Assembly (NCBI RefSeq): GCF_023721415.1
Contig: NZ_JAMQVC010000002.1
Span: 620,001 to 684,000, forward strand
DNA length: 64,000 nt
Origin: Galbibacter mesophilus
Lineage (GTDB): Bacteria > Bacteroidota > Bacteroidia > Flavobacteriales > Flavobacteriaceae
Reading direction: 5' to 3'
Shown: positions 1 through 64,000 of the stretch, in pieces
Layout: the number at the start of each line of letters is the position of its first letter
How positions within the stretch are numbered: the stretch's first letter is position 1
Notes under the pieces: generated by a model
The model's input: only the letters and a program-made list of their open reading frames with translations
Database searches by the model: none
Told to the model about the DNA's origin: nothing
Program-made: the position numbers and the translations under genes

Positions 1-1
1 G

Positions 2-700
2 GTGAATTATCATTCTGATGAAGAAGGCGCCAAAGAAGTGGTGGAAACAATTAAAAATAGTGGAGGAAAGGCTTTCGCAGTTCAGGCCGATGTGGGGAAC
101 GAAGAAGAAGTTTTAAAAATGTTTGAAGCCGTTTACGATGAATATGACAATTTGGACATTCTTGTGAGCAATGCAGGGATACAAAAAGACGCTCCTTTTG
201 ATGAAATGACATTGGAACAGTGGAACGCTGTAATCCGCACGAATTTAACAGGAGCATTTCTCTGTGCCAAGCAAGCGGTGAAGTTTTTCCTAAAACGGGG
301 CTTGGTAGAAGAAATTAGTAAATCTGCTGGAAAAATTATATTTATGAGTTCGGTGCATCAGGAAATTCCTTGGGCCGGACATGTTAATTATTCAGCATCT
401 AAAGGCGGACTTACAGAATTGATGCGGTCCATATCCCAAGAAACTGCAAATAAGTGCATTCGGGTGAACAGTATTGCTCCTGGCGCCATTAAAACTCCGA
501 TTAATGAAGATGTTTGGAAAGATGAAGAGAAACATAAACATTTATTGAAATTAATTCCGTATAATAGGCTTGGTGAGCCAGAAGATGTAGCCGAAGCCGC
601 TGTTTGGTTAGCTTCCGATAAATCGGAATACGTGAATGGAACTACACTTTTTGTAGACGGAGGAATGACGCTCTACCCGGGCTTTATCAATAATGGATAA
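2..700 (+). CDS. SDR-family glucose 1-dehydrogenase-like oxidoreductase, 5' truncated by the window
   Basis: Short-chain dehydrogenase/reductase; the closest family type is glucose 1-dehydrogenase, which oxidises glucose with NAD(P)+. Visible motifs are the SNAG variant of the NNAG motif, the catalytic Ser in FMSSVHQ, YxxxK as YSASK, the PGAIKTP segment, and the C-terminal FVDGGMTLYPGF that glucose dehydrogenases share. The N-terminal GxxxGxG nucleotide-binding loop is missing because the gene starts before base 1. The GTG at base 2 is only the first codon in view, not a credible start. An SPFH gene follows 37 bp downstream on the same strand. The sugar specificity is inferred from family resemblance. 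Confidence 0.85.
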   Translation: MNYHSDEEGAKEVVETIKNSGGKAFAVQADVGNEEEVLKMFEAVYDEYDNLDILVSNAGIQKDAPFDEMTLEQWNAVIRTNLTGAFLCAKQAVKFFLKRGLVEEISKSAGKIIFMSSVHQEIPWAGHVNYSASKGGLTELMRSISQETANKCIRVNSIAPGAIKTPINEDVWKDEEKHKHLLKLIPYNRLGEPEDVAEAAVWLASDKSEYVNGTTLFVDGGMTLYPGFINNG

Positions 701-737
701 TTGAAATTAGAAATCATAAAAACTGTTATATTTTAAA

Positions 738-1553
738 ATGGATAAATTACCTAAAATTGGAATACCTATTATAATTGTAGTAATTGCTTTAATCATTTTT
801 GTAGCAAAATCCACCATTACCATCGATTCGGGTGAGGCTGGTGTTTTGTTCGAAACCTTTGGGGATGGTGTGGTAACCGATGAGCCTCCCTTATCAGAAG
901 GATTTCATTTGGTAGCGCCTTGGAATAAAGTTTTTGTTTATGAGGTAAGACAACAGGAAGTTTCTGAAAAAATGCAGGTGCTTTCTTCAAACGGACTGGA
1001 GATTAAGTTGGATGCTTCCGTTTGGTTTCAACCACAATATGATAAATTGGGCTCTTTGCATCAAGAAAAAGGTATAGACTACGTTTCTCGTGTTTTGCAA
1101 CCGGCCATACGATCTGCTACAAGAAGTGTTGTCGGCAGATATACACCAGAACAATTGTATTCTTCAAAAAGGGATGCAATTCAGGAAGAGGTTTTTGATG
1201 AATCCAAAGAAATTCTAAAAGATCAGTTTGTTCAATTAAATGAAGTGTTAGTAAGGGATATTACCCTCCCACCAACCATTAAAGAAGCTATTGAACGTAA
1301 GTTGCGTCAAGAACAAGAATCGCTGGAATACGAATTTAGAATAGAAAAGGCTGAAAAAGAAGCCGAAAAGCAGCGTATTGAAGCGCAGGGTAAAGCGGAT
1401 GCGAACCAAATTTTGAGTGCATCGTTAACTGATAAAATTTTAAGAGATAAAGGTATTGAAGCTACCATAAAATTATCGGAATCGCCTAATTCTAAAGTTA
1501 TTGTAATTGGTAGTGGCGACGAAGGAATGCCTATAATTTTAGGAAATCAATAA
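738..1553 (+). CDS. SPFH/prohibitin-family membrane protein
   Basis: 271 residues. A single hydrophobic segment at about residues 7-23 anchors the protein, followed by an SPFH/band-7 domain (about 25-200) and a charged coiled-coil (about 195-235, rich in KAEKEAEKQ). Such proteins form large ring or cage oligomers at membranes and influence proteases or membrane organisation. The start has a clear ATG, with a short gap from the SDR gene, so co-transcription is possible. There is no NfeD-like partner next door, which argues for the prohibitin branch rather than the flotillin/QmcA pair. The physiological role cannot be read from the sequence. Confidence 0.85.
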   Translation: MDKLPKIGIPIIIVVIALIIFVAKSTITIDSGEAGVLFETFGDGVVTDEPPLSEGFHLVAPWNKVFVYEVRQQEVSEKMQVLSSNGLEIKLDASVWFQPQYDKLGSLHQEKGIDYVSRVLQPAIRSATRSVVGRYTPEQLYSSKRDAIQEEVFDESKEILKDQFVQLNEVLVRDITLPPTIKEAIERKLRQEQESLEYEFRIEKAEKEAEKQRIEAQGKADANQILSASLTDKILRDKGIEATIKLSESPNSKVIVIGSGDEGMPIILGNQ

Positions 1554-1685
1554 ATTTAGTAATATAATGGCTCTCTTCTTAAACCTAATAAACTAGGAAA
1601 TTTATCAATCGAAAATAAAGGAAAAGCATCCGTTTGGGACTTTTCCAACATCTATAATTAAAAATAACCCTTAAAAATTTAAGTT

Positions 1686-2507
1686 ATGAAAAGAAGTAAA
1701 TTATATGTATTTGCAACCGTATTGGCAGTAGCTTCTTGCTTTACGGCTTGTAAAGAGGAGAAGAAAAGTGAAAAAAATGAGGCTATTGAAACCGAAAACC
1801 AAATGGTTGAGAAGAAAGAAACTAAAATTACCCTTCAAAAACTGGAAGACTCTCCAGCCTATGCAGACGCTGTTCTATCGATGGACAAGCCTAAAAGCGG
1901 AAAAATTAATAAAAGTGGTGAAGTAGATTTTTCATTTACGGTGAAGAATTACGAGTTGGGAGCGCAAACAGAGAGCTCCAACGCAGACTTATTAGCCAAT
2001 TCCGGTAAGGGTCAGCATATTCATTTTATAGTAAACAACCAACCATATTCGGCTCATTACGAATCAAGTTTCAAAAAGGAAATTCCTGATGGCGTACATC
2101 ATTTGGTTGCTTTTTTAAGTCGGTCGTACCATGAGTCTGTAAAAAATGATAATTCTGTGGTAGTTGAGAAGTTGGTGGTAGGAAACAATCCAACAGATTC
2201 ATTAGAAATGGATATGGACGCGCCAACTTTAATTTACAGCCGTCCAAAAGGGGAATATAGCGGAAAAGACACCAAAAACTTGATGTTAGACTTTTTTGTG
2301 TTGAACACAGAACTTTCTGAAGACGGTAATAAAGTGCGGGCAACTATTAACGGAGAGGAGTTTATCTTAACAGAGTGGGTGCCTTACGTGATTAAAGGAT
2401 TGCCAAAAGGTGAAGTTACGGTAAGCTTAGAACTCATCGATAGCGACGGAAATTTAATTCCTGGTCCTTTTAATAAAGTTACTCGCAATGTAACCCTTAA
2501 AGACTAA
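1686..2507 (+). CDS. lipoprotein of unknown function
   Basis: 273 residues. The signal peptide ends in a lipobox-like FTAC at about residues 19-22, so it is probably a lipoprotein. After a Lys/Glu-rich linker comes a conserved-looking domain with HIHFIVNN, PYSAHYE and a VAFLSRSYHESVKN segment, and a second similar beta-rich half near the C-terminus. From memory, related flavobacterial proteins are sometimes labelled phosphopeptide-binding, but no FHA-type motif is visible and I would not transfer that name. It is followed 28 bp later by the MerC-like gene, so the two may be co-transcribed. Function unknown. Confidence 0.75.
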   Translation: MKRSKLYVFATVLAVASCFTACKEEKKSEKNEAIETENQMVEKKETKITLQKLEDSPAYADAVLSMDKPKSGKINKSGEVDFSFTVKNYELGAQTESSNADLLANSGKGQHIHFIVNNQPYSAHYESSFKKEIPDGVHHLVAFLSRSYHESVKNDNSVVVEKLVVGNNPTDSLEMDMDAPTLIYSRPKGEYSGKDTKNLMLDFFVLNTELSEDGNKVRATINGEEFILTEWVPYVIKGLPKGEVTVSLELIDSDGNLIPGPFNKVTRNVTLKD

Positions 2508-2535
2508 TTATAATTTTTATTTCATACAAACTTAA

Positions 2536-2964
2536 ATGCGTACAAGAAGTATCAAAGAGTCGAGATTTCAATTAAGCTCTTTTTCAAACGCCATAGGGAT
2601 ATCGGTAGCAGGATTGTGTTTAGTACATTGCCTTGCAACTCCCTTAATTTTTATTGCCCAAGCTAATGTTCAAGCGCAGGAATCAACTCATTTTATTTGG
2701 TCGATTTTAGATATTGTGTTTCTTTCAATTTCTTTGGTCGCTATATTTTGGTCGGCGAAAAGCACTTCCAAACAATGGATGAGAATTGCATTATGGACAA
2801 ATTGGATTTTAATTGCATTGTTTATCTTCAATGAAAAATTAGCTTTATTTCCTTTACCGGAAATTCTAATGTACGCGCTAACTTCCATACTGATAATACT
2901 TCATATAGTTAATGTGAAGTACTGTAAATGCGATGATGATACATGCTGTATACATCCAAAATAG
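2536..2964 (+). CDS. MerC-domain inner-membrane protein
   Basis: 142 residues with about four hydrophobic segments. The first segment holds the MerC-like signature LCLVHCLATPL, where paired cysteines in classical MerC bind and pass Hg(II). A second cysteine/histidine cluster closes the protein (CKCDDDTCCIH). In flavobacteria, MerC-domain proteins occur without the rest of the mer operon, so a general soft-metal or metal-homeostasis role is as likely as mercury transport; no merA, merP or MerR-type gene is visible here. It ends just before a bidirectional terminator. Confidence 0.8.
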   Translation: MRTRSIKESRFQLSSFSNAIGISVAGLCLVHCLATPLIFIAQANVQAQESTHFIWSILDIVFLSISLVAIFWSAKSTSKQWMRIALWTNWILIALFIFNEKLALFPLPEILMYALTSILIILHIVNVKYCKCDDDTCCIHPK

Positions 2965-3008
2965 CTATCAGCAGTGGAATAGTAGTTATAAGTATTTTAG
3001 GAATAAAA

Positions 3009-3047
3009 AAACGCCGCAAAAGTTTAATTTTGCGGCGTTTCTTTTTT
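3009..3047. terminator. bidirectional intrinsic terminator
   Basis: A perfect 13-bp stem (3009-3021 with 3028-3040, GC-rich centre CGCCGC/GCGGCG) with a 6-base loop. It is followed on the + strand by a run of seven T after one C and preceded by an A-run that serves the minus strand. It separates the MerC-like gene from the convergent lipoprotein gene. Confidence 0.9.
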
Positions 3048-3067
3048 TAAGTATTGATAAAGGAAAA

Positions 3068-3568
3068 TTATTCCTCTTCCATTTCTCCTTCTTTAGCAGC
3101 TATTTTTTGCATCATAGCTTCATGTTCTTCCATCATCATGTCGTGCTCATCCTCCATGGAGGTGTGCTCCGAATGAATTTTATCAAAGTCTTTCTTAATT
3201 TGATTGATTTCGGCTTCCATTTCCGGTTCGGTTAGGTTTTCGAAATTATCTTCCAAAGACTCGTGCCCTTCAATTAGCTTTTCATGACTCGCTATAATGG
3301 CATCATGTCGCTTTAGAATTACACCATGCTTGGCAACATCAGCCAAAATAGTGGAATCCTGTAATTCCATGCCCTGTAATTCTTGGGTAAACTTTTTATG
3401 TTCATCTGCCATTTCGTTGTGTACTTCCACAAATTTTTCATGTACCGTCTCAACGCTATCGCATTGCTTCATCAGGTCCTTATATTTTGCTGTAAGATCT
3501 TTCTTTTTGGTATCGCAGCCTACTATTGCAAAGCCTACTGCTACCATTAAAATGATTAATTTTTTCAT
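3068..3568 (-). CDS. small coiled-coil lipoprotein
   Basis: 166 residues. The signal peptide ends in the lipobox AIVGC (Cys18), followed by DTKKKD. The rest is almost entirely charged helix, rich in His, Glu, Met and Lys, with repeated HE.. and EE.. patterns (HEKFVEVHNEMADEHKKF; HDMMMEEHEAMMQ), consistent with an extended periplasmic coiled-coil. The His/Met/Glu richness could bind metal, which would fit the MerC-like neighbour, but that is only inference. The gene is convergent with MerC across a shared terminator and divergent from the TonB receptor. No family name recognised. Confidence 0.75.
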   Translation of the reverse strand: MKKLIILMVAVGFAIVGCDTKKKDLTAKYKDLMKQCDSVETVHEKFVEVHNEMADEHKKFTQELQGMELQDSTILADVAKHGVILKRHDAIIASHEKLIEGHESLEDNFENLTEPEMEAEINQIKKDFDKIHSEHTSMEDEHDMMMEEHEAMMQKIAAKEGEMEEE

Positions 3569-3730
3569 ATATTTTTCTTTTTCGGTTAAACTAAAACTAC
3601 AAATAATTCATTTAAAAATAAAGAATTAACGCATAAATTAAATTATAACATTCTATAGATAAGGTAATTATGTTGTCTTTTATGCGAGTATTTTATATAT
3701 TTAGAAGAGGTTAAAATATACCTCTTAGCT

Positions 3731-6247
3731 ATGAAATACTGCTTCCGTACTATTCAACTTACTTTTTATCTATTCAGCTTATCTCTTCAGGCTCAAAATA
3801 GCAATGAGTATCATGTTCGAGACAACGATATTACTTCCGTAGAAATAACCAACATACTTTCCAACGATTTCATTGGCAAGGTGGGAGGAAGTGCTACAGG
3901 GCTTCTTAAAAGGGTTTCTGGGGTAAGTTTTGAAGCTGGTAATTTGGTTTCCTTTAGAGGGTTGAGTCCGCGGTACACTTCTATAACGGTAGACGGATTG
4001 GCGGCGCCCATTTCTGAACAAAAAGTAAAAGCTTTTGCTTTAGGATTAATTCCGAGTAGTGCATTTCAAGAACTGGATATTTTTAAATCGGGTAGTTATG
4101 TAAATAACGGAGAGTGGGGCGGTGCTACTTTAAATATCAAAACAACCGCCAATGTGAACGAAAACTTTACCAACTTAAGTGTTAATGTGGGATATCAACA
4201 TAATATAACCTTTCAACAAATGGTTAGAAATGAGGATTATGGAGATTTCTTCGGAGATTATTTTGGGTTTGGTTCCAACAATCGGGATTTGGCGAATGAC
4301 ATCGCATCTGCTGCAGAAATTCAAAATATGACAAGAAGTGAAAGGGAAGCGGAAGGTGCCAAACTACCCAATAGATGGGGCATTGAAGCTGTAAATGTAG
4401 CTCCTTCTTTTGATATTGGTTTCGCCTTTGGACGCAAATTATTTGAAAATGACGATAAAAAATTGAGTACCATAAATTCACTTCATTATGAAAATGCTAC
4501 CACGGGAGCACATTATCAAAGGGCAAGGTATTCCAATTACGAAAGGGCGGAAGGAGAGGGAACTGCTGTGACGTCTAGTGAATTGAGAAACTATATGACA
4601 GATGGTGCATGGAGTACCGAAACGTCTTTAATGCTTAATTCTGCCTGGTTTTTTCAACTGAATGATGATAATCATTTTAATTTGGACATTTCCTATACCA
4701 ATCAAGGTGATAATCAAGCCATGTCTCGGTATTTTATTAGTCCGCTAAGCGATAAAGAATTATACTACACTCAATTTGGTTTGGTACAAAAAACCATGCT
4801 CTTAACCCGATTATTGGGGAATCATGAATTTGGCAAAGATACCGATATAGAATGGTCTCTTGGGTTTCAAGATTTTAATAGAAGAGAACCCGATTTAAGA
4901 AGGGCGGCGGCTCAACGAAATTTAGGTACGGAGGATCCTTATTTTTTAGTAATTCCAGAAAGTTCCAAAGCAGACCAAGGAGCTCGCTTCCGAAGTGATT
5001 TAAAAGATTATACTGTTTCCGGAAGATTAGATTTGGATCATGATTTTATAGATGATGTTTTTGAAATAAAAACAGGTTTTCTTGCCGAAGTGTACAACCG
5101 AACCTTTGGCGCCCGACTACTTACCAATGTAAAAGATGATTTTACGAGTCCGGAATTACGATTTGTACCTTTCAACCAATTGGGAACTGTTTTTTCTTCG
5201 GAAAACTTTGGACCCGAAGGTTATTTTTTAAATGATGGGACTACTTCTTTTGACGCCTACGACGCTCAAAACACACTAATAGCTAGTTATTTAGGTTTTG
5301 ATAATTCTTGGATTGATGGAAAATTAAAAACGGCCATTGGCTTTCGATATGAAATCTTTCGGCAGGATTTAGCAACAGGGGGATTGGACATTAACACGAA
5401 TATAGATAGTTATTTGCCGTATTTTAACGTGGCATACCGTGTTAGCGAAAAGGCAACGGTAAAAGCTAATTTTAGTAAGTCTGTTAATCGTCCGGCTTTT
5501 CGGGAACTTTCACCATTTCAATTCTTCGATTTTGATTTTCGTGCCAATATTCAAGGGAATCCCGACTTGCAAACTGCCACGTTATCGCATCTCGATATTA
5601 GTTTTTTATATGCATTCGGCAATAACGAGTATTTTTCTTTGACCCCTTTCTACAAAAAAATAAAGAATCCCATAGAGATGATTTATGTGATACAGGCTGA
5701 TAATCCCGCGTTTAGTTTTGATAACACTCAGTCCGCAGAAATTGGCGGTGTGGAAGTTGAGTTTGCTAAATTTCTATCCAACAACAGCAATCTGGTTTTT
5801 AGTCGGTTACTCTTTACAGGAAACCTCACTTATACCAATTCTGTAATCGATTTGGGAGAAGATTCCAACGAATTTTCAACGTCCAGACCCTTACAGGGAC
5901 AGGTTCCGCTTATGGCAAATGCGGGACTTACTTACGGACTGAAAAATGATAAAGGACAATTTACCGTGGATTTTGCCTATAAAGGAAGTGCGCTGTATTC
6001 CGTTGGAGACGGACAAGAAACGTTTCCGTGGTACACCAACGAACGGGGTTTTTTAAATGCTGGCGGAGCATTGAATATTTCAGAAAAAATGAGGCTTACT
6101 TTTACGGCGCTAAACCTTTTAAATACGGAGCTGAACATTATTGAAGACGCCAATACCGATGGAAATTTAGGCGCAGAAGTGGATAAAATAGTGCAGCGCG
6201 GATTAACCTATCAATCGTATCGCGTGGGAGTAAATTATACGTTTTAG
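3731..6247 (+). CDS. TonB-dependent outer-membrane receptor
   Basis: 838 residues. A signal peptide (about 1-21, ending in LQAQ) is followed directly by a plug domain (about 35-140, with VSFRGLSPRYTSITVDGL) and a long 22-strand-type barrel ending in the aromatic C-terminus VGVNYTF. There is no N-terminal carboxypeptidase-like domain, so it is not a typical SusC. The plug lacks an obvious SusC signature, and the receptor is followed 87 bp downstream by a surface lipoprotein, a pairing often seen for outer-membrane uptake systems. The substrate cannot be deduced. The nearby MerC-like and His/Met-rich genes make a metal or metal-chelate possible but unproven. Confidence 0.9.
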   Translation: MKYCFRTIQLTFYLFSLSLQAQNSNEYHVRDNDITSVEITNILSNDFIGKVGGSATGLLKRVSGVSFEAGNLVSFRGLSPRYTSITVDGLAAPISEQKVKAFALGLIPSSAFQELDIFKSGSYVNNGEWGGATLNIKTTANVNENFTNLSVNVGYQHNITFQQMVRNEDYGDFFGDYFGFGSNNRDLANDIASAAEIQNMTRSEREAEGAKLPNRWGIEAVNVAPSFDIGFAFGRKLFENDDKKLSTINSLHYENATTGAHYQRARYSNYERAEGEGTAVTSSELRNYMTDGAWSTETSLMLNSAWFFQLNDDNHFNLDISYTNQGDNQAMSRYFISPLSDKELYYTQFGLVQKTMLLTRLLGNHEFGKDTDIEWSLGFQDFNRREPDLRRAAAQRNLGTEDPYFLVIPESSKADQGARFRSDLKDYTVSGRLDLDHDFIDDVFEIKTGFLAEVYNRTFGARLLTNVKDDFTSPELRFVPFNQLGTVFSSENFGPEGYFLNDGTTSFDAYDAQNTLIASYLGFDNSWIDGKLKTAIGFRYEIFRQDLATGGLDINTNIDSYLPYFNVAYRVSEKATVKANFSKSVNRPAFRELSPFQFFDFDFRANIQGNPDLQTATLSHLDISFLYAFGNNEYFSLTPFYKKIKNPIEMIYVIQADNPAFSFDNTQSAEIGGVEVEFAKFLSNNSNLVFSRLLFTGNLTYTNSVIDLGEDSNEFSTSRPLQGQVPLMANAGLTYGLKNDKGQFTVDFAYKGSALYSVGDGQETFPWYTNERGFLNAGGALNISEKMRLTFTALNLLNTELNIIEDANTDGNLGAEVDKIVQRGLTYQSYRVGVNYTF

Positions 6248-6334
6248 GAAGTTATTCCAAAGGAATGAACATAGAATCAAAAATGAATAGGATAATGCGG
6301 GTCTTCCTGAAAGATAATTTTAAATGGAGTTAAA

Positions 6335-7735
6335 ATGAAAAAACAATTTTATACTATATCAATCAGTTTATTCCTCTTAGGAAACATATTTCAAGCTTGT
6401 GAATCCATTGAAATTCTACCACCGCCAGATCAAGGAGAAGTAGAAAAAACGGGGAGTGGCGATTCCGATGTTCGCGGAATTCTCTTTTTAAAGAACGATA
6501 CCACTACGGTTTTTATAGATCCAGCCTCTACGGAAACTCATGTAGTTTCCAACATCACGTTGGATTTCTTTATAAACGATGAATTTGGAAAACCCACCAA
6601 CCCCTCTGATGCCAATGCTATTGAATTGGAAAAACTACCTATTCCCATTGCAAATAACTTAGTCCCAATACAGCCAAACCGCTCGAGTGGAGTAGGAGTA
6701 AACCAAATGGAAACCGCTGCGTTTTCCGGTGCTTTTTCTGCCGATGGCGCCAACTTAGGAGCCACAGGTTGGAATACAGATTCAGAATGGTTTCAATTGA
6801 ATACCCAAAATAAAGAATATCCCATGAATAATATTGTGGAAGTTACTGGTAGGATCACCACTAACACCGCGTGGACAAAAGACACACAGTACTTATTAAA
6901 AGGACAGGTATTTGTGACCGCTGGCGTAACCCTTACCATAGAAGCGGGAACGGTAATTTATGGAGAAGAGGCGGTTGGCGTTCAATCGGGAGTATTAGTG
7001 TTCAATCGAGGTTCCCTCGTGGATGCCGTGGGAACACCCGAGGAACCTATCGTTTTTACCACCAACGCACCGGCTGGAACCCGAACGAGAGGAAAATGGG
7101 GTGGTGTTGTTTTCTGCGGAAATGGCCCAAGTAATAAAGGGGTGGATATTGCTATTGAAGGTATACAGGGAGAAAACGAAGAAGATGGTTTGTATGGAGG
7201 AAACGATCCTTCTTACAACGCAGGAGATTTGGCGTATTGGCGAGTAGAATATGCTGGTATAGCCGTTTCTGCCGGGAATGAACTAAATAGTATTACTTTT
7301 GGCGGAATTGGTTACGATACCAACGCCCACCACTTACTGATAAACTACGCTGGCGATGATGCCATTGAGTGGTTTGGTGGAAATATAAACCTAAAATACA
7401 TTGCTGTTTACAATTGTTTGGATGATGATTTGGATATGGACCAAGGTTTTAGTGGCGATATTCAATATGTATATCTTGTGCGCAATCCCTATTCCGCAGA
7501 CGAGTCTGGATCGGCTTGTATGGAAGTTTCCAGTTCCAAATCGGTGGGCACGATGCCCAGAACCATGGCGAATGTAGCTAATGTAACTTTGGTAGGCCCG
7601 GTGTACCAATTGGAAGGCACTGGTTTATTGGCAGACCCCAAGTACCAAGGCGGACTATCTTCTAAAGACGACGCCAATGTAGTAGTAACCAACTCCTTTT
7701 TTATCGGATGCCCTACAGGAGCACAGAATCCTTGA
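6335..7735 (+). CDS. surface lipoprotein with beta-helix-like repeats, partner of the TonB receptor
   Basis: 466 residues. The signal peptide ends in lipobox IFQAC (about residue 22). After a low-complexity linker come beta-helix-like segments (TLTIEAGTVIYGEE, then the RGKWGGVVFCGN region), a GDDAIEWFGG motif and an acidic DDDLDMDQGFSGD segment that could bind calcium. From memory, this architecture recurs in Bacteroidota downstream of TonB-dependent receptors, where databases often misname it as a transporter. The C-terminus (SFFIGCPTGAQNP) ends abruptly; I cannot tell whether that is natural. A degraded copy of part of this gene lies at 19199-19260. An att-like sequence begins 8 bp after the stop. 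Confidence 0.75.
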   Translation: MKKQFYTISISLFLLGNIFQACESIEILPPPDQGEVEKTGSGDSDVRGILFLKNDTTTVFIDPASTETHVVSNITLDFFINDEFGKPTNPSDANAIELEKLPIPIANNLVPIQPNRSSGVGVNQMETAAFSGAFSADGANLGATGWNTDSEWFQLNTQNKEYPMNNIVEVTGRITTNTAWTKDTQYLLKGQVFVTAGVTLTIEAGTVIYGEEAVGVQSGVLVFNRGSLVDAVGTPEEPIVFTTNAPAGTRTRGKWGGVVFCGNGPSNKGVDIAIEGIQGENEEDGLYGGNDPSYNAGDLAYWRVEYAGIAVSAGNELNSITFGGIGYDTNAHHLLINYAGDDAIEWFGGNINLKYIAVYNCLDDDLDMDQGFSGDIQYVYLVRNPYSADESGSACMEVSSSKSVGTMPRTMANVANVTLVGPVYQLEGTGLLADPKYQGGLSSKDDANVVVTNSFFIGCPTGAQNP

Positions 7736-7742
7736 GAATAAT

Positions 7743-7762
7743 AATACTTACTTCCGGACGCA
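7743..7762 (-). other. candidate att-like site resembling the mnmE 3' end
   Basis: Read on the minus strand this 20-mer is TGCGTCCGGAAGTAAGTATT. It matches 16 of 20 positions of the mnmE 3' end at 22773-22792 (TGCATCGGGAAGTAGGTTTT), in the same orientation. It falls in the 180-bp gap between the TonB-partner lipoprotein and the accessory block. The match is modest and could be chance. It counts mainly because a better copy (21977-22001) lies close to mnmE. Confidence 0.35.
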
Positions 7763-7915
7763 ATGTCTAACTTTCTTAATTTTACACGTATTTATGACGT
7801 TTTGGTTACAGCTTTCTCTTTTTTGGTGTAAAGTTTTAAAGAAAGCTTAGGTCTTGTTTCCAAGGAATCAATTTTAGTAATATCAAAATGAGATTGGTAA
7901 AATCATTCTGTTAAT

Positions 7916-8773
7916 TTACTTATTCAGAAATGCAAACCTTATTTTTAAGCCGAAAGTAGAAAATCTTATCTTTTCTGAAAATTTAGACTGAGTAATAGAA
8001 TTGTATTCTAGTACTACTGGATATTCGTCTGTAGGGTAAGTAACAACTTCTTGTTGTTGTTGTTCTTGATCGATTATGGAGTTGAGACCGGAATCGAAAA
8101 ATATCCCAATGTAAACTGCATTTTTGTTGTTTAGGTAGTGTTTTATTCCTGCTTCAAGAGTAGTGAACCAGGCCATTCCGGTATTCAAATCCTCTTCAGA
8201 AGTATTAATATCATTAAAGGTACCAAATCCAATAAATTCGGGGTCATTTAATATTGCATTATATTGAGCGTAATATCCGCTCGTTTTAATGCTTGTAATG
8301 TTGGTTTGGTAACTACTGTTTAAAACAAAACCTGCTTTTATTCCAGCAAGTGCATAAAACCTTGTTCTTGTTCCAGATGTTTCGTATTGTACAGTTAAGG
8401 GAAAATTTAGATTTTCAATTTTTAGACTTTCATTATAATTATTCGCAGTGTATCTGAACTCGAAAAGATCTCCATCAAAATCTATTGTGTTGTAACTATC
8501 TTCAATACTTTCCAATGCTATACTAGATCGGTATGATTGATAGTCAACTCCAATTCCAATACTCCAATTATCATTAAAATAAAAAGAATATGAAAGACCG
8601 ACAATGTTTCCATATTTACTTTTGGTATCCTCGTTGCTTATTCCATGGGAAATTAAGTTAATGGTGCTACCCAGATGTATAGAAAGTTCCTTTTTTGATT
8701 GTTGCGCATTAATTGTAGTATGCCCCAATAAAAAAGAAATAGACACAATTACATATTTTATATACTTATTCAT
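7916..8773 (-). CDS. outer-membrane beta-barrel protein
   Basis: About 285 residues from the chosen ATG. A signal peptide (MNKYIKYVIVSISFLLGHTT, cleaved after NAQ) precedes alternating-hydrophobicity strands typical of the PorT-like outer-membrane barrels, ending in LKIRFAFLNK. The open frame extends upstream to an ATG at 8791, but the added residues MLYKMR do not improve the signal peptide, so the start at 8773 (or 8779) is preferred. It lies 10-28 bp downstream of the giant surface-protein gene on the same strand, so the two are probably co-transcribed. It may help anchor or assemble that protein. It does not look like PorP/SprF, which usually accompanies type B rather than type A secretion signals. 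Confidence 0.75.
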   Translation of the reverse strand: MNKYIKYVIVSISFLLGHTTINAQQSKKELSIHLGSTINLISHGISNEDTKSKYGNIVGLSYSFYFNDNWSIGIGVDYQSYRSSIALESIEDSYNTIDFDGDLFEFRYTANNYNESLKIENLNFPLTVQYETSGTRTRFYALAGIKAGFVLNSSYQTNITSIKTSGYYAQYNAILNDPEFIGFGTFNDINTSEEDLNTGMAWFTTLEAGIKHYLNNKNAVYIGIFFDSGLNSIIDQEQQQQEVVTYPTDEYPVVLEYNSITQSKFSEKIRFSTFGLKIRFAFLNK

Positions 8774-8800
8774 TCTCATTTTGTATAACAACTATTAAAC

Positions 8801-11800
8801 TTATTTCTGGTAAACAATCAACTTAAGAGTTTTACTAAATTTTGGAGTGTTAACCCGTACTAAATATGTTGCTGAAGACAGTTGAAATGGCACCGTTATT
8901 TTTGTATCTCTAGTGGTACTCTTCACCTCTTTTACAAGTTCTCCAGAAAGGGTATAAATTCCAATCTTCATATTTTTTAAATCTTCATCTGGTACATCTA
9001 CCTTTACAGTAAAAGTTCTTCCTTTAAGCGTTGGGTTGGGGAAGAGGGAAATGTTATGAGAATATTTTAAATCGATATCAATATCACATGTTCGAAGAAT
9101 TTCCCCTGATCTTGTAGTCATTACTGCGTAGTACTCCGCAGAAGTATCCAGAATGTCATTCACATTTTGTCCGGCAGAATAATATTGCTCAGTACCTACA
9201 AGTTGTCCATTTTTATACCATTCGTAAGAAACAAAATCATAACCACCATTGGTACCACTATTATTATTGATTAATAAAACGTTGTCAAATTTTTGAATGA
9301 CAATATCAGAAAACTCAAAGCGTTTCTCAATAGTTATAGTGTAAGTTTTTGAATTGCTTTGGTCTTGAGAAGTAATTATAACTTCCTGAGTGTATATGCC
9401 TGGTCTAGGCGTATCGATAGTGAAATTATCGTTAGGTGAAACCGTTGCATTCTGTTCTGTTACTATAGAAACATCTACACTTTGTACATTGTTATTACAG
9501 TCTATTAAGTAGAATAAATCTTCTTGTGGATCTATATAGTTTTGATTGCCTATCGTTATAACATCAACAGGTTCAGGCTCATCCTCAATTTCAATAATAG
9601 CATCTTGTGTTTGTGTAGTGGCATTTCCACTTCCATCATTATAAACCCACGTGATCGTATATGTTCCGGCCGTATTATATATGAGAGGATCTGTGGTTGT
9701 AGCTGTGATAGAACCCGCACAATTATCGGTGGCTGTTGGCGGAGTAACAGAAAGAGGAATGCCAATGTTACCAGTAATATCAGGAAGCGTATTTACATCT
9801 GGAGAAGGAGCTTCTACATCGTTTACGGTGATGGTGAAACTACAACTGCTAGTGTTTCCACTTGAATCGGTAATGGTCCAAGTAATATTAGTTCCATTTG
9901 GAATTTGAGCCCCGTTTAATGTATTTAAGCCGTTAAAGTTGTTAATAACTGAAGACACAGTACAATTATCACTTAAAAGTGTAGGATCAAATTCGCTGCC
10001 AACTACGGTATAGAAACAATTTCCATTGTCAGCATTTCTACTTTGGTTACCTATACAATTAATAATTGGTGAACCATTTTCTTCAACAGTTACCGTCGCC
10101 GTTGCGGTAGAAGTATTTCCACTGGCATCGGTTACGGAAAGGGTAACGGTATTTGCCCCGATATTGGAACAATCAAAAGTATCGATGTCCAAGGTTCTGT
10201 TTGTAACACCACAGTTATCCGTACTGCCGTTATCAACTTGATCTGGGGTTATGGACACATTCCCGGATGCATCGAGCTGGACGGTGATGTTCTGTGCTGT
10301 TACGGTAGGAGGTACGTTATCTTCAACAGTTACCGTCGCCGTTGCAGTGGCAGTGTTTCCATTTGCATCGGTTACGGAAAGGGTAACGGTATTGGCCCCG
10401 ATATTGGAACAGTCAAAAGTATCGATGTCCAAGGTTCTGTTGGCAACACTACAATTATCCGTACTGCCGTTATCAACTTGATCGGGAGTGATGGACACAT
10501 TCCCGGATGCATCGAGCTGCACGGTAATATCCTGTGCGGTTACGGTAGGGGGTACGTTATCTTCTACGGTTACTGTCGCCGTTGCAGTGGCAGTGTTTCC
10601 ATTTGCATCGGTTACGGAAAGGGTAACGGTATTGGCCCCGATATTGGAGCAATCAAAAGTAGCGATGTCCAAGGTTCGGTTGGCAACACTACAATTATCC
10701 GTACTGCCGTTATCAACTTGGTCCGGAGTTATGGACACATTCCCGGATGCATCGAGCTGGACGGTGATGTTCTGTGCTGTTACGGTAGGAGGTACGTTAT
10801 CTTCAACAGTTACCGTCGCCGTTGCAGTGGCAGTGTTTCCATTTGCATCGGTTACGGAAAGGGTAACGGTATTGGCCCCGATATTGGAACAGTCAAAAGT
10901 ATCGATGTCCAAGGTTCTGTTGGCAACACTACAATTATCCGTACTGCCGTTATCAACTTGATCGGGAGTGATGGATACATTCCCGGATGCATCGAGCTGC
11001 ACGGTAATATCCTGTGCGGTTACGGTAGGGGGTACGTTATCTTCTACGGTTACTGTCGCCGTTGCAGTGGCAGTGTTTCCATTTGCATCGGTTACGGAAA
11101 GGGTAACGGTATTGGCCCCGATATTGGAGCAATCAAAAGTAGCGATGTCCAATGTTCGGTTGGCAACACTGCAATTATCCGTACTTCCGTTATCAACTTG
11201 ATCTGGCGTTATGGACACATTCCCAGAGGCATCGAGCTGTACGGTGATGTCCTGCGTTGTTACGGTAGGAGGTACGTTATCTTCCACGGTTACTGTCGCC
11301 GTTGCAGTGGAGGTGTTTCCATTTGCATCGGTTACGGAAAGGGTAACGGTATTGGCCCCTATATTGGAACAGTCAAAAGTATCGATGTCCAAGGTTCGGT
11401 TGGCAACACTACAATTATCCGTACTGCCGTTATCAACTTGATCCGGGGTTATGGACACATTCCCAGAGGCATCGAGCTGCACGGTAATGTCCTGCGTTGT
11501 TGCGGTAGGGAGTACGCTATCTACAACAGTTACTGTTGCCGTTGCGGTAACCGTGTTTCCACTTGCGTCGGCTACGGTAAGCGTTACGGTATTGGCCCCG
11601 ATATTGGAACAGTCAAAAGTATCGATGTCCAAGGTTCTGTTTGTAACACTGCAATTATCCGTACTGCCGTTATCAACTTGGTCCGGAGTTATGGACACAT
11701 TCCCAGAGGCATCGAGCTGGACGGTGATGTCCTGTGCTGTTGCGGTAGGGAGAACGTTATCTTCTACGGCTACTGTCGCCGTTGTGGTGGCCGTGTTTCC

Positions 11801-14800
11801 ACTTGCATCGGATACGGTAAGCGTTACGGTATTGTCCCCGATATTGGAGCAATCAAAAGTAGAAATGTCCAAAGTCCTGTTTACAATATTACAATTATCC
11901 GTGCTGCCGTTATCAACTTGATCTGGCGTTATGGAGACATTCCCGGAGGCATCGAGCTGCACGGTAATGTCCTGCGCTGTTGCGGTAGGGAGTAAGCTAT
12001 CTGCAACAGTTACGGTGGCCGTTGCGGTGGCACTGTTTCCACTGGCATCGGTTACAGTAAGCGTTACGGTATTGTCCCCGATATTGGAACAGTCAAAAGT
12101 ATTGATGTCCAAGGTTCTGTTTGCAATATTACAATCCGTACTGTTATCATCAACTTGATCTGGCGTTATGGACACATTCCCAGAGGCATCGAGCTGTACG
12201 GTAATGTCCTGAGTTATTACTATTGGAGCTTCCGTATCGAGATTTGTCACAAAAGTAAAAACTGCATCGTTAGCTAAAGTTACATTGTTAAAGCTTACTG
12301 TTTGAGCCGTAAGACTTGATGCGTCAATAATGTTTGCATTCGAAAGGTCTCCATCACCATCCGTATCAATGATCATTTTAAATTGATTAGCAGCGGTACC
12401 TCCAACAGTTATTCCAGAAATGTCAAACGTTAGGTCTATCGTGCCTATATCATTAGTATGTTGCACTTTCCATTCTCGAGGGATTCTTTGGGCACACGCA
12501 TCGGTAAGCGTTGAAGGCAAATCGGTAGTAGTTATTTGCGGTGTTAACGCTGCGGCATCGTTACCAATTAATAAAAAGTCTAAATTATCTAAAGCACTTG
12601 GATTGGAAATAACAATATTTCCCAACCCGTTTTGGCCCGTTCCATCACCACTACCAGTGTTTATACTATTGGAAGTGTTTTGTAATAAACCACTGCTGAT
12701 ATCTTGCCCAATACCAAACACATCATTCCAATAAGTTGTATTATTCCAAAGGACATTTCCATCACTATCAATATAATTGCTTACGGAAGGATCTAATGTT
12801 ATACCATATTTTATAGCTAAATAGGATTCAACTTCTAGACGATCCGCAGGCGGTAGTGTTGATGGGTATACTATAATTTCAGCTACCTCACCATCAAAAG
12901 GATGGAATCCATTTATATTACCATTGTTATTGGTTCCGCCAATAATTGGTGTCAAAGCGATACTATTAAAATCCGTAGTATTAAGTGTTAAGTTACCTTC
13001 CAACCCATTTAGCGTATAAGTTCCCGGACTTTCGCCGATATTCATATAAACAAGGGTATAATTGTTCGGATTTGGATTGTTGAAGCTTTTTATTTCATTC
13101 GTTGTTCCTGTTGAAGCACTAAGATTGTTGTTACCATCATAGCCAAACCAAGCGGGACCAAAATTGGTTCCAGCTACGCTACTTCCTAATAAGGTAGAAG
13201 TATTTGAATTACTACTCATTACAACGAATGCTGATTCACCCGTTATTTCGGTACTTCCTTCAATATAATTAGTGGGTAATACATCCGGATCATTCGTGTT
13301 ATTGAAACTAACAGCACCATTGAAGTTAATTGCTGAGTCAATATAAGTTGGAGCCCCAGTAACTGTAAATAAATTAATTGCTGTTTGATCTGCCCAAGCC
13401 GTAACATTAGTTCCATTTCCTGTGTTACCAACACCAGCGTTCCCTTCTAACCATAGTACCTCGTTTGTAACGCCACCAGGAGAAGGTGCTTCAGTAACCA
13501 ATATCATAGCTCTTTCACTATTACTTGGTATATCTATGCCTTTAAAAGTTATTATTTCACCTGTATAATTATCGGCTTGGTAGATAATCGGTTGTCCCGT
13601 TGTTACATCTCCATCCCCGTCGCTGTCTAAGATTAAGCGAAAATCGTCAGCAGTTGATCCTGTGACGTCAATATCATTAAGATCAAAAGACATTTCTACA
13701 GCGCCAACATCGCCTGTATGTTTTATAAACCATTCTCTTTCTAACCTTAAAACTCCAGCCAAATTTCCAGGTATTTCATTGGGTTTTTCGTTTAAGGGTG
13801 CGTTGTTATGACCAATAAGCATAAATTCTCCGTCGTCTAAGTCATCTGGATTACGAAGTACCAGGTTCCCACTTCCAGTTTGTCCTGTTCCATCACCAGA
13901 GCCTGTATTTATGCTGTTAGATTGGGTTTGGTTCAATCCAATTGTATCATCTTTTCCTATACCAAACACATCCTGATGGTAGGTGGCATTGGCAGTAGCG
14001 TTCCAAACAACAGTGCCATTGAAATCAATATAATCGCCTGCCTTATGTATGCCGTATTTGATGGCGAAATAGGACTCGACTTTGTTTTTATCGCTTGCAC
14101 TTAAACTTATTGGGAATAGGATCACCTCTGCCACATCTCCCCTCATATGTCCCCAGCCATTGGTATCTAAATTATTATCTCCACCTCCTATCATTGGAGT
14201 GAAAACAATACTTCCGTAATCCCCTCCGTTTCCTGGTATCAAGCTCTGCGCCACTCCATTCAACCTACCCGTTGCAAAGGGAGATGCTGACAAACTCACA
14301 TCAATGTTTACCAGGTTAAACTGGTTATCTAAACCAGGAGCAGAGAAGTGTGAATAGGTAAGATTTGAGCCATTTCCCACCCATGAAGTGTTACTTCCGG
14401 CACTGGCAAAAATTGCAGAACTGTAATTATTTACGGAATTGACTGAACCTATGAAATTTGAATTCGCGTTGGTATGCTTATACACCGCAAATCCATCTAC
14501 ATACTCGATACTGGTATTTCCCTCAAGTCTATTTGATGGAGTGGCAGTAATCGCATTGGTATTGTTGAACCGAACTGTTGGATTAAAGTTGATCTGTTCC
14601 TGTTCGTAATTAATTGTCCCAAATTTAGTAAAGGTATTTGTACCTGTTTGATCTGTCCAATTGTTTAAGCTTGTACCCGAACTGCTTACACCCGCATCTG
14701 CTTTCAGCCAAAGGTTTGAAGTTAAAACTAATGGCAATTTGGTAACGATGGTAAAATGGCTATTATTTGGAAGAGTTACACCATTAAAAGCAACAATATT

Positions 14801-17800
14801 ATTGGAAAAAGAAGTTGCGTCTACAACAGTTGCTCCCGAAGTAAAGTCTCCATCCGCATCATCAATCAGTAATTTAAATTCAAAAACATTATTGCCAGTA
14901 ACAGTAAGACCATTTATATCAAAAGTAAGGTCAACGGTACCTACATCTCTGGTATGCCTAACATGCCATTCTCTTCCTATTCGTTGTGCACCAGCCAAAC
15001 TTGCAGGCACTTCCGTGGCTTGCTCTGTGAGTGCTCCATTATCATGGCCCGTAATTAAAAAGTCGCCATCATCCAAAGAAGAAGGGTTGCTGATAACAAT
15101 ATTTCCTTTCCCGGTTTGTCCGGTTCCGTCACCACTTCCCGTATTGATACTATTGGATTGAGTCTGTTCCAGTCCAGAGGTATCATCTTTACCAATGCCA
15201 AATATATCATTTGTAAATGAACTTGATACGTAAATCACTCCCCCTGATGAATTTAAGTAAATACTATTTCCAGCTGCATTTTTTATGGTGATTCCGTATT
15301 TAAGGGCTAGATAAGTTTCCACCCTTAACTTATCTTGGCTGGAAAGACTGGATGGGTATAAAATTACTTCAGCTACATCACCTTGAAATTGTGGCCAACC
15401 ATTGGCATTTCCCGCATTATTCGTGCCACCAATCATAGGTGTAAATGAAAAAGAGTTAAATGCAATACCCGCAGTTCTAACGGTCTGATCTAACCTATTC
15501 ACTGCAGCACTGGCAAACGGATGGGTGGTTAAACTTACATCAAAATAAACAATATTCGACTGGCTAAATGAAGTAGGGTTAGTAAAGGCATTATAGGCTG
15601 CGTTATTTCCATTGGCCACATAAGTATTTGTACTTCTTCCCCCAAAAATGGCCTTACCAAAATCCGCACCAGGATTAACACCACCTACAATTGTTCCGTA
15701 TTCATCGACCCCTTTTTTATAAACAGCAAACCCAGATACAAAGTTTATCTCTGTGTCTCCATTTAGTCGATCTCCTGGCAATTGTGTAATTCCTTCTTGA
15801 TTGTCAAAGCTTACGAAGGGATTAAAGTTGATGGCATTGGTTTGATAGCCTGGGGTACCGGTAACAGTAAAGGTATTGGTGCCCGTTTGGTCAACCCAGC
15901 CGCTTAGGTTGGCTCCGCTATTGGTAGTACCTGCATCGGCTTTAAGCCATAGGTTTGAGCTCAAAAACAAAGGGAGTTTTGTAATTATAGTAATGTAATT
16001 CGCATCTGGTAAGGTTACACCGCTAAACGTAACTACATTATTAGAAAAATTGTCTGCATCCACAACAGTAGCACCTGCACTGAAATCTCCATCAGCATCA
16101 ATCAGTAATTTTATTTCAAAAGCAGTAGTACCAGTAACTGTCAACCCATTCATATCAACAGTAAGGTCAACGGTTCCTACATCTCCGGTATGCCTAACCA
16201 GCCATTCCCTACCTATTCGTTGTGCACCAGCCAAACTTGCCGGTACTTCTGTGGCTTGCTCTGTGAGTGCTCCATTATCATGGCCTAGCATCAAAAAGTC
16301 GCCATCTTCAAGAGAAGAAGGATTGCTCAATACGATGTTTCCTTTTCCGCTTTGGCCAGTCCCATCCCCAGAACCTGTATTAATACTATTAGAAGAACGT
16401 TGGTTTAAACTACTTCCATCATCTTGACCAATACCAAACACATCATTCCAATAAGTAGCGTTATTCCAGATAACAGTACTGTTGGAATCAATATAATTAG
16501 TAGTAGAGGGATTTAAGGATATACCATATTTAATAGCTAAATAAGATTCTATTTTATTTCGTTCTAAATCTGAATGTATAGCGGGATACATAATTAACTC
16601 TGCTATTTTTCCATTGAAATAATCCGGCTCTGATGGATCTTGAGAGCGACCAACAAATGGAAGATCCTCAAAATTTGAATAATTACCTGAACCCAGAATT
16701 GAAGAAGTAGCAAACTCTTGTCCATCTATAAATGATTTTTGACCGGTAGCAGGTGCATTCTCTACAATTTCAATATTAGCAAGACGGGCTTGTGTGGTTC
16801 CTAACGTATCCGCAGATTGAAAGTAATTGTTTCCATCATTATTCCCTGTACTCATGTTATCATTTTTAATAACATAACCTCTATTTGAACCGCCGGTAGC
16901 AGCACTTAAGACTGTTAGGTTACCACCAGCATCACGCTTAATAACGGCATAAACATTCTGAAATTTAATTGATGTATCACCCGCCAAATAATCTCCAGAA
17001 CCATCAAAAGAGATTGCGTTATTAAAGTTTATAGAATCTATTCCTGTTTGTGGATCTCCTGATACTGTAAAAGTATTAGTTCCGCTTTGGTCAGTCCATC
17101 CAGTTAAGGTACCTGATGCGGGAGAGACTCCATCATCGGCTTTAAGCCATAAGTTACTTGAAGCAAAGAGTGAATTATTTGATACAGGTAAATCTGTTAC
17201 AAAGGTAAAGTAGTTGCCATCTGGCAAGGTGACCGCATCAAAGGACACTACTCCCCCCGTAAGGGCTGTTGCATCCACCACAGTTGCCCCTGCACTGAAA
17301 TCTCCATCAGCATCAATCAGTAATTTGATTTCAGAAGCAGTAGTACCAGTAACAGTAAGACCATTTATATCAAAAGTAAGGTCAACAGTACCTACATCAC
17401 CTGTATGCCTAACCAGCCATTCTCTTTCGATTCGTTGTGAACCAGCCAAACTCGCCGGTACTTCATTACTTTGCTCTGTTAAAGCTCCATTATCATGGCC
17501 CGTAATTAAAAAGTCGCCATCACCCAAAGAAGAAGGGTTACCGAAAACAATATTTCCTAGACCACTTTGGCCAGTTCCATCAGCTGAGCCTGTATTGTTA
17601 CTGTTGGATTGATTTTGGTTGAGACTGGATACATCGTCCCTTCCTATTCCAAATACATCATTCCAGTAGGTGGAATTATTCCAAAGGACTGCACCGACAG
17701 AATTGACATAATTGCCCACATTTTGGTCAAGAGTAATTCCATATTTTAATGCCAAATAACTTTCAAGTTTTGTTTGATCATTGGAGGCCAGACTATTCCC

Positions 17801-18958
17801 GTAAAAAGAAATCTCTGCAATTTCTCCAGGTAGTAATGATATTGGGTTTGAAGTAGCGGTTTCCGTATGGGCAATTTTAAAACTCCGTTGTGCATTTAGA
17901 GCCATACTAGTTGATTCTGTCCCAACTAGCGCACCATCTACATAAAACCTTAAGGAGGACCCATCATATTTGGACGTAAAGAGTTTCCATTCATTCGGGT
18001 TAACAAATCCCCCACTTATTTCAGTTAATGTTGAACCATTTGCTGTGAAAAAAAACCATTCTGCAGCGTTTATTTCCAAGGCATATCCAGCTATGGTGGG
18101 AGAGGTTAGATCAAGACTATTTATAATGTTGGCACTATTAGTCAATTGGTTAGCACTAACTACTGTACTTAGGGTAAAAGAAGGCGTATTTAAACTGGAA
18201 GCGTAGGGAATAGAAATCCTATCATTTACTCCATCAAAAACTATAGTTGGGTTAAAATTTGCCCGTTGGGAGGTGACCTGAGGATTCCCCGCAATGCTAG
18301 TTGTATGATTACTGGTCTGGTCTGTCCAAGTAGCCAAATTTCCTGTTGAGGGAATAACACCTGCATCAGCTTTCAACCACAAGTCGGCCCCAGAAACTCC
18401 CCCCGGACTGGCTGGTGGAGCTGGTGAAGTACCCGGATCAATAGTCGCAGACCCAGAAAGTGTGATGGTATAGTCCAAAGGATACGTAGGCCCAAAATCA
18501 TCTTGATTAGTGAATCTAAGTCGAACTGCATTATTAGGAGAACCTTTTCCTACTTCGCTTTGCGATGAGACTTGAATGGTAGTACTGGCTGAAGGACCAT
18601 CAAACCCCCAAAGATCCGTATTCTTGAAAGAATTACTTGGTGAACATGGGTCATTTCCATCTAAAAACTGAATACGCATATTCCCGAACATTGCCGGATC
18701 AGGATAGTCCACGGTAATTGTGATGTCACCAGTTGAACTTGGCGTTATTACCCAAAAATCTATGTCAGTGCCGCTTTCGAATGCTCCTGTAAAGGTTCCA
18801 TACCCTCCAATTACCTTGGCAGTAGAGCAATCATCATTGGGTTCTGTTTCGGCTGTTTGGGCAAAACTCCCCAACGAAACCAAAAACAGCATCAAGCCAA
18901 ACAAAGCGCTTTTTAAAAATCCTTTTTTAGCGTTATAAAAGGGTAAACTTATTTTCAT
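8801..18958 (-). CDS. giant repeat-containing cell-surface protein with type A T9SS C-terminal domain
   Basis: 3385 residues. In order: a signal peptide (about 1-33, ending LGSFAQ); a pre-peptidase-like beta domain (about 35-175); five modules of about 405 residues (starting near 196, 604, 1004, 1419 and 1836), each opening with a LamG-like WLKADAG...DQT segment and closing with the NDVFGIGQDD / SINTGSGDGTGQ / REWLVRHTGDVGTVDLTFD block; nine nearly identical 80-residue Ig/HYR-like repeats (about 2249-2959, ITVQLDASGNVSITPDQVD); further HYR-like domains; and a C-terminal T9SS type A sorting domain (last ~80 residues, ISLFPNPT ... YLVRV ... LIVYQK). Family knowledge suggests an adhesin or gliding-related surface fibre exported by PorSS and attached to the cell. 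Ligand unknown. The barrel gene follows immediately. Confidence 0.9.
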   Translation of the reverse strand: MKISLPFYNAKKGFLKSALFGLMLFLVSLGSFAQTAETEPNDDCSTAKVIGGYGTFTGAFESGTDIDFWVITPSSTGDITITVDYPDPAMFGNMRIQFLDGNDPCSPSNSFKNTDLWGFDGPSASTTIQVSSQSEVGKGSPNNAVRLRFTNQDDFGPTYPLDYTITLSGSATIDPGTSPAPPASPGGVSGADLWLKADAGVIPSTGNLATWTDQTSNHTTSIAGNPQVTSQRANFNPTIVFDGVNDRISIPYASSLNTPSFTLSTVVSANQLTNSANIINSLDLTSPTIAGYALEINAAEWFFFTANGSTLTEISGGFVNPNEWKLFTSKYDGSSLRFYVDGALVGTESTSMALNAQRSFKIAHTETATSNPISLLPGEIAEISFYGNSLASNDQTKLESYLALKYGITLDQNVGNYVNSVGAVLWNNSTYWNDVFGIGRDDVSSLNQNQSNSNNTGSADGTGQSGLGNIVFGNPSSLGDGDFLITGHDNGALTEQSNEVPASLAGSQRIEREWLVRHTGDVGTVDLTFDINGLTVTGTTASEIKLLIDADGDFSAGATVVDATALTGGVVSFDAVTLPDGNYFTFVTDLPVSNNSLFASSNLWLKADDGVSPASGTLTGWTDQSGTNTFTVSGDPQTGIDSINFNNAISFDGSGDYLAGDTSIKFQNVYAVIKRDAGGNLTVLSAATGGSNRGYVIKNDNMSTGNNDGNNYFQSADTLGTTQARLANIEIVENAPATGQKSFIDGQEFATSSILGSGNYSNFEDLPFVGRSQDPSEPDYFNGKIAELIMYPAIHSDLERNKIESYLAIKYGISLNPSTTNYIDSNSTVIWNNATYWNDVFGIGQDDGSSLNQRSSNSINTGSGDGTGQSGKGNIVLSNPSSLEDGDFLMLGHDNGALTEQATEVPASLAGAQRIGREWLVRHTGDVGTVDLTVDMNGLTVTGTTAFEIKLLIDADGDFSAGATVVDADNFSNNVVTFSGVTLPDANYITIITKLPLFLSSNLWLKADAGTTNSGANLSGWVDQTGTNTFTVTGTPGYQTNAINFNPFVSFDNQEGITQLPGDRLNGDTEINFVSGFAVYKKGVDEYGTIVGGVNPGADFGKAIFGGRSTNTYVANGNNAAYNAFTNPTSFSQSNIVYFDVSLTTHPFASAAVNRLDQTVRTAGIAFNSFSFTPMIGGTNNAGNANGWPQFQGDVAEVILYPSSLSSQDKLRVETYLALKYGITIKNAAGNSIYLNSSGGVIYVSSSFTNDIFGIGKDDTSGLEQTQSNSINTGSGDGTGQTGKGNIVISNPSSLDDGDFLITGHDNGALTEQATEVPASLAGAQRIGREWHVRHTRDVGTVDLTFDINGLTVTGNNVFEFKLLIDDADGDFTSGATVVDATSFSNNIVAFNGVTLPNNSHFTIVTKLPLVLTSNLWLKADAGVSSSGTSLNNWTDQTGTNTFTKFGTINYEQEQINFNPTVRFNNTNAITATPSNRLEGNTSIEYVDGFAVYKHTNANSNFIGSVNSVNNYSSAIFASAGSNTSWVGNGSNLTYSHFSAPGLDNQFNLVNIDVSLSASPFATGRLNGVAQSLIPGNGGDYGSIVFTPMIGGGDNNLDTNGWGHMRGDVAEVILFPISLSASDKNKVESYFAIKYGIHKAGDYIDFNGTVVWNATANATYHQDVFGIGKDDTIGLNQTQSNSINTGSGDGTGQTGSGNLVLRNPDDLDDGEFMLIGHNNAPLNEKPNEIPGNLAGVLRLEREWFIKHTGDVGAVEMSFDLNDIDVTGSTADDFRLILDSDGDGDVTTGQPIIYQADNYTGEIITFKGIDIPSNSERAMILVTEAPSPGGVTNEVLWLEGNAGVGNTGNGTNVTAWADQTAINLFTVTGAPTYIDSAINFNGAVSFNNTNDPDVLPTNYIEGSTEITGESAFVVMSSNSNTSTLLGSSVAGTNFGPAWFGYDGNNNLSASTGTTNEIKSFNNPNPNNYTLVYMNIGESPGTYTLNGLEGNLTLNTTDFNSIALTPIIGGTNNNGNINGFHPFDGEVAEIIVYPSTLPPADRLEVESYLAIKYGITLDPSVSNYIDSDGNVLWNNTTYWNDVFGIGQDISSGLLQNTSNSINTGSGDGTGQNGLGNIVISNPSALDNLDFLLIGNDAAALTPQITTTDLPSTLTDACAQRIPREWKVQHTNDIGTIDLTFDISGITVGGTAANQFKMIIDTDGDGDLSNANIIDASSLTAQTVSFNNVTLANDAVFTFVTNLDTEAPIVITQDITVQLDASGNVSITPDQVDDNSTDCNIANRTLDINTFDCSNIGDNTVTLTVTDASGNSATATATVTVADSLLPTATAQDITVQLDASGNVSITPDQVDNGSTDNCNIVNRTLDISTFDCSNIGDNTVTLTVSDASGNTATTTATVAVEDNVLPTATAQDITVQLDASGNVSITPDQVDNGSTDNCSVTNRTLDIDTFDCSNIGANTVTLTVADASGNTVTATATVTVVDSVLPTATTQDITVQLDASGNVSITPDQVDNGSTDNCSVANRTLDIDTFDCSNIGANTVTLSVTDANGNTSTATATVTVEDNVPPTVTTQDITVQLDASGNVSITPDQVDNGSTDNCSVANRTLDIATFDCSNIGANTVTLSVTDANGNTATATATVTVEDNVPPTVTAQDITVQLDASGNVSITPDQVDNGSTDNCSVANRTLDIDTFDCSNIGANTVTLSVTDANGNTATATATVTVEDNVPPTVTAQNITVQLDASGNVSITPDQVDNGSTDNCSVANRTLDIATFDCSNIGANTVTLSVTDANGNTATATATVTVEDNVPPTVTAQDITVQLDASGNVSITPDQVDNGSTDNCSVANRTLDIDTFDCSNIGANTVTLSVTDANGNTATATATVTVEDNVPPTVTAQNITVQLDASGNVSITPDQVDNGSTDNCGVTNRTLDIDTFDCSNIGANTVTLSVTDASGNTSTATATVTVEENGSPIINCIGNQSRNADNGNCFYTVVGSEFDPTLLSDNCTVSSVINNFNGLNTLNGAQIPNGTNITWTITDSSGNTSSCSFTITVNDVEAPSPDVNTLPDITGNIGIPLSVTPPTATDNCAGSITATTTDPLIYNTAGTYTITWVYNDGSGNATTQTQDAIIEIEDEPEPVDVITIGNQNYIDPQEDLFYLIDCNNNVQSVDVSIVTEQNATVSPNDNFTIDTPRPGIYTQEVIITSQDQSNSKTYTITIEKRFEFSDIVIQKFDNVLLINNNSGTNGGYDFVSYEWYKNGQLVGTEQYYSAGQNVNDILDTSAEYYAVMTTRSGEILRTCDIDIDLKYSHNISLFPNPTLKGRTFTVKVDVPDEDLKNMKIGIYTLSGELVKEVKSTTRDTKITVPFQLSSATYLVRVNTPKFSKTLKLIVYQK
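10081..12215 (-). repeat. nine tandem 240-bp coding repeats (80 residues each)
   Basis: The landmark CATCGAGCTG recurs near 10270, 10510, 10750, 10990, 11230, 11470, 11710, 11950 and 12187, giving nine units in exact 240-bp phase except the outermost 5' unit, which is 3 bp shorter. Each unit encodes one Ig/HYR-like domain with two conserved cysteines. Divergence rises toward the 12.2-kb end, which is N-terminal, as expected for an array expanding at the other side. Confidence 0.95.
10261..11220 (-). repeat. recent tandem duplication of a 480-bp two-domain block
   Basis: Bases 10261-10740 and 10741-11220 differ at only a handful of positions. For example 10261-10320 equals 10741-10800, and 10501-10560 equals 10981-11040, whereas adjacent 240-bp units differ more. 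The last duplication step therefore copied a pair of domains, not a single one. Such arrays commonly vary in copy number between strains. Confidence 0.9.
12230..18410 (-). repeat. five ~1.2-kb diverged coding modules in the giant gene
   Basis: The WLKAD landmarks sit near 18370, 17141, 15941, 14705 and 13450, spaced about 1200-1260 bp. Parts of modules remain nearly identical at DNA level, for example around 14990-15160 and 16220-16400, while the LamG-like halves have diverged. This is a second, older repeat scale next to the 240-bp array. Confidence 0.85.
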
Positions 18959-19445
18959 TACTATATGGTTAAAATATTGAAAACCGAATTTTTAGATCAC
19001 CCCTGTTGTTTCTTATAATTACTTCAAAACGCCGTAAGGTAGACTAAAACAAATTAACTGCAATTTAACATTTTATCTTTTATGCATGTGGGTTTTTATG
19101 GTTAAAAGTGTAAGAATTTTTCTAAATATAATTCGATGTTTAGGATAATTAAGTTGGTAGAGGTCAGTTTTTAATTATGTATTTAAACAGGATAAGTATG
19201 GCGATATTCAATAGGTATATCTTATGCGCAACCTCTATTCCGCCCACGAATCCAATTTGGGAGAACTGTAATTTGATTAGGATGGCTGGAGTCCATATAA
19301 AACGAATAATTTAACATATAACACTTAAAAGACACCTTTCTTTTAGTTGATGTATAAATTATATTCTATATTTAACATTTTTAAAACCGAATAAAACCAT
19401 AGTTTTTTTAAATTCAATGATTATAAACAATAAAACATAGAATTT
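18959..19445. other. intergenic region with a decayed gene fragment
   Basis: 487 bp between the divergent giant gene and the 242-residue gene. It is AT-rich. I see no convincing full promoter; TATATTTA near 19370 is a possible -7 box for the + gene. The only recognisable content is the fragment at 19199-19260. Confidence 0.6.
19199..19260 (+). pseudogene. degraded fragment of a lipoprotein gene related to the one at 6335-7735
   Basis: TGGCGATATTCAATA...GTATATCTT...TGCGCAA...CTATTCCGC aligns without gaps to 7453-7514, with roughly four of five bases matching over about 55 bp. The conceptual peptide GDIQ-stop-VYLMRNLYSAHES parallels GDIQYVYLVRNPYSADES, with an in-frame TAG. No start, lipobox or other part of the gene remains nearby, so this is a relic of a lost paralogue or of a duplication. 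Confidence 0.7.
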
Positions 19446-20174
19446 ATGAAACTTCAAAATGAAACAGGGCATGCCATTAATGTGGCGAATTTCCAATTAT
19501 TAATGGAACAGGTAGCGGTTTACGAAAACTACAATCCGCCAATTGAAAGTTTAATATTGGAAAATCTTCGGGAACTGTATAACAAAGCACGCATTGTTCT
19601 TACCGAACTGGAGCAGAAACGTACCGACAATAAAAAAGCCATTCATAACCGACAGGAAGTTTTTGAAAATCTAAAGCCATTAACCACCCGTATTATTAAC
19701 CATTTAGAAATTTTGAACTTAAATGAAGGAACCCTTCAGCAAGCAAAATCCTTACGAAATCAAATTCAGGGTTCAAATTACGCCAAGCCCAAAAAAGAGA
19801 CTAGGGAAGGAGAGGACGTGAAAACCATATCAACCTCTCGACAATCGTACAATCAATTGGCAGAAAACTTTTCCATTTTGGTGCAATTACTAAAAACCAT
19901 TCCCAATTACAACCCTAACACAGCAGATCTAACTTTAGTGAGCTTAGACCAATACGTTGCAGATTTAACTTCCAGCACACAGCAGGTAAATACATCAGAG
20001 GCCAGCTTTAATACTTTGCTAATAGAAAGGGATAACTTGCTCTATGCAGAAGATACAGGACTCTATGATACGGCACTATCCGTAAAGAAATACGTAAAAA
20101 GCGTCTACGGCGCCACCTCCCCAGAGTATGACAAAGTGAGTAGGGTGGAGTTCGTAAATTTCGCAGCAAAGTAA
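19446..20174 (+). CDS. unrecognised cytoplasmic helical protein
   Basis: 242 residues, no signal peptide, no membrane segment, predominantly helical and charged, with coiled-coil potential around residues 40-105. Two halves look related: YENYNPPIESLILENLRELY near residue 30 and IPNYNPNTADLTLVSLDQYV near residue 155, both followed by a helix of similar spacing. The second half ends KKYVKSVYGATSPEYDKVSRVEF. I do not recognise the family. It is a lone + gene between a decayed gene fragment and the 21-bp repeat array. Start chosen at the ATG 19446 after an AT-rich leader. Confidence 0.75.
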   Translation: MKLQNETGHAINVANFQLLMEQVAVYENYNPPIESLILENLRELYNKARIVLTELEQKRTDNKKAIHNRQEVFENLKPLTTRIINHLEILNLNEGTLQQAKSLRNQIQGSNYAKPKKETREGEDVKTISTSRQSYNQLAENFSILVQLLKTIPNYNPNTADLTLVSLDQYVADLTSSTQQVNTSEASFNTLLIERDNLLYAEDTGLYDTALSVKKYVKSVYGATSPEYDKVSRVEFVNFAAK

Positions 20175-20341
20175 ACCCCATTAAGATATCTCCATTAGTT
20201 CAAAACCATTTAAAAGTAAAGTTCTTGTTCAATTTGATCTGATATATTCCAATTCTTTAATTGCGATATAGAGAACTTTACTTTCTTTTCTAAAATAGCA
20301 TTTTAAAAATCCCAGAATGCCAAAAAATCTCTAAGCCTTAC

Positions 20342-21108
20342 TATTTTATATTCTTGTCAGGGAAGTTTATATTCTTTTGAGGGAACTGTATATTCTTGTC
20401 AGGGAAGTTTACATTCTTTCGAGGGAACTGTATATTCTCGTCAGGGAAGTTTATATTCTTTTGAGGGAACTGTATATTCTCGTCAGGGAAGTTTATATTC
20501 TTTCGATGGAACTATATATTCTTGTCATGGAAATTTATATTCTTTCGAGGGAACTGTATATTCTTTCGAAGGAACTATACATTCTTGTCATGGAAATTTA
20601 TATTCTTCCGAGGGAACTATATATTCTTCTCAGGGAAGTTTATATTCTTTCGGGGAAACTGTATATTCTTGTCAGGGAAATTTACATTCTTTCGAGGGAA
20701 CTGTATATTCTCGTCAGGGAAGTTAATATTCTTCCGAAGGAACTGTATATTCTTGTCAGGGAAGTTTATATTCTTTTGAGGGAACTGTATATTCTTTCGA
20801 AGGAACTATACATTCTTGTCATGGAAATTTATATTCTTCCGAGGGAACTATATATTCTTCTCAGGGAAGTTTATATTCTTTCGGGGAAACTGTATATTCT
20901 TGTCAGGGAAATTTACATTCTTTCGAGGGAACTGTATATTCTCGTCAGGGAAATTTATATTCTTCCGAGGGAACTGTATATTCTTGTCAGGGAAATTTAT
21001 ATTCTTCCGAGGGAACTGTATATTCTTGTCAGGGAAGTTTATATTCTTCCGAAGGAATTATATATTCTTGCCATGGAAGTTTATATTCTTCCGAAGGAAC
21101 TGTATAAT
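20342..21108. repeat. array of about 36 tandem 21-bp repeats in strict phase
   Basis: Units begin GGGAA (or TGGAA/AGGAA) at 20360, 20381, 20402 and so on to 21095. I checked every boundary and all 35 intervals are exactly 21 bp. Two unit types alternate: A (GGGAAGTTTATATTCTTTTGA and variants) and B (GGGAACTGTATATTCTTGTCA and variants). The alternation breaks only twice, with B-B pairs at 20549/20570 and 20780/20801. Bases 20547-20721 recur unchanged at 20778-20952 (offset 231 bp, 11 units). All frames are nearly stop-free because the unit is a multiple of three, but no ATG or ribosome-binding site precedes the array, so it is called a repeat and not a gene. Confidence 0.95.
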
Positions 21109-21173
21109 TTCCACATTGCACACAATTAGAATGAAAATCATTTGAATAGCACCGGGTAAAGTTAAAAATCGTT

Positions 21174-21533
21174 TTAAACTCCCAATACTATTGAAGCATC
21201 AATGCCAAGTTTTACGCTTATATCCCTTGCTACTTTTAAAGTTGGTTCGCTTTTTCCGTTAAGATACTCGCTAACTCTAGAGGTACTTACTCCTAAAAGC
21301 TCAGACAAACGCTTTTGGTTTAATCCCATTTCTACCATTCTTAGTTTAATAACGTCTACAAGAGAGGGTTTGTTTACAGGGTAATAGCGTTCTTCGTAAT
21401 CTGCAACAAGATCCGTTAAGAGATTGAGTTCTATATAACCTTTGGTATCTTTGTTTTCTATATTTTCCGAATTTTGTAACAATTCTTCCACGCGTTCAAC
21501 AATGGCGTTATACTCTTTTTCTGTTTGTATCAT
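21174..21533 (-). CDS. higA: HigA-family antitoxin, Xre-type HTH
   Basis: 119 residues. The N-terminal half is an acidic helical region. The C-terminal half (about 65-115) is a classical Xre helix-turn-helix with NQKRLSELLGVSTSRVSEYL. HigA antitoxins neutralise HigB and bind the operon promoter. It lies 2 bp downstream of the toxin gene on the same strand; toxin-first order is the hallmark of higBA. Autoregulation through the promoter at 21858-21887 is expected from the family. The 21-bp array begins about 65 bp beyond its stop codon. Confidence 0.85.
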   Translation of the reverse strand: MIQTEKEYNAIVERVEELLQNSENIENKDTKGYIELNLLTDLVADYEERYYPVNKPSLVDVIKLRMVEMGLNQKRLSELLGVSTSRVSEYLNGKSEPTLKVARDISVKLGIDASIVLGV

Positions 21534-21535
21534 GG

Positions 21536-21832
21536 CTAAACGTTTTTAATGTCTTTAATTTTATCATATTCAGCATGAGTGCCTATAAACCTTATGTAAA
21601 CTTTTTTGGCATTAAAAGAAATAATAGCTACCAACCGGTAATCATTTCCTTTTATATTGAAAACAAAACGATGATTTCCAACATAATCAACGCTATTAAA
21701 ATCCTTCCTTAATTCATTGATGTTTTCCCATTCCTTCACCTTTACGTTATGATACCATAAGTTTAAGGGGGTTTCACTATCTGCGTGTATCTCTATAAAC
21801 TCTTTAATTCTTTTATAAGTAACTATACGCAT
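21536..21832 (-). CDS. higB: HigB-family mRNA interferase toxin
   Basis: 98 residues. HigB-type RelE-fold ribonuclease: an N-terminal YKRIKEFIEIHADSETPLNLWY helix pair, a central basic VKVKEW segment, the NHRFVFNIKGNDYRLV strands with conserved Arg/Lys, and the C-terminal VYIRFIGTHAEYDKI. HigB cleaves mRNA on the ribosome. It is the first gene of the higBA pair, with a Bacteroidota promoter 26-55 bp upstream. Confidence 0.88.
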   Translation of the reverse strand: MRIVTYKRIKEFIEIHADSETPLNLWYHNVKVKEWENINELRKDFNSVDYVGNHRFVFNIKGNDYRLVAIISFNAKKVYIRFIGTHAEYDKIKDIKNV

Positions 21833-21857
21833 GGTTTAAACATAAGTTATCACACAT

Positions 21858-21887
21858 CAAAGATACTTTGAAATTTTGATTTACAAA
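21858..21887 (-). promoter_or_regulatory. higBA promoter (TTTG-N18-TATCTTTG)
   Basis: On the minus strand TTTG (21884-21887) is followed by exactly 18 bases and TATCTTTG (21858-21865), a full match to the Bacteroidota sigma-ABfr consensus. It sits just upstream of the toxin start at 21832. Confidence 0.75.
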
Positions 21888-21976
21888 ATAAAATTTTGAA
21901 TTATAAAATAAATTTAAGAATTGAACTTTGTAACAAGATATTTGTAAGTACTTTATCTAAAACCTATCACCTAACC

Positions 21977-22001
21977 CCCAAAAAACCTACTTCCCCATAC
22001 A
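21977..22001 (-). other. att-like direct repeat of the mnmE 3' end
   Basis: This 25-mer matches 22 of 25 positions of 22768-22792, including 15 contiguous bases GGGAAGTAGGTTTTT on the minus strand, in the same orientation. The two copies bracket a 766-bp stretch that contains only the ParE/RelE-like toxin-antitoxin pair. The rest of 21833-22122 is AT-rich with nothing else recognisable beyond the higBA promoter. Confidence 0.6.
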
Positions 22002-22122
22002 ATATGTAACTTTCCTTGCATATAGAGTGAAAAGAGGGTGTAAAGTGTAAAAAAGATGTACTATTTTTTTTGTTATTGGTAGGATGTTCTTAATGAATGT
22101 TTAGCTTATTCAAGCCACTTAA

Positions 22123-22413
22123 TTAAAATTTACTAGAGGGATTTTTTTTGGTCGCAAAAGCTCTATAAATCTTAACAATCTTATTGTCTATTTTAAATAC
22201 TAATACAAAGGGGTATTTTTTTAAAGTAACTTGCCTAAAGTCTTTGTAAACAATTTGAAATAAAAAAGGATCTCTTTCTAAATAAGAAATAGAATTCTCT
22301 ATTTGATGCAAAAAGTTATCCGCTATTTTTGAGGAGATTTTGTTATACCAATCATAAGAATCTGCGATATCAGATTTCGCATCTTCCTCAAATACAACCG
22401 TATACTTATGCAT
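22123..22413 (-). CDS. ParE/RelE-family toxin
   Basis: 96 residues. The ParE/RelE fold is visible: DAKSDIADSYDWYNKISSKIADNFLHQI helices, a conserved DPFLFQIVYKDFRQVTLKKYPFVLVFKI strand pair, and a C-terminal RAFATKKNPSSKF. Depending on branch, such toxins poison gyrase (ParE) or cut mRNA (RelE); the sequence does not settle which. It overlaps the upstream antitoxin gene by 8 bp, implying translational coupling. Confidence 0.85.
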   Translation of the reverse strand: MHKYTVVFEEDAKSDIADSYDWYNKISSKIADNFLHQIENSISYLERDPFLFQIVYKDFRQVTLKKYPFVLVFKIDNKIVKIYRAFATKKNPSSKF

Positions 22414-22648
22414 TCCTATTTTTTACATAAGATTTAACTTCGTCCCAACCAACAAAGTTGGCATCTCCGTTTAACTCCTTTTTTGTAGCATTATCGAGCG
22501 CTTTCTTTTGAGACAGAGTAAGTGAGTGTTCAGAAGAATTGAACCAATCTTCAGGAAGTAATTTAAATAACTTAATTTTTTCCTGTAGAGATAAGTTTTG
22601 GAATGCCTCAGCTAATTGTTCAACTGTTATGTTTGGAATACTTGCCAT
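22406..22648 (-). CDS. addiction-module antitoxin
   Basis: 80 residues. It opens MASIPNITVEQLAEAFQNLS, contains a helical LSLQEKIKLFKLLPEDW core and ends in an acidic tail (NFVGWDEVKSYVKNRN), as in small antitoxins that partner ParE/RelE toxins. It is upstream of and overlaps the toxin gene, the usual antitoxin-first order for this class. A perfect -7-type TAAATTTG lies only a few bases before the ATG on the minus strand, but no -33 box at correct spacing was found. Confidence 0.8.
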   Translation of the reverse strand: MASIPNITVEQLAEAFQNLSLQEKIKLFKLLPEDWFNSSEHSLTLSQKKALDNATKKELNGDANFVGWDEVKSYVKNRNA

Positions 22649-22767
22649 AAGACAAATTTAATAATAAAATTCAAAAGTAATTTACTGGATCCTACTAGGT
22701 TTAAAGGCGGAGCGATACTTTTTCCTTGTAACATGAACCTTATAAAGTACGGTTAAAATAATTTTGG

Positions 22768-22792
22768 CCCGAAAAACCTACTTCCCGATGCA
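22768..22792 (-). other. mnmE 3'-end att-like sequence
   Basis: Covers the last codons of mnmE (TGC ATC GGG AAG TAG, encoding CIGK-stop) and the following GTTTTTCGGG. The mnmE (trmE) 3' end is an established integration site for Salmonella genomic island 1-type elements, whose 18-bp core also encodes the FCIGK end. A near-copy lies 791 bp downstream of the gene. Confidence 0.6.
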
Positions 22793-24202
22793 GAAATTAG
22801 CAAAAATGTTTCCTAATAAATCATCTGTGGTAATTTCTCCCGTGATTTCACCAAAATGATATAACGCTTGGCGGATGTCAATTGCCAGTAGGTCACTGGA
22901 AATACCGGCCGCCATTCCGTCTTGAACCCTGTCAATTTCTTGCATGGCTTTCAGTAAGGAATCGTAGTGGCGGGAGTTGGTAATAATGGTTTCATTATTA
23001 CGCAGGGCACCCGTATTTACAAAGTTGAGTAAGATGTTCTTTAATTCCTCAACACCCACACCTGTTTTAGCGGCAAGCAATAGGTGCTTTGTCTTTTCGT
23101 TATCAGCGCTAATTTCCTGTAATTCAGCACTTATAAAGTCCGTTACCTCACTTTTTACTTTATCTGTTTTATTTGCGATAATTACCAGTGGTTTTTGCGG
23201 AAAACGGTTTCTTATCTTTTCCAATTCTATTCGTATTTCCTTAAAAGTGTCTCTGTTTTCAGCCAATTTTTGACTGTCAATTAAGTACACTACCACCTGG
23301 GCTTGTTCAATTTTTTCAAAGGTCTTTTTAATACCAATACTCTCCACCACATCTTTGGTTTCCCGTATCCCTGCGGTATCAATAAACCGGAAACCGATTC
23401 CCCCGATACTTAGTTCATCTTCAATAGTATCGCGTGTGGTTCCTGCAATGTCGCTAACAATGGCGCGTTCTTCATTTAAAAGTGCATTGAGTAGGGTAGA
23501 CTTACCCACATTGGGTTCTCCCACAATAGCTACAGGAATACCGTTTTTCAATACATTACCCACGGCAAAAGAATCAATAAGTCTTTTTAATACTAATTGA
23601 ATACGGTTTAGCAGTTCCTTAAAAGCACTGCGATCGGCAAATTCCACATCCTCTTCAGCAAAGTCTAGTTCCAGTTCGATGAGGGATGCGAAATTGAGTA
23701 ATTCCTCCCGAAGCTTTTTTATTTCATTACTGAAGCCTCCACGCATTTGTTGCATGGCTATTTGATGGCTCGCTTCGTTATCGGAGGCAATGAGGTCTGC
23801 CACAGCTTCAGCCTGACTCAAATCTAATTTTCCGTTAAGGAAGGCACGCAGGGTAAATTCCCCGGCATCCGCCATGCGGCAACCATTCCGAAGAAATAAT
23901 TGTAATATTTCCTGCTGAATAAAAGGTGAGCCGTGGCACGAGATTTCCACTACATTTTCTCCTGTATAAGAATTGGGGCCTTTAAAAAGGGATACCAACA
24001 CTTCATCCAACAGTTTTTCGTTTTCCACAATATGCCCCAAATGAATGGTATGCGATTTCTGCTTAGACAGAACCTTGCCGCTAACTGATTTAAAAAAGGG
24101 TTCTGCAACAGCAAAGGCTTCTTTACCGGAAATCCTTAAAACAGCAATCGCTCCCGCACCCGAGGGGGTAGCTAAAGCAATAATAGTATCTTGGGTATTC
24201 AT
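22778..24202 (-). CDS. mnmE: tRNA modification GTPase MnmE
   Basis: 474 residues from the ATG at 24202. With MnmG it installs the 5-carboxymethylaminomethyl-type modification on wobble U of certain tRNAs. Visible: an N-terminal THF-binding domain (TIIALATPSGAGAIAVLRISG), a helical domain, G1 GEPNVGKSTLLNAL, G2 GTTRDTIED, G3 DTAGIRET, G4 NKTD, and the invariant C-terminal FCIGK whose Cys is needed for activity. The open frame extends to 24280, but the extra 26 residues do not belong to the family. Its 3' end appears to have served as an att-like site. Confidence 0.97.
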   Translation of the reverse strand: MNTQDTIIALATPSGAGAIAVLRISGKEAFAVAEPFFKSVSGKVLSKQKSHTIHLGHIVENEKLLDEVLVSLFKGPNSYTGENVVEISCHGSPFIQQEILQLFLRNGCRMADAGEFTLRAFLNGKLDLSQAEAVADLIASDNEASHQIAMQQMRGGFSNEIKKLREELLNFASLIELELDFAEEDVEFADRSAFKELLNRIQLVLKRLIDSFAVGNVLKNGIPVAIVGEPNVGKSTLLNALLNEERAIVSDIAGTTRDTIEDELSIGGIGFRFIDTAGIRETKDVVESIGIKKTFEKIEQAQVVVYLIDSQKLAENRDTFKEIRIELEKIRNRFPQKPLVIIANKTDKVKSEVTDFISAELQEISADNEKTKHLLLAAKTGVGVEELKNILLNFVNTGALRNNETIITNSRHYDSLLKAMQEIDRVQDGMAAGISSDLLAIDIRQALYHFGEITGEITTDDLLGNIFANFCIGK

Positions 24203-24364
24203 ACGTAGAAATTTTGATGCAAAAGTACAAATAGTATACGAAGTGAGAGGCTTTACAAATCCTTTTAATTTGCTTAACAATGCAAGTTAAACCTTGTTAA
24301 AAACTATTTATTTTTTATCATTCTTTGTACATTTAAGCTATAATCATAAAACAAAATATAAATA

Positions 24365-24853
24365 ATGAACTATTTAAATTTAGATAAAGGTAAAACAGAA
24401 AGTACTGTAAAAGAGTTAAATGTTTTATTGGCAGATTATCATTTATACTACCAAAAACTTAGAAATTTTCACTGGAACATCTTCGGAAAGAATTTTTTCG
24501 ATTTACACGAGAAGTTTGAAGAGCTTTACGATGATGCTAAATTGAAGATTGATGAAATCGCAGAACGTATTCTTACATTGCGTCACATGCCTGTGAGTAA
24601 TCTATCGGATTATTTGAAGAATTCTAACGTAAAAGAATCTAAAAGCGACATCACCGATACAGAAATGATTGAAGCGCTGTTGGAAGACCACGGAACCATT
24701 TTAAAGCAAATGCGTAAGGTAGTCGAGACCGCCGATAAAGGTGGCGACGAAGGTACTATCGATTTAATTGGTGCTTATATTAGAGAGTTAGAGAAAACTT
24801 CATGGATGCTGGATGCTTGGAGAATGAAAACAAATGATACTTTGAAGAAGTAA
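24365..24853 (+). CDS. dps: Dps/ferritin-like DNA-protection protein
   Basis: 162 residues, four-helix ferritin-like fold. The inter-subunit ferroxidase ligands are visible in NFHWNIFGKNFFDLHEKFEELYDDAKLKIDEIAERI (His, Asp and Glu of the Dps pattern). Dps forms a 12-subunit shell that oxidises and stores iron and protects DNA under starvation or oxidative stress. The MscS channel gene follows 15 bp downstream, suggesting co-transcription of two stress genes. Confidence 0.92.
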   Translation: MNYLNLDKGKTESTVKELNVLLADYHLYYQKLRNFHWNIFGKNFFDLHEKFEELYDDAKLKIDEIAERILTLRHMPVSNLSDYLKNSNVKESKSDITDTEMIEALLEDHGTILKQMRKVVETADKGGDEGTIDLIGAYIRELEKTSWMLDAWRMKTNDTLKK

Positions 24854-24868
24854 TTGAAATAATACCTT

Positions 24869-25789
24869 ATGGATCAACTAAAAGATCAGTTATCTGAAGC
24901 ATGGGGTAAAATGATAAAAGAGTTAGGTTCATGGCTAGATGCAATAGTCGTGAACCTTCCTAATTTATTGTTGGCCATCATTGTATTTGTCGGCGCCTTC
25001 TTTTTATCCGGCTATATTAATACTCTGGTGTATCGCGTCCTGGGGCGTACCTCTATGCAGAGCAGTGTTAAGCGAATACTAGCCAAAATTGTTTCCGTAG
25101 TGGTAGTCCTTGCCGGACTATTCATTGCTTTGGGTATTCTTAATTTAAGCAAACTTCTGACCTCTTTATTGGCTGGTGCTGGGGTAGTTGGTTTGGCTAT
25201 TGGTTTAGCGTTACAAGGAACCTTAGCCAATACTTTTTCCGGAATTGTTCTTTCCTTTGTTAAATATGTACAAATAGGAGATTGGGTTAAAAGCAATGGC
25301 TATAGAGGCCGCGTAGTTGATATCGACTTGCGTATGGTAACTATCAGGCAACCTGACAATAATATGGTATTTCTTCCCAACAGAATGGTTGTGGAAAACC
25401 CATTGGAAAATTTTTCCACCAATCCAACCGCTAAAGTTTTTCTTTCCTGTGGAGTAGGGTATAGCTCTGATTTGGATTTGGTTGAAGAAACCGTTTTAAC
25501 CACGTTGAAAAGCAATTTCGATACCATAAAATCGGATGATGACCTAATCTTTTACTATACTGAATTTGCAGACAGTTCCATCAATTTTGAGGTACGTTTT
25601 ACCGTAAATTCTGAAAGTAATTTGGAGCTTTTAAAAGCAAAAGGACAAGCTATTGTAGCTATTAAGAAAGCCTTTGATAAGAAAGGAATTAATATTCCGT
25701 TCCCAATTCGAACTATCGATTTTACTAATAAGTTAACGATGGAGAGAAGTAATGGAGCACAAGAAAATCAAAGCGAAACCGAAGAATAA
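24869..25789 (+). CDS. small-conductance mechanosensitive channel, MscS family
   Basis: 306 residues. Three N-terminal membrane segments (about 25-47, 65-85, 92-120); the third carries the glycine/alanine-rich pore helix LLAGAGVVGLAIGLALQGTL. The cytoplasmic beta domain (VGDWV-like QIGDWVKSNGYRGRVVDIDLR) and alpha/beta cage follow. Such channels release solutes under hypo-osmotic shock. The acidic C-terminus (ENQSETEE) is ordinary. Probably in one operon with dps. Confidence 0.93.
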   Translation: MDQLKDQLSEAWGKMIKELGSWLDAIVVNLPNLLLAIIVFVGAFFLSGYINTLVYRVLGRTSMQSSVKRILAKIVSVVVVLAGLFIALGILNLSKLLTSLLAGAGVVGLAIGLALQGTLANTFSGIVLSFVKYVQIGDWVKSNGYRGRVVDIDLRMVTIRQPDNNMVFLPNRMVVENPLENFSTNPTAKVFLSCGVGYSSDLDLVEETVLTTLKSNFDTIKSDDDLIFYYTEFADSSINFEVRFTVNSESNLELLKAKGQAIVAIKKAFDKKGINIPFPIRTIDFTNKLTMERSNGAQENQSETEE

Positions 25790-26191
25790 TCGGGATGGGG
25801 TGTAACAATTTCCAGTTTGGGTCAGTAAAAAAGAAACCGTCATAAATAAACTTATTGTGTGACTGCCTGTTCTATGGTAATTAATATTCCAAAAGCATAA
25901 TTTTTTCGCAACACTAAAGTTCTGCAACAAATTGCAGGGTTTAAATACCATTTCTTTGACCGATTAACAAGCAAAAGCAATCCTACACTATTACTGTTGG
26001 TCAACAATAATAGATTTATTTTTTAGATTCTATTTGTTTGAAAATCAAAAATTAAGTTGTAAGTTTGCACTCCTTTTTAGCATACCCAAGAGGGAAAAGG
26101 GTTGAAAATCAATTTTTTATACAAACATCTTCTGTATTTAAATAATGTGAACCTCTTGATTTAAATCAGAATACAAATTTATTATCAGCAC
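25790..26191. other. 402-bp region upstream of rpsA
   Basis: AT-rich leader region with no gene. It holds the rpsA promoter at 26037-26067 and an imperfect operator-like palindrome TGTTGGTCAACA at about 25997-26008 of unknown meaning. The 5' untranslated region of rpsA from the predicted start would be about 120 bases. Confidence 0.6.
26037..26067 (+). promoter_or_regulatory. rpsA promoter (TTTG-N19-TAAGTTTG)
   Basis: TTTG at 26037-26040, exactly 19 bases, then TAAGTTTG at 26060-26067. This is a full match to the Bacteroidota housekeeping promoter consensus, placed upstream of the highly expressed S1 gene. Confidence 0.85.
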
Positions 26192-28006
26192 ATGGCTGAA
26201 ACTAAAGAAGCACAAGTAGCTGAAGCAAAGGCTGCAGAAGCTAAAAACGAACAAAAAGAAACAGTTTCTCAGGAAGAGTTTCTTCAGAATTTCAACTGGC
26301 ACAATTACGAAGAAGGAATTGACCAAGTTGAAGACGAAAAATTAAAAGAGTTCGAAAACTTAGTTGAAGAAAACTTTGTTGACACGGCAGATGAAGAGGT
26401 AGTTGAAGGAACTGTTGTTCACTTAACAGACAGAGAAGCAATTATCGATATCAATGCGAAGTCGGAAGGTGTTATTTCTTTAAACGAGTTTCGATACAAC
26501 CCAAACTTAAAAGTTGGGGATAAAGTAGAAGTTTTAATTGATGTTCGCGAAGACAAGTCTGGACAATTAGTATTGTCTCACCGTAAAGCGAGAACTATTA
26601 AAGCTTGGGATAGGGTAAATGCAGCTCACGATAAAGGAGAGATTGTAAACGGTTTTGTTAAGTGCAGAACTAAAGGTGGTATGATCGTTGACGTATTCGG
26701 TATCGAAGCGTTCTTGCCAGGATCTCAAATTGATGTGAAGCCTATCCGTGATTACGATGCGTATGTAGGTAAAACAATGGAATTCAAAGTGGTTAAAATT
26801 AACCATGAGTTCAAAAACGTTGTTGTTTCCCACAAAGCACTTATCGAAGCAGATATCGAAGAGCAGAAAAAAGAAATCATCGGGCAGCTTGAAAAAGGTC
26901 AAGTTCTTGAAGGAACCGTTAAGAACATTACTTCTTACGGGGTATTCATCGACCTTGGTGGCGTAGATGGTCTTATCCACATTACAGATCTTTCTTGGTC
27001 TCGTATCAACCACCCGAATGAGGTTGTTGAATTAGATCAGAAATTGAATGTGGTAATCCTTGACTTCGATGATAACAAGTCTAGAATTCAATTAGGTCTT
27101 AAACAATTACAGAAACACCCATGGGAAGCTCTTGGTGATGAAGTAAAAGTTGGTGATAAAGTTAAAGGTAAAGTAGTTGTTATTGCAGATTACGGTGCGT
27201 TTATCGAAGTTGCTGATGGTGTTGAAGGATTGATCCACGTTTCTGAAATGTCTTGGTCTACGCACTTACGTTCGGCTCAAGATTTCGTAAATGTTGGAGA
27301 CGAAGTAGAAGCAGTAGTGCTTACTTTAGATCGTGAAGACCGTAAAATGTCTCTTGGTATCAAGCAATTGACACCAGATCCATGGACAGATATTACTTCT
27401 AAGTATCCTGTAGGTTCTAAGCACACAGGAATCGTTCGTAACTTTACTAACTTCGGTGTATTTGTTGAATTAGAAGAAGGAATTGACGGATTGATTTATA
27501 TCTCTGATCTTTCTTGGACTAAGAAAATCAAGCACCCATCTGAATTTGTAAACGTTGGTGACAAACTAGAAGTTGAAGTTCTTGAATTGGATGTTGAAGG
27601 ACGTAAATTAAGTCTTGGTCACAAACAAACTACTGAAAACCCTTGGGATAAGTACGAAGCAGAATTTGCTGAAGGAACTGTTCACAAAGCGGAAATCGGA
27701 GAGATTGTAGACAAAGGTGCTACTATCGACTTTAACGAAGATATCGTAGCATTTGTACCTTCTCGTCACTTAGAAAAAGAAGATGGTAAGAAGTTGAAAA
27801 AAGGAGAATCTGCTGAATTTAAAATCATTGAGTTCAACAAAGAATTCAAGAGAGTAGTAGCTTCTCACACAGCTATCTTCAAAGAAGAAGAAGAGAAAAA
27901 TGTTAAAGCCGCTGCAAAACGTAGCAACCAAGCTGAGAAAACAACACTTGGTGATGCTAACGCAGAGCTTCAAGCATTGAAAGATAAAATGGAAGGGAAG
28001 TCTTAA
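26192..28006 (+). CDS. rpsA: 30S ribosomal protein S1
   Basis: 604 residues. It binds mRNA and the 30S subunit during translation initiation. Six S1 (OB-fold) repeats are visible, for example GVFIDLGGVDGLIHITDLSW (third), GAFIEVADGVEGLIHVSEMSW (fourth) and GVFVELEEGIDGLIYISDLSW (fifth). The first 60 residues are an Ala/Glu/Lys-rich extension. In Bacteroidota, which largely lack Shine-Dalgarno sequences, S1 is thought to be especially important. Codon use is more biased than that of its neighbours, as expected for high expression. A promoter precedes it and an intrinsic terminator follows. Confidence 0.97.
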   Translation: MAETKEAQVAEAKAAEAKNEQKETVSQEEFLQNFNWHNYEEGIDQVEDEKLKEFENLVEENFVDTADEEVVEGTVVHLTDREAIIDINAKSEGVISLNEFRYNPNLKVGDKVEVLIDVREDKSGQLVLSHRKARTIKAWDRVNAAHDKGEIVNGFVKCRTKGGMIVDVFGIEAFLPGSQIDVKPIRDYDAYVGKTMEFKVVKINHEFKNVVVSHKALIEADIEEQKKEIIGQLEKGQVLEGTVKNITSYGVFIDLGGVDGLIHITDLSWSRINHPNEVVELDQKLNVVILDFDDNKSRIQLGLKQLQKHPWEALGDEVKVGDKVKGKVVVIADYGAFIEVADGVEGLIHVSEMSWSTHLRSAQDFVNVGDEVEAVVLTLDREDRKMSLGIKQLTPDPWTDITSKYPVGSKHTGIVRNFTNFGVFVELEEGIDGLIYISDLSWTKKIKHPSEFVNVGDKLEVEVLELDVEGRKLSLGHKQTTENPWDKYEAEFAEGTVHKAEIGEIVDKGATIDFNEDIVAFVPSRHLEKEDGKKLKKGESAEFKIIEFNKEFKRVVASHTAIFKEEEEKNVKAAAKRSNQAEKTTLGDANAELQALKDKMEGKS

Positions 28007-28032
28007 TTAGATTCCAATTCATTTAAAATTAT

Positions 28033-28061
28033 AAAAACCACGCCTCGAGCGTGGTTTTTTT
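28033..28061 (+). terminator. intrinsic terminator of rpsA
   Basis: Stem AAAACCACGC/GCGTGGTTTT (28034-28043 with 28049-28058), loop CTCGA, followed by a T-run. It ends the S1 transcript before the GH43 gene. Confidence 0.9.
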
Positions 28062-28117
28062 ATGCTATAAATTTATATTTTTAACTTGCCGGCAATCATC
28101 AACCAAACACCAAACCA

Positions 28118-29152
28118 ATGAAATCTATTTTTGTTTACTTATGGTTCTTTATTTTCTTGTTTTTCACCACAAATCAAACCAAAGCGCAAACACTCCAGTA
28201 TAAAAATCCACTAATAGAAAATGCATTTATTGCAGATCCATTTGTTTTACATTACGAAGGAACCTATTATTTGTATGGAACTACAGCTTCAAATGAGGGT
28301 TTTAAATATTGGATTTCTAACAACTTAGTTGATTGGCAAGAAAAAGGTTTTGCCTTTAAAAAGAAAGAAGAAGGGTGGGGTCAAAAGAACTTTTGGGCAC
28401 CTGAAGTTATTCAATATCAAGATAGGTTCTATATGTTTTATAGTGCAAAAGGGGAAACCGTTAACGGAGAAGGCATGCGCATTTGTGTGGCCGTTGCTGC
28501 CGAACCATCAGGGCCTTTCGAAGAAATGCATGCGCCGTTGTTCGATTATAATTTTTCGTGTATTGATGCCCATGTTTTTGTAGATGAAGGAAAACCTTAT
28601 TTATATTATGAAAAAGTGGGTGCTGTTGGAAAACACTGGGAAGGTAAAGGCTATCTCTGGGGAATGATTTACGGAGTTCCTTTAGCTGAAAACCTTTCAG
28701 GCCCCATAGCAGAACCAACGTTGTGTCTTTATCCTAGTCAGGATTGGGAAGGGATTAACAGCATGAAAGCTCGCTCGAACGAAGGAATGACCGTTTTTAA
28801 AAGAAATGGAATTTATTATATGATGTATTCTGGTAATCACTATGCTGATCCTAATTATGGAGTTGGATATGCAACTTCAGATGCTCCTTTGGGTATGTGG
28901 CAGAAATTCCCGAAAAATCCTATTTTAAAGAACAACTTGAAAAAAGGCATTTCGGGTCCGGGACACAATAGCGTATTGAAAATCCCCAATTCAAAAAACT
29001 GGCTGATTTTTTATCACTCCCATGCTAATCCGGATAAGCCATCTGCAAATCGGGTGGTAAACATGGATGAATTGACATTCGATGAAAACGGATTCATAAA
29101 TAGCATCCATTCTACTAAAGCAAAAAGGGTTATAAAAATTTCTTCAGAATAA
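28118..29152 (+). CDS. secreted glycoside hydrolase family 43 protein
   Basis: 344 residues. A signal peptide (about 1-25, ending TKAQ) precedes a five-bladed beta-propeller of GH43 type. The three acidic catalytic residues fit: Asp in IADPFV (general base), Asp in SCIDAHVF (pKa modulator), and Glu in ARSNEGM (general acid). GH43 enzymes release arabinose or xylose from arabinans and xylans; the exact substrate is not readable. It is single-domain with no carbohydrate-binding module. It stands alone between the rpsA terminator and small membrane genes, not in an obvious polysaccharide locus. Confidence 0.88.
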   Translation: MKSIFVYLWFFIFLFFTTNQTKAQTLQYKNPLIENAFIADPFVLHYEGTYYLYGTTASNEGFKYWISNNLVDWQEKGFAFKKKEEGWGQKNFWAPEVIQYQDRFYMFYSAKGETVNGEGMRICVAVAAEPSGPFEEMHAPLFDYNFSCIDAHVFVDEGKPYLYYEKVGAVGKHWEGKGYLWGMIYGVPLAENLSGPIAEPTLCLYPSQDWEGINSMKARSNEGMTVFKRNGIYYMMYSGNHYADPNYGVGYATSDAPLGMWQKFPKNPILKNNLKKGISGPGHNSVLKIPNSKNWLIFYHSHANPDKPSANRVVNMDELTFDENGFINSIHSTKAKRVIKISSE

Positions 29153-29270
29153 ATGCCGATCTCTCTTTATTTAATGTTTTAAGTCTGATTTTTAGGTAAG
29201 AAATTACGGCGAATTTTAAATAATTTTCTATTTTTAAAGAAAATAGCCAATAAATGAAATTTCTTTTAAT

Positions 29271-29459
29271 ATGATTACTCGAATAAAAGAACTGCTTTCC
29301 AATAGAATAAGAATTATTGGGTTTGCAATATTTTTGACAGGGATAGTGCTTAACTATATTTTCGAAAATCAAAGTAGTGGATATTATGAGTATGTACTCA
29401 TGGGATTGGGACTTGGATTAATGATCCTTGGGAAAGAAGTTAAATTCAAATCAAACTAA
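29271..29459 (+). CDS. small two-segment membrane protein
   Basis: 62 residues: a basic N-terminus (MITRIKELLSNRIR), two hydrophobic segments (about 15-29 and 40-53) and a basic tail KEVKFKSN. No family recognised. Its TAA is directly followed by the ATG of the next gene with no gap, which strongly suggests translational coupling and a shared function. Confidence 0.6.
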   Translation: MITRIKELLSNRIRIIGFAIFLTGIVLNYIFENQSSGYYEYVLMGLGLGLMILGKEVKFKSN

Positions 29460-29879
29460 ATGAGTACGCTTAAAATAAACTATAATCCAAAAATATTGAA
29501 ACGAGACCTGTATTTAGGGGTTGCGTGGGAAATTTTGGCCATTGCTACATTGTTTTTAGCTAAAGGAAATTATTGGCTTTTATCTGTAAACCTAATACTT
29601 GCCACACTTTATCATGGACGTTTTGTATACAGAAATATGAAACCTTATTTGTTGATTGAAAACGGAGTCCTTACTAAAAACTCTTTTCCTAAAAAATCAA
29701 TGAAACTTTGCGATATAACAAGAATTAAAAAGTTTGGAGAAGATTTTGAACTGGAAACTTCAGAAGAAAAAATCAAAATTAATGCGGCTTTAATTGCACC
29801 GGTTTCGCTAAAAGTGCTGAACGAATTTTTGGGAGGAATTGAATTAGCACCTAATCTAACACCATTTTCCAAAAAATAA
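29460..29879 (+). CDS. membrane protein with PH-like C-terminal domain
   Basis: 139 residues. Two membrane segments (about 18-33 and 39-52) are followed by a soluble region resembling a bacterial PH-like domain (PYLLIENGVLTKNSF, then DITRIKKFGEDFELETSEEKIKI). Function unknown. The ATG abuts the stop of the preceding 62-residue gene, so the two are expected to be made together. Confidence 0.65.
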   Translation: MSTLKINYNPKILKRDLYLGVAWEILAIATLFLAKGNYWLLSVNLILATLYHGRFVYRNMKPYLLIENGVLTKNSFPKKSMKLCDITRIKKFGEDFELETSEEKIKINAALIAPVSLKVLNEFLGGIELAPNLTPFSKK

Positions 29880-29940
29880 CTTCCATTATTCCTTTTAATT
29901 TCATATTTTAATAAGTAGGTAACAACCAATACTATAAGTT

Positions 29941-30312
29941 ATGAAATTAGGAGCATTTTCAGTTAGTTTAAGCGTCGAAAATCTTAGCGTTTCCAAAAAG
30001 TTTTATGAGAATTTAGGATTTTCTGTTTTTGGTGGTTCCATGTCGCAAAACTACCTTATTATGAAAAATAAGGATTGTTTAATTGGTTTGTTTCAAGGAA
30101 TGTTTCAGGGAAACATTTTAACCTTCAATCCTGGTTGGGATTCGAATGCCCAAAAACTGAAAGAATTTGATGATATAAGAACCATTCAGCAAGAAATAAA
30201 AGCTAACGGCGTCAAAATCGATAAAGAAATAGATGAAGACTCCACAGGACCTGCCAGTTTTACCATATCCGACCCCGATGGAAATGTAATTCTGTTTGAT
30301 CAACATATCTAA
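29941..30312 (+). CDS. VOC (glyoxalase/bleomycin-resistance fold) family protein
   Basis: 123 residues with the paired beta-alpha-beta-beta-beta modules of the vicinal-oxygen-chelate fold: SLSVENLSVSKKFYENLGF at the start and a typical closing strand FTISDPDGNVILFDQ. The substrate is unknown; the family includes glyoxalases, dioxygenases and antibiotic-binding proteins. Single gene, no operon partner required. Confidence 0.85.
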   Translation: MKLGAFSVSLSVENLSVSKKFYENLGFSVFGGSMSQNYLIMKNKDCLIGLFQGMFQGNILTFNPGWDSNAQKLKEFDDIRTIQQEIKANGVKIDKEIDEDSTGPASFTISDPDGNVILFDQHI

Positions 30313-30407
30313 ATTAATATTAAGCGTATAATAAACTTCAGGAATCGTTTTAATTGGAAAACTTTTATATATTTAACTTCTTATTAATCAGCAACTAACC
30401 AATTAGA

Positions 30408-31043
30408 ATGAAGACCTTAGCAAGAAGAAGTATTTGGGTGCTATTTGCATTTATGTGCATTGGCATTGGGCTCTATCCAATAATTTATTTTTTAATCGAT
30501 GGTAATTTTGGCTTGTTACTCAACAAAACTCCAGAATTACTAGCTGATCAAATATGGAATATTGCGTTTTACGGACATATAACTCTTGGAGGTCTTGCAT
30601 CGCTTATTGGATGGATGCAATTCAGTTCGAAACTTCGAAGAAGAAATATTAAATTACATAGAAACATCGGTAAAATATACATTTTTGCAGTTTTAATAAG
30701 CGGAACTTGCGGCGCATATATTGCACAATTTGCAACGGGAGGAATAAGCAATAGTATTGGTTTTACCTTAAGCGGTTTGGTTTGGTTAAGTACAACAGCT
30801 TTGGCCTATAACGCGATTGTTAAAGGAAAAATTAGAGAGCATCAGAACTTTATGATATATAGCTACGCAGTTTGTTTTTCCGCCGTAACATTACGTATTT
30901 GGCTACCGGCGTTAACCGCAATTTTGGGAGAATTTCGTCTTGCTTATCTTATTGTAGGCTGGTTGAGTTGGGTACCAAATTTGGTTGTTGCTTACTTTAT
31001 AATAAAAAAGATACATCCCAAACCATATCCTCAGCAAATTTAG
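30408..31043 (+). CDS. DUF2306-type integral membrane protein
   Basis: 211 residues with about six membrane segments. The pattern HITLGGLASLIGWMQF, then LHRNIGKIY, and later REHQNFMIYSYAVCFSAVTLRIW matches the DUF2306 family; conserved His and Arg at membrane boundaries suggest a cofactor or proton role. Function is not established. It converges with the photolyase gene, only 20 bp between stops. Confidence 0.75.
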   Translation: MKTLARRSIWVLFAFMCIGIGLYPIIYFLIDGNFGLLLNKTPELLADQIWNIAFYGHITLGGLASLIGWMQFSSKLRRRNIKLHRNIGKIYIFAVLISGTCGAYIAQFATGGISNSIGFTLSGLVWLSTTALAYNAIVKGKIREHQNFMIYSYAVCFSAVTLRIWLPALTAILGEFRLAYLIVGWLSWVPNLVVAYFIIKKIHPKPYPQQI

Positions 31044-31063
31044 GCTTTACGATAGTTTAATTC

Positions 31064-32368
31064 TTAGTCTAAAGCAGATTTGTAAGTCTTTAAACAACGT
31101 TCCCGAGCTTCTTTATGATCTACCATTCTATCAGGGTAGGTGAGCTCGTTGTAATCTTCTACCCAGCGTGTAATGTATTTTAAATCTTCATCGAACTTTT
31201 TTATTTGGGTAGTCGGATTAAAAATTCTAAAGTAAGGCGCGGCGTCTACGCCACTTCCGGCAGCCCATTGCCAGTTACCTACATTGCTAGACATTTCGTA
31301 GTCCAGTAGTTTTTCAGCAAAATAGGCCTCTCCCCAGCGCCAATCGACCAACAAATGTTTGGTTAAAAAACTGGCAACAATCATACGCACACGGTTATGC
31401 ATGTATCCAGTTTTATTTAATTGCCTCATCCCAGCATCTACAAATGGATAACCTGTTTCCCCCTTACACCACTTTTCGAATTCCTTTTCATTGTTTCGCC
31501 ATTCAATTCGGTCGTATTTTTCCCGAAAGGCATTGTTCACGGTTTCTGGAAAATGCCAAAGTATTTGCATGAAAAATTCGCGCCATATCAGTTCGTTCCA
31601 AAAAGTTTCTTCTTTGGCTTCTACCGCTTTTTTAAGTATTTTTCGGTAGCCTACCGTACCAAAACGCAAGTGTACACTCAGGTTTGAAGTTCCATGCTGG
31701 GCAGGATAATTCCTAGTGTCTTTATAATTTTCTAAGGTAGTTGGTGTTACATCGTAATCTTTTACTTCAATTTTTGATTTTTCGAATCCGATATCGGATA
31801 AACTCAACTGTGGTAAGCGAGTGTTTTTAACCAAATTGTCAAGATACTGACTCGTATAGTGAATTGTAAGCTCCTTTTTACTGAAATTTTCTTTCCATTT
31901 CTTCATATAAGGGGTGTACACCACATAAGGGTCGCCATCATCTTTCACCACTTCATCTTTTTCAAAAAATACTTGGTCTTTAAACGTTTTGAATGAGATT
32001 CCTTCCGAATTCAATAAATCCGAAATTTCCTCATCCCTCTTTTTGGCGTAAGGTTCGTAATCATGATTGGTATAAACTTCCTGAATGTCGTAATCCGAAA
32101 GGAGCATTTTAAATACACTTTTCGGATTGTCATGAAAGAGTGCTAAGGAGCTATTGTGTTCTTTTTGAAGGACATCCCGCATTTCCTGTAGCTTTTTATG
32201 AATGAAAGTCACTCGTGCATCGTCCTTAGGCAACCCATCCAAAATCTGTTTATCAAAAATAAATATGGGCATCACAGGAAATTCCCCTTTCAGGGCTTCT
32301 AGAAAACCAACATTATCATCTAATCTTAAATCCCTGCGGAACCAAAAAATGGAAATTTTATCCTTCAT
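31064..32368 (-). CDS. phr: deoxyribodipyrimidine photolyase/cryptochrome family protein
   Basis: 434 residues. N-terminal Rossmann-type antenna domain (ISIFWFRRDLRLDDN) and C-terminal FAD-binding helical domain with WNELIWREFF, the GYPFVDAGMRQL motif, HNRVRMIVASFLTKHLL and NWQWAAGSGVDAAPYFRIFNP. These are the hallmarks of class I photolyases that repair cyclobutane pyrimidine dimers with light; a cryptochrome role cannot be excluded. Full family length. No neighbouring crtB-type genes. Confidence 0.92.
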   Translation of the reverse strand: MKDKISIFWFRRDLRLDDNVGFLEALKGEFPVMPIFIFDKQILDGLPKDDARVTFIHKKLQEMRDVLQKEHNSSLALFHDNPKSVFKMLLSDYDIQEVYTNHDYEPYAKKRDEEISDLLNSEGISFKTFKDQVFFEKDEVVKDDGDPYVVYTPYMKKWKENFSKKELTIHYTSQYLDNLVKNTRLPQLSLSDIGFEKSKIEVKDYDVTPTTLENYKDTRNYPAQHGTSNLSVHLRFGTVGYRKILKKAVEAKEETFWNELIWREFFMQILWHFPETVNNAFREKYDRIEWRNNEKEFEKWCKGETGYPFVDAGMRQLNKTGYMHNRVRMIVASFLTKHLLVDWRWGEAYFAEKLLDYEMSSNVGNWQWAAGSGVDAAPYFRIFNPTTQIKKFDEDLKYITRWVEDYNELTYPDRMVDHKEARERCLKTYKSALD

Positions 32369-32516
32369 TGTATTTTTTGTTTATCAGAACACTAAAATAA
32401 TTAAACAAAACAAGCATCGTGCAACTAATGATGCTTTTAAGATTTCGTTAACAACTTGAATGTGCTTTATGCGTAAATTCGTAGGACTAATAACTAATTT
32501 AAAATAATCAAAAAAA

Positions 32517-33362
32517 ATGAAAAAGCTTTTATTAACCGTTTGCTTGGTGTTAACTGGCGTAGCTTTGCAGGCCCAAGTTACTACCCCGCAACCGAGTCCG
32601 AAATCTACGTTGCAACAACAAGTAGGTTTAACAGATGTAACTGTTGAGTATTCCAGACCATCCATGCGTGGAAGGGAAGTTTTCGGGAATTTAGTTCCTT
32701 TTGGTGAAATATGGAGAACAGGAGCCAACCAAAACACCATGATAACTTTTAGTGATGATGTAACTATTGGCGGAACAAAGGTTGAAAAAGGTACCTACGC
32801 TTTGTTTACCAAACCTAATGAAAAAAACTGGGAAGTATATTTTTATACTGATACCAACAATTGGGGAAATCCTCAAAAATGGGACGACAGCAAAGTAGCT
32901 GCAAAAGTTTCCGCAGAAACTTATGAACTTCCTTTTGACGTAGAAACTTTCACTATTGATATCGATAACTTAACCAACAACGGAGCTGCTATAGGTATTG
33001 TTTGGGAAAATACTTACGTAAGTGTTCCATTTGAAGTTCCTACGCAAGAAAAAGCTATAGCTAGTATTGAAAAAGTAATGAACGGTCCTCAAGCTGGAGA
33101 TTACTATTCCGCAGCCGTTTATTATTTACAGGAAGAAAAGGAATTGAAGCAAGCAGAGGAGTGGATTGATAAAGCTATTTCTTCCCAAAAACAAGCCCCT
33201 TTTTGGATGCTTCGTCAAAAATCTTTAATTCAAGCTGCACAAGGAAATAAAAAAGGCGCCATAGAAACCGCTAAAAAATCATTAGCTGCAGCGGAAAAAG
33301 CTGGAAATAAAGATTACGTAAAGCTTAACCAAGACTCATTAGCAGAATGGGGAGCTAAGTAA
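32517..33362 (+). CDS. DUF2911 domain protein, exported
   Basis: 281 residues. A signal peptide (about 1-19, ending LQAQ) is followed by a DUF2911 domain (about 30-165: VTVEYSRPSMRGREVFGNLVPFGEIWRTGANQNT) and a C-terminal helical, TPR-like region (about 180-281). DUF2911 proteins are abundant in Bacteroidota and of unknown role. A weak promoter-like TAAATTCG lies upstream at about 32474. A bidirectional terminator follows. Confidence 0.85.
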   Translation: MKKLLLTVCLVLTGVALQAQVTTPQPSPKSTLQQQVGLTDVTVEYSRPSMRGREVFGNLVPFGEIWRTGANQNTMITFSDDVTIGGTKVEKGTYALFTKPNEKNWEVYFYTDTNNWGNPQKWDDSKVAAKVSAETYELPFDVETFTIDIDNLTNNGAAIGIVWENTYVSVPFEVPTQEKAIASIEKVMNGPQAGDYYSAAVYYLQEEKELKQAEEWIDKAISSQKQAPFWMLRQKSLIQAAQGNKKGAIETAKKSLAAAEKAGNKDYVKLNQDSLAEWGAK

Positions 33363-33382
33363 AAGATATATTAATTTCTTTA

Positions 33383-33424
33383 GGCTGTCTTACCTAATTT
33401 TTATAGGCTAAGACAGCCTTATTT
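33383..33424. terminator. bidirectional intrinsic terminator
   Basis: Perfect 11-bp stem AGGCTGTCTTA/TAAGACAGCCT (33383-33393 with 33410-33420), flanked by AT-rich tails on both sides. It serves the convergent DUF2911 and DUF805 genes. Confidence 0.85.
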
Positions 33425-33428
33425 TATA

Positions 33429-33803
33429 TTAAATTTCTGTGGACTTGGGATTGGGACCGTATTCGTTCGTTTTATTTTCACTATCAGTAGCTAATAATAC
33501 AAATAGCCAAATACCTCCAATAATAGGAATAAGTCCCACTAACATCATCCATCCACTTTTACCAATGTCATGCAAGCGTCTTACGGCAACTGCAATTCCA
33601 GGAATTAATACAATAAGTCCATAGACAATGTAAATAGGGCCGTAGCCTATACCTTCAAAAGCAAGTCCTGTAACATTGTCTAATACACCTGCAATTAAAG
33701 CAAAAATAAGATTGAAAAGAGCGAACATCCAATATTCTTTTCTTCTTGCTCTTCCATTAAAATCCGCGTAGTGATTTTTTAAAACTTTTAAATACCAATT
33801 CAT
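33429..33803 (-). CDS. DUF805 family membrane protein
   Basis: 124 residues. It opens MNWYLKVLKNHYADFNGRARRKEYW, the typical DUF805 start, followed by three to four membrane segments and the RRLHDIGKSGWM motif. Proteins of this family are widespread small inner-membrane proteins of unknown role. Stop is 5 bp from the shared terminator. Confidence 0.88.
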   Translation of the reverse strand: MNWYLKVLKNHYADFNGRARRKEYWMFALFNLIFALIAGVLDNVTGLAFEGIGYGPIYIVYGLIVLIPGIAVAVRRLHDIGKSGWMMLVGLIPIIGGIWLFVLLATDSENKTNEYGPNPKSTEI

Positions 33804-33911
33804 ATTATTATTTTAGGTTCCTACTCATTTGGCTTTTCGGTTACGCCCTGTTTGTATGGTGTCGAGACTCCATTTTAAGGTGTAAATATATAGAAAAAAA
33901 GCGTTATTTCC

Positions 33912-35291
33912 CTAAAACAATTTACTCAACATTTTCACATATTTTAATTTTCCAGCATACGGAGCATATTTAAGTGGAACATCTAGCCAAGTACCTCGGC
34001 GAACAACAGCTTTTTTATGGGAAAATACATCGAAAGTGAGTTGTCCGTGGTAAGCGCCAATTCCGCTGTTTCCAACCCCACCAAATGGTAATTTTTTATT
34101 TATAAAATGTACAACTGTATCGTTTATCGTGCCGCCACCGTAAGAATTCTCGTTCATGATGCGATTGGCGAAATGTTTGCGTTTCGAAAAAACATAAAGT
34201 GATAACGGCTTTTCGAACCGGGAAATAATCGGTTCAATTTCATTCTCATTTTTATAACTGAGAATTGGTAGAATCGGACCAAAAATTTCGTCTTTCATAA
34301 CTTCGCTTTTCAGACTAGGTTCATCAATGAGGGTGGGGGCAATAAAAAGCTCGCTTTCCACAGTTTCACCTCCAAAAAGCACAGACTGACCATTCAACAA
34401 GTTCTTTAGGCGATTAAAATGGTCTTTATTTACAATTCTTGGAAAATCAGGTGAATCTTTAGGGGTATTGGTGTAAGCGTTTACAATCTCATCCTTTAAA
34501 GCAACTATTAATTTTTGTTTTATATTTTCAGCAACCAAGAGGTAATCCGGAGCTATACAAGTTTGTCCGCCATTCAAAAATTTCCCCCAAACAACCCTTT
34601 TTGCAGCTTGGTTAATATCTGCGGTTTCATCAACAATACAAGGATTTTTACCTCCTAACTCCAAGGTTACGGGCGTAATGTGTTTTGCAGCAGCCTGATA
34701 AACAATTTTTCCCACTTTCGGACTACCGGTAAAGAAAATGTAATTCCATTGTTGTTCCAGTAATTGTTCTGAAACCTCTTTACCTCCTTGTACAACAGCA
34801 ACATGGTTTTTGGGAAAAACTTCTGAAATAATTTCATCAATAATAGTAGCCGTATTTGGGGTGAGTTCCGAAGGTTTCACCACGGCAGTATTTCCAGCGG
34901 CTATGGCGCCAATGAGTGGGGATAGCGCAAGTTGAAAAGGATAGTTCCATGGAGCAATAATTAGAACTGTCCCATAAGGTTCTTTAATGATTTTAGCAGA
35001 TGATGGAAAATTCACAAGGGAGGCGGACACACTTCTTGTTCTTGCCCATGAATTTATTTTCTTGATGGTGTTATCCAATTCTGTAATAATATATTGCGTT
35101 TCTGTGAGTAATGATTCAAATTCACACTTTTTAAAATCGGCAAAAAGCGCATCACAAATATTTTTTTCGCGTTTTTCAATCACCGCTTTCAATTTTTTTA
35201 AGGCAGCTTTTCTGTTGTTAATATCCCTTGTTTTGCCAGCATTGAAATACGTTTTTTGGTTATTAATGAGTTCTGTTATAGATGTGTCCAT
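33912..35291 (-). CDS. aldehyde dehydrogenase, class 3-like
   Basis: 459 residues. NAD(P)-dependent oxidation of aldehydes. Visible: IAPWNYPFQLALSPLIGA, GSPKVGKIV, ELGGKNPCIVDE with the catalytic Glu, NGGQTCIAPDY with the nucleophilic Cys, and EIFGPILPIL. A C-terminal extension (KYAPYAGKLKYVKMLSKLF) resembles that of membrane-associated fatty-aldehyde dehydrogenases (ALDH3 type). Preferred substrate inferred only. It is divergent from the ilv leader region. Confidence 0.9.
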   Translation of the reverse strand: MDTSITELINNQKTYFNAGKTRDINNRKAALKKLKAVIEKREKNICDALFADFKKCEFESLLTETQYIITELDNTIKKINSWARTRSVSASLVNFPSSAKIIKEPYGTVLIIAPWNYPFQLALSPLIGAIAAGNTAVVKPSELTPNTATIIDEIISEVFPKNHVAVVQGGKEVSEQLLEQQWNYIFFTGSPKVGKIVYQAAAKHITPVTLELGGKNPCIVDETADINQAAKRVVWGKFLNGGQTCIAPDYLLVAENIKQKLIVALKDEIVNAYTNTPKDSPDFPRIVNKDHFNRLKNLLNGQSVLFGGETVESELFIAPTLIDEPSLKSEVMKDEIFGPILPILSYKNENEIEPIISRFEKPLSLYVFSKRKHFANRIMNENSYGGGTINDTVVHFINKKLPFGGVGNSGIGAYHGQLTFDVFSHKKAVVRRGTWLDVPLKYAPYAGKLKYVKMLSKLF

Positions 35292-35348
35292 GATTTTTAT
35301 TCTAAAAAAAGTTTTTTCAAGTTATAAATTATATTTAATATTGCAGTG

Positions 35349-35441
35349 ATGAAAATATCACCGTATAAAATATTAGAACAAGCGAATACAATTACAGTAA
35401 TCATTTCTGTCATTACTTTGGTAATTATTTTACTGAAGTAA
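35349..35441 (+). CDS. first ilv leader peptide, Ile/Val/Leu/Thr-rich
   Basis: A 30-codon ORF, MKISPYKILEQANT then a run with ITVIISVITLVIILLK. From codon 15 to 29, eleven of fifteen codons are Ile, Val or Leu, and two are Thr. It stops seven bases before the end of AAAGGAAG (35441-35448), the upstream strand of a proposed antiterminator. This is the layout of a classical attenuation leader. It was too short for normal gene calling. Ribosome stalling at these codons when charged branched-chain tRNAs are scarce would favour read-through. Confidence 0.8.
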   Translation: MKISPYKILEQANTITVIISVITLVIILLK

Positions 35442-35500
35442 AAGGAAGTGTTTATATTTAAAATATAGTAAGCCTTCCTTTAAAACGGAAGGCTTTTTTT
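35441..35500 (+). terminator. first ilv attenuator: antiterminator and intrinsic terminator
   Basis: Terminator: AAGCCTTCC (35470-35478) pairs with GGAAGGCTT (35487-35495), followed by T to 35500. Antiterminator: AAAGGAAG (35441-35448) can pair with CTTCCTTT (35474-35481), which overlaps the terminator's left arm; TATTT/AAATA between them extends the stem. The antiterminator strand touches the leader 1 stop codon, so a ribosome reaching the stop would mask it and let the terminator form. Confidence 0.8.
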
Positions 35501-35505
35501 ATGGA

Positions 35506-35562
35506 ATGAAAATAGCAAACAAAAATATTATTATTATCAGCATTGTCATTAACTCGTCTTGA
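35506..35562 (+). CDS. second ilv leader peptide, Ile-rich
   Basis: An 18-codon ORF starting right after terminator 1: MKIANKN-IIIISIVI-NSS. Of the eight codons 8-15, six are Ile and one is Val. It ends 1 base before the strand TTGATGCA (35564-35571) of a second antiterminator. It lies only 6 bp after the T-run of the first terminator, so it is only transcribed when attenuator 1 is passed. Confidence 0.78.
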   Translation: MKIANKNIIIISIVINSS

Positions 35563-35563
35563 G

Positions 35564-35622
35564 TTGATGCATGCCCTTATTGTATAAAGGTCTGTATCAA
35601 CAAGTGATACAGACCTTTTTTT
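35564..35622 (+). terminator. second ilv attenuator: antiterminator and intrinsic terminator
   Basis: Terminator: a perfect 14-bp stem AAAGGTCTGTATCA (35586-35599) with TGATACAGACCTTT (35605-35618), loop ACAAG, then T to 35622. Antiterminator: TTGATGCA (35564-35571) can pair with TGTATCAA (35593-35600, one G-U), and inside it CCTT (35575-35578) with AAGG (35587-35590). It therefore consumes the whole left arm of the terminator. Confidence 0.8.
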
Positions 35623-35813
35623 ATGGTTCAAATTAAGAAATATAATCGTTTGAATGTCCTAAAAAATAAGCCTTAAAAGGCTGATTATCAGAAAAATGAA
35701 TATTAATTATGGGTGTTGGATTTAAAGTAAATAGGTAATTGAATTAAAAAAATAGAAATTCAATACCATAATTTTGATTTAAATTAATAATACTCGAAAA
35801 TTTAACATATAAA
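35623..35813 (+). other. 191-bp untranslated region before ilvD
   Basis: AT-rich stretch between attenuator 2 and the ilvD start. It contains a short hairpin AGCCTT/AAGGCT (35669-35682) without a T-run. No third branched-chain-rich leader ORF was found. Confidence 0.5.
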
Positions 35814-37496
35814 GTGAAATTAAATAAGTTTAGCCAGCAAGTTACCCAAGACCCATCGTTACCAGCAGCACAAGCCATGCTTCATGCGTTGGGCTTAACC
35901 GATGAAGATTTAAAAAAGCCTTTTGTAGGTATTGCCAGTACAGGTTACGAGGGAAATCCTTGTAACATGCATTTAAATAGTTTGGCGACCCATGTAAAAA
36001 AAGGGACTGAAAATGCTGATTTAGTTGGTTTGATTTTTAATACTATTGGTGTGAGCGATGGAATATCTAACGGTACACCAGGAATGCGTTTTTCCTTGCC
36101 ATCGAGGGATATTATTGCCGATTCTATGGAAACGGTAGTAGAAGCAATGAGTTATGATGGTTTAGTAACCGTGGTTGGTTGCGATAAGAATATGCCCGGA
36201 GCACTTATGGCGATGTTGCGTTTAAACCGCCCTTCGGTTTTGGTGTATGGAGGTACTATAGCTTCCGGTTGTCACAATGGGAAAAAACTGGATATTATTT
36301 CTGCCTTTGAAGCCTACGGACAAAAAGTTGCGGGAACGATAGATGAAGAAGAATATAAAGAAGTTGTTCATAAAGCTTGCCCTGGTGCCGGTGCTTGCGG
36401 AGGAATGTACACAGCAAATACTATGGCTTCTGCCATTGAAGCTCTTGGAATGTCATTACCGTTTAATTCATCGAATCCAGCGGTTAGTAATGAAAATATA
36501 AAAGAACAAGAAGCGCAAAGAGCAGGGGAGGCAGTGCGATTATTGCTGGAGAGAGATATTAAGCCTAGTGATATTGTAACCAAACAGTCTTTAGAAAACG
36601 CTATTCGATTAGTAACTGTATTAGGTGGTTCCACAAATGCGGTACTTCATTTCCTAGCCATCGCTAAGGCGGCGAAAGTTGATTTTACTTTAGATGATTT
36701 TAAAAGAATTAGTGATAGTACACCACTTTTGGCAAACCTAAAACCTAGCGGGAAGTATTCTATGGAAGATTTACACCACATCGGCGGTATTCCTGGAGTA
36801 TTAAAGTATATGTTGGAAAAAGGAATGTTGCACGGCGATTGCTTAACCGTTACTGGAAAGACTTTAGCCGAAAATTTAGTTGACGTACCAAGCTTAAAAG
36901 AAAATCAAGATATTATTCACCCGATTGAAAAACCTATAAAGGATAGTGGACATATTCGAATTTTATTCGGAAATCTTGCTACGGAAGGAGCTGTTGCTAA
37001 AATTACAGGAAAAGAAGGGCTTTCTTTTAGAGGGACAGCCAACGTATTCAATGATGAAAAATCGGTGAATGAAGGTATTAAAACTGGAAAAGTCAAAAAA
37101 GGTGATGTCGTCATTATCCGGTATGAAGGTCCAAAAGGAGCTCCGGGAATGCCAGAAATGTTAAAACCGACTTCCTCCATCATGGGAGCTGGTTTAGGAA
37201 AAGATGTAGCCTTAATTACTGACGGTCGTTTCTCAGGGGGTTCACACGGTTTCGTGGTTGGGCATGTTGCCCCTGAAGCGCAAGTGGGAGGAAATATTGC
37301 TTTGGTGGAAAATGGAGATATCATTGCTATAGATGCGGTTAACAATACCATCAATATTGAAATTTCAGATGAAGAGTTAGCTAAAAGAAGAGCAAATTGG
37401 AAAGCGCCTAAACTGAAAGCGGAAAGAGGAATATTATACAAATATGCCAAAACGGTTTCCTCCGCTGCTAAGGGCTGTGTAACCGACGAATTTTAA
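35814..37496 (+). CDS. ilvD: dihydroxy-acid dehydratase
   Basis: 560 residues. Dehydrates 2,3-dihydroxy acids to the 2-oxo acids in Ile and Val synthesis. The Fe-S cluster cysteines are visible in [15 protein letters not shown] and [10 protein letters not shown], the active-site SGGSHGF near the C-terminus. The start is GTG (35814); no in-frame ATG gives the conserved [23 protein letters not shown]-terminus. First gene of the ilv operon, controlled by the tandem attenuators upstream. Confidence 0.96.
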
Positions 37497-37553
37497 AACA
37501 CAATACCAATTTTATAATTATGGGTAATACCTGTAACTAATAGATTGTTACTT

Positions 37554-39287
37554 ATGGAAGTAAAAACATTAAAAAAAGAAGAAAGCAAAACCGGAACTTC
37601 AATAAGAGTTTCTGGTGCTGAAGCAGTAATCCACTGTTTGTTGGCGGAAGGCATAGATACGGTTTACGGGTACCCAGGTGGTGCAATTATGCCTATTTAT
37701 GATGAATTGTTCAAATTTAAAGATGAACTTCATCACGTGCTAACAAGACATGAGCAGGGAGCTGCACATGCAGCGCAAGGATATGCACGTGTTTCGGGAA
37801 AAGTGGGAGTAGCTATGGCTACATCCGGACCTGGTGCCACAAACTTGGTTACGGGAATTGCTGATGCGCAAATCGATTCGACTCCTTTAGTTTGTATTAC
37901 GGGGCAGGTAGCGCGTCATTTATTGGGTTCTGATGCTTTTCAGGAAACCGATATTGTTGGAATATCCACGCCTGTTACCAAATGGAACTATCAGATTACC
38001 CATGCTTCGGAAATTCCCGAAGTAATTGCTAAAGCCTTTTACATAGCACGTTCGGGAAGACCAGGGCCTGTTTTAATTGATATTACTAAGAACGCCCAGT
38101 TTGAAGAATTCGATTTTAAATATCAAAAGTGTACCGCTATACGCAGTTATACGGCAAAACCGACCATAAGTCAGCTTAAAATTGAGGAGGCCGCGGAAGC
38201 CATTAATAATGCCAAAAAACCAATGATTGTTTGGGGACAGGGAATTATTCTAGGAAAAGCAGAGGCGGAGTTAAAAGCTTTTGTTGAGAAGACAGGAATT
38301 CCAGCTGCATGGACCATTTTAGGCGCTTCTGCATTACCGAATACACATCCTTTAAATGTTGGGATGGTAGGAATGCATGGTAATTATGGACCAAACATTT
38401 TAACCAACGAGTGCGATGTTCTAATTGCCCTTGGAATGCGTTTTGATGACCGTGTTACCGGAGATTTATCTACTTACGCCAAACAAGCTAAAGTACTTCA
38501 TTTTGAAATCGACCCTGCTGAAATTAACAAAAACGTACATGCTGATGTTCCAGTTTTAGGGGATGTTAAAGAGTCTTTGGAAGCAATTCTACCGCTATTG
38601 AAGGAAAACAAGCACGAAGCTTGGCACAATGAGTTTAAAGAAAAGTATAAAATAGAGTTTGATAAAGTAATTAAAAATGACCTTCAGCCTGAAAAAGAGG
38701 GCTTAACCATGGGAGAGGTGATTGAGCAAATCAATATAGCGTCCAAACATGAGGCAGTTATTGTTTCCGATGTAGGTCAGCATCAAATGATTGCTTGTCG
38801 TTATGCTAAATTCAATACTTCCAAAAGTAATATTACTTCCGGAGGATTGGGAACCATGGGATTTGCACTTCCTGCCGCCATTGGTGCGAAGATGGGGGCT
38901 CCAAAAAGAGAAGTAGTAGCCGTAATTGGAGACGGTGGTTACCAAATGACTATTCAGGAACTAGGAACTATTTTTCAAACTGGAGTGCCCGTAAAAATTG
39001 TAGTACTTAATAATGAATTCCTTGGAATGGTAAGACAATGGCAACAATTGTTTTTTGATAAACGCTATGCTTCTACGGAAATGACAAATCCTGACTTTAT
39101 TAAAATTGCCGAAGGATATCACATCCAAGCAAAAAAGGTTACGAAAAGGGAAGATTTAGCTACTGCGGTGGAAGAGATGATGGCATCACCAGATGCTTAT
39201 TTCTTAGAGGTACAAGTTGAAAAAGAAGACAATGTATTTCCGATGATTCCTACCGGAGCTTCAGTATCCGATGTTAGGTTGAGTTAA
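37554..39287 (+). CDS. ilvB: acetolactate synthase, large (catalytic) subunit
   Basis: 577 residues from ATG 37554 (an upstream TTG at 37545 is less likely). ThDP- and FAD-dependent condensation of pyruvate with pyruvate or 2-oxobutyrate, first common step of Val/Leu and Ile synthesis. Seen: HEQGAAHAAQGYAR with the catalytic Glu, ATSGPGATNLVTGIADA, and the ThDP/Mg motif GDGGYQMT...LNNEFLGMVRQWQ. It lies 57 bp after ilvD. The small subunit follows after a 175-bp gap carrying its own promoter. Confidence 0.96.
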   Translation: MEVKTLKKEESKTGTSIRVSGAEAVIHCLLAEGIDTVYGYPGGAIMPIYDELFKFKDELHHVLTRHEQGAAHAAQGYARVSGKVGVAMATSGPGATNLVTGIADAQIDSTPLVCITGQVARHLLGSDAFQETDIVGISTPVTKWNYQITHASEIPEVIAKAFYIARSGRPGPVLIDITKNAQFEEFDFKYQKCTAIRSYTAKPTISQLKIEEAAEAINNAKKPMIVWGQGIILGKAEAELKAFVEKTGIPAAWTILGASALPNTHPLNVGMVGMHGNYGPNILTNECDVLIALGMRFDDRVTGDLSTYAKQAKVLHFEIDPAEINKNVHADVPVLGDVKESLEAILPLLKENKHEAWHNEFKEKYKIEFDKVIKNDLQPEKEGLTMGEVIEQINIASKHEAVIVSDVGQHQMIACRYAKFNTSKSNITSGGLGTMGFALPAAIGAKMGAPKREVVAVIGDGGYQMTIQELGTIFQTGVPVKIVVLNNEFLGMVRQWQQLFFDKRYASTEMTNPDFIKIAEGYHIQAKKVTKREDLATAVEEMMASPDAYFLEVQVEKEDNVFPMIPTGASVSDVRLS

Positions 39288-39462
39288 AATAAGTTTATAA
39301 TGTTAAAAAGTAGCTAGTTAGTAGATTGATAGGTGCGGTTTGTTAAACTTTTAGTTAAAATAAATTTGATTATAAAAAGTAATGAAAAATCATACAAAGT
39401 TTGAGAATCAGAAACATTTATCAATTCTAAGTGCTTGGTACTAACTACTTAATATTAAAAAA
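39288..39462 (+). promoter_or_regulatory. internal promoter upstream of ilvN (TTTG-N18-TAAATTTG)
   Basis: TTTG at 39339-39342, 18 bases, TAAATTTG at 39361-39368, a full match to the Bacteroidota promoter consensus, about 95 bp before the ilvN start. It would allow ilvNCA transcription independent of the attenuators. The rest of the gap is AT-rich with a decayed inverted repeat (AGTTAGTA near 39316 and TACTAACT near 39438). Confidence 0.65.
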
Positions 39463-39993
39463 ATGGAAGAAAATAAAACATATACCATTTCAGTTTATTC
39501 TGAAAATAACGTAGGATTACTCAACAGAATCTCTGGAATATTCTTAAAGAGACACATTAATATAGAGAGTTTAAATGTTTCTAAATCAGAGATTGACCAT
39601 GTTTCAAAGTTCACCATAGTAGTTCATACTACGGAGGATTGGGCGCGCAAAATTGTTGGTCAGATTGAAAAGCAAATTGAGGTTATTAAGGCGTATTATC
39701 ATACCAATGAGGAAACCATTTTTCAGGAATCTGCCTTATTTAAAATAGCGTCAAATTTACTTTTTGATGAAAGACAGATTCAGAATATAATAAAAGATAA
39801 CCATTCCGAAATCGTTACCGTTTCCCCAGAATTTTTTGTGATTTCAAAATCGGGAAGAAGGGAAGAGATTGAAGAAATGTACGAGCAACTAAAACCTTAT
39901 GGCATCATGCAATTTGTTCGTTCGGGAAGAATATCGGTTTCTAAGTCGGAAATGCAGATTTCAAATATTTTAAAAGAATTTCAATATCAATAA
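39463..39993 (+). CDS. ilvN: acetolactate synthase, small (regulatory) subunit
   Basis: 176 residues. An N-terminal ACT domain (TISVYSENNVGLLNRISGIFLKR) that binds the feedback inhibitor valine, and a C-terminal regulatory domain that activates the catalytic subunit. Length and order are normal for the family. Probable partner: the ilvB product just upstream. Confidence 0.93.
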   Translation: MEENKTYTISVYSENNVGLLNRISGIFLKRHINIESLNVSKSEIDHVSKFTIVVHTTEDWARKIVGQIEKQIEVIKAYYHTNEETIFQESALFKIASNLLFDERQIQNIIKDNHSEIVTVSPEFFVISKSGRREEIEEMYEQLKPYGIMQFVRSGRISVSKSEMQISNILKEFQYQ

Positions 39994-40027
39994 TTTGAAT
40001 ATCCGTAATGCAAAATACGAAGATTAA

Positions 40028-40107
40028 AATGTCAGGTCGAGCGCAGTCGAGACCTTATTTAAAGCTATTTAGCCAAATGACCTCTCGACTGCGCTCGAGG
40101 TGACATT
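40028..40107. repeat. REP-like palindromic element between ilvN and ilvC
   Basis: Left arm AATGTCAGGTCGAGCGCAGT... (40028-40057) and right arm ...ACTGCGCTCGAGGTGACATT (40079-40107) are inverted copies. Each arm holds the 16-mer TCGAGCGCAGTCGAGA or its complement, itself partly self-complementary (TCGA...TCGA). The two mismatch positions are GG/CC changes. I recall TCGAGCGCAGTCGAG-type repeats as dispersed in several flavobacterial genomes. On RNA it would form a strong hairpin between the two cistrons. Confidence 0.75.
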
Positions 40108-40181
40108 GAGTTATGATAATTACGGATAATCATTCAATAATCAGAAAAAAAGAAAAACAACTAAAATTAATAGAAAACAAA

Positions 40182-41651
40182 ATGGCAAATTATTTTAATA
40201 CACTTTCGCTTAGACAGCAATTAGAACAATTGGGAGTATGTGAATTTATGGATATTTCTGAATTCAGTGACGGTGTAGAAAAACTTAAAGGAAAAAAGGT
40301 AGTGATTGTAGGATGCGGTGCACAAGGTCTAAATCAAGGACTTAACATGAGAGATTCTGGTTTAGATGTTTCGTATGCATTGCGTGAAGGTGCCATTAAA
40401 GAAAAAAGACAGTCCTACTTAAATGCTACTGAAAATGGATTTAAAGTGGGTTCTTACGAAGAACTAATCCCTTCAGCAGATTTGGTTTGTAACTTAACCC
40501 CAGACAAGCAGCACACCAATGTTGTGAGTACCATTATGCCTTTAATGAAAAAAGGGTCAACACTTTCTTATTCCCATGGTTTTAACATTGTTGAAGAGGG
40601 AATGAAAGTTCGTGAAGATATTACCGTTATCATGGTTGCGCCAAAATGTCCGGGTTCAGAGGTTCGTGAGGAGTACAAACGTGGTTTTGGGGTACCTACC
40701 TTAATTGCGGTTCACCCAGAAAACGACCCAGAAGGAAAAGGATTGGAGCAAGCAAAAGCTTACGCTGTAGCTACAGGAGGACATAAAGCAGGAGTATTGC
40801 GTTCTTCATTTGTTGCCGAAGTAAAATCGGATTTAATGGGAGAACAAACCATTCTTTGTGGGTTGCTTCAAACGGGGTCTATCCTTTGTTTTGATAAAAT
40901 GGTTGAAAAGGGAATTGATGCTGGCTACGCTTCAAAATTAATTCAGTACGGATGGGAAACTATTACGGAAGCTTTAAAGTACGGTGGTATTACCAATATG
41001 ATGGACCGTCTTTCAAATCCTGCTAAAATTGAAGCATTTAAGCTTTCCGAAGAATTAAAAGAAATTATGCGTCCGCTTTTCCAAAAACACATGGACGACA
41101 TTATGAGCGGTCATTTTTCTAAAACTATGATGGAAGACTGGGCAAACGACGATAAAAACCTTCATACCTGGCGTGCAGCTACAGGAGAGACTGCTTTTGA
41201 AAAAACGCCGGCTGGAGATGTAGCTATTTCTGAACAAGAGTATTTCGACAATGCGGTGTTAATGGTGGCTTTTGTGAAATCGGGTGTGGAATTAGCCTTC
41301 GAAACCATGACGGAAGCCGGAATTATTGAAGAATCTGCTTATTACGAATCGCTACACGAAACACCGCTTATTGCGAACACGATAGCGAGAAAGAAATTGT
41401 TTGAAATGAATCGTGTTATTTCCGACACAGCGGAATATGGTTGTTACTTGTTTGACCACGCTTGTAAACCGTTGTTAACAGATTTCATGAAGAAAGTTGA
41501 TACAAACATTATAGGGAAACCTTTTGCAACCTCAAATGGGGTAGACAACAAAGAGTTGATTGAAGTTAATGATCAAATCCGTAATCACCCAGTGGAAGAA
41601 ATAGGAGCATGGTTGCGTACTTCCATGACTGCTATGAAAAAAATAGTATAA
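40182..41651 (+). CDS. ilvC: ketol-acid reductoisomerase, class II
   Basis: 489 residues from ATG 40182; the frame is open to 40113, but the family begins at [14 protein letters not shown]. It isomerises and reduces acetolactate/acetohydroxybutyrate using NADPH. Rossmann motif [14 protein letters not shown], then the [18 protein letters not shown] segment. The long form, with a duplicated C-terminal domain (as in E. coli IlvC), marks class II. Fourth gene of the ilv operon, after the palindromic element. Confidence 0.95.
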
Positions 41652-41749
41652 ATTTTTAGAAAAGTAACTGCTTAGCATAGTTTGCCGATCTGTCAGACTA
41701 TCCCGAAGTTTCGGGGGTAAAGCCGTTGCCTTCTAAAACAAATAGTTTT

Positions 41750-43012
41750 ATGCAAACAGAAACAGTTTACATACCAACATTAGAAAATGTAAGAAAAGCT
41801 GCTGCTACCCTCAATGGGGTAGCAGCAGTTACACCTTTAACCCATAGCTTAAGGTATTCCAAAAACTTGGAAGCCAACATTCTTCTTAAACGGGAAGATT
41901 TGCAAGTGGTTCGTTCTTATAAAATTCGTGGCGCCTACAATAAAATGAGTTCTTTAACGAGCGCAGAACGTAAAAAGGGAATTGTTTGTGCTTCGGCAGG
42001 GAATCATTCGCAAGGAGTAGCGTATTCGTGTAAAGAGCTTCAAATAAAAGGAACTATTTATATGCCTTCGCCAACACCTAAACAAAAGATTGAGCAGGTA
42101 AAAATGTTTGGTGAAGATTATATTGATATTGTTTTGGTGGGCGATACTTTCGATGATGCCAACAAAGCCGCATTGGCGGAATGCAATCGTTTGGGAAAAA
42201 CCTTTGTACACCCTTTTGATGATGAGAAAGTTATTGAGGGACAAGCTACCGTTGGATTGGAAATTCTTGAACAAACCAAAAAAACAATCGATTATGTGTT
42301 TGTGGCTGTTGGAGGTGGAGGCTTGGCGTCTGGACTTTCCAGCGTATTTAATGTACTTTCTCCACAAACTAAAATAATTGGGATTGAGCCTCAAGGTGCT
42401 CCATCCATGAAAACTTCCTTAGACAATAAAAAAAATACTGAATTAAAGGAGATTGACAAGTTTGTTGATGGTGCAGCCGTGCAACGTGTTGGTGATAAAA
42501 CTTTTGCTATTTGCAGTCAGCTATTGGATGAAATGATTACCATTCCGGAAGGTAAAGTTTGTCAGGAAATATTGGATTTATACAACAAAGACGCTATTGT
42601 AGTGGAACCTGCTGGAGCACTTACTTTGGCTGCTTTGGATTTTTACAAGGATAAACTGAAAGGTAAAAACGTAGTTTGTGTAGTGAGTGGTAGTAATAAC
42701 GATATTACCAGAACCGCGGAAATAAAGGAACGAGCATTGTTGTATGCCAATTTAAAGCATTACTTTATCATTCGTTTTCCACAGCGTGCAGGAGCGCTTA
42801 AGGAATTTGTTGCTGAAATCTTAGGGCCTTCGGATGACATTACCCATTTTCAGTATACCAAGAAAAATGCAAAAGAAAATGCTCCAGCCGTGGTTGGAAT
42901 TGAGTTAAAGGACGAAACGGATCTAGAACCGCTAATTGACCGCATGAAATCCCGAAATTTCTTCGGGGAATATCTCAACAATAAACCCGATCTTTTTCAG
43001 TACTTAGTGTAA
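41750..43012 (+). CDS. ilvA: threonine ammonia-lyase (biosynthetic)
   Basis: 420 residues from ATG 41750 (an upstream TTG at 41726 is less likely). PLP-dependent deamination of Thr to 2-oxobutyrate, the entry to isoleucine. PLP lysine in VVRSYKIRGAYNKM, phosphate-binding GGGGLASG, SGSNNDITR. The C-terminal ~85 residues (YFIIRFPQRAGALKEFV) form an ACT-like regulatory domain. Last gene of the ilv operon. The Thr codons in leader peptide 1 fit this gene's inclusion. Confidence 0.95.
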   Translation: MQTETVYIPTLENVRKAAATLNGVAAVTPLTHSLRYSKNLEANILLKREDLQVVRSYKIRGAYNKMSSLTSAERKKGIVCASAGNHSQGVAYSCKELQIKGTIYMPSPTPKQKIEQVKMFGEDYIDIVLVGDTFDDANKAALAECNRLGKTFVHPFDDEKVIEGQATVGLEILEQTKKTIDYVFVAVGGGGLASGLSSVFNVLSPQTKIIGIEPQGAPSMKTSLDNKKNTELKEIDKFVDGAAVQRVGDKTFAICSQLLDEMITIPEGKVCQEILDLYNKDAIVVEPAGALTLAALDFYKDKLKGKNVVCVVSGSNNDITRTAEIKERALLYANLKHYFIIRFPQRAGALKEFVAEILGPSDDITHFQYTKKNAKENAPAVVGIELKDETDLEPLIDRMKSRNFFGEYLNNKPDLFQYLV

Positions 43013-43122
43013 GTTATGATATAATTATCAATAACGATTAGAGTTGAATTTATCTTGGCTAATTACGATATTTATATAAATTATTAGAATCTTAAGCATC
43101 TTTGCTTTTCAAAAAATGAATT

Positions 43123-44724
43123 ATGGAGACCAATACCAAAACGTTTAAAGAAATACCGGAAAAATTTCAGATTAAAGAACTCGTACATCAAGATAAATTT
43201 TTAGTAGGTGGACAATTGAAACAATGGGAAGGTAAAACTACCGAAGTATTTTCTACCATTTCTTCTACGGAAGATTACAAGCCTACTTTATTGGGAACCA
43301 TTCCTTACATGGGAGAACCAGAAGCGAATGAAGCTTTGGAAGCAGCAGCAAAAGCTTTTGATAAAGGAAAAGGATTGTGGCCAACCATGAAGGTTGCCGA
43401 TAGAGTGGCGTGTATGGAGAAGTTTGTAAAGCAAATGGAAACCAAACGGGATGAAGTGGTGAAGCTTATTATGTGGGAGATTGGTAAAAACTTACCGGAT
43501 TCGGAAAAGGAATTCGATAGAACGGTGGAATATATCTACGACACCATTGAAGACTACAAGCAACTGGATCGAGATTCTGCCAATTTTCAAAAACGTGACG
43601 GGATTTACGCACATATACGTCGTGGTCCTTTGGGGATAGTTTTGTGTTTAGGACCTTATAATTATCCTTTGAATGAAACTTTTGCATTATTAATCCCCGC
43701 TTTGATAATGGGGAATACCGCCATTTTTAAACCTGCCAAACACGGTGTTTTATTAATTACTCCTTTGTTGGAGGCGTTTAGAAACAGTTTTCCTAAAGGT
43801 GTCGTAAATATTGTTTATGGTCGCGGTAGGGAAGTGGCTGCGCCCATAATGAAGTCTGGACGCGTGGATGTTTTAGCATTGATTGGGAACAGTAAATCTG
43901 CTGTAGCTTTGCAAGATCAGCATCCTTATAAAAATAGATTACGTTTGGTACTCGGACTAGAAGCTAAGAATCCGGCGATTGTTTTGCCCGATGCCGATCT
44001 CGATTTGGCTATTAACGAATGTATTGCTGGAACGCTATCTTTTAACGGGCAACGTTGTACAGCCTTAAAATTGGTATATGTGCATGAAGACATTCGTGAA
44101 GAATTTAATAAACGATTTGCTAAGCGTGTTGATGAGTTAAAGTTTGGCAATCCTTGGGAAGAAGGAGCGAAACTAACGCCACTTCCAGAGCCGGATAAAC
44201 CGCAATATATTCAAGAGCTTATAGCCGATGCGAAATCGCATGGAGCTGCCATACTGAACAAAAAAGGCGGACAAATAAGCGAAAATTATATTTATCCAGC
44301 AGTTTTATATCCAGTAAATAAGGACATGCGAGTGTATCACGAAGAGCAATTTGGCCCAGTTATTCCAATAGTTCCTTTTAATGATATCGAGGAGCCTTTA
44401 AATGATATTGCCAATTCCAATTACGGACAACAAGTGAGTTTGTTCGGGGCGGATATCCGCACCTTGGCACCGCTTATTGATACGTTGGTTAACTTAGTTT
44501 GTAGAGTGAACCTTAATAGTTCTTGTCAACGTGGTCCAGATGTTTATCCTTTTACGGGTAGAAAAGATTCGGCAGTGGGTACTTTGAGCGTGCATGATGC
44601 GTTGCGTTCATTCTCCATTCGTACGTTTGTAGCTTCAAAAGACAATGAATACAACAATCGTATTCTAAACGATCTTTTGGGCAGCAAAGCTTCGAATTTT
44701 GTAAGTACTGATTATATTTTGTAA
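43123..44724 (+). CDS. gapN: NADP-dependent glyceraldehyde-3-phosphate dehydrogenase (non-phosphorylating)
   Basis: 533 residues, aldehyde-dehydrogenase superfamily. It converts glyceraldehyde-3-phosphate directly to 3-phosphoglycerate, giving NADPH instead of ATP. Features: [21 protein letters not shown], catalytic Glu in [11 protein letters not shown], nucleophilic Cys in [10 protein letters not shown], and [32 protein letters not shown], typical of GapN. Separated from ilvA by 110 bp; a promoter with near-consensus CATCTTTG lies at about 43098. Followed by a strong terminator. Confidence 0.88.
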
Positions 44725-44740
44725 TAATTTTTATAAAAAC

Positions 44741-44776
44741 AAAACCCCAAAAGATAATGCTTTTGGGGTTTTTTAG
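44741..44776 (+). terminator. intrinsic terminator of gapN
   Basis: Perfect 12-bp stem AAAACCCCAAAA/TTTTGGGGTTTT (44741-44752 with 44761-44772) and a T-run. The A-rich left side would also allow it to act for the convergent DUF2007 gene. Confidence 0.9.
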
Positions 44777-44793
44777 TTTTATGATACTTGTTT

Positions 44794-45036
44794 TTAATCT
44801 AAATCATTAAGGCCCTTTTCAGCTTCGGATAAAATAGCCAAAGCGGCTGTATGCTCATCTTGATGCACAAACATTTGAACCTGATTAATAACTGAAGGCC
44901 CAAAACCTGCTAAACGCGCAGATTCCGTTTCATTTTTTATAACCGGACTAATTCCAGCCTCTTCCAATTTACTTTTTATATAGGTAGCTTGTATATCGCT
45001 TCCCGTAAAAATGCGTATATAATCTTTATTTTCCAT
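44794..45036 (-). CDS. DUF2007 domain protein
   Basis: 80 residues. YIRIFTGSDIQATYIKSKLEEAGISPVIKNE matches the small DUF2007 (putative signal-transducing) domain, followed by VQMFVHQDEHTAALAIL. No membrane segment. The preceding gene's stop is 9 bp upstream, so the two are likely co-transcribed. Function unknown. Confidence 0.85.
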   Translation of the reverse strand: MENKDYIRIFTGSDIQATYIKSKLEEAGISPVIKNETESARLAGFGPSVINQVQMFVHQDEHTAALAILSEAEKGLNDLD

Positions 45037-45045
45037 AACCTAAAG

Positions 45046-45762
45046 CTACGCATTAAAATATTTACTTTTCCATATAGCATTGTTAAAATTTTTACCCAAA
45101 GCAAAACCGTAAAATATGGTAATACTTCCAATCATTTTAAACATAAAAAAGAATAGGAGCCAAAAATGACTGGAACTTTCTTCACGTGTAAAAAGTCCCA
45201 TAGGCATCACCAGAGTAGCTAAATAACTTAGCGCTAAAACTAAAACGGTAAGATTGAATAAATTTTTAAATGGCAGTACCAAAAGTTTCCGTAGTGGATG
45301 CAAATCGTTGCCCCATTTATGGATTAGATAAAAGTAATTATTACCGATGGGCGCAAAAAGTAAAGGATCGTCTGCATTCTCAAGTTTAAATAACTTAGAA
45401 GGAGCCATAATTTTGAGTCCGCTTAGCGTTGTTTCATGTTCCTTTTCCAATTTTTTTATTTCTGAAATAGCCTCTTGCGGAAGGTTTCCCTTAAAGAAAC
45501 GGGTACTTAGGAAACGAAGCCGATAGTCCACACAAATCTTTTCAATTTGGTCAATATGATAAATCTTATTTGATTCTAACATATCGAAATTAAAATCATT
45601 GTTGTCAGAGTGAACGCCATCGTTTAAGGATTTTAATATTTTCTCTTCGTGCTTGGCATCAAGCTTCAATACGTTTCGTACCTGTTTTAATATAGCCTCT
45701 TCGGAAAGCGATTTATCTCGATAGGACTGTAATTTCTCTTCAATATTCGTTCTTTTCAGCAT
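45046..45762 (-). CDS. unrecognised protein with two C-terminal membrane segments
   Basis: 238 residues. A soluble, helical, charged N-terminal half (1-160, RNVLKLDAKHEEKILKSLNDG) is followed by a HKWGNDLHPLRKLLVLPFKN segment and two membrane helices (about 170-190 and 202-222). I do not recognise the family. Directly upstream of the DUF2007 gene. Its promoter is at 45792-45823. Confidence 0.7.
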   Translation of the reverse strand: MLKRTNIEEKLQSYRDKSLSEEAILKQVRNVLKLDAKHEEKILKSLNDGVHSDNNDFNFDMLESNKIYHIDQIEKICVDYRLRFLSTRFFKGNLPQEAISEIKKLEKEHETTLSGLKIMAPSKLFKLENADDPLLFAPIGNNYFYLIHKWGNDLHPLRKLLVLPFKNLFNLTVLVLALSYLATLVMPMGLFTREESSSHFWLLFFFMFKMIGSITIFYGFALGKNFNNAIWKSKYFNA

Positions 45763-45791
45763 AGTTCTTCTTTTTTTTGATGAGAGTTCAT

Positions 45792-45823
45792 CAAATTTAC
45801 TGAAATATAACTTTCATTACAAC
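45792..45823 (-). promoter_or_regulatory. promoter of the 45046-45762 operon
   Basis: On the minus strand GTTG (45820-45823), 20 bases, then a perfect TAAATTTG -7 box (45792-45799), 30 bp before the ATG at 45762. The -33 box is one base off TTTG. Confidence 0.55.
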
Positions 45824-45941
45824 ACTCATTTACAGTTAATTAATAAGTGTTTGTGTTAAAAAAATAGAAAAAACATCAAAAAGGAAAAACTCTCTTGAGG
45901 AAACTTGCGTAAATGAGGGTGTAAACAAAAAAATAATTACT

Positions 45942-46496
45942 ATGAAAATTGAAAACATTAAAAACGCCATCTTAATTGCCGCTATTGCATTTACTACTTC
46001 CATTTCTTTTGCACAAGAAACTAAAATGGTTGGAGGAGCAGCGATGTACCCAACTAAAAACATCGTAGAGAATGCTGTAAATTCAAAAGACCATACAACT
46101 TTGGTTGCAGCCGTTAAAGCTGCCGATTTGGTGGAAACATTACAATCCGACGGACCTTTTACTGTGTTCGCTCCTACAAATAAAGCTTTTGAGGCGCTAC
46201 CAGCAGGAACGGTTGAAACATTGTTGAAGCCTGAAAACAAAGAAAAATTGCAAGCTGTACTTACTTACCACGTAGTATCTGGTAAAATGGACGCAATGGA
46301 CTTGATGAATGCCATTAAAGATGGAAAAGGAAAGGCAATGCTAAAAACGGTTAACGGAGAGAGCCTAACCTTTATGAAAAAAGGAAAAAAATTAATGGTA
46401 ATGGATTCTAAAGGAAACAAAGCCAAAGTAACCATTGCAGACGTATATCAATCGAATGGGGTAATCCACGTGATTGATACCGTATTGCTACCATAA
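45942..46496 (+). CDS. secreted fasciclin-domain protein
   Basis: 184 residues. A signal peptide (about 1-26, ending SFAQ) and one fasciclin (FAS1) domain with the characteristic SDGPFTVFAPTNKAFEALPAGTVETLL and TYHVVSGKMDA, closing ADVYQSNGVIHVIDTVLLP. FAS1 proteins mediate cell-surface adhesion or matrix binding. Single gene followed by an intrinsic terminator. Confidence 0.92.
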   Translation: MKIENIKNAILIAAIAFTTSISFAQETKMVGGAAMYPTKNIVENAVNSKDHTTLVAAVKAADLVETLQSDGPFTVFAPTNKAFEALPAGTVETLLKPENKEKLQAVLTYHVVSGKMDAMDLMNAIKDGKGKAMLKTVNGESLTFMKKGKKLMVMDSKGNKAKVTIADVYQSNGVIHVIDTVLLP

Positions 46497-46527
46497 GGTG
46501 GGAATAATTGCTAAAGAAAAAGAAATG

Positions 46528-46560
46528 AAAGCGCTCTATTAAGGGCGCTTTTATTTTTTT
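46528..46560 (+). terminator. intrinsic terminator of the fasciclin gene
   Basis: Stem AAAGCGC/GCGCTTT (46528-46534 with 46545-46551, extended by a G-U and a C-G pair) and a T-rich tail. The stop codon of the convergent acyltransferase gene lies inside this terminator. Confidence 0.8.
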
Positions 46561-47465
46561 TGAAACTCTTCAGGGACTTTGTCTCTATGCTTAAATCGGT
46601 TGTGTGTCCATAAGTAATATTCCGGCTGGTGCCTAATTTCTTTTTCTAAGAGTTCTGTGTAGATGTCTGTAATTTTATAATCAGGAAAGCTTTTAGGAGA
46701 ATCGGTTATATCTATTATGGTGGTTTCGTAATAACCTCTTTTTACTTTTTTAGCGCAAAAGAACACCACGGCGTGATCGAACTTTTTAGCAAAGGTTTCT
46801 GCCGCCGTATGTACAGGTACTGTAATGCCGAAAAAATCTCGCCAATAACGAGCCTGTGAAGGCATAGGGGATTGGTCGTTTACAAATCCGTACAGGGCTA
46901 AGATATTATTCTTATAATTCCTCAGAATTGTTTTTGGGGTTTCAGATTTGGTTATCAATTCTCCATCTTGTTGTCTTCTAGTTTTCTTTACTAAACGGTC
47001 GAAATATTTGTTGCTCAGCGGAGCATAAATACCAAAACCTTTATGTTTTATATGCTTGCTCAAGGAAAGTACCCACTCATAATTGGCGTAATGACCACAC
47101 AGTAAAATTACACTCTTGTTTTCTCTGGCATACTTTTCCAATAATTCCAAATTATGGAACTTTACTCTTTCCCTTAATTCTTTGTCAGAAATGCTTAGTG
47201 ATTTAATCATTTCAAAGAATAAATCGCACATGTGTTTGTAGAATTTTTTTCTAATCAGTAATAATTCTTCCTCGGTCTTTTCCGGGAAACACATTTTCAA
47301 ATTTTTGAGTACCAATTCTTTACGGTAGCCAATAACGTAATAGAGTAATAGATAAACTGCGTCTGAAACTTTATAGAATATGGGGAAAGGGAGAATGGAA
47401 ATAAACCACAGAAGTGGATATACCAAGATGTACACAAGTAATTGCATTAATTTTGTTTTGGACAA
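46551..47465 (-). CDS. lysophospholipid/lipid A-type acyltransferase (HtrB/LpxL-like)
   Basis: 304 residues. One N-terminal membrane anchor (about 7-30), then the acyltransferase motif CGHYANYEW (HxxxxE type, near residue 125), and a DQSP / SQARYWRDFFGITVPV block as in LpxL/HtrB-family late acyltransferases that add secondary acyl chains to lipid A. Bacteroidota lipid A is often penta-acylated, so a related lipid substrate is possible. A TATTTTTG -7-like box lies about 20 bp upstream of the start. Confidence 0.85.
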   Translation of the reverse strand: MSKTKLMQLLVYILVYPLLWFISILPFPIFYKVSDAVYLLLYYVIGYRKELVLKNLKMCFPEKTEEELLLIRKKFYKHMCDLFFEMIKSLSISDKELRERVKFHNLELLEKYARENKSVILLCGHYANYEWVLSLSKHIKHKGFGIYAPLSNKYFDRLVKKTRRQQDGELITKSETPKTILRNYKNNILALYGFVNDQSPMPSQARYWRDFFGITVPVHTAAETFAKKFDHAVVFFCAKKVKRGYYETTIIDITDSPKSFPDYKITDIYTELLEKEIRHQPEYYLWTHNRFKHRDKVPEEFQKK

Positions 47466-47751
47466 AAATACACAAACAGTTGATTTAACCTTTTATTGAT
47501 TCTTTAAAATAGCATATTTCTAGATATTTTATAATAAAAACCATGGTTCATTCCCTCAATTTTTTTGAAATTCATTAAGTGAATACGAGTTGAGTGTCAA
47601 GAAAATTGCTTTCCCCTAAAAAAGCATGGAAATATACCTATATTTGGGTAACATTTGAGCAAGTTAAAAATGCTATTAACCAATTTCAAATGAGCAAACT
47701 AGTATTAGAAGGCATTCTAATCAACCATTTAAAATAACTAAAAGTAAGTAA
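47466..47751. other. 286-bp intergenic region with the rhomboid promoter
   Basis: AT-rich gap between divergent genes. A perfect -7 box TATATTTG lies at 47639-47646 on the + strand, about 105 bp before the rhomboid start; no good -33 box was found. Nothing else recognised. Confidence 0.5.
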
Positions 47752-48399
47752 ATGAATCTTAGTATAGCAACCATTGTAATTATTGCTGCCAATGTTTTGG
47801 CCTCCGTAAAGGGATTTAACGACTTTTCATTTTTCGAAAAATACAAATTTAATATTGGCGCCATCCGTCGGGGAGAGCATATTAGGTCAATTACATCTGG
47901 CTTCTTACATGTAGATGTAGCTCATTTACTTTTTAATATGATCACCTTATATTTTTTCGCGCCTATCGTAGTACAGTATTTCGGGGATCCTAAATTTCTT
48001 GTAATTTACTTTGTGAGTTTGTTGGCAGGAAGCCTTCTGTCCATGGCATTTCATAAGGATGAATATCATTACAGTGCCGTTGGGGCCAGTGGTGCCGTTA
48101 CTGGAATTTTATACGCTGCAATTTTGTTGCAACCAAGCATGCGTTTGGCATTTTTCTTTATTCCAATTCCCATTCCTGCCTATATTTTTGGTATTGGATA
48201 TCTTTTATATTCTATTTACGGAATGAAAGCTAGAATTGGCAATATTGGGCATACAGCACATTTCGGCGGAGCCATTGGCGGTTATGTAATGACGCTATTG
48301 TTCATGCCATCTCTTTTTGTTACGGAGACCCTTATGGTTGTGCTTCTCGCTATTCCAATCGTAATACTTTTTATTCTGGAAAAGACGGGTAAGATTTAG
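47752..48399 (+). CDS. rhomboid-family intramembrane serine protease
   Basis: 215 residues, six membrane segments. Catalytic dyad: Ser113 in GASGAVTG and His170 in HTAHFGG. HLLFNMITLYFF matches the family's HxxxN oxyanion region. Rhomboids cleave membrane proteins within the bilayer; the substrate is unknown. The SIMPL-domain gene follows at 52 bp. Confidence 0.9.
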   Translation: MNLSIATIVIIAANVLASVKGFNDFSFFEKYKFNIGAIRRGEHIRSITSGFLHVDVAHLLFNMITLYFFAPIVVQYFGDPKFLVIYFVSLLAGSLLSMAFHKDEYHYSAVGASGAVTGILYAAILLQPSMRLAFFFIPIPIPAYIFGIGYLLYSIYGMKARIGNIGHTAHFGGAIGGYVMTLLFMPSLFVTETLMVVLLAIPIVILFILEKTGKI

Positions 48400-48451
48400 T
48401 TTGGCATTGTGTTTGGTTAGATTCAATTCAAATGATAAATACGAAGTAATT

Positions 48452-49144
48452 ATGAGAAAAATATTGTTTTTAGTTTTAGCTGTAGTTTGTGTAACGAGTG
48501 TTCAGGCGCAGGAAACGAATCCATCCATTTCGGTTGTAGGTGAAGGTACTGTAAAAGTTGTACCAGACCAAGTTCTTATTAAAGTAAGGGTAGAGAGTGA
48601 AGGGAAATCTGCGGAAGCGGTAAAAAAAGAAAATGATTTGGCTATCGATAAGGTTATCAAATATGCCAAATCCATGAAAATTAGTGAAAAAGATATTCAT
48701 ACTGAATATGTAAATTTAAATAAGAATTACGATTATCAAACTAAACAGTATAAGTATGTGGCAAACCAATCCATGTCCATTTTACTGAAGGATTTAAATA
48801 AATATGCCCAATTCACGGAAGGGCTCCTTAATGCCGGAATCAACAGGATAGACGGTGTAACCTTTAAGTCTACTGAAATTGACAACCACAATTCTCAAGC
48901 TCGTATGGCGGCCGTTAAAAACGCTAAAATGAAAGCTTCAGAATATGCTTCTGTTTTAAATCAGAAAGTGGGAAAAGCTATTTCTATTTCTGAAATGGGC
49001 TCAATAACCCCGCCGCAACCCATATACCGAATGGAAATGATGAAAGCATCCGACTCGATGGAACAAGGTGAAGATATGGAAACCATAGCGATTGGAGAAA
49101 TGGTAATTAAAGCCAAAGTAAACGTAACGTTTGAATTGGAGTAA
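48452..49144 (+). CDS. SIMPL (DUF541) domain secreted protein
   Basis: 230 residues from ATG 48452; the open frame to 48401 would put 17 polar residues before a clear signal peptide (MRKILFLVLAVVCVTSVQAQ). The mature part holds a SIMPL/DUF541 domain: ISVVGEGTVKVVPDQVLIKVRVESEG, then NAKMKASEYASVLNQKVGKAISI and a closing MVIKAKVNVTFELE. SIMPL proteins form periplasmic oligomers with stress-related or unknown roles. Confidence 0.87.
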   Translation: MRKILFLVLAVVCVTSVQAQETNPSISVVGEGTVKVVPDQVLIKVRVESEGKSAEAVKKENDLAIDKVIKYAKSMKISEKDIHTEYVNLNKNYDYQTKQYKYVANQSMSILLKDLNKYAQFTEGLLNAGINRIDGVTFKSTEIDNHNSQARMAAVKNAKMKASEYASVLNQKVGKAISISEMGSITPPQPIYRMEMMKASDSMEQGEDMETIAIGEMVIKAKVNVTFELE

Positions 49145-49171
49145 TCTATTGAAAATTTTCGGAATAAATAG

Positions 49172-49213
49172 GCGAGGGGCTTCTAAAAAATTTTAAAGTC
49201 CCTCGCTTTTTTT
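49172..49213 (+). terminator. intrinsic terminator of the SIMPL-domain gene
   Basis: 11-bp stem GCGAGGGGCTT/AAGTCCCTCGC (49172-49182 with 49196-49206; one G-U) followed by seven T. Confidence 0.85.
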
Positions 49214-49223
49214 GGGTGCTTGG

Positions 49224-49346
49224 TTGACTCTAAAGTCAATTTATTGTAAATCAACTACCCCGGTGCAAGCCCGCGAGGTATTCAAACGAAAATATAATTT
49301 AACTCATTTCGACATAGAACGTCGGGGAATAAGCCCTCAATGAGGG
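49224..49346. repeat. cluster of short palindromes upstream of the 49370 gene
   Basis: Three short inverted repeats: TTGACT-CTAA-AGTCAA (49224-49239), a decayed hairpin TACCCCGGTGC-AAG-CCCGCGAGGTA (49256-49280), and CCCTCA-A-TGAGGG (49334-49346). The middle one, followed by TTCAAACG, resembles dispersed REP-like hairpins I recall from flavobacterial genomes. Function unknown. Confidence 0.35.
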
Positions 49347-49369
49347 ATTTAATGTATGTTTGTACCTAT

Positions 49370-50368
49370 ATGGATTCACTTACGCAAATAGTTTTAGGCG
49401 CCGCCGTTGGGGAGGCAATTCTTGGGAAAAAAATTGGAAATAAAGCAATGCTTTACGGAGCCATTGCAGGCACTATTCCAGATTTAGATGTTCTTGCAAG
49501 TAACTTCACCGACACCGTCACCGCCTTGGAAATACACCGCGGATTTACCCATTCAATATTATTTTCCATCCTTTTTGCACCCATCTTTGGTTGGTTAGTT
49601 TCTCGTTTTGAGAAGTATAAAAATGTAAAAGACTGGTCATGGCTGTTTTTTTGGTGCTTGTTCACACATCCTTTGTTGGATGCATTTACTACCTGGGGGA
49701 CGCAACTCTTTTGGCCGTTGGAAATCCGATTGGCGTTTAAATCCATTTTTGTAATTGATCCGCTTTACACACTGCCGTTTTTGGTGTTTTTGCTATTGGC
49801 CATGTTTCAAAAAAGAACTTCCAGAAGGAGATCCTTTTTTAATACTGTTGGACTCATTTTGAGCACTGGTTACTTATTGCTTACGCTTGTCTTAAAGTTT
49901 GCTTCTTTTAAAAAGTTTGAAGGTGCCCTAACGGAACAGAATATTTCATTTTCTGAAATAGACACACGCCCCAGTGCCTTAAATACTGTTTTGTGGAATG
50001 CCAATGTGGATGCCGGGGATTACTTTTTAATCGGAAACTATTCTTTTCTGGATACCAAGCCCATTCGTTTTGATAAATATCCGAAAAATCATCATTTGAT
50101 TGAAGATTTACTGTCCGATAAAAAGTTACAGCGAATGATAGCCATTTCAAAGGGATGGTACAGCATCAGTAAAAAAGAAGATGGACTGTTTTTTAACGAT
50201 TTGCGGTTTGGTTTGTTGAGTATAGAATCCAATTCAGATGATTTTGTATTTCAATATAAAATAGAGAAATCAGCGACTGGTGAGCTGTCTTTTACGGAAA
50301 CCGAAAAGGGGCGTAGGGATGCCAAAAAACTCTTAACCCAACTTTGGACACGGATTCAAGGAAATTAA
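49370..50368 (+). CDS. DUF457/YdjM-type membrane-bound metal-dependent hydrolase
   Basis: 332 residues from ATG 49370 (ATGs at 49340 and 49352 would add residues not shared by the family). MDSLTQIVLGAAVGEAILG, AGTIPDLDVL, EIHRGFTHSILFS and THPLLDAFTTWGTQLFWP carry the conserved His/Asp metal ligands, with about four membrane segments. Family members are inner-membrane hydrolases of uncertain substrate. The C-terminal 140 residues are soluble. Confidence 0.85.
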   Translation: MDSLTQIVLGAAVGEAILGKKIGNKAMLYGAIAGTIPDLDVLASNFTDTVTALEIHRGFTHSILFSILFAPIFGWLVSRFEKYKNVKDWSWLFFWCLFTHPLLDAFTTWGTQLFWPLEIRLAFKSIFVIDPLYTLPFLVFLLLAMFQKRTSRRRSFFNTVGLILSTGYLLLTLVLKFASFKKFEGALTEQNISFSEIDTRPSALNTVLWNANVDAGDYFLIGNYSFLDTKPIRFDKYPKNHHLIEDLLSDKKLQRMIAISKGWYSISKKEDGLFFNDLRFGLLSIESNSDDFVFQYKIEKSATGELSFTETEKGRRDAKKLLTQLWTRIQGN

Positions 50369-50395
50369 GACACAGTCGAAGACAAATATTAACTT

Positions 50396-52567
50396 CTATT
50401 TCTTTTTTGCTTCTACCAATTCCAGTTTATCCAATGCCACACTGGTGGTAAACATTCCGTAATTTACAATCGCCTTGTTCTTTTCAATGGTATCGATACT
50501 TCCTACCGATTTACTATCAATTAGTCGTACTCGGTCACCCACTTTTAAAATAGGTTTAGGCTTTTCTGGCGGTTTCGGTTTAGCAATCTTCTCCTTTTTC
50601 TTTTTCTCCCGAATTACTTTTACTTCTTTTTGAACTTCTGCTTCCACAGCTTTCTTTTTGGCTCGTTCTACCTTCTTTTTCGCTGCTGATTCTTTTTTCC
50701 GCTTAGAATTTTCGGTTTCTACAATCCGAAGAAATTCAGAAATTAAAGGACGCTTTTTCTTATTGATGAAATAGCTTTCGGAAATATCATTGATTTTGTT
50801 TCCGAGGTAAATCATGCGTTGATTATGGTCGTATAACTGCTGATAATTTTCCAGTTTAGCTTTTATCTTGGCATTTAATTCTTCTAGCCGCTTGGCTTCG
50901 TCCCGGGCTTTCACCTCTTCTTCACGCAGTTGTGTGGAGGTTTTATCCATCTTAATTCGCTCTTTCTGAAGCTTAGCAATAGTGGCGTCGAAACGTACTT
51001 TCCCTCGTTCAATTTTCTTTTTAGCCTTGTTTATCAAACTATAAGGAATGCCGTTTTTCTGGGCTACTTCAAACGTAAAAGAACTTCCTGCTTCGCCGAG
51101 AACTAATTTAAAAACAGGTTCCAAGGTTTTACTGTCAAACCGCATATTTGCGTTGGTGGCATGTGGAAGCTCGTTGGCAAGCATTTTAAGATTGGCGTAG
51201 TGTGTGGTGATAATTCCAAAAGCTTCCCGTTCGTAAAAAACTTCTAAAAACGTTTCGGCCAAAGCCCCACCCAATTCAGGGTCACTACCTGTACCAAATT
51301 CATCAATTAGAAAAAGTGTTTCACTGTCGCACTTCCGAAGGAAATAATTCATATTTTTCAATCGGTAGCTGTAAGTACTTAAGTGATTTTCAATGGATTG
51401 GTTGTCCCCAATATCGGTTAAAACATTATTGAATAAACACATTTCACTGCGTTCGTGAACCGGCACCAATAATCCACTTTGCAACATTACCTGCAACAAA
51501 CCAACCGTTTTTAGAGTAATACTTTTACCACCAGCGTTGGGCCCGGAAATTACGATAATACGGTTCTCCTTGTGCAGTTCGATTGTTTGTGGATACGTTT
51601 TTACCCCTTTAGCTTTATTAGTGAGAAAAAGAAGAGGGTGGTAGGCGTCAATAATATTAAAATGTCTTTCCTCATTGATTTTAGGTAACAAAGCATCCAT
51701 TTTATGGGCATACTTTGCTTTTGCTGAAACCGTATCGATTAGCGTTAAAAAATCTTGATAATCAATAAGTAAAGAGCGAAAAGGGCGTAAAAAGTTGGTA
51801 AGTTCCTTTAAAATCTTTTGAACTTCTTCCTTCTCCTCATATTCCAAGTTATTAAGGTCCCGATTATAATTGCGAGTTGCTTCGGGTTCTATATAAACGA
51901 TACTTCCCGTTTTGGAATTACCCATTATGGAGCCGTTAACCCGTTTTCTGTACATGGCTTTTACTGCCAAAACCCTACGGTTATCAATTACGCTTTCCCG
52001 AATATCATCCAAAACTCCTGCGGATGAATACGTGCTCAGTGCACCTGCAAAACTTTGGTTAATTTTTGCCCGAACCTGATTAATTTCCTTACGCAATCTG
52101 TAAAGGGTTTCTGAAGCGTCGTCTTTAATTTCCCCAAAACGGTCGATGACACCATCTATTTTTTGCTGAATCTCTTTTGTGAATTCAATTTCCTGCGCAG
52201 TTTTATGAAGGGTAGGGTAGTACTCATGAAATTTTTTATAAAAAAGAATATGACTATTTGTAGTTGCCGAAATAGAAGCTATTCTTCTGAATCCTTCTAT
52301 TTCGATAAGCGTGTTTTCAATCTTTAAAAGCTGTATTTCCTTAGAAATCGCATCAAAATAATGATTGGGAATGCTATTGTTGTTTTCAAAGGAAGACAAA
52401 TATTCGTTGGTTTGATTCAAGGAATCAAAAAGAGCCTCTTTTTTTCGAAAAGGATTAATTTGCAAAGCACTTTCTTTACCTAATTCCGTATTGCAAAGTG
52501 CAGAAACTTGTTGCAGTACTTTGGAGAATTCAAGGTCTTGAAGTGTTTTTTGGTGTATTTTATTCAT
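50396..52567 (-). CDS. mutS2: MutS2-family protein lacking the Smr nuclease domain
   Basis: 723 residues. MutS-type core and ABC ATPase: Walker A GPNAGGKSITLKTVGL (about 335-350), Walker B LFLIDEFGTGSDPELGG, then a helical arm, a Lys-rich linker (about 610-665) and a small beta domain (KPILKVGDRVRLIDSK...VALDKLELVEAKKK). Canonical MutS2 continues with a C-terminal Smr endonuclease domain; here the protein stops at the KOW-like domain. MutS2 acts in recombination control or ribosome rescue rather than mismatch repair. No sign of frameshift at the 3' end. Confidence 0.9.
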   Translation of the reverse strand: MNKIHQKTLQDLEFSKVLQQVSALCNTELGKESALQINPFRKKEALFDSLNQTNEYLSSFENNNSIPNHYFDAISKEIQLLKIENTLIEIEGFRRIASISATTNSHILFYKKFHEYYPTLHKTAQEIEFTKEIQQKIDGVIDRFGEIKDDASETLYRLRKEINQVRAKINQSFAGALSTYSSAGVLDDIRESVIDNRRVLAVKAMYRKRVNGSIMGNSKTGSIVYIEPEATRNYNRDLNNLEYEEKEEVQKILKELTNFLRPFRSLLIDYQDFLTLIDTVSAKAKYAHKMDALLPKINEERHFNIIDAYHPLLFLTNKAKGVKTYPQTIELHKENRIIVISGPNAGGKSITLKTVGLLQVMLQSGLLVPVHERSEMCLFNNVLTDIGDNQSIENHLSTYSYRLKNMNYFLRKCDSETLFLIDEFGTGSDPELGGALAETFLEVFYEREAFGIITTHYANLKMLANELPHATNANMRFDSKTLEPVFKLVLGEAGSSFTFEVAQKNGIPYSLINKAKKKIERGKVRFDATIAKLQKERIKMDKTSTQLREEEVKARDEAKRLEELNAKIKAKLENYQQLYDHNQRMIYLGNKINDISESYFINKKKRPLISEFLRIVETENSKRKKESAAKKKVERAKKKAVEAEVQKEVKVIREKKKKEKIAKPKPPEKPKPILKVGDRVRLIDSKSVGSIDTIEKNKAIVNYGMFTTSVALDKLELVEAKKK

Positions 52568-52631
52568 ATAAATGTGCTCCCTGTGTTTTAAACGCTTGCA
52601 AATTTACATACTAATTCGGACTTTAAAACCT

Positions 52632-52796
52632 AGTGTCAAGTCAAACTTAAACCTACGGGCATTTCGGGATGTCTTTTTAGGCATCCCTGCATTGCAAAAA
52701 GACTTGCGTAGCTACGGCTATGCGCATTTTTTGCGCTTTGGCCTACCTAAAAACCCACGACCGTCCGCCCCGTCATTCAAGACTTGACTTGACACT
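52632..52796. repeat. 165-bp inverted-repeat element, candidate MITE
   Basis: Termini AGTGTCAAGTCAA (52632-52644) and TTGACTTGACACT (52784-52796) are perfect 13-bp inverted repeats. Inside, GTCTTTTT (52671-52678) pairs with AAAAAGAC (52696-52703), and GCGTAGC-TACG-GCTATGC gives a further hairpin. It carries no gene; the 71-codon ORF over it is a by-product. It is GC-richer than the flanking gap. Confidence 0.65.
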
Positions 52797-52846
52797 TGTT
52801 CAAAATGAATGTAGTATTTTTACAAGTGTAAAGAAAATTTTTTAGC

Positions 52847-53512
52847 ATGAACGTCAGCATAGCGCCCAGTTGGAAGGAAAAGTTATATACTGAATTTGAA
52901 AAACCTTACTTCACGGAATTGACCAATTTTGTAAAACAGGAATACAAAGAGCACACCTGTTATCCAGCGGGAAGTCAAATTTTTTCTGCTTTTGATTTTT
53001 GTTCGTTTCCCGATTTAAAAGTAGTGATAATTGGTCAAGACCCATATCACGGGCCGAATCAAGCGAACGGACTTTGTTTTTCGGTAAAAGATGGGATTCC
53101 ACATCCGCCCTCATTAATTAATATTTTTAAAGAACAGGAAAAAGATGTTGGAAAGCCATACCCGAAAAGTGGTAATTTAGAATCTTGGGCATCCCAAGGT
53201 GTTTTATTGTTAAATGCTACACTAACGGTTAGGGCGCATCAAGCGGGGAGTCACCAAAATAAAGGCTGGGAAACATTCACGGATGCCGTTATAAAAACAA
53301 TTTCCGAAGAAAAAAGAGATGTTGTTTTTCTGCTATGGGGCGGATTTGCCAAAAAGAAATCAAAATTAATAGATGCTACTAAACATCATATTTTAACTTC
53401 TGGTCATCCATCTCCTTTAAGTGCCAATCGCGGTTACTGGTTTGGCAACCAGCACTTCAGTAAATGTAATGAGATTTTAGTTTCAAAGGGTAAAGAGCCT
53501 ATTATTTGGTAA
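52847..53512 (+). CDS. ung: uracil-DNA glycosylase, family 1
   Basis: 221 residues. It removes uracil from DNA. Water-activating motif VVIIGQDPYHGPNQANGLCFSV (catalytic Asp), uracil-binding Asn in LLLNATLTV, and GHPSPLSANRGYWFGNQHFSKCNEIL with the minor-groove-probing loop (HPSPLS). Full family length. No operon partner. Confidence 0.96.
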   Translation: MNVSIAPSWKEKLYTEFEKPYFTELTNFVKQEYKEHTCYPAGSQIFSAFDFCSFPDLKVVIIGQDPYHGPNQANGLCFSVKDGIPHPPSLINIFKEQEKDVGKPYPKSGNLESWASQGVLLLNATLTVRAHQAGSHQNKGWETFTDAVIKTISEEKRDVVFLLWGGFAKKKSKLIDATKHHILTSGHPSPLSANRGYWFGNQHFSKCNEILVSKGKEPIIW

Positions 53513-53528
53513 AAAGTTGCTTATCCAA

Positions 53529-54377
53529 TTAGCGGGAAACTATTTGTGAATAAGACAGTTTTTTCTCTATAATATTCAATTTCTCCAACTGGTCTTGAAC
53601 ATTTTTAACCGTAACAGGGGTTATATTTTCTTGACTCCATCGAGTAATGGAAAGCCACTCTTGAATATCCTTTATTTTTTGTTCGTATCTGTTGGCCAGC
53701 ATCCGATCGATGCTGGGGATGTCTTTAAAGTCCGCCGTATAGGTATTTATAACTTCTAGAATATGAGTTATAATCGAGGCATTTTTTTGTAAAACTTCTT
53801 CTCTCACCGCGATAACAAAGCATGGCCATGGAGTAGGGCAGTCGTCTATTCTTCTAAAAATACCTTTGTCCACAATGGGTTTTGTTGTAAAATGTTCCCA
53901 CATAAAATAATCAGCGGTGCCAGATGAGAGGGCTTCAATCGCCCCGTCCTTATTGTTGACTACTTCAAACGACAGGTCACTGTAATCCCAGCCATGATTA
54001 TCGGCATTTACGTATGCCATTAGGTGACTACCGCTTCCGTAGCGCGAAATGGCTGCTTTTTTTCCTTTTAAGTCCTCAATTTTTTTAAATGAAGATTGTG
54101 TACTTACGTGTATTCCCCAATATAAGGGTGATTCAACAAATACCTGAACGATTTTAGAGGGGTTTCCGCCGACAATATCTTTAACGATTCCTTCCGTAAG
54201 AATAATGGCCATATCGGTTTCACCATCGCGAAGCATTTGGCACATTTTACCAGTTCCTTCAGGAACGTCTGTCCATTGCAAATCGATACCTCTGTCTTCG
54301 AAAGCACCATCGTCGATGGCGAGGTGCCAAGGAAGGTTAAAATGTTCTGGAACGCCAACAATTTTTAAGCTCTTCAT
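53529..54377 (-). CDS. periplasmic-binding-protein-like (NMT1/ABC substrate-binding fold), without signal peptide
   Basis: 282 residues. Two-lobe substrate-binding fold: MKSLKIVGVPEHFNLPWHLAIDDG, DLQWTDVPEGTGKMCQMLRDGETDMAI, EDLKGKKAAISRYGSGSHLMAYV and SSGTADYFMWEHFTTKPIVDKG. The pattern resembles NMT1/taurine-type binding proteins. There is no signal peptide or lipobox and no permease or ATPase nearby, so it may bind its ligand in the cytoplasm. Downstream of a nucleoside phosphorylase on the same strand. Ligand unknown. Confidence 0.75.
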   Translation of the reverse strand: MKSLKIVGVPEHFNLPWHLAIDDGAFEDRGIDLQWTDVPEGTGKMCQMLRDGETDMAIILTEGIVKDIVGGNPSKIVQVFVESPLYWGIHVSTQSSFKKIEDLKGKKAAISRYGSGSHLMAYVNADNHGWDYSDLSFEVVNNKDGAIEALSSGTADYFMWEHFTTKPIVDKGIFRRIDDCPTPWPCFVIAVREEVLQKNASIITHILEVINTYTADFKDIPSIDRMLANRYEQKIKDIQEWLSITRWSQENITPVTVKNVQDQLEKLNIIEKKLSYSQIVSR

Positions 54378-54435
54378 TTAAATAAATTACATTAGATTGA
54401 AAAATCTCAATAGATACTTCAAAATTAATTAAATA

Positions 54436-55314
54436 CTATGAAAAACTGGTAATTTTCTCTAAAGTATACTCAATAAGTTTTTGGGTAGCCGCTTCGGGAT
54501 TTTGAGAGAAATTTTTATTGGGACGATTGGCAAGAATGCAATTCATGGAAACTGCTCGATGTCCCAGCAAAGCTGCCAATCCGTAAATTCCGGCGGTTTC
54601 CATTTCTAAATTTGTTATTTTCAATCCGTTAAAATTAAAAGATGCCAACTTATCGTTTAAATTAGGATCTTGAATGTCTAACCGGAGCTTTCTGCTTTGC
54701 GGCCCATAAAAACCTACGTTGGTGGCAGTAAAGCCTTTGTGGACTTTATCAGATAGTAATTTCACGCCCAATCCTTCATTGTATTTAACCACATAAGGCG
54801 TAGATTTTTCTTTGAACCATTCCGTATGCTCAACAATTGCCTTTTGAATTTCTGGATGCCGTACGTGTTCGCTTTTGTAGAAATGAAGCAAGCTATCAAA
54901 TCCCACGGCGTATTCGCTCATCAAAAAATCATCCACTTTAATATCAGGTTGAAGCGAACCTGTGGTGCCGATTCTAACGATATCCAGACTCTTTAGGTCC
55001 TTTTTGATAGTTCGGGTTTCAAAATCTATGTTTACTAAGGCATCCAGTTCATTAAAAACAATATCGATATTATCGGTACCGATACCTGTGGAAATAACGG
55101 AAACTCGCTTGTTGTTCAACATTCCAGTATGAGTAACGAATTCACGTTTACCTTTTTTGAGTTCGATACTATCGAAGTAGCGGGAAACCATGGCTACGCG
55201 GTCTGGATCACCAACCGTAATTATGGTATCTGCAATATCTTCCGGCAATAAGTTTAAATGGTAAATGCTGCCGTCGGCATTTAATATAAATTCTGAACTA
55301 GGGATTTTTGTCAT
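54436..55314 (-). CDS. nucleoside phosphorylase (uridine phosphorylase-like)
   Basis: 292 residues, PNP/UDP fold. Phosphorolysis of nucleosides. Phosphate-binding ITVGDPDRVAMVSRYFD, STGIGTDNIDIVFNEL, IGTTGSLQPD, and the base/ribose region NLEMETAGIYGLAALLGH. The specificity (uridine versus other) is not certain. Starts 2 bp after the stop of the DUF1835 gene, so the two form an operon. Confidence 0.88.
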   Translation of the reverse strand: MTKIPSSEFILNADGSIYHLNLLPEDIADTIITVGDPDRVAMVSRYFDSIELKKGKREFVTHTGMLNNKRVSVISTGIGTDNIDIVFNELDALVNIDFETRTIKKDLKSLDIVRIGTTGSLQPDIKVDDFLMSEYAVGFDSLLHFYKSEHVRHPEIQKAIVEHTEWFKEKSTPYVVKYNEGLGVKLLSDKVHKGFTATNVGFYGPQSRKLRLDIQDPNLNDKLASFNFNGLKITNLEMETAGIYGLAALLGHRAVSMNCILANRPNKNFSQNPEAATQKLIEYTLEKITSFS

Positions 55315-55315
55315 T

Positions 55316-56248
55316 CTAAAGCTTTAGTAATTGAGCTCCATCTTCTACAAATAAAAAAAAATATTTTGGAGTTCCTCCTAAATATTCTTGATCACTTCTA
55401 ATGTTTGGATAGTAATTTTGGATGTTTTTAGCGACTTTAAGTCCGGTCTTGGTGAGTTTTGCAGGGTTGAAAGAGCGGAACAGAGGACGAAGGTTGTTGG
55501 CCATTTTATTGTATTGTATATCGCCAAAACCATAAACTCCTTGATCTTTTAACATTTTCACAATCATTTCTTCTTTGGTGGAAGGTTTATTTTGAATGGT
55601 TTTCTGAAGCATTTTATTCTCCAATTCATTCAATCCATTTTTCAAGCTTGGAAATCGGTGAAGATGGGATTCCATCGCTTTTGATAAATAAGATAGCTGC
55701 GAATCATTTTGATAAATGGCATTTTGTAAACGAATAGGGTTGTTTTCACAATACAGCTGCCAAATGAAATCGCCGTATTCAACATCATCTTTATTTAAAA
55801 CGGCGCGATTATTATAGAGTTCTTTTAGTTTTTCTTTCGAGAGTTCTGATAATCCATATAGTTTTTCCGTATCGTCTTCTTTTCCAGAACAAACTAAAGA
55901 AATTTCAGCATGAGGCCTGTGTTTTTTTAACCAACTCAATACAGCAATCATATTAACTTGACAAAAAAGGTCGTATTCAAACCAAAGTACGATTTCTTCC
56001 TGATTTTTTTGATTGCAAAGGTTTCTGTACTCCTTTAAAGTTTTGTTGATAAAAGTATCTTTCGTTACTTTATATGCCCTATGCAGGTACTCATAACGCT
56101 GTTTCCAAAAAGATTCACTCCCAACCTCATTTATGGTTTTTCCCTCGCACAACATCTCTCTCCAAGTAATGATATCTCCGGAAATCTTTAGGTTTTTTAA
56201 TACTGAAGTAAAATTGTCTCCGTTGGTAATATGTAGTGTTTTGGCCAT
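55316..56248 (-). CDS. DUF1835 domain protein
   Basis: 310 residues. It starts TLHITNGDNFTSVLKNL and contains DIITWREMLCEGKT and the EEIVLWFEYDLFCQVNMIAVLSWL motif of the DUF1835 family, with a C-terminal helical DUF3658-like region. Family role unproven. First gene of the operon with the nucleoside phosphorylase. Upstream TGCATTTG on the minus strand is one base off the -7 consensus. Confidence 0.85.
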   Translation of the reverse strand: MAKTLHITNGDNFTSVLKNLKISGDIITWREMLCEGKTINEVGSESFWKQRYEYLHRAYKVTKDTFINKTLKEYRNLCNQKNQEEIVLWFEYDLFCQVNMIAVLSWLKKHRPHAEISLVCSGKEDDTEKLYGLSELSKEKLKELYNNRAVLNKDDVEYGDFIWQLYCENNPIRLQNAIYQNDSQLSYLSKAMESHLHRFPSLKNGLNELENKMLQKTIQNKPSTKEEMIVKMLKDQGVYGFGDIQYNKMANNLRPLFRSFNPAKLTKTGLKVAKNIQNYYPNIRSDQEYLGGTPKYFFLFVEDGAQLLKL

Positions 56249-56293
56249 GTAACTATAGGTTTGCTAATTAACTGGAAAACTTTAACCAAGCAA

Positions 56294-56377
56294 ATGCATT
56301 CTACCCTAATTATGGCTTTAGTTTTGGGCAGAACCACATTTACTTTTCTTTCTACGGATAAAAGTATAAATTCTTAA
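56294..56377 (+). CDS. possible 27-residue small ORF upstream of a terminator
   Basis: ATG-started ORF MHSTLIMALVLGRTTFTFLS + TDKSINS, ending 10 bp before a terminator-like hairpin. It lies opposite to both neighbours, so it would be an independent small transcript. No recognisable promoter or ribosome-binding site was found and random occurrence is possible. Confidence 0.3.
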   Translation: MHSTLIMALVLGRTTFTFLSTDKSINS

Positions 56378-56387
56378 ATACAATACA

Positions 56388-56454
56388 ATGCCCGAATGCG
56401 TTAAATATGTAACGTATTGATTATTAATATATTTTGAGTCGGGCATGTTTTTTT
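56388..56454 (+). terminator. terminator-like hairpin on the + strand
   Basis: ATGCCCGA (56388-56395) pairs with TCGGGCAT (56439-56446), followed by G and a run of T. Inside lies a second hairpin CGTTA/TAACG (56399-56403 with 56410-56414). No annotated + gene precedes it within 2.7 kb apart from the 27-residue ORF. Confidence 0.5.
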
Positions 56455-56780
56455 ATTGAAATAAGTTTCAGTGTCCGTTTCTTGTTTCTAGGGTTTGTGG
56501 TTTAAAGTTTCTGTTTGATTAAAAGATTTAAAAATAAAGGAACAGGGAAGCTTGAAGTTTCCGATTACTGCTTAGAGCATAAAGCATATGGCTTATTGCA
56601 GTTAACAAATAACGATTTACGAAAATTGCTCTAAGCTTTACGCTATATGCTTGTAAAGTTTCCGAACTCCGCCTAAGACTTTTAGCATTTAGCTTATTGC
56701 TGCTTAGCTTAGTAAAAATGAACAACTGGCAACGATTAACGAACATAGTCCAAATTAATAGTTAACAATTAACCAGTTTA
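56455..56780. repeat. decayed low-complexity repeats between DUF1835 and the SUI1-like gene
   Basis: Recurring fragments such as GCTTAGAGCATAAAGCATATGGCTTATTG, GCTCTAAGCTTTACGCTATATGC and TAGCATTTAGCTTATTGCTGCTTAGC, plus AACAAATAACGATTTACG and CAACGATTAACG. The AGCTTA/TAAGCT motifs occur in both orientations. I see no gene. It looks like a remnant of dispersed short repeats seen in flavobacterial intergenic DNA. Confidence 0.5.
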
Positions 56781-57110
56781 CTATCCTCCAACCCGTTTTA
56801 CCTTAAAGCCTTTATCTTTTAGAATTTCCATAATTTGAGAACGATAATCTCCTTGAATAATGATTTTTTCATCCTTAAATGAACCTCCAACACCTAAAGT
56901 AGTTTTTAGTTCTTTCGCTAGAATTTTAAAATCCTTAGAAGCACCGTTATATCCATCAATAATGGTAATAGGTTTCCCTTTTCGCTTTTCATATTTACAC
57001 AAAAGCGGTTCATCTTGCAACCATACGGCATTCTCGTCTGGTTCTTGCTTCGGTTCTTCTTTAAATTCGTGTTCTGGAAATAAGTTTTTTAACTGGTCCT
57101 GTAAATCCAT
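56781..57110 (-). CDS. SUI1/eIF1-like translation factor (YciH family)
   Basis: 109 residues. After an acidic N-terminus comes the SUI1 fold: CKYEKRKGKPITIIDGYNG, KDFKILAKELKTTLGVGGS and KDEKIIIQGDYRSQIMEILKDKGFKVKRVGG. Bacterial homologues (YciH) can affect start-codon selection in vitro. Bacteroidota rarely use Shine-Dalgarno pairing, which makes such a factor interesting. Begins 2 bp after the oxygenase stop codon; one operon. Confidence 0.9.
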   Translation of the reverse strand: MDLQDQLKNLFPEHEFKEEPKQEPDENAVWLQDEPLLCKYEKRKGKPITIIDGYNGASKDFKILAKELKTTLGVGGSFKDEKIIIQGDYRSQIMEILKDKGFKVKRVGG

Positions 57111-57112
57111 CG

Positions 57113-58063
57113 TTACGCTTTTATCAATCCAAGTTCAATGAGTCTTTCATGCAGAAATTCTCCGGCAGTAATATCTTCATATAATTTTGGATGATTTTCA
57201 TCAACACAATTGTCTAAAACATCCAACGGCATGTCACTCACAGGGTGCATAAAGAATGGTACAGAATACCGGGAAGTACCCCAAAGCTCTTTAGGTGGAT
57301 TGATAACTTGATGAATAGTGGATTTTAATCGGTTGTTGGTGTGCCTGGAAAGCATGTCTCCAACATTTATCATTAATTCATCAGGTTCGGCGATAGCGTC
57401 TATCCATTCACCTTCGTGATTTTGCACCTGTAAACCTCTTCCTTGCGCGCCCATTAAAAGGGTTATTAAGTTAATGTCTCCATGAGCCGCTGCGCGAACC
57501 GCATTTTTAGGTTCTTCTTTTATTGGAGGGTAGTGAATAGGACGTAAAATAGAATTCCCGTTTTTAATATACTTGTCGAAATACGTTTCTTCCAATCCTA
57601 AATGCAAAGCTAAGGCGCGAAGTACGTACTTAGCTGTTCTTTCAAGTTGCTTATAGGTTTCTTTGCCAACTTCATTAAACTTTGGTAATTCTTCCACTTG
57701 AACATTATCTGGATATTCCTTTTCCAATTTAGGATTGTCTTCCACATACTGGCCGAAATGCCAGAACTCTTTCAAATCGCCTTCTTTTCTTCCTTTTGCA
57801 TGTTCTTTTCCGAAGGAAGTATAGCCACGCTGACCACCAATCCCTTCAATTTCATATTTATCTTTGGTCTCTTGAGGAAGGTCAAAAAACTTTTTTATTT
57901 CAGCATATAAATCATCAATCAATTTATCAGAAAGAAAATGTCCTTTTAAGGCCACAAAACCTATTTCTTCATACGCCTTTCCAATTTCATTTATAAACTT
58001 CTGCTTACGCGAAGGGTCTTCTGAAAGAAAGTCTGTTAAATCTACGCTTGGTACTTTATTCAT
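57113..58063 (-). CDS. 2-oxoglutarate/Fe(II)-dependent oxygenase, isopenicillin N synthase-like
   Basis: 316 residues. N-terminal DIOX_N-type region (FLSDKLIDDLYAEIKKFFDLPQETKDKYEIEG) and the double-stranded beta-helix core with HGDINLITLL (His and Asp metal ligands), STIHQV (second His) and RYSVPFF (RxS for 2-oxoglutarate). The substrate is unknown. Same operon as the SUI1-like gene. The -7 box TACATTTG at 58103-58110 on the minus strand is perfect. Confidence 0.88.
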   Translation of the reverse strand: MNKVPSVDLTDFLSEDPSRKQKFINEIGKAYEEIGFVALKGHFLSDKLIDDLYAEIKKFFDLPQETKDKYEIEGIGGQRGYTSFGKEHAKGRKEGDLKEFWHFGQYVEDNPKLEKEYPDNVQVEELPKFNEVGKETYKQLERTAKYVLRALALHLGLEETYFDKYIKNGNSILRPIHYPPIKEEPKNAVRAAAHGDINLITLLMGAQGRGLQVQNHEGEWIDAIAEPDELMINVGDMLSRHTNNRLKSTIHQVINPPKELWGTSRYSVPFFMHPVSDMPLDVLDNCVDENHPKLYEDITAGEFLHERLIELGLIKA

Positions 58064-58102
58064 GGTAAAATATTTTAAGCGGCTGAAGCCTTATTGTTGT
58101 TA

Positions 58103-58163
58103 CAAATGTAGCGATTTATCAATCGATTTTATAATGATGGTATTTATAATTTTTCTACATTTG
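58103..58163. promoter_or_regulatory. divergent promoter region with two perfect -7 boxes
   Basis: Minus-strand TACATTTG (58103-58110) for the oxygenase operon and plus-strand TACATTTG (58156-58163) for the E1 gene, 53 bp apart. Neither has a TTTG at the right distance, so activators may help. The + box lies 18 bp before the E1 ATG. Confidence 0.6.
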
Positions 58164-58180
58164 ATAGAAATCCAACTAGC

Positions 58181-60184
58181 ATGAACGAAACCTCTTCCAC
58201 CTTGGCTTTTGAATACGATAACCGATTTATAAGCAATAATGTGCTTTTGGATTTGCATTACAACATGCTGAAATCCAGAATGATTGAAGAAAAGATGTTG
58301 GTGTTGCTTCGCCAAGGGAAAATATCGAAGTGGTTTAGTGGGATTGGGCAAGAAGCCATTGCCGTTGGCGTTACTACCGCTTTGCAGGCAGATGAATACA
58401 TTTTGCCGATGCATCGAAATCTCGGGGTGTTTACAACCCGTAAAATACCACTTTCCCGTTTGTTTTCTCAATGGCAGGGAAAAGCGAGCGGATTTACGAA
58501 AGGGCGCGATAGAAGTTTTCATTTTGGAAGTCAAGAATACAAAATTGTGGGAATGATCTCGCATTTAGGTCCGCAATTAGGCGTAGCCGACGGGATTGCA
58601 TTGGCCCATAAATTCAGAAAAGAAAAAAAAGTTACTGCCGTTTTTACTGGTGAAGGGGGTACCAGTGAAGGCGATTTTCACGAAGCCTTAAATATTGCAT
58701 CCGTTTGGTCACTTCCAGTATTATTCTGCGTTGAAAATAATGGGTACGGACTCTCAACGCCTACTTCCGAACAGTATAATTGCAAGAATATAGCCGATAA
58801 AGGAATAGGTTACGGAATGGAATCCCATATTATTGAAGGCAATAACATTCTTGAAGTGTTTACTACCGTAAATGAAATTGCCAAAAGCGTTCGGGAAAAT
58901 CCGCGTCCTGTGCTTTTGGAATTTAAAACCTTCCGCATGCGTGGACATGAAGAGGCGAGCGGGACCAAATATGTGCCCGATGCTTTAATGGACGACTGGA
59001 AACATAAGGACCCTGTATTAAATTACACCCAATTTCTGTTGGATGAACATATTTTGACTTCTGAAGAATATACCAACCAGCGAAACGAAATTCAATCTGA
59101 AATTGATGAGCATTTGCAAATTTCCTATGCTGAAAAAGCCATTTCTTCTAATGATAGTAATGAATTAAATGATGTTTTTAAACCTTTTGAAAATGAATTA
59201 GTTAATTCAGAAAAAAATAAAAATAATATCCGATTTATTGATGCTATTTCGCAAGGGTTGAAGCAAAGTTTAATAAAGCATGACAACCTCATAATTATGG
59301 GTCAGGATATTGCCGAATACGGAGGAGTCTTTAAAATTACGGAAGGCTTTGTGGAGGAATTTGGAAAGGAAAGAATTCGAAATACACCTATTTGCGAATC
59401 TGGTATTGTCGCTACGGCAATGGGACTTTCCATCAACGGAATGAAAGCTGTGGTAGAGATGCAGTTTGCCGATTTTGTTTCCAGCGGTTTTAATCCTATT
59501 GTAAATTACTTGGCAAAATCCCATTATCGATGGGGCCAACATGCCGATGTGGTAGTTAGAATGCCTTGTGGTGGAGGGGTAGGGGCTGGACCCTTTCACT
59601 CCCAAACCAACGAAGCCTGGTTTACCAAAACACCCGGTTTAAAAGTAGTGTACCCAGCTTTTCCAAGAGATGCTAAAGGGCTTTTAATTTCCGCCATTAA
59701 CGACCCAAATCCTGTAATGTTCTTCGAGCATAAAGCTTTATACCGAACCATTTCTGAAGATGTCCCGGAGGATTATTATACCCTGCCTTTGGGAAAAGCA
59801 GCACTTATAAACGAAGGGAAAAACATTACTTTAATCACGTACGGCGCCGGAGTGCATTGGGCACTTGAAGTTTTAGGAAATATCCCCAAGGTTTCGATAG
59901 ATTTAATAGACCTTAGGTCGCTCTGCCCATTGGATACAGAAACGATTTACAATTCCGTTAAAAAAACAGGAAAAGCACTTGTTTTACAGGAAGACACTTT
60001 GTTCGGAGGGATTGCCAGCGATATTTCGGCCTTAATTACCGAAAATTGCTTTGAATACTTGGATGCCCCAGTAAAACGAGTTGGAAGTTTAGAAACACCT
60101 ATACCATTCTCCAAAAACCTTGAAAACCAGTATTTAGCTAAAAATAGACTGGAAAATGAATTGTTAAATTTATTTAACTACTAG
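58181..60184 (+). CDS. fused 2-oxoacid dehydrogenase E1, alpha and beta subunits
   Basis: 667 residues: an E1-alpha half (1-350) with the ThDP motif GEGGTSEGDFHEALNIASVWSLPVLFCVENN and GHEEASGTKYV, and an E1-beta half (about 350-667) with QDIAEYGGVFKITEGF, VRMPCGGGVGAGPFHSQ and a transketolase C-terminal domain (LRSLCPLDTETI). This is the branched-chain-type (BCKDH-like) fused E1 of Bacteroidota, decarboxylating 2-oxo acids and passing acyl groups to an E2. E2 and E3 genes are not nearby. The substrate range could also include pyruvate. Confidence 0.92.
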   Translation: MNETSSTLAFEYDNRFISNNVLLDLHYNMLKSRMIEEKMLVLLRQGKISKWFSGIGQEAIAVGVTTALQADEYILPMHRNLGVFTTRKIPLSRLFSQWQGKASGFTKGRDRSFHFGSQEYKIVGMISHLGPQLGVADGIALAHKFRKEKKVTAVFTGEGGTSEGDFHEALNIASVWSLPVLFCVENNGYGLSTPTSEQYNCKNIADKGIGYGMESHIIEGNNILEVFTTVNEIAKSVRENPRPVLLEFKTFRMRGHEEASGTKYVPDALMDDWKHKDPVLNYTQFLLDEHILTSEEYTNQRNEIQSEIDEHLQISYAEKAISSNDSNELNDVFKPFENELVNSEKNKNNIRFIDAISQGLKQSLIKHDNLIIMGQDIAEYGGVFKITEGFVEEFGKERIRNTPICESGIVATAMGLSINGMKAVVEMQFADFVSSGFNPIVNYLAKSHYRWGQHADVVVRMPCGGGVGAGPFHSQTNEAWFTKTPGLKVVYPAFPRDAKGLLISAINDPNPVMFFEHKALYRTISEDVPEDYYTLPLGKAALINEGKNITLITYGAGVHWALEVLGNIPKVSIDLIDLRSLCPLDTETIYNSVKKTGKALVLQEDTLFGGIASDISALITENCFEYLDAPVKRVGSLETPIPFSKNLENQYLAKNRLENELLNLFNY

Positions 60185-60293
60185 GGTTGCTTTTAGTTTA
60201 AATATTTGTTAATTTAACAAGGGAATACTTAACCCACGAAGCTTTTTTATTACTTTAGAACTAATCAACGTTTAATTATAATCAAATAAAATC

Positions 60294-60791
60294 ATGAAAA
60301 ATAAGTTGTACATTTTATTGCTAACCGTGTCTGTAATACTGGGCTCTTGTGGGTTAAGTAAAGAAAATAAAGACAGTAGAAAGTCTCTAGACGGTACATG
60401 GCAACTCACTGACATAGATTATCAAAACAATGAAGGATACTTTAAATCGGTTTTGTTTAATGATGTTTCTGCAAAGTGTTTTGTGGGCAGCGAATGGTTC
60501 TTCCGCTCAAATAATAGTACGGGGTATTACAATATTTTAAAACCGGGAGAATGTGCACCGGGACAAAGAAATATTCGTTGGTCTATCCAAGATGATGCTA
60601 ATGGAAATCCTACTAAGTTTCAATTTAAGTTTATAGATGAAAAGAAAAATGATATCGGTGGTGGATACGGTTATGTTTTTCAGATAAATTCACTTTCTCC
60701 GCAACAAATGGTTGTTTCAGCAGATGCAGCCGTAGGTTCAGAAACCGTAACTGTAGTTTATTCTTTTACCAAAACAGCCTCTTTGAGATAA
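60294..60791 (+). CDS. lipocalin-like lipoprotein
   Basis: 165 residues. Lipobox ILGSC (Cys19), then a lipocalin-like start SLDGTWQLTDIDYQ and a beta-rich body ending VTVVYSFTKTA. Probably a surface or periplasmic lipoprotein. Ligand unknown. The OmpA-like lipoprotein follows after 65 bp. Confidence 0.78.
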   Translation: MKNKLYILLLTVSVILGSCGLSKENKDSRKSLDGTWQLTDIDYQNNEGYFKSVLFNDVSAKCFVGSEWFFRSNNSTGYYNILKPGECAPGQRNIRWSIQDDANGNPTKFQFKFIDEKKNDIGGGYGYVFQINSLSPQQMVVSADAAVGSETVTVVYSFTKTASLR

Positions 60792-60856
60792 GTTACAGAA
60801 AAGGATTGACGTTAAAATTATAAAAGACTAATTAACAGATCATAATAAATAATACG

Positions 60857-61546
60857 ATGAAAAAAATAGTATATAAAAGTAGTTTGTTTTTTGCTTCAGC
60901 TCTAATGTTAGTGAGCTGTGAAGCCATTAAAAATTCGAATAATACCCAAAGAGGTACCGCAATTGGAGCAGGTTCTGGAGCGGCCATTGGTGGAATTATC
61001 GGTAATAATGTTGGTGACGGAAACAATTCGGTACTTGGAGCCATTATTGGTGCTGCAGTTGGTGGCGCCGTGGGGAACAGAATTGGTAACAAAATGGATA
61101 GAAATGCCGAAGCAATTGAAGAGGCAATTCCAGGCGCAGATGTAACACGAATTGGAGAAGGAATTAATGTAACGTTTGATGAAAATAGCGGTGTTAAATT
61201 CGCATTGAACTCTGCTGATATTTCTGCGGAAGGACAAGAAACACTTCGTAAAATGGCAGAAGTATTTGTTGAGTATGACGATACCAACATTTTAATTGAA
61301 GGACATACAGATAGTTCTGGTGCAGATAGTTACAATATGTCTTTGTCTGAAAAAAGAGCAAAATCCGTTCGTGATTTTCTTGCCGCTAACGGTGTTGCTA
61401 GTTCCAGAATGACTACGAAGTGGTATGGTGAGACCCAACCTAAATTTGATAATAATACTGAAGAAGGTCGTGTAAAGAATAGACGAGTAGAGCTTGGTAT
61501 TGTTGCAAGTGAAGAAATGATTCAAGACGCTAAACAAGCAGAATAA
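60857..61546 (+). CDS. OmpA-family lipoprotein with glycine zipper
   Basis: 229 residues. Lipobox MLVSC (Cys21), a glycine-zipper region (GAGSGAAIGGIIG ... GAAVGGAVGNRIGNKMD, about 36-77), and an OmpA-like peptidoglycan-binding domain (about 110-218: ILIEGHTDSSGADSYNMSLSEKRAKSV, RMTTKWYGETQP, KNRRVELGI). Links the outer membrane to peptidoglycan. Followed by a terminator. Confidence 0.92.
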   Translation: MKKIVYKSSLFFASALMLVSCEAIKNSNNTQRGTAIGAGSGAAIGGIIGNNVGDGNNSVLGAIIGAAVGGAVGNRIGNKMDRNAEAIEEAIPGADVTRIGEGINVTFDENSGVKFALNSADISAEGQETLRKMAEVFVEYDDTNILIEGHTDSSGADSYNMSLSEKRAKSVRDFLAANGVASSRMTTKWYGETQPKFDNNTEEGRVKNRRVELGIVASEEMIQDAKQAE

Positions 61547-61566
61547 TCAAAAAATCATATAAATTG

Positions 61567-61597
61567 AAAGTCCGATATTTTTATCGGACTTTTTTTG
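61567..61597 (+). terminator. intrinsic terminator of the OmpA-family gene
   Basis: Perfect 11-bp stem AAAGTCCGATA/TATCGGACTTT (61567-61577 with 61582-61592) with a TTTT loop and T-run. Confidence 0.92.
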
Positions 61598-61651
61598 TTT
61601 CAGGACTTTGTATTTAGATGCTTGTGGATAGCGTACTTATGTGAAGTGATT

Positions 61652-61677
61652 ATTTTAGTTGTACGTACAACTAAAAT
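61652..61677. promoter_or_regulatory. perfect 26-bp palindrome, AraR/GntR-type operator candidate
   Basis: ATTTTAGTTGTAC followed by its exact reverse complement GTACAACTAAAAT. The core TTGTACGTACAA equals the centre of the Bacillus subtilis AraR consensus ATTTGTACGTACAAAT (GntR-type HTH). It lies 165 bp before the first sulfatase, in a 295-bp gap that is otherwise AT-rich. No regulator gene is visible in the window. Confidence 0.7.
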
Positions 61678-61841
61678 TTACTAATTTTAATTTACTTGAT
61701 TACCAGATGATTCCGGAATTGAGAAAGAGAATCTCGAATAAGATCAGTATTAAAAATCAGAAAAGGATATCACTTTTTTAGTTGCTTCTGTTAAACTAGT
61801 ATTCTGAGGCATTAAGTACCGAATCTTGAAACAAACGAATA

Positions 61842-63452
61842 ATGAATGTATTACTTTTCTTGACATTTTTATGGACTGCCGTTTCATCATCTGGAACTGT
61901 AATTAGTAGTGATAGAGATAGACCAAACATCATAGTCATCCTTGCAGACGACCTTGGCTACTCGGATATTGGTTGTTACGGTTCAGAAATAAAAACCCCA
62001 AATTTAGATAAACTAGCTTCGGAAGGAGTTAGGTTTAGTCAGCTTTATAACAATACAAGATGTTGCCCTTCAAGAGCAGCTTTACTCACAGGATTATACC
62101 CGCACCAGGTAGGTATCGGAGCAATGACCGATACAGATATTCCAATTCCGGAATATCAAGGCTTTTTTCGTGAAGATGTTAAGACTATTGCAGATATATT
62201 AAAAGAAATTGGCTATAAAACATTTATTTCTGGGAAATGGCATGTTGGTGAGAAAGAGGGGCATTGGCCCAAAGATCATGGATTTGATCAAAGCTTTGCC
62301 CTAATCAATGGCGCTTCTAGCTACTTCGATTTTAAACCTTACAGAAACGATCTTTGGCCTTTAGGTAATGAAATAAAAGTAGTTGCCGATAACAAGGTTG
62401 TAGATATGAATGAAAAAGATTTCTATGCCACAGATCTATACACAGATAAGGCTTTGGATATATTGGAAAAGCATAAAACAGACGAACCATTTTTCTTATA
62501 TCTTTCTTACACAGCTCCCCACTGGCCGTTGCATGCACTTCCTGAGGATATTAAAAAGTATGAAGGTAGCTATGACGCTGGATGGGATGTAATAAGGGAA
62601 AGTAGATTTGAAAAATTAAAAGCATTAAACTTAATTGAAAGTAAAACCGTTTTATCCGGTAAAAATCTGGACACTCGTGATTGGAATGCCCTAAACGAGG
62701 AAGAAAGGAAATATGAAGCTAGGTTAATGGAGGTTTATGCGGCCATGATTGATAGGATGGATCAAAACATAGGAAAGTTGATAGATTACTTAAACACTAA
62801 AGAAGAATTGGATAATACGGTTATAATTTTTCTTTCCGACAATGGCGGTTGTTCCGCAGGGAATTTGGCAAATGGAAAGTATTCACACCCAAGATTAGAC
62901 CCCAAAGCTGAACCAGGAAGCCCTTCATCATTTACGAGTTATGGTCCGTCATGGGCAAATGTTAGTAATACTCCATTTAGGGAGTTTAAATCTAATATAC
63001 ACGAAGGAGGAATTGCAACTCCGTTTATTCTTTGGTACCCTAAGGCGATTAATTCAGGTATAATCTCAAAAACGCCTAGTCATATTATTGATGTAGTACC
63101 AACCTTATTAGATATTTGTGGAGTAGATGAAAATGAAGCCACTCTAAACACTTTAGAAGGAACTAGCTTATTACCATTTGTAACTGGAAAAGAAACCAAT
63201 TTTGAGAGGCCTTTGTATTTTGAGCATGAAGGAAATTGCGGAGTTATTTTAAAAGACTGGAAGGCTGTAAAAAATTATGGCAAGGATTGGGAACTGTACA
63301 ATTTGTCAGTAGATAGAAGCGAAACAAATAATCTTGCCAGTGAAATGCCAAAGAAACTTAAAAAATTGGTAATTCGTTATAATGAATGGGCACGGGAAAA
63401 CCGAGTACTGCCTTATGAAGATGTCAAAAAAGCAATCCCTTACCAGTTTTAG
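61842..63452 (+). CDS. sulfatase (arylsulfatase-type, family S1), exported
   Basis: 536 residues. A short hydrophobic N-terminus (about 1-18) suggests export. Metal ligands in ILADDLGYSDIGCYG (Asp35-Asp36-Asp37 region) and the formylglycine motif CCPSRAALLTG (nucleophile Cys74, C-x-P-S-R), then GKWHVG, HWPLHALPE and SDNGG. These enzymes hydrolyse sulfate esters, in flavobacteria usually of algal polysaccharides. Needs formylglycine generation by an anSME not seen here. The next sulfatase starts 1 bp after its stop; probably one operon under the palindrome. Confidence 0.92.
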   Translation: MNVLLFLTFLWTAVSSSGTVISSDRDRPNIIVILADDLGYSDIGCYGSEIKTPNLDKLASEGVRFSQLYNNTRCCPSRAALLTGLYPHQVGIGAMTDTDIPIPEYQGFFREDVKTIADILKEIGYKTFISGKWHVGEKEGHWPKDHGFDQSFALINGASSYFDFKPYRNDLWPLGNEIKVVADNKVVDMNEKDFYATDLYTDKALDILEKHKTDEPFFLYLSYTAPHWPLHALPEDIKKYEGSYDAGWDVIRESRFEKLKALNLIESKTVLSGKNLDTRDWNALNEEERKYEARLMEVYAAMIDRMDQNIGKLIDYLNTKEELDNTVIIFLSDNGGCSAGNLANGKYSHPRLDPKAEPGSPSSFTSYGPSWANVSNTPFREFKSNIHEGGIATPFILWYPKAINSGIISKTPSHIIDVVPTLLDICGVDENEATLNTLEGTSLLPFVTGKETNFERPLYFEHEGNCGVILKDWKAVKNYGKDWELYNLSVDRSETNNLASEMPKKLKKLVIRYNEWARENRVLPYEDVKKAIPYQF

Positions 63453-63453
63453 G

Positions 63454-64000
63454 ATGATAAATTTAAAATCTTCATATTTTGGATTTCTTGCAATGAGCGC
63501 GATATTAGTGTCATGTGCTAAAAAGGATAGCGCTGCTCAGTTAAATGTAATTTATATCAGTATGGAAGACATGATGCCCTCGTTCGGGTGTTATGAAGAT
63601 ACCATTGCGTATACCCCAAATATTGATAAATTTTCCGAAGATGCTATAATATTTAAGGATGCTCATTGTCAGGTTGCGCTTTGCACGCCTTCAAGAACAA
63701 GTATACTTACAGGGATAAGACCTTCAACCAGTGGAATCGTAAAAATTGATGATGATTGGCAAAAAATGTTACCTCATGCCACCTCACTGCCAAGACACTT
63801 TAGGAATTCGGGATATCACACTGTAATTGCGGGTAAAATTCACGATTATAGAAGTGGGGAAACGGACGATGCGTACAGCAAAGTTTTTGATATTCATGGA
63901 ATAGATGATAACGATTTAGCATTTAAAGCCATTGACAATGCAATCAATCAAAAGAAACCATTTTTTTTGGCATTGGGATATAGTCAAACCCATGATCCTT
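63454..64000 (+). CDS. second sulfatase, lipoprotein, 3' truncated by the window
   Basis: At least 182 residues from ATG 63454, open to the window end. A lipobox AILVSC (Cys21) indicates a surface-anchored lipoprotein. The S1-type metal site is VIYISMEDMMPSFGCY (the usual first Asp position reads Glu/Asp: MED), and the formylglycine motif CTPSRTSILTG has Cys77. GKIHDY follows as in iduronate-2-sulfatase-like enzymes. Directly follows the first sulfatase, 1 bp apart, which suggests joint action on one sulfated glycan. Its end is outside the window. Confidence 0.88.
   Translation, partial: MINLKSSYFGFLAMSAILVSCAKKDSAAQLNVIYISMEDMMPSFGCYEDTIAYTPNIDKFSEDAIIFKDAHCQVALCTPSRTSILTGIRPSTSGIVKIDDDWQKMLPHATSLPRHFRNSGYHTVIAGKIHDYRSGETDDAYSKVFDIHGIDDNDLAFKAIDNAINQKKPFFLALGYSQTHDP

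Follow-up and report, generated by a model that had tools for sequence, protein, structure and literature searches.

Can two attenuators that read the same amino acids stand one behind the other in front of a single biosynthetic operon? An attenuator of the textbook kind normally occurs once per operon, and the enterobacterial trp, his and ilv operons have one unit each. The leader of the ilvDBNCA operon of Galbibacter mesophilus had been described in a first-pass annotation as two complete Ile/Val attenuators in series. This leader was analyzed computationally in a stretch of 64,000 nucleotides, here called the window, and was compared with the corresponding regions of related genomes.

Structure of the ilv leader

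The leader separates ilvD from a divergent aldehyde-dehydrogenase-like gene (33912-35291, minus strand) and contains two short ORFs and two predicted intrinsic terminators. The genes downstream, which are under its presumed control, are ilvD, ilvB, ilvN, ilvC and ilvA (35814-43012, plus strand), as the annotation had named them. The closest named ilvD relatives, 87% identical, are from Arenibacter, Leeuwenhoekiella and Maribacter, in a listing that may omit records very near the genome of the window; they assign the window to the Flavobacteriaceae or its vicinity.

All elements of the leader are on the plus strand. Leader ORF 1 (35349-35441), which belongs to unit A, has 30 codons, is rich in Ile, Val and Leu (8 Ile, 3 Val and 4 Leu, counted by eye) and encodes the peptide MKISPYKILEQANTITVIISVITLVIILLK. 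Leader ORF 2 (35506-35562), of unit B, has 18 codons and encodes MKIANKNIIIISIVINSS, with 7 Ile, a single Val (GTC) and no Leu by the same kind of count. The two Ile/Val-rich ORFs were found exactly where the annotation had placed them, and comparable leaders occur in relatives. An ORF list with a 20-residue minimum begins leader 1 at 35346, where there is an in-frame GTG, and leaves out leader 2, which falls below the minimum. The second unit had been said to begin 6 bp after the first terminator, in keeping with the five bases that separate the end of the first U-run (35500) from the ATG of leader 2.

In unit A, strand 1 of the 1:2 hairpin (35397-35455) lies within the ORF, so that 35402-35408 pairs with 35444-35450. 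The hairpin has a predicted energy of -19.6 kcal/mol, equaled by none of 100 codon-permuted versions. The antiterminator 2:3 (35441-35481) pairs 35441-35448 with 35474-35481 (-13.1 kcal/mol, z -5.3). The terminator T1 (35470-35500) has a stem of 35470-35478 with 35487-35495 followed by a U-run (-13.9 kcal/mol, z -3.7), and its hairpin class, CCTTCC..GGAAGG, is kept across genera. In unit B the 1:2 hairpin (35540-35574) spans the stop codon and has an energy of -14.4 kcal/mol, with 3 of 100 codon-permuted versions equally stable. Its antiterminator (35563-35601) pairs 35563-35571 with 35593-35601 (-15.9 kcal/mol, z -4.2), and T2 (35586-35622) consists of a stem of 35586-35599 with 35605-35618 and a U-run (-19.7 kcal/mol, z -7.4). 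The hairpin class of T2, CTGTATCA..TGATACAG, is also conserved in relatives. An intrinsic terminator is thus predicted after each leader, and its left arm can pair instead with a strand at the leader's stop codon, as had been proposed. In each unit the terminator and the antiterminator are of comparable strength (T1, -13.9 against -13.1 kcal/mol; T2, -19.7 against -15.9 kcal/mol). Both units therefore comprise an ORF rich in codons for the products of the operon, a predicted terminator, an antiterminator at the stop codon that excludes it, and a 1:2 hairpin. The 1:2 hairpins were absent from the annotation, as were the nearly leaderless promoter motif P1 and the possible promoter P2 downstream of both units, which are described below.

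T1 and T2 have the two longest stems among the plus-strand terminator-like sites of positions 30000-44000, and the fold of the whole leader is 6.5 standard deviations below that of shuffled sequences. When positions 35300-35700 were dinucleotide-shuffled 1000 times, at least one leader-terminator unit appeared once and two units never appeared, which excludes chance as the source of the pair. The unit caller found four units on the plus strand of the 64-kb window and none on the minus strand; the two outside the leader (2869-3044 and 46374-46556) were judged not to resemble attenuators.

A -7 element of promoter P1, TAATATTG, is found at 35336-35343 (plus strand) and matches TANNWTTG. Applying the position rule given for Flavobacterium johnsoniae promoters, T-12 to G-5 (PMC6847099), places the predicted transcription start at about 35348, which would leave leader 1 a 5' untranslated region of only about 1 nt. 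The motif is found with many first leaders and rarely with later ones. When a pool of 152 units was divided by whether the preceding 330 nt contain a terminator, TANNWTTG occurred on the 5' side of the ATG, within 60 nt of it, in 43 of the 100 units without such a terminator (first leaders) and in 2 of the 52 with one (later leaders). The matches begin 10-18 nt before the ATG in 36 of 46 cases, and 57 of the 100 first leaders have no TANNWTTG as searched in these 60 nt. Leaderless mRNAs are uncommon in the family; in Flavobacterium psychrophilum they amount to 5.5% of the mRNAs examined (PMC9723704).

Two unit types in the Flavobacteriaceae

Two types of unit are found 5' of ilvD in relatives, type A with the CCTTCC..GGAAGG hairpin and type B with the CTGTATCA..TGATACAG hairpin, each preceded by an Ile/Val-rich ORF. 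Covariance models were built from 15 A units (R1) and 12 B units (R2). At E<=0.01 in 349 Flavobacteriaceae genomes, A matches occur in 228 genomes and B matches in 134, and some of the A matches are ordinary terminators. A stricter set was formed from A matches at E<=2.2e-5, leaving out A-like matches at a second locus, and B matches at E<=5e-5, leaving out opposite-strand shadows. Among the matches listed, 97 of the 349 genomes then have A, 63 have B and 32 have both; two weaker B matches adjoining an A (G344 and G296) raise the last two numbers to 65 and 34. In all 32 genomes with both types, among the matches listed, B is downstream of A, on the same strand and within 1 kb, and no B was found upstream of an A within 1 kb. 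By hand count these 32 genomes, again among the matches listed, carry 26 genus labels. None of the excluded second-locus matches comes from a genome that has B and lacks a listed A. In G145 a slightly weaker A match (3.4e-5) is on a different contig from its B.

The second-locus A-like matches are about 96 nt long. The ten that were examined (L095-L103 and L105) turned out to be ordinary AAGCCTTCC terminators in front of a gatA-like gene, and the remaining ones were set aside by their similarity to these. In most of the loci L095-L103 an Ile-rich short ORF is positioned about 100 nt upstream of the gatA-like gene, and no terminator was found after it.

Among 80 named ilvD loci, the unit caller alone found no unit in 35, one in 27 and two in 18. 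Combining it with model matches at E<=0.001 gives 32, 26 and 22, respectively, by hand tally. Two of the 80 loci (L156 and L179) have less than 1000 nt of upstream sequence. With 32 loci devoid of a unit, the attenuator is dispensable. Two-unit loci include those of Tenacibaculum, Sinomicrobium, Bizionia, Gelidibacter, Kordia, Gaetbulibacter and Aquimarina, the last with different hairpins, CCCTTTAC or similar and then CCCTTC. Single B units are present in Arenibacter, Maribacter, Pseudozobellia and Flagellimonas, and single A units in Meridianimaribacter, Flavivirga and some Winogradskyella, other Winogradskyella having none. A lack of conservation in relatives had been named as one outcome that would overturn the proposal; instead, both leaders and both hairpins recur in many genera, in a fixed A-then-B order.

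Three terminators with leader ORFs precede ilvE-ilvD in three genomes (G121, G333 and G288). The first leaders of L092 and L093 fall below the threshold of the caller and were read directly. Units 2 and 3 of the triple arrays are 90, 75 and 81% identical, whereas unit 1 is only 41-52% identical to either, which points to a recent tandem duplication of unit B. In a class-wide sample of 29 ilvD loci (L293-L321) there is one tandem outside the Flavobacteriaceae (L315, family f31), with other hairpins. Single units are present in L294, L304, L306 and L321; L297 and L308 belong to the Flavobacteriaceae. Other matches of the caller in this sample resemble parts of coding sequences and were not counted. 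As stacked units occur in different families and before different operons, stacking seems to have arisen more than once.

Alternative pairings and regulatory codons

Strand pairing was studied in the pool of 152 distinct units, in which at least six I, V or L in nine residues were required and repeated combinations of peptide and hairpin were dropped. The composition of the pooled leaders is therefore conditioned on this choice, and the ORF given by the caller is doubtful in some units, for example L061, L089 and the first unit of L173. As the sequences are related and not independent, the pairing and codon statistics are indicative only.

In duplex folding, strand 2 pairs with strand 3 at a mean of -9.1 kcal/mol, compared to -5.5 kcal/mol for shuffles; 143 of the 152 units beat the mean of their own shuffles, and 91 do so at a level reached by at most 5 of 100. 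An initial ungapped test (71 of 152 at this level) missed bulged helices, and duplex folding was used in its place. By this cruder test the window's units A and B score 21 and 5 of 100, respectively. Exchanging strands among units shows that the pairing is class-specific: B strand 2 pairs with the B arm at -10.4 kcal/mol and with other arms at only -3.9 to -5.2 kcal/mol. The preference for the arm of the same class is clearest in B, and among A units the antiterminator is often weak, with 22 of 60 at <=5/100. The ungapped test found no helix in 7 of the 152 units; in 135 of the other 145, strand 2 starts close to the end of the stop codon, at most 4 nt ahead of it or 6 nt past it. The 1:2 hairpin has a mean energy of -15.1 kcal/mol, compared to -8.4 kcal/mol with permuted codons, and 113 of 152 units are at <=5/100.

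The covariation expected of relatives was found in part. In the B register TGATAC/TGATGC/TGATAT (32 sequences), four of eight pairs have compensatory types, and none of 500 row swaps matches the observed pairing. RNAalifold on stop-anchored A rows (32 sequences) recovers a 3-pair inner stem, which shows covariation, and nothing more. The window's own B register (12 sequences) gave no significant covariation, its pairs being nearly invariant, with one of eight compensatory and 116 of 500 swaps reaching the observed pairing.

The Ile and Val codons occupy positions 4-13 upstream of the stop, and few are found among the last three codons. This is the placement to be expected if strand 2 would be masked by a ribosome that stalls closer to the stop. 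Val is written as GTC in 83 of 150 cases in the leaders, compared to 159 of 1615 in ilvD of the same named loci, and the proportion is higher in the leader at 33 of 36 loci. Pairing is insufficient to explain this preference, for of the 91 Val codons whose third base is unpaired, 55 are likewise GTC. The excess fits a published theory of attenuation in which regulation should employ the sensitive codons among synonyms, and in which sensitivity is set by the choice of codon and by polymerase and ribosome starting in synchrony (PMC1183508).

Mechanism, alternatives and distribution

The leader of ilvDBNCA very probably carries two ribosome-mediated transcription attenuators in series on one transcript. 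The first-pass annotation was right to call both complete, given the tandem arrangement in many genera, its fixed order, the change of strand 2 together with the arm of its class, and the placement of the Ile/Val codons. The anatomy, conservation, alternative pairings and codon placement are read from the sequence, and from them we infer translation, stalling, termination in vivo and multiplication. The transcript would begin almost at leader 1 itself, about 1 nt ahead of its ATG. With charged Ile- and Val-tRNA, a ribosome reaching the stop codon would cover strand 2, and the terminator 3:4 would form. If the leader is not translated, the 1:2 hairpin would hide strand 2, likewise giving termination. 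When Ile or Val is short, a ribosome stalled 4-13 codons before the stop would open strand 1, allowing 2:3 to pair and the polymerase to read through. A polymerase that has passed unit A would meet the same question at unit B, so that read-through would approximate the product of the two, and the response would be multiplied and steeper.

The two units might instead divide the labor, A reading Val (plus Leu) and Ile and B mainly Ile, which would amount to an AND gate on different charged tRNAs. At 42 loci with at least two pooled units, codons 4-10 before the stop have fractions of I 0.61 and V 0.16 in the second leader and I 0.50 and V 0.27 in the first; V is 0.00 in the Bt leaders (7 units), and the Val and Leu counts of the window's two leaders, 3 and 4 against 1 and none, lean the same way. 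However, Ile dominates both leaders, and in these codons single-B loci have V 0.29, as high as the 0.25 of single-A loci, so that B is not inherently poor in Val; this reading is rather doubtful. It is unlikely that one unit regulates and the other is a spare, or a fail-safe terminator, left by duplication. Loci with a single A or a single B exist, each presumably sufficient, and the two B copies of the triple arrays are recent, but both types keep the leader and the 1:2, 2:3 and 3:4 pairings in many genera, a plain fail-safe terminator does not need a leader ORF, and the A-then-B order holds in all 32 genomes among the matches listed.

Two further explanations would deprive the leader peptides of their role. 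A candidate promoter P2, TAATTTTG at 35769-35776 (plus strand), matches TAHHTTTG downstream of both attenuators and would bypass them. The block 35640-35780, possibly a second promoter with an operator, contains TTGAATRTC-TAAA, CTGATnnTCAG and TTGGATTTAA and then TAnnTTTG; it is a regular feature of the window's genus and is retained in part by other genera, including some without attenuators. If the operon were driven mainly from P2, the attenuators would matter little. The motif is present at 22 of 79 named loci, with 6.9 expected from shuffles and 13 of the 22 matches at -58/-57, but none of the 18 two-unit loci found by the caller has it, ilvE being interposed at several of them, and a predominant role of P2 appears quite improbable. 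That the hairpins belong to a protein- or metabolite-responsive RNA, such as a riboswitch or a T-box, with the ORFs incidental, would fit their strong sequence conservation within classes. Yet Aquimarina and the triple-unit genomes have exchanged the hairpin sequence and kept the leader and the pairing logic, and no Rfam family matches at its gathering score the ilv leaders of the window and of L092, L128, L166, L009 and L018, so that this origin is extremely unlikely. The Bacteroid-trp family (RF01692) reaches 22.9 bits on the ilv region of the window, below its gathering score of 49. The only RNA found in the window at gathering score is elsewhere, a DUF805 RNA (RF03081, 63.8 bits) at 33814-33878 on the minus strand, followed by a putative DUF805 gene (ORF 33429-33803, minus strand).

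Two serial attenuators thus remain the preferred interpretation. Like the enterobacterial trp, his and ilv systems, each has a leader ORF with regulatory codons, 1:2, 2:3 and 3:4 pairings, an intrinsic terminator and a cognate operon; unlike them, the units are stacked in twos or threes, and the first ORF is nearly leaderless by its motif. The Salmonella mgtCBR leader RNA also has two leader ORFs in series, and the paper on it speaks of 'normally, a single attenuator'; its ORFs respond to different signals, ATP and proline, and its stem-loops are contrasted with intrinsic terminators (PMC3641672). In the ilv leader, by contrast, both units have Ile/Val codons, Ile dominating both and Val being scarcer in the second, and both end in intrinsic terminators. 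Repeated control elements are also known from tandem riboswitches of Bacillus clausii metE (PMC3641672), from glnA RNAs, whose tandem arrangement is said to give more digital regulation (PMC2864571), and from a rimP leader with a second tandem terminator (PMC2965389). The ilv units differ from the riboswitches in that their sensor would be the translating ribosome and not an aptamer. The open-access literature searched yielded no account of a biosynthetic operon preceded by serial attenuators that respond to one and the same signal. This arrangement looks new, tandem leader-ORF attenuators being already known from mgtCBR.

Leader-peptide attenuation had been called little documented in the Bacteroidota, which is only partly right, since it is already recognized there through RF01692, a leader-peptide RNA that differs from the ilv leader in reading Trp, and through the 'strong clues' for it in a 2021 paper on F. 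psychrophilum (PMC9723704). A map of Bacteroides thetaiotaomicron mentions sORFs 'reminiscent of leader peptides' (PMC7366714). In the relatives examined here, by criteria set separately for each search, His-rich leaders with terminators precede hisG at 15 of 18 loci and Phe-rich leaders precede pheA at 16 of 20. Upstream of trpE, leaders containing two or more Trp are present at 18 of 19 loci, at 26 of 27 further loci and at 17 of 20 loci mostly of other families. A search for threonine leaders before thrA/metL, at five of eight residues T, I or M, found none at 30 homoserine dehydrogenase loci. The window's own genome has His (HHHHFH, L203), Trp (WWW, L223) and Phe (FYFFFFYFF, L359) leaders with terminators before hisG, trpE and pheA, and its trpE leader matches RF01692 at 68.4 bits. 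Two Trp leader-terminator units in series precede trpE at L225 (102-356, plus strand) and L322 (776-1041, reverse-complement coordinates), both of one genus of family f2, and probably at L326 (769-1020, reverse-complement coordinates; family f15). A LeuA dimer-domain match is present in 8 of 25 genomes searched and in none of seven genomes of the window's genus (its own and six congeners), which suggests that leucine is not made there by the usual route.

Together with the ilv units, the His, Trp and Phe leaders of the relatives examined suggest that the Flavobacteriaceae make common use of leader-peptide attenuation. As a tentative proposal, the attenuators might be stackable cassettes, forming arrays of one, two or three units through tandem duplication and hairpin replacement and tuning the Ile/Val gain multiplicatively; a unit B that has lost Val codons would turn the pair toward an AND gate, ribosome and polymerase may be kept in step by the nearly leaderless first ORF, and trp stacking would be separate in other families. 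The natural series of one, two and three copies in one family, with GTC favored as the Val regulatory codon, would make gain, codon choice and synchrony directly testable.
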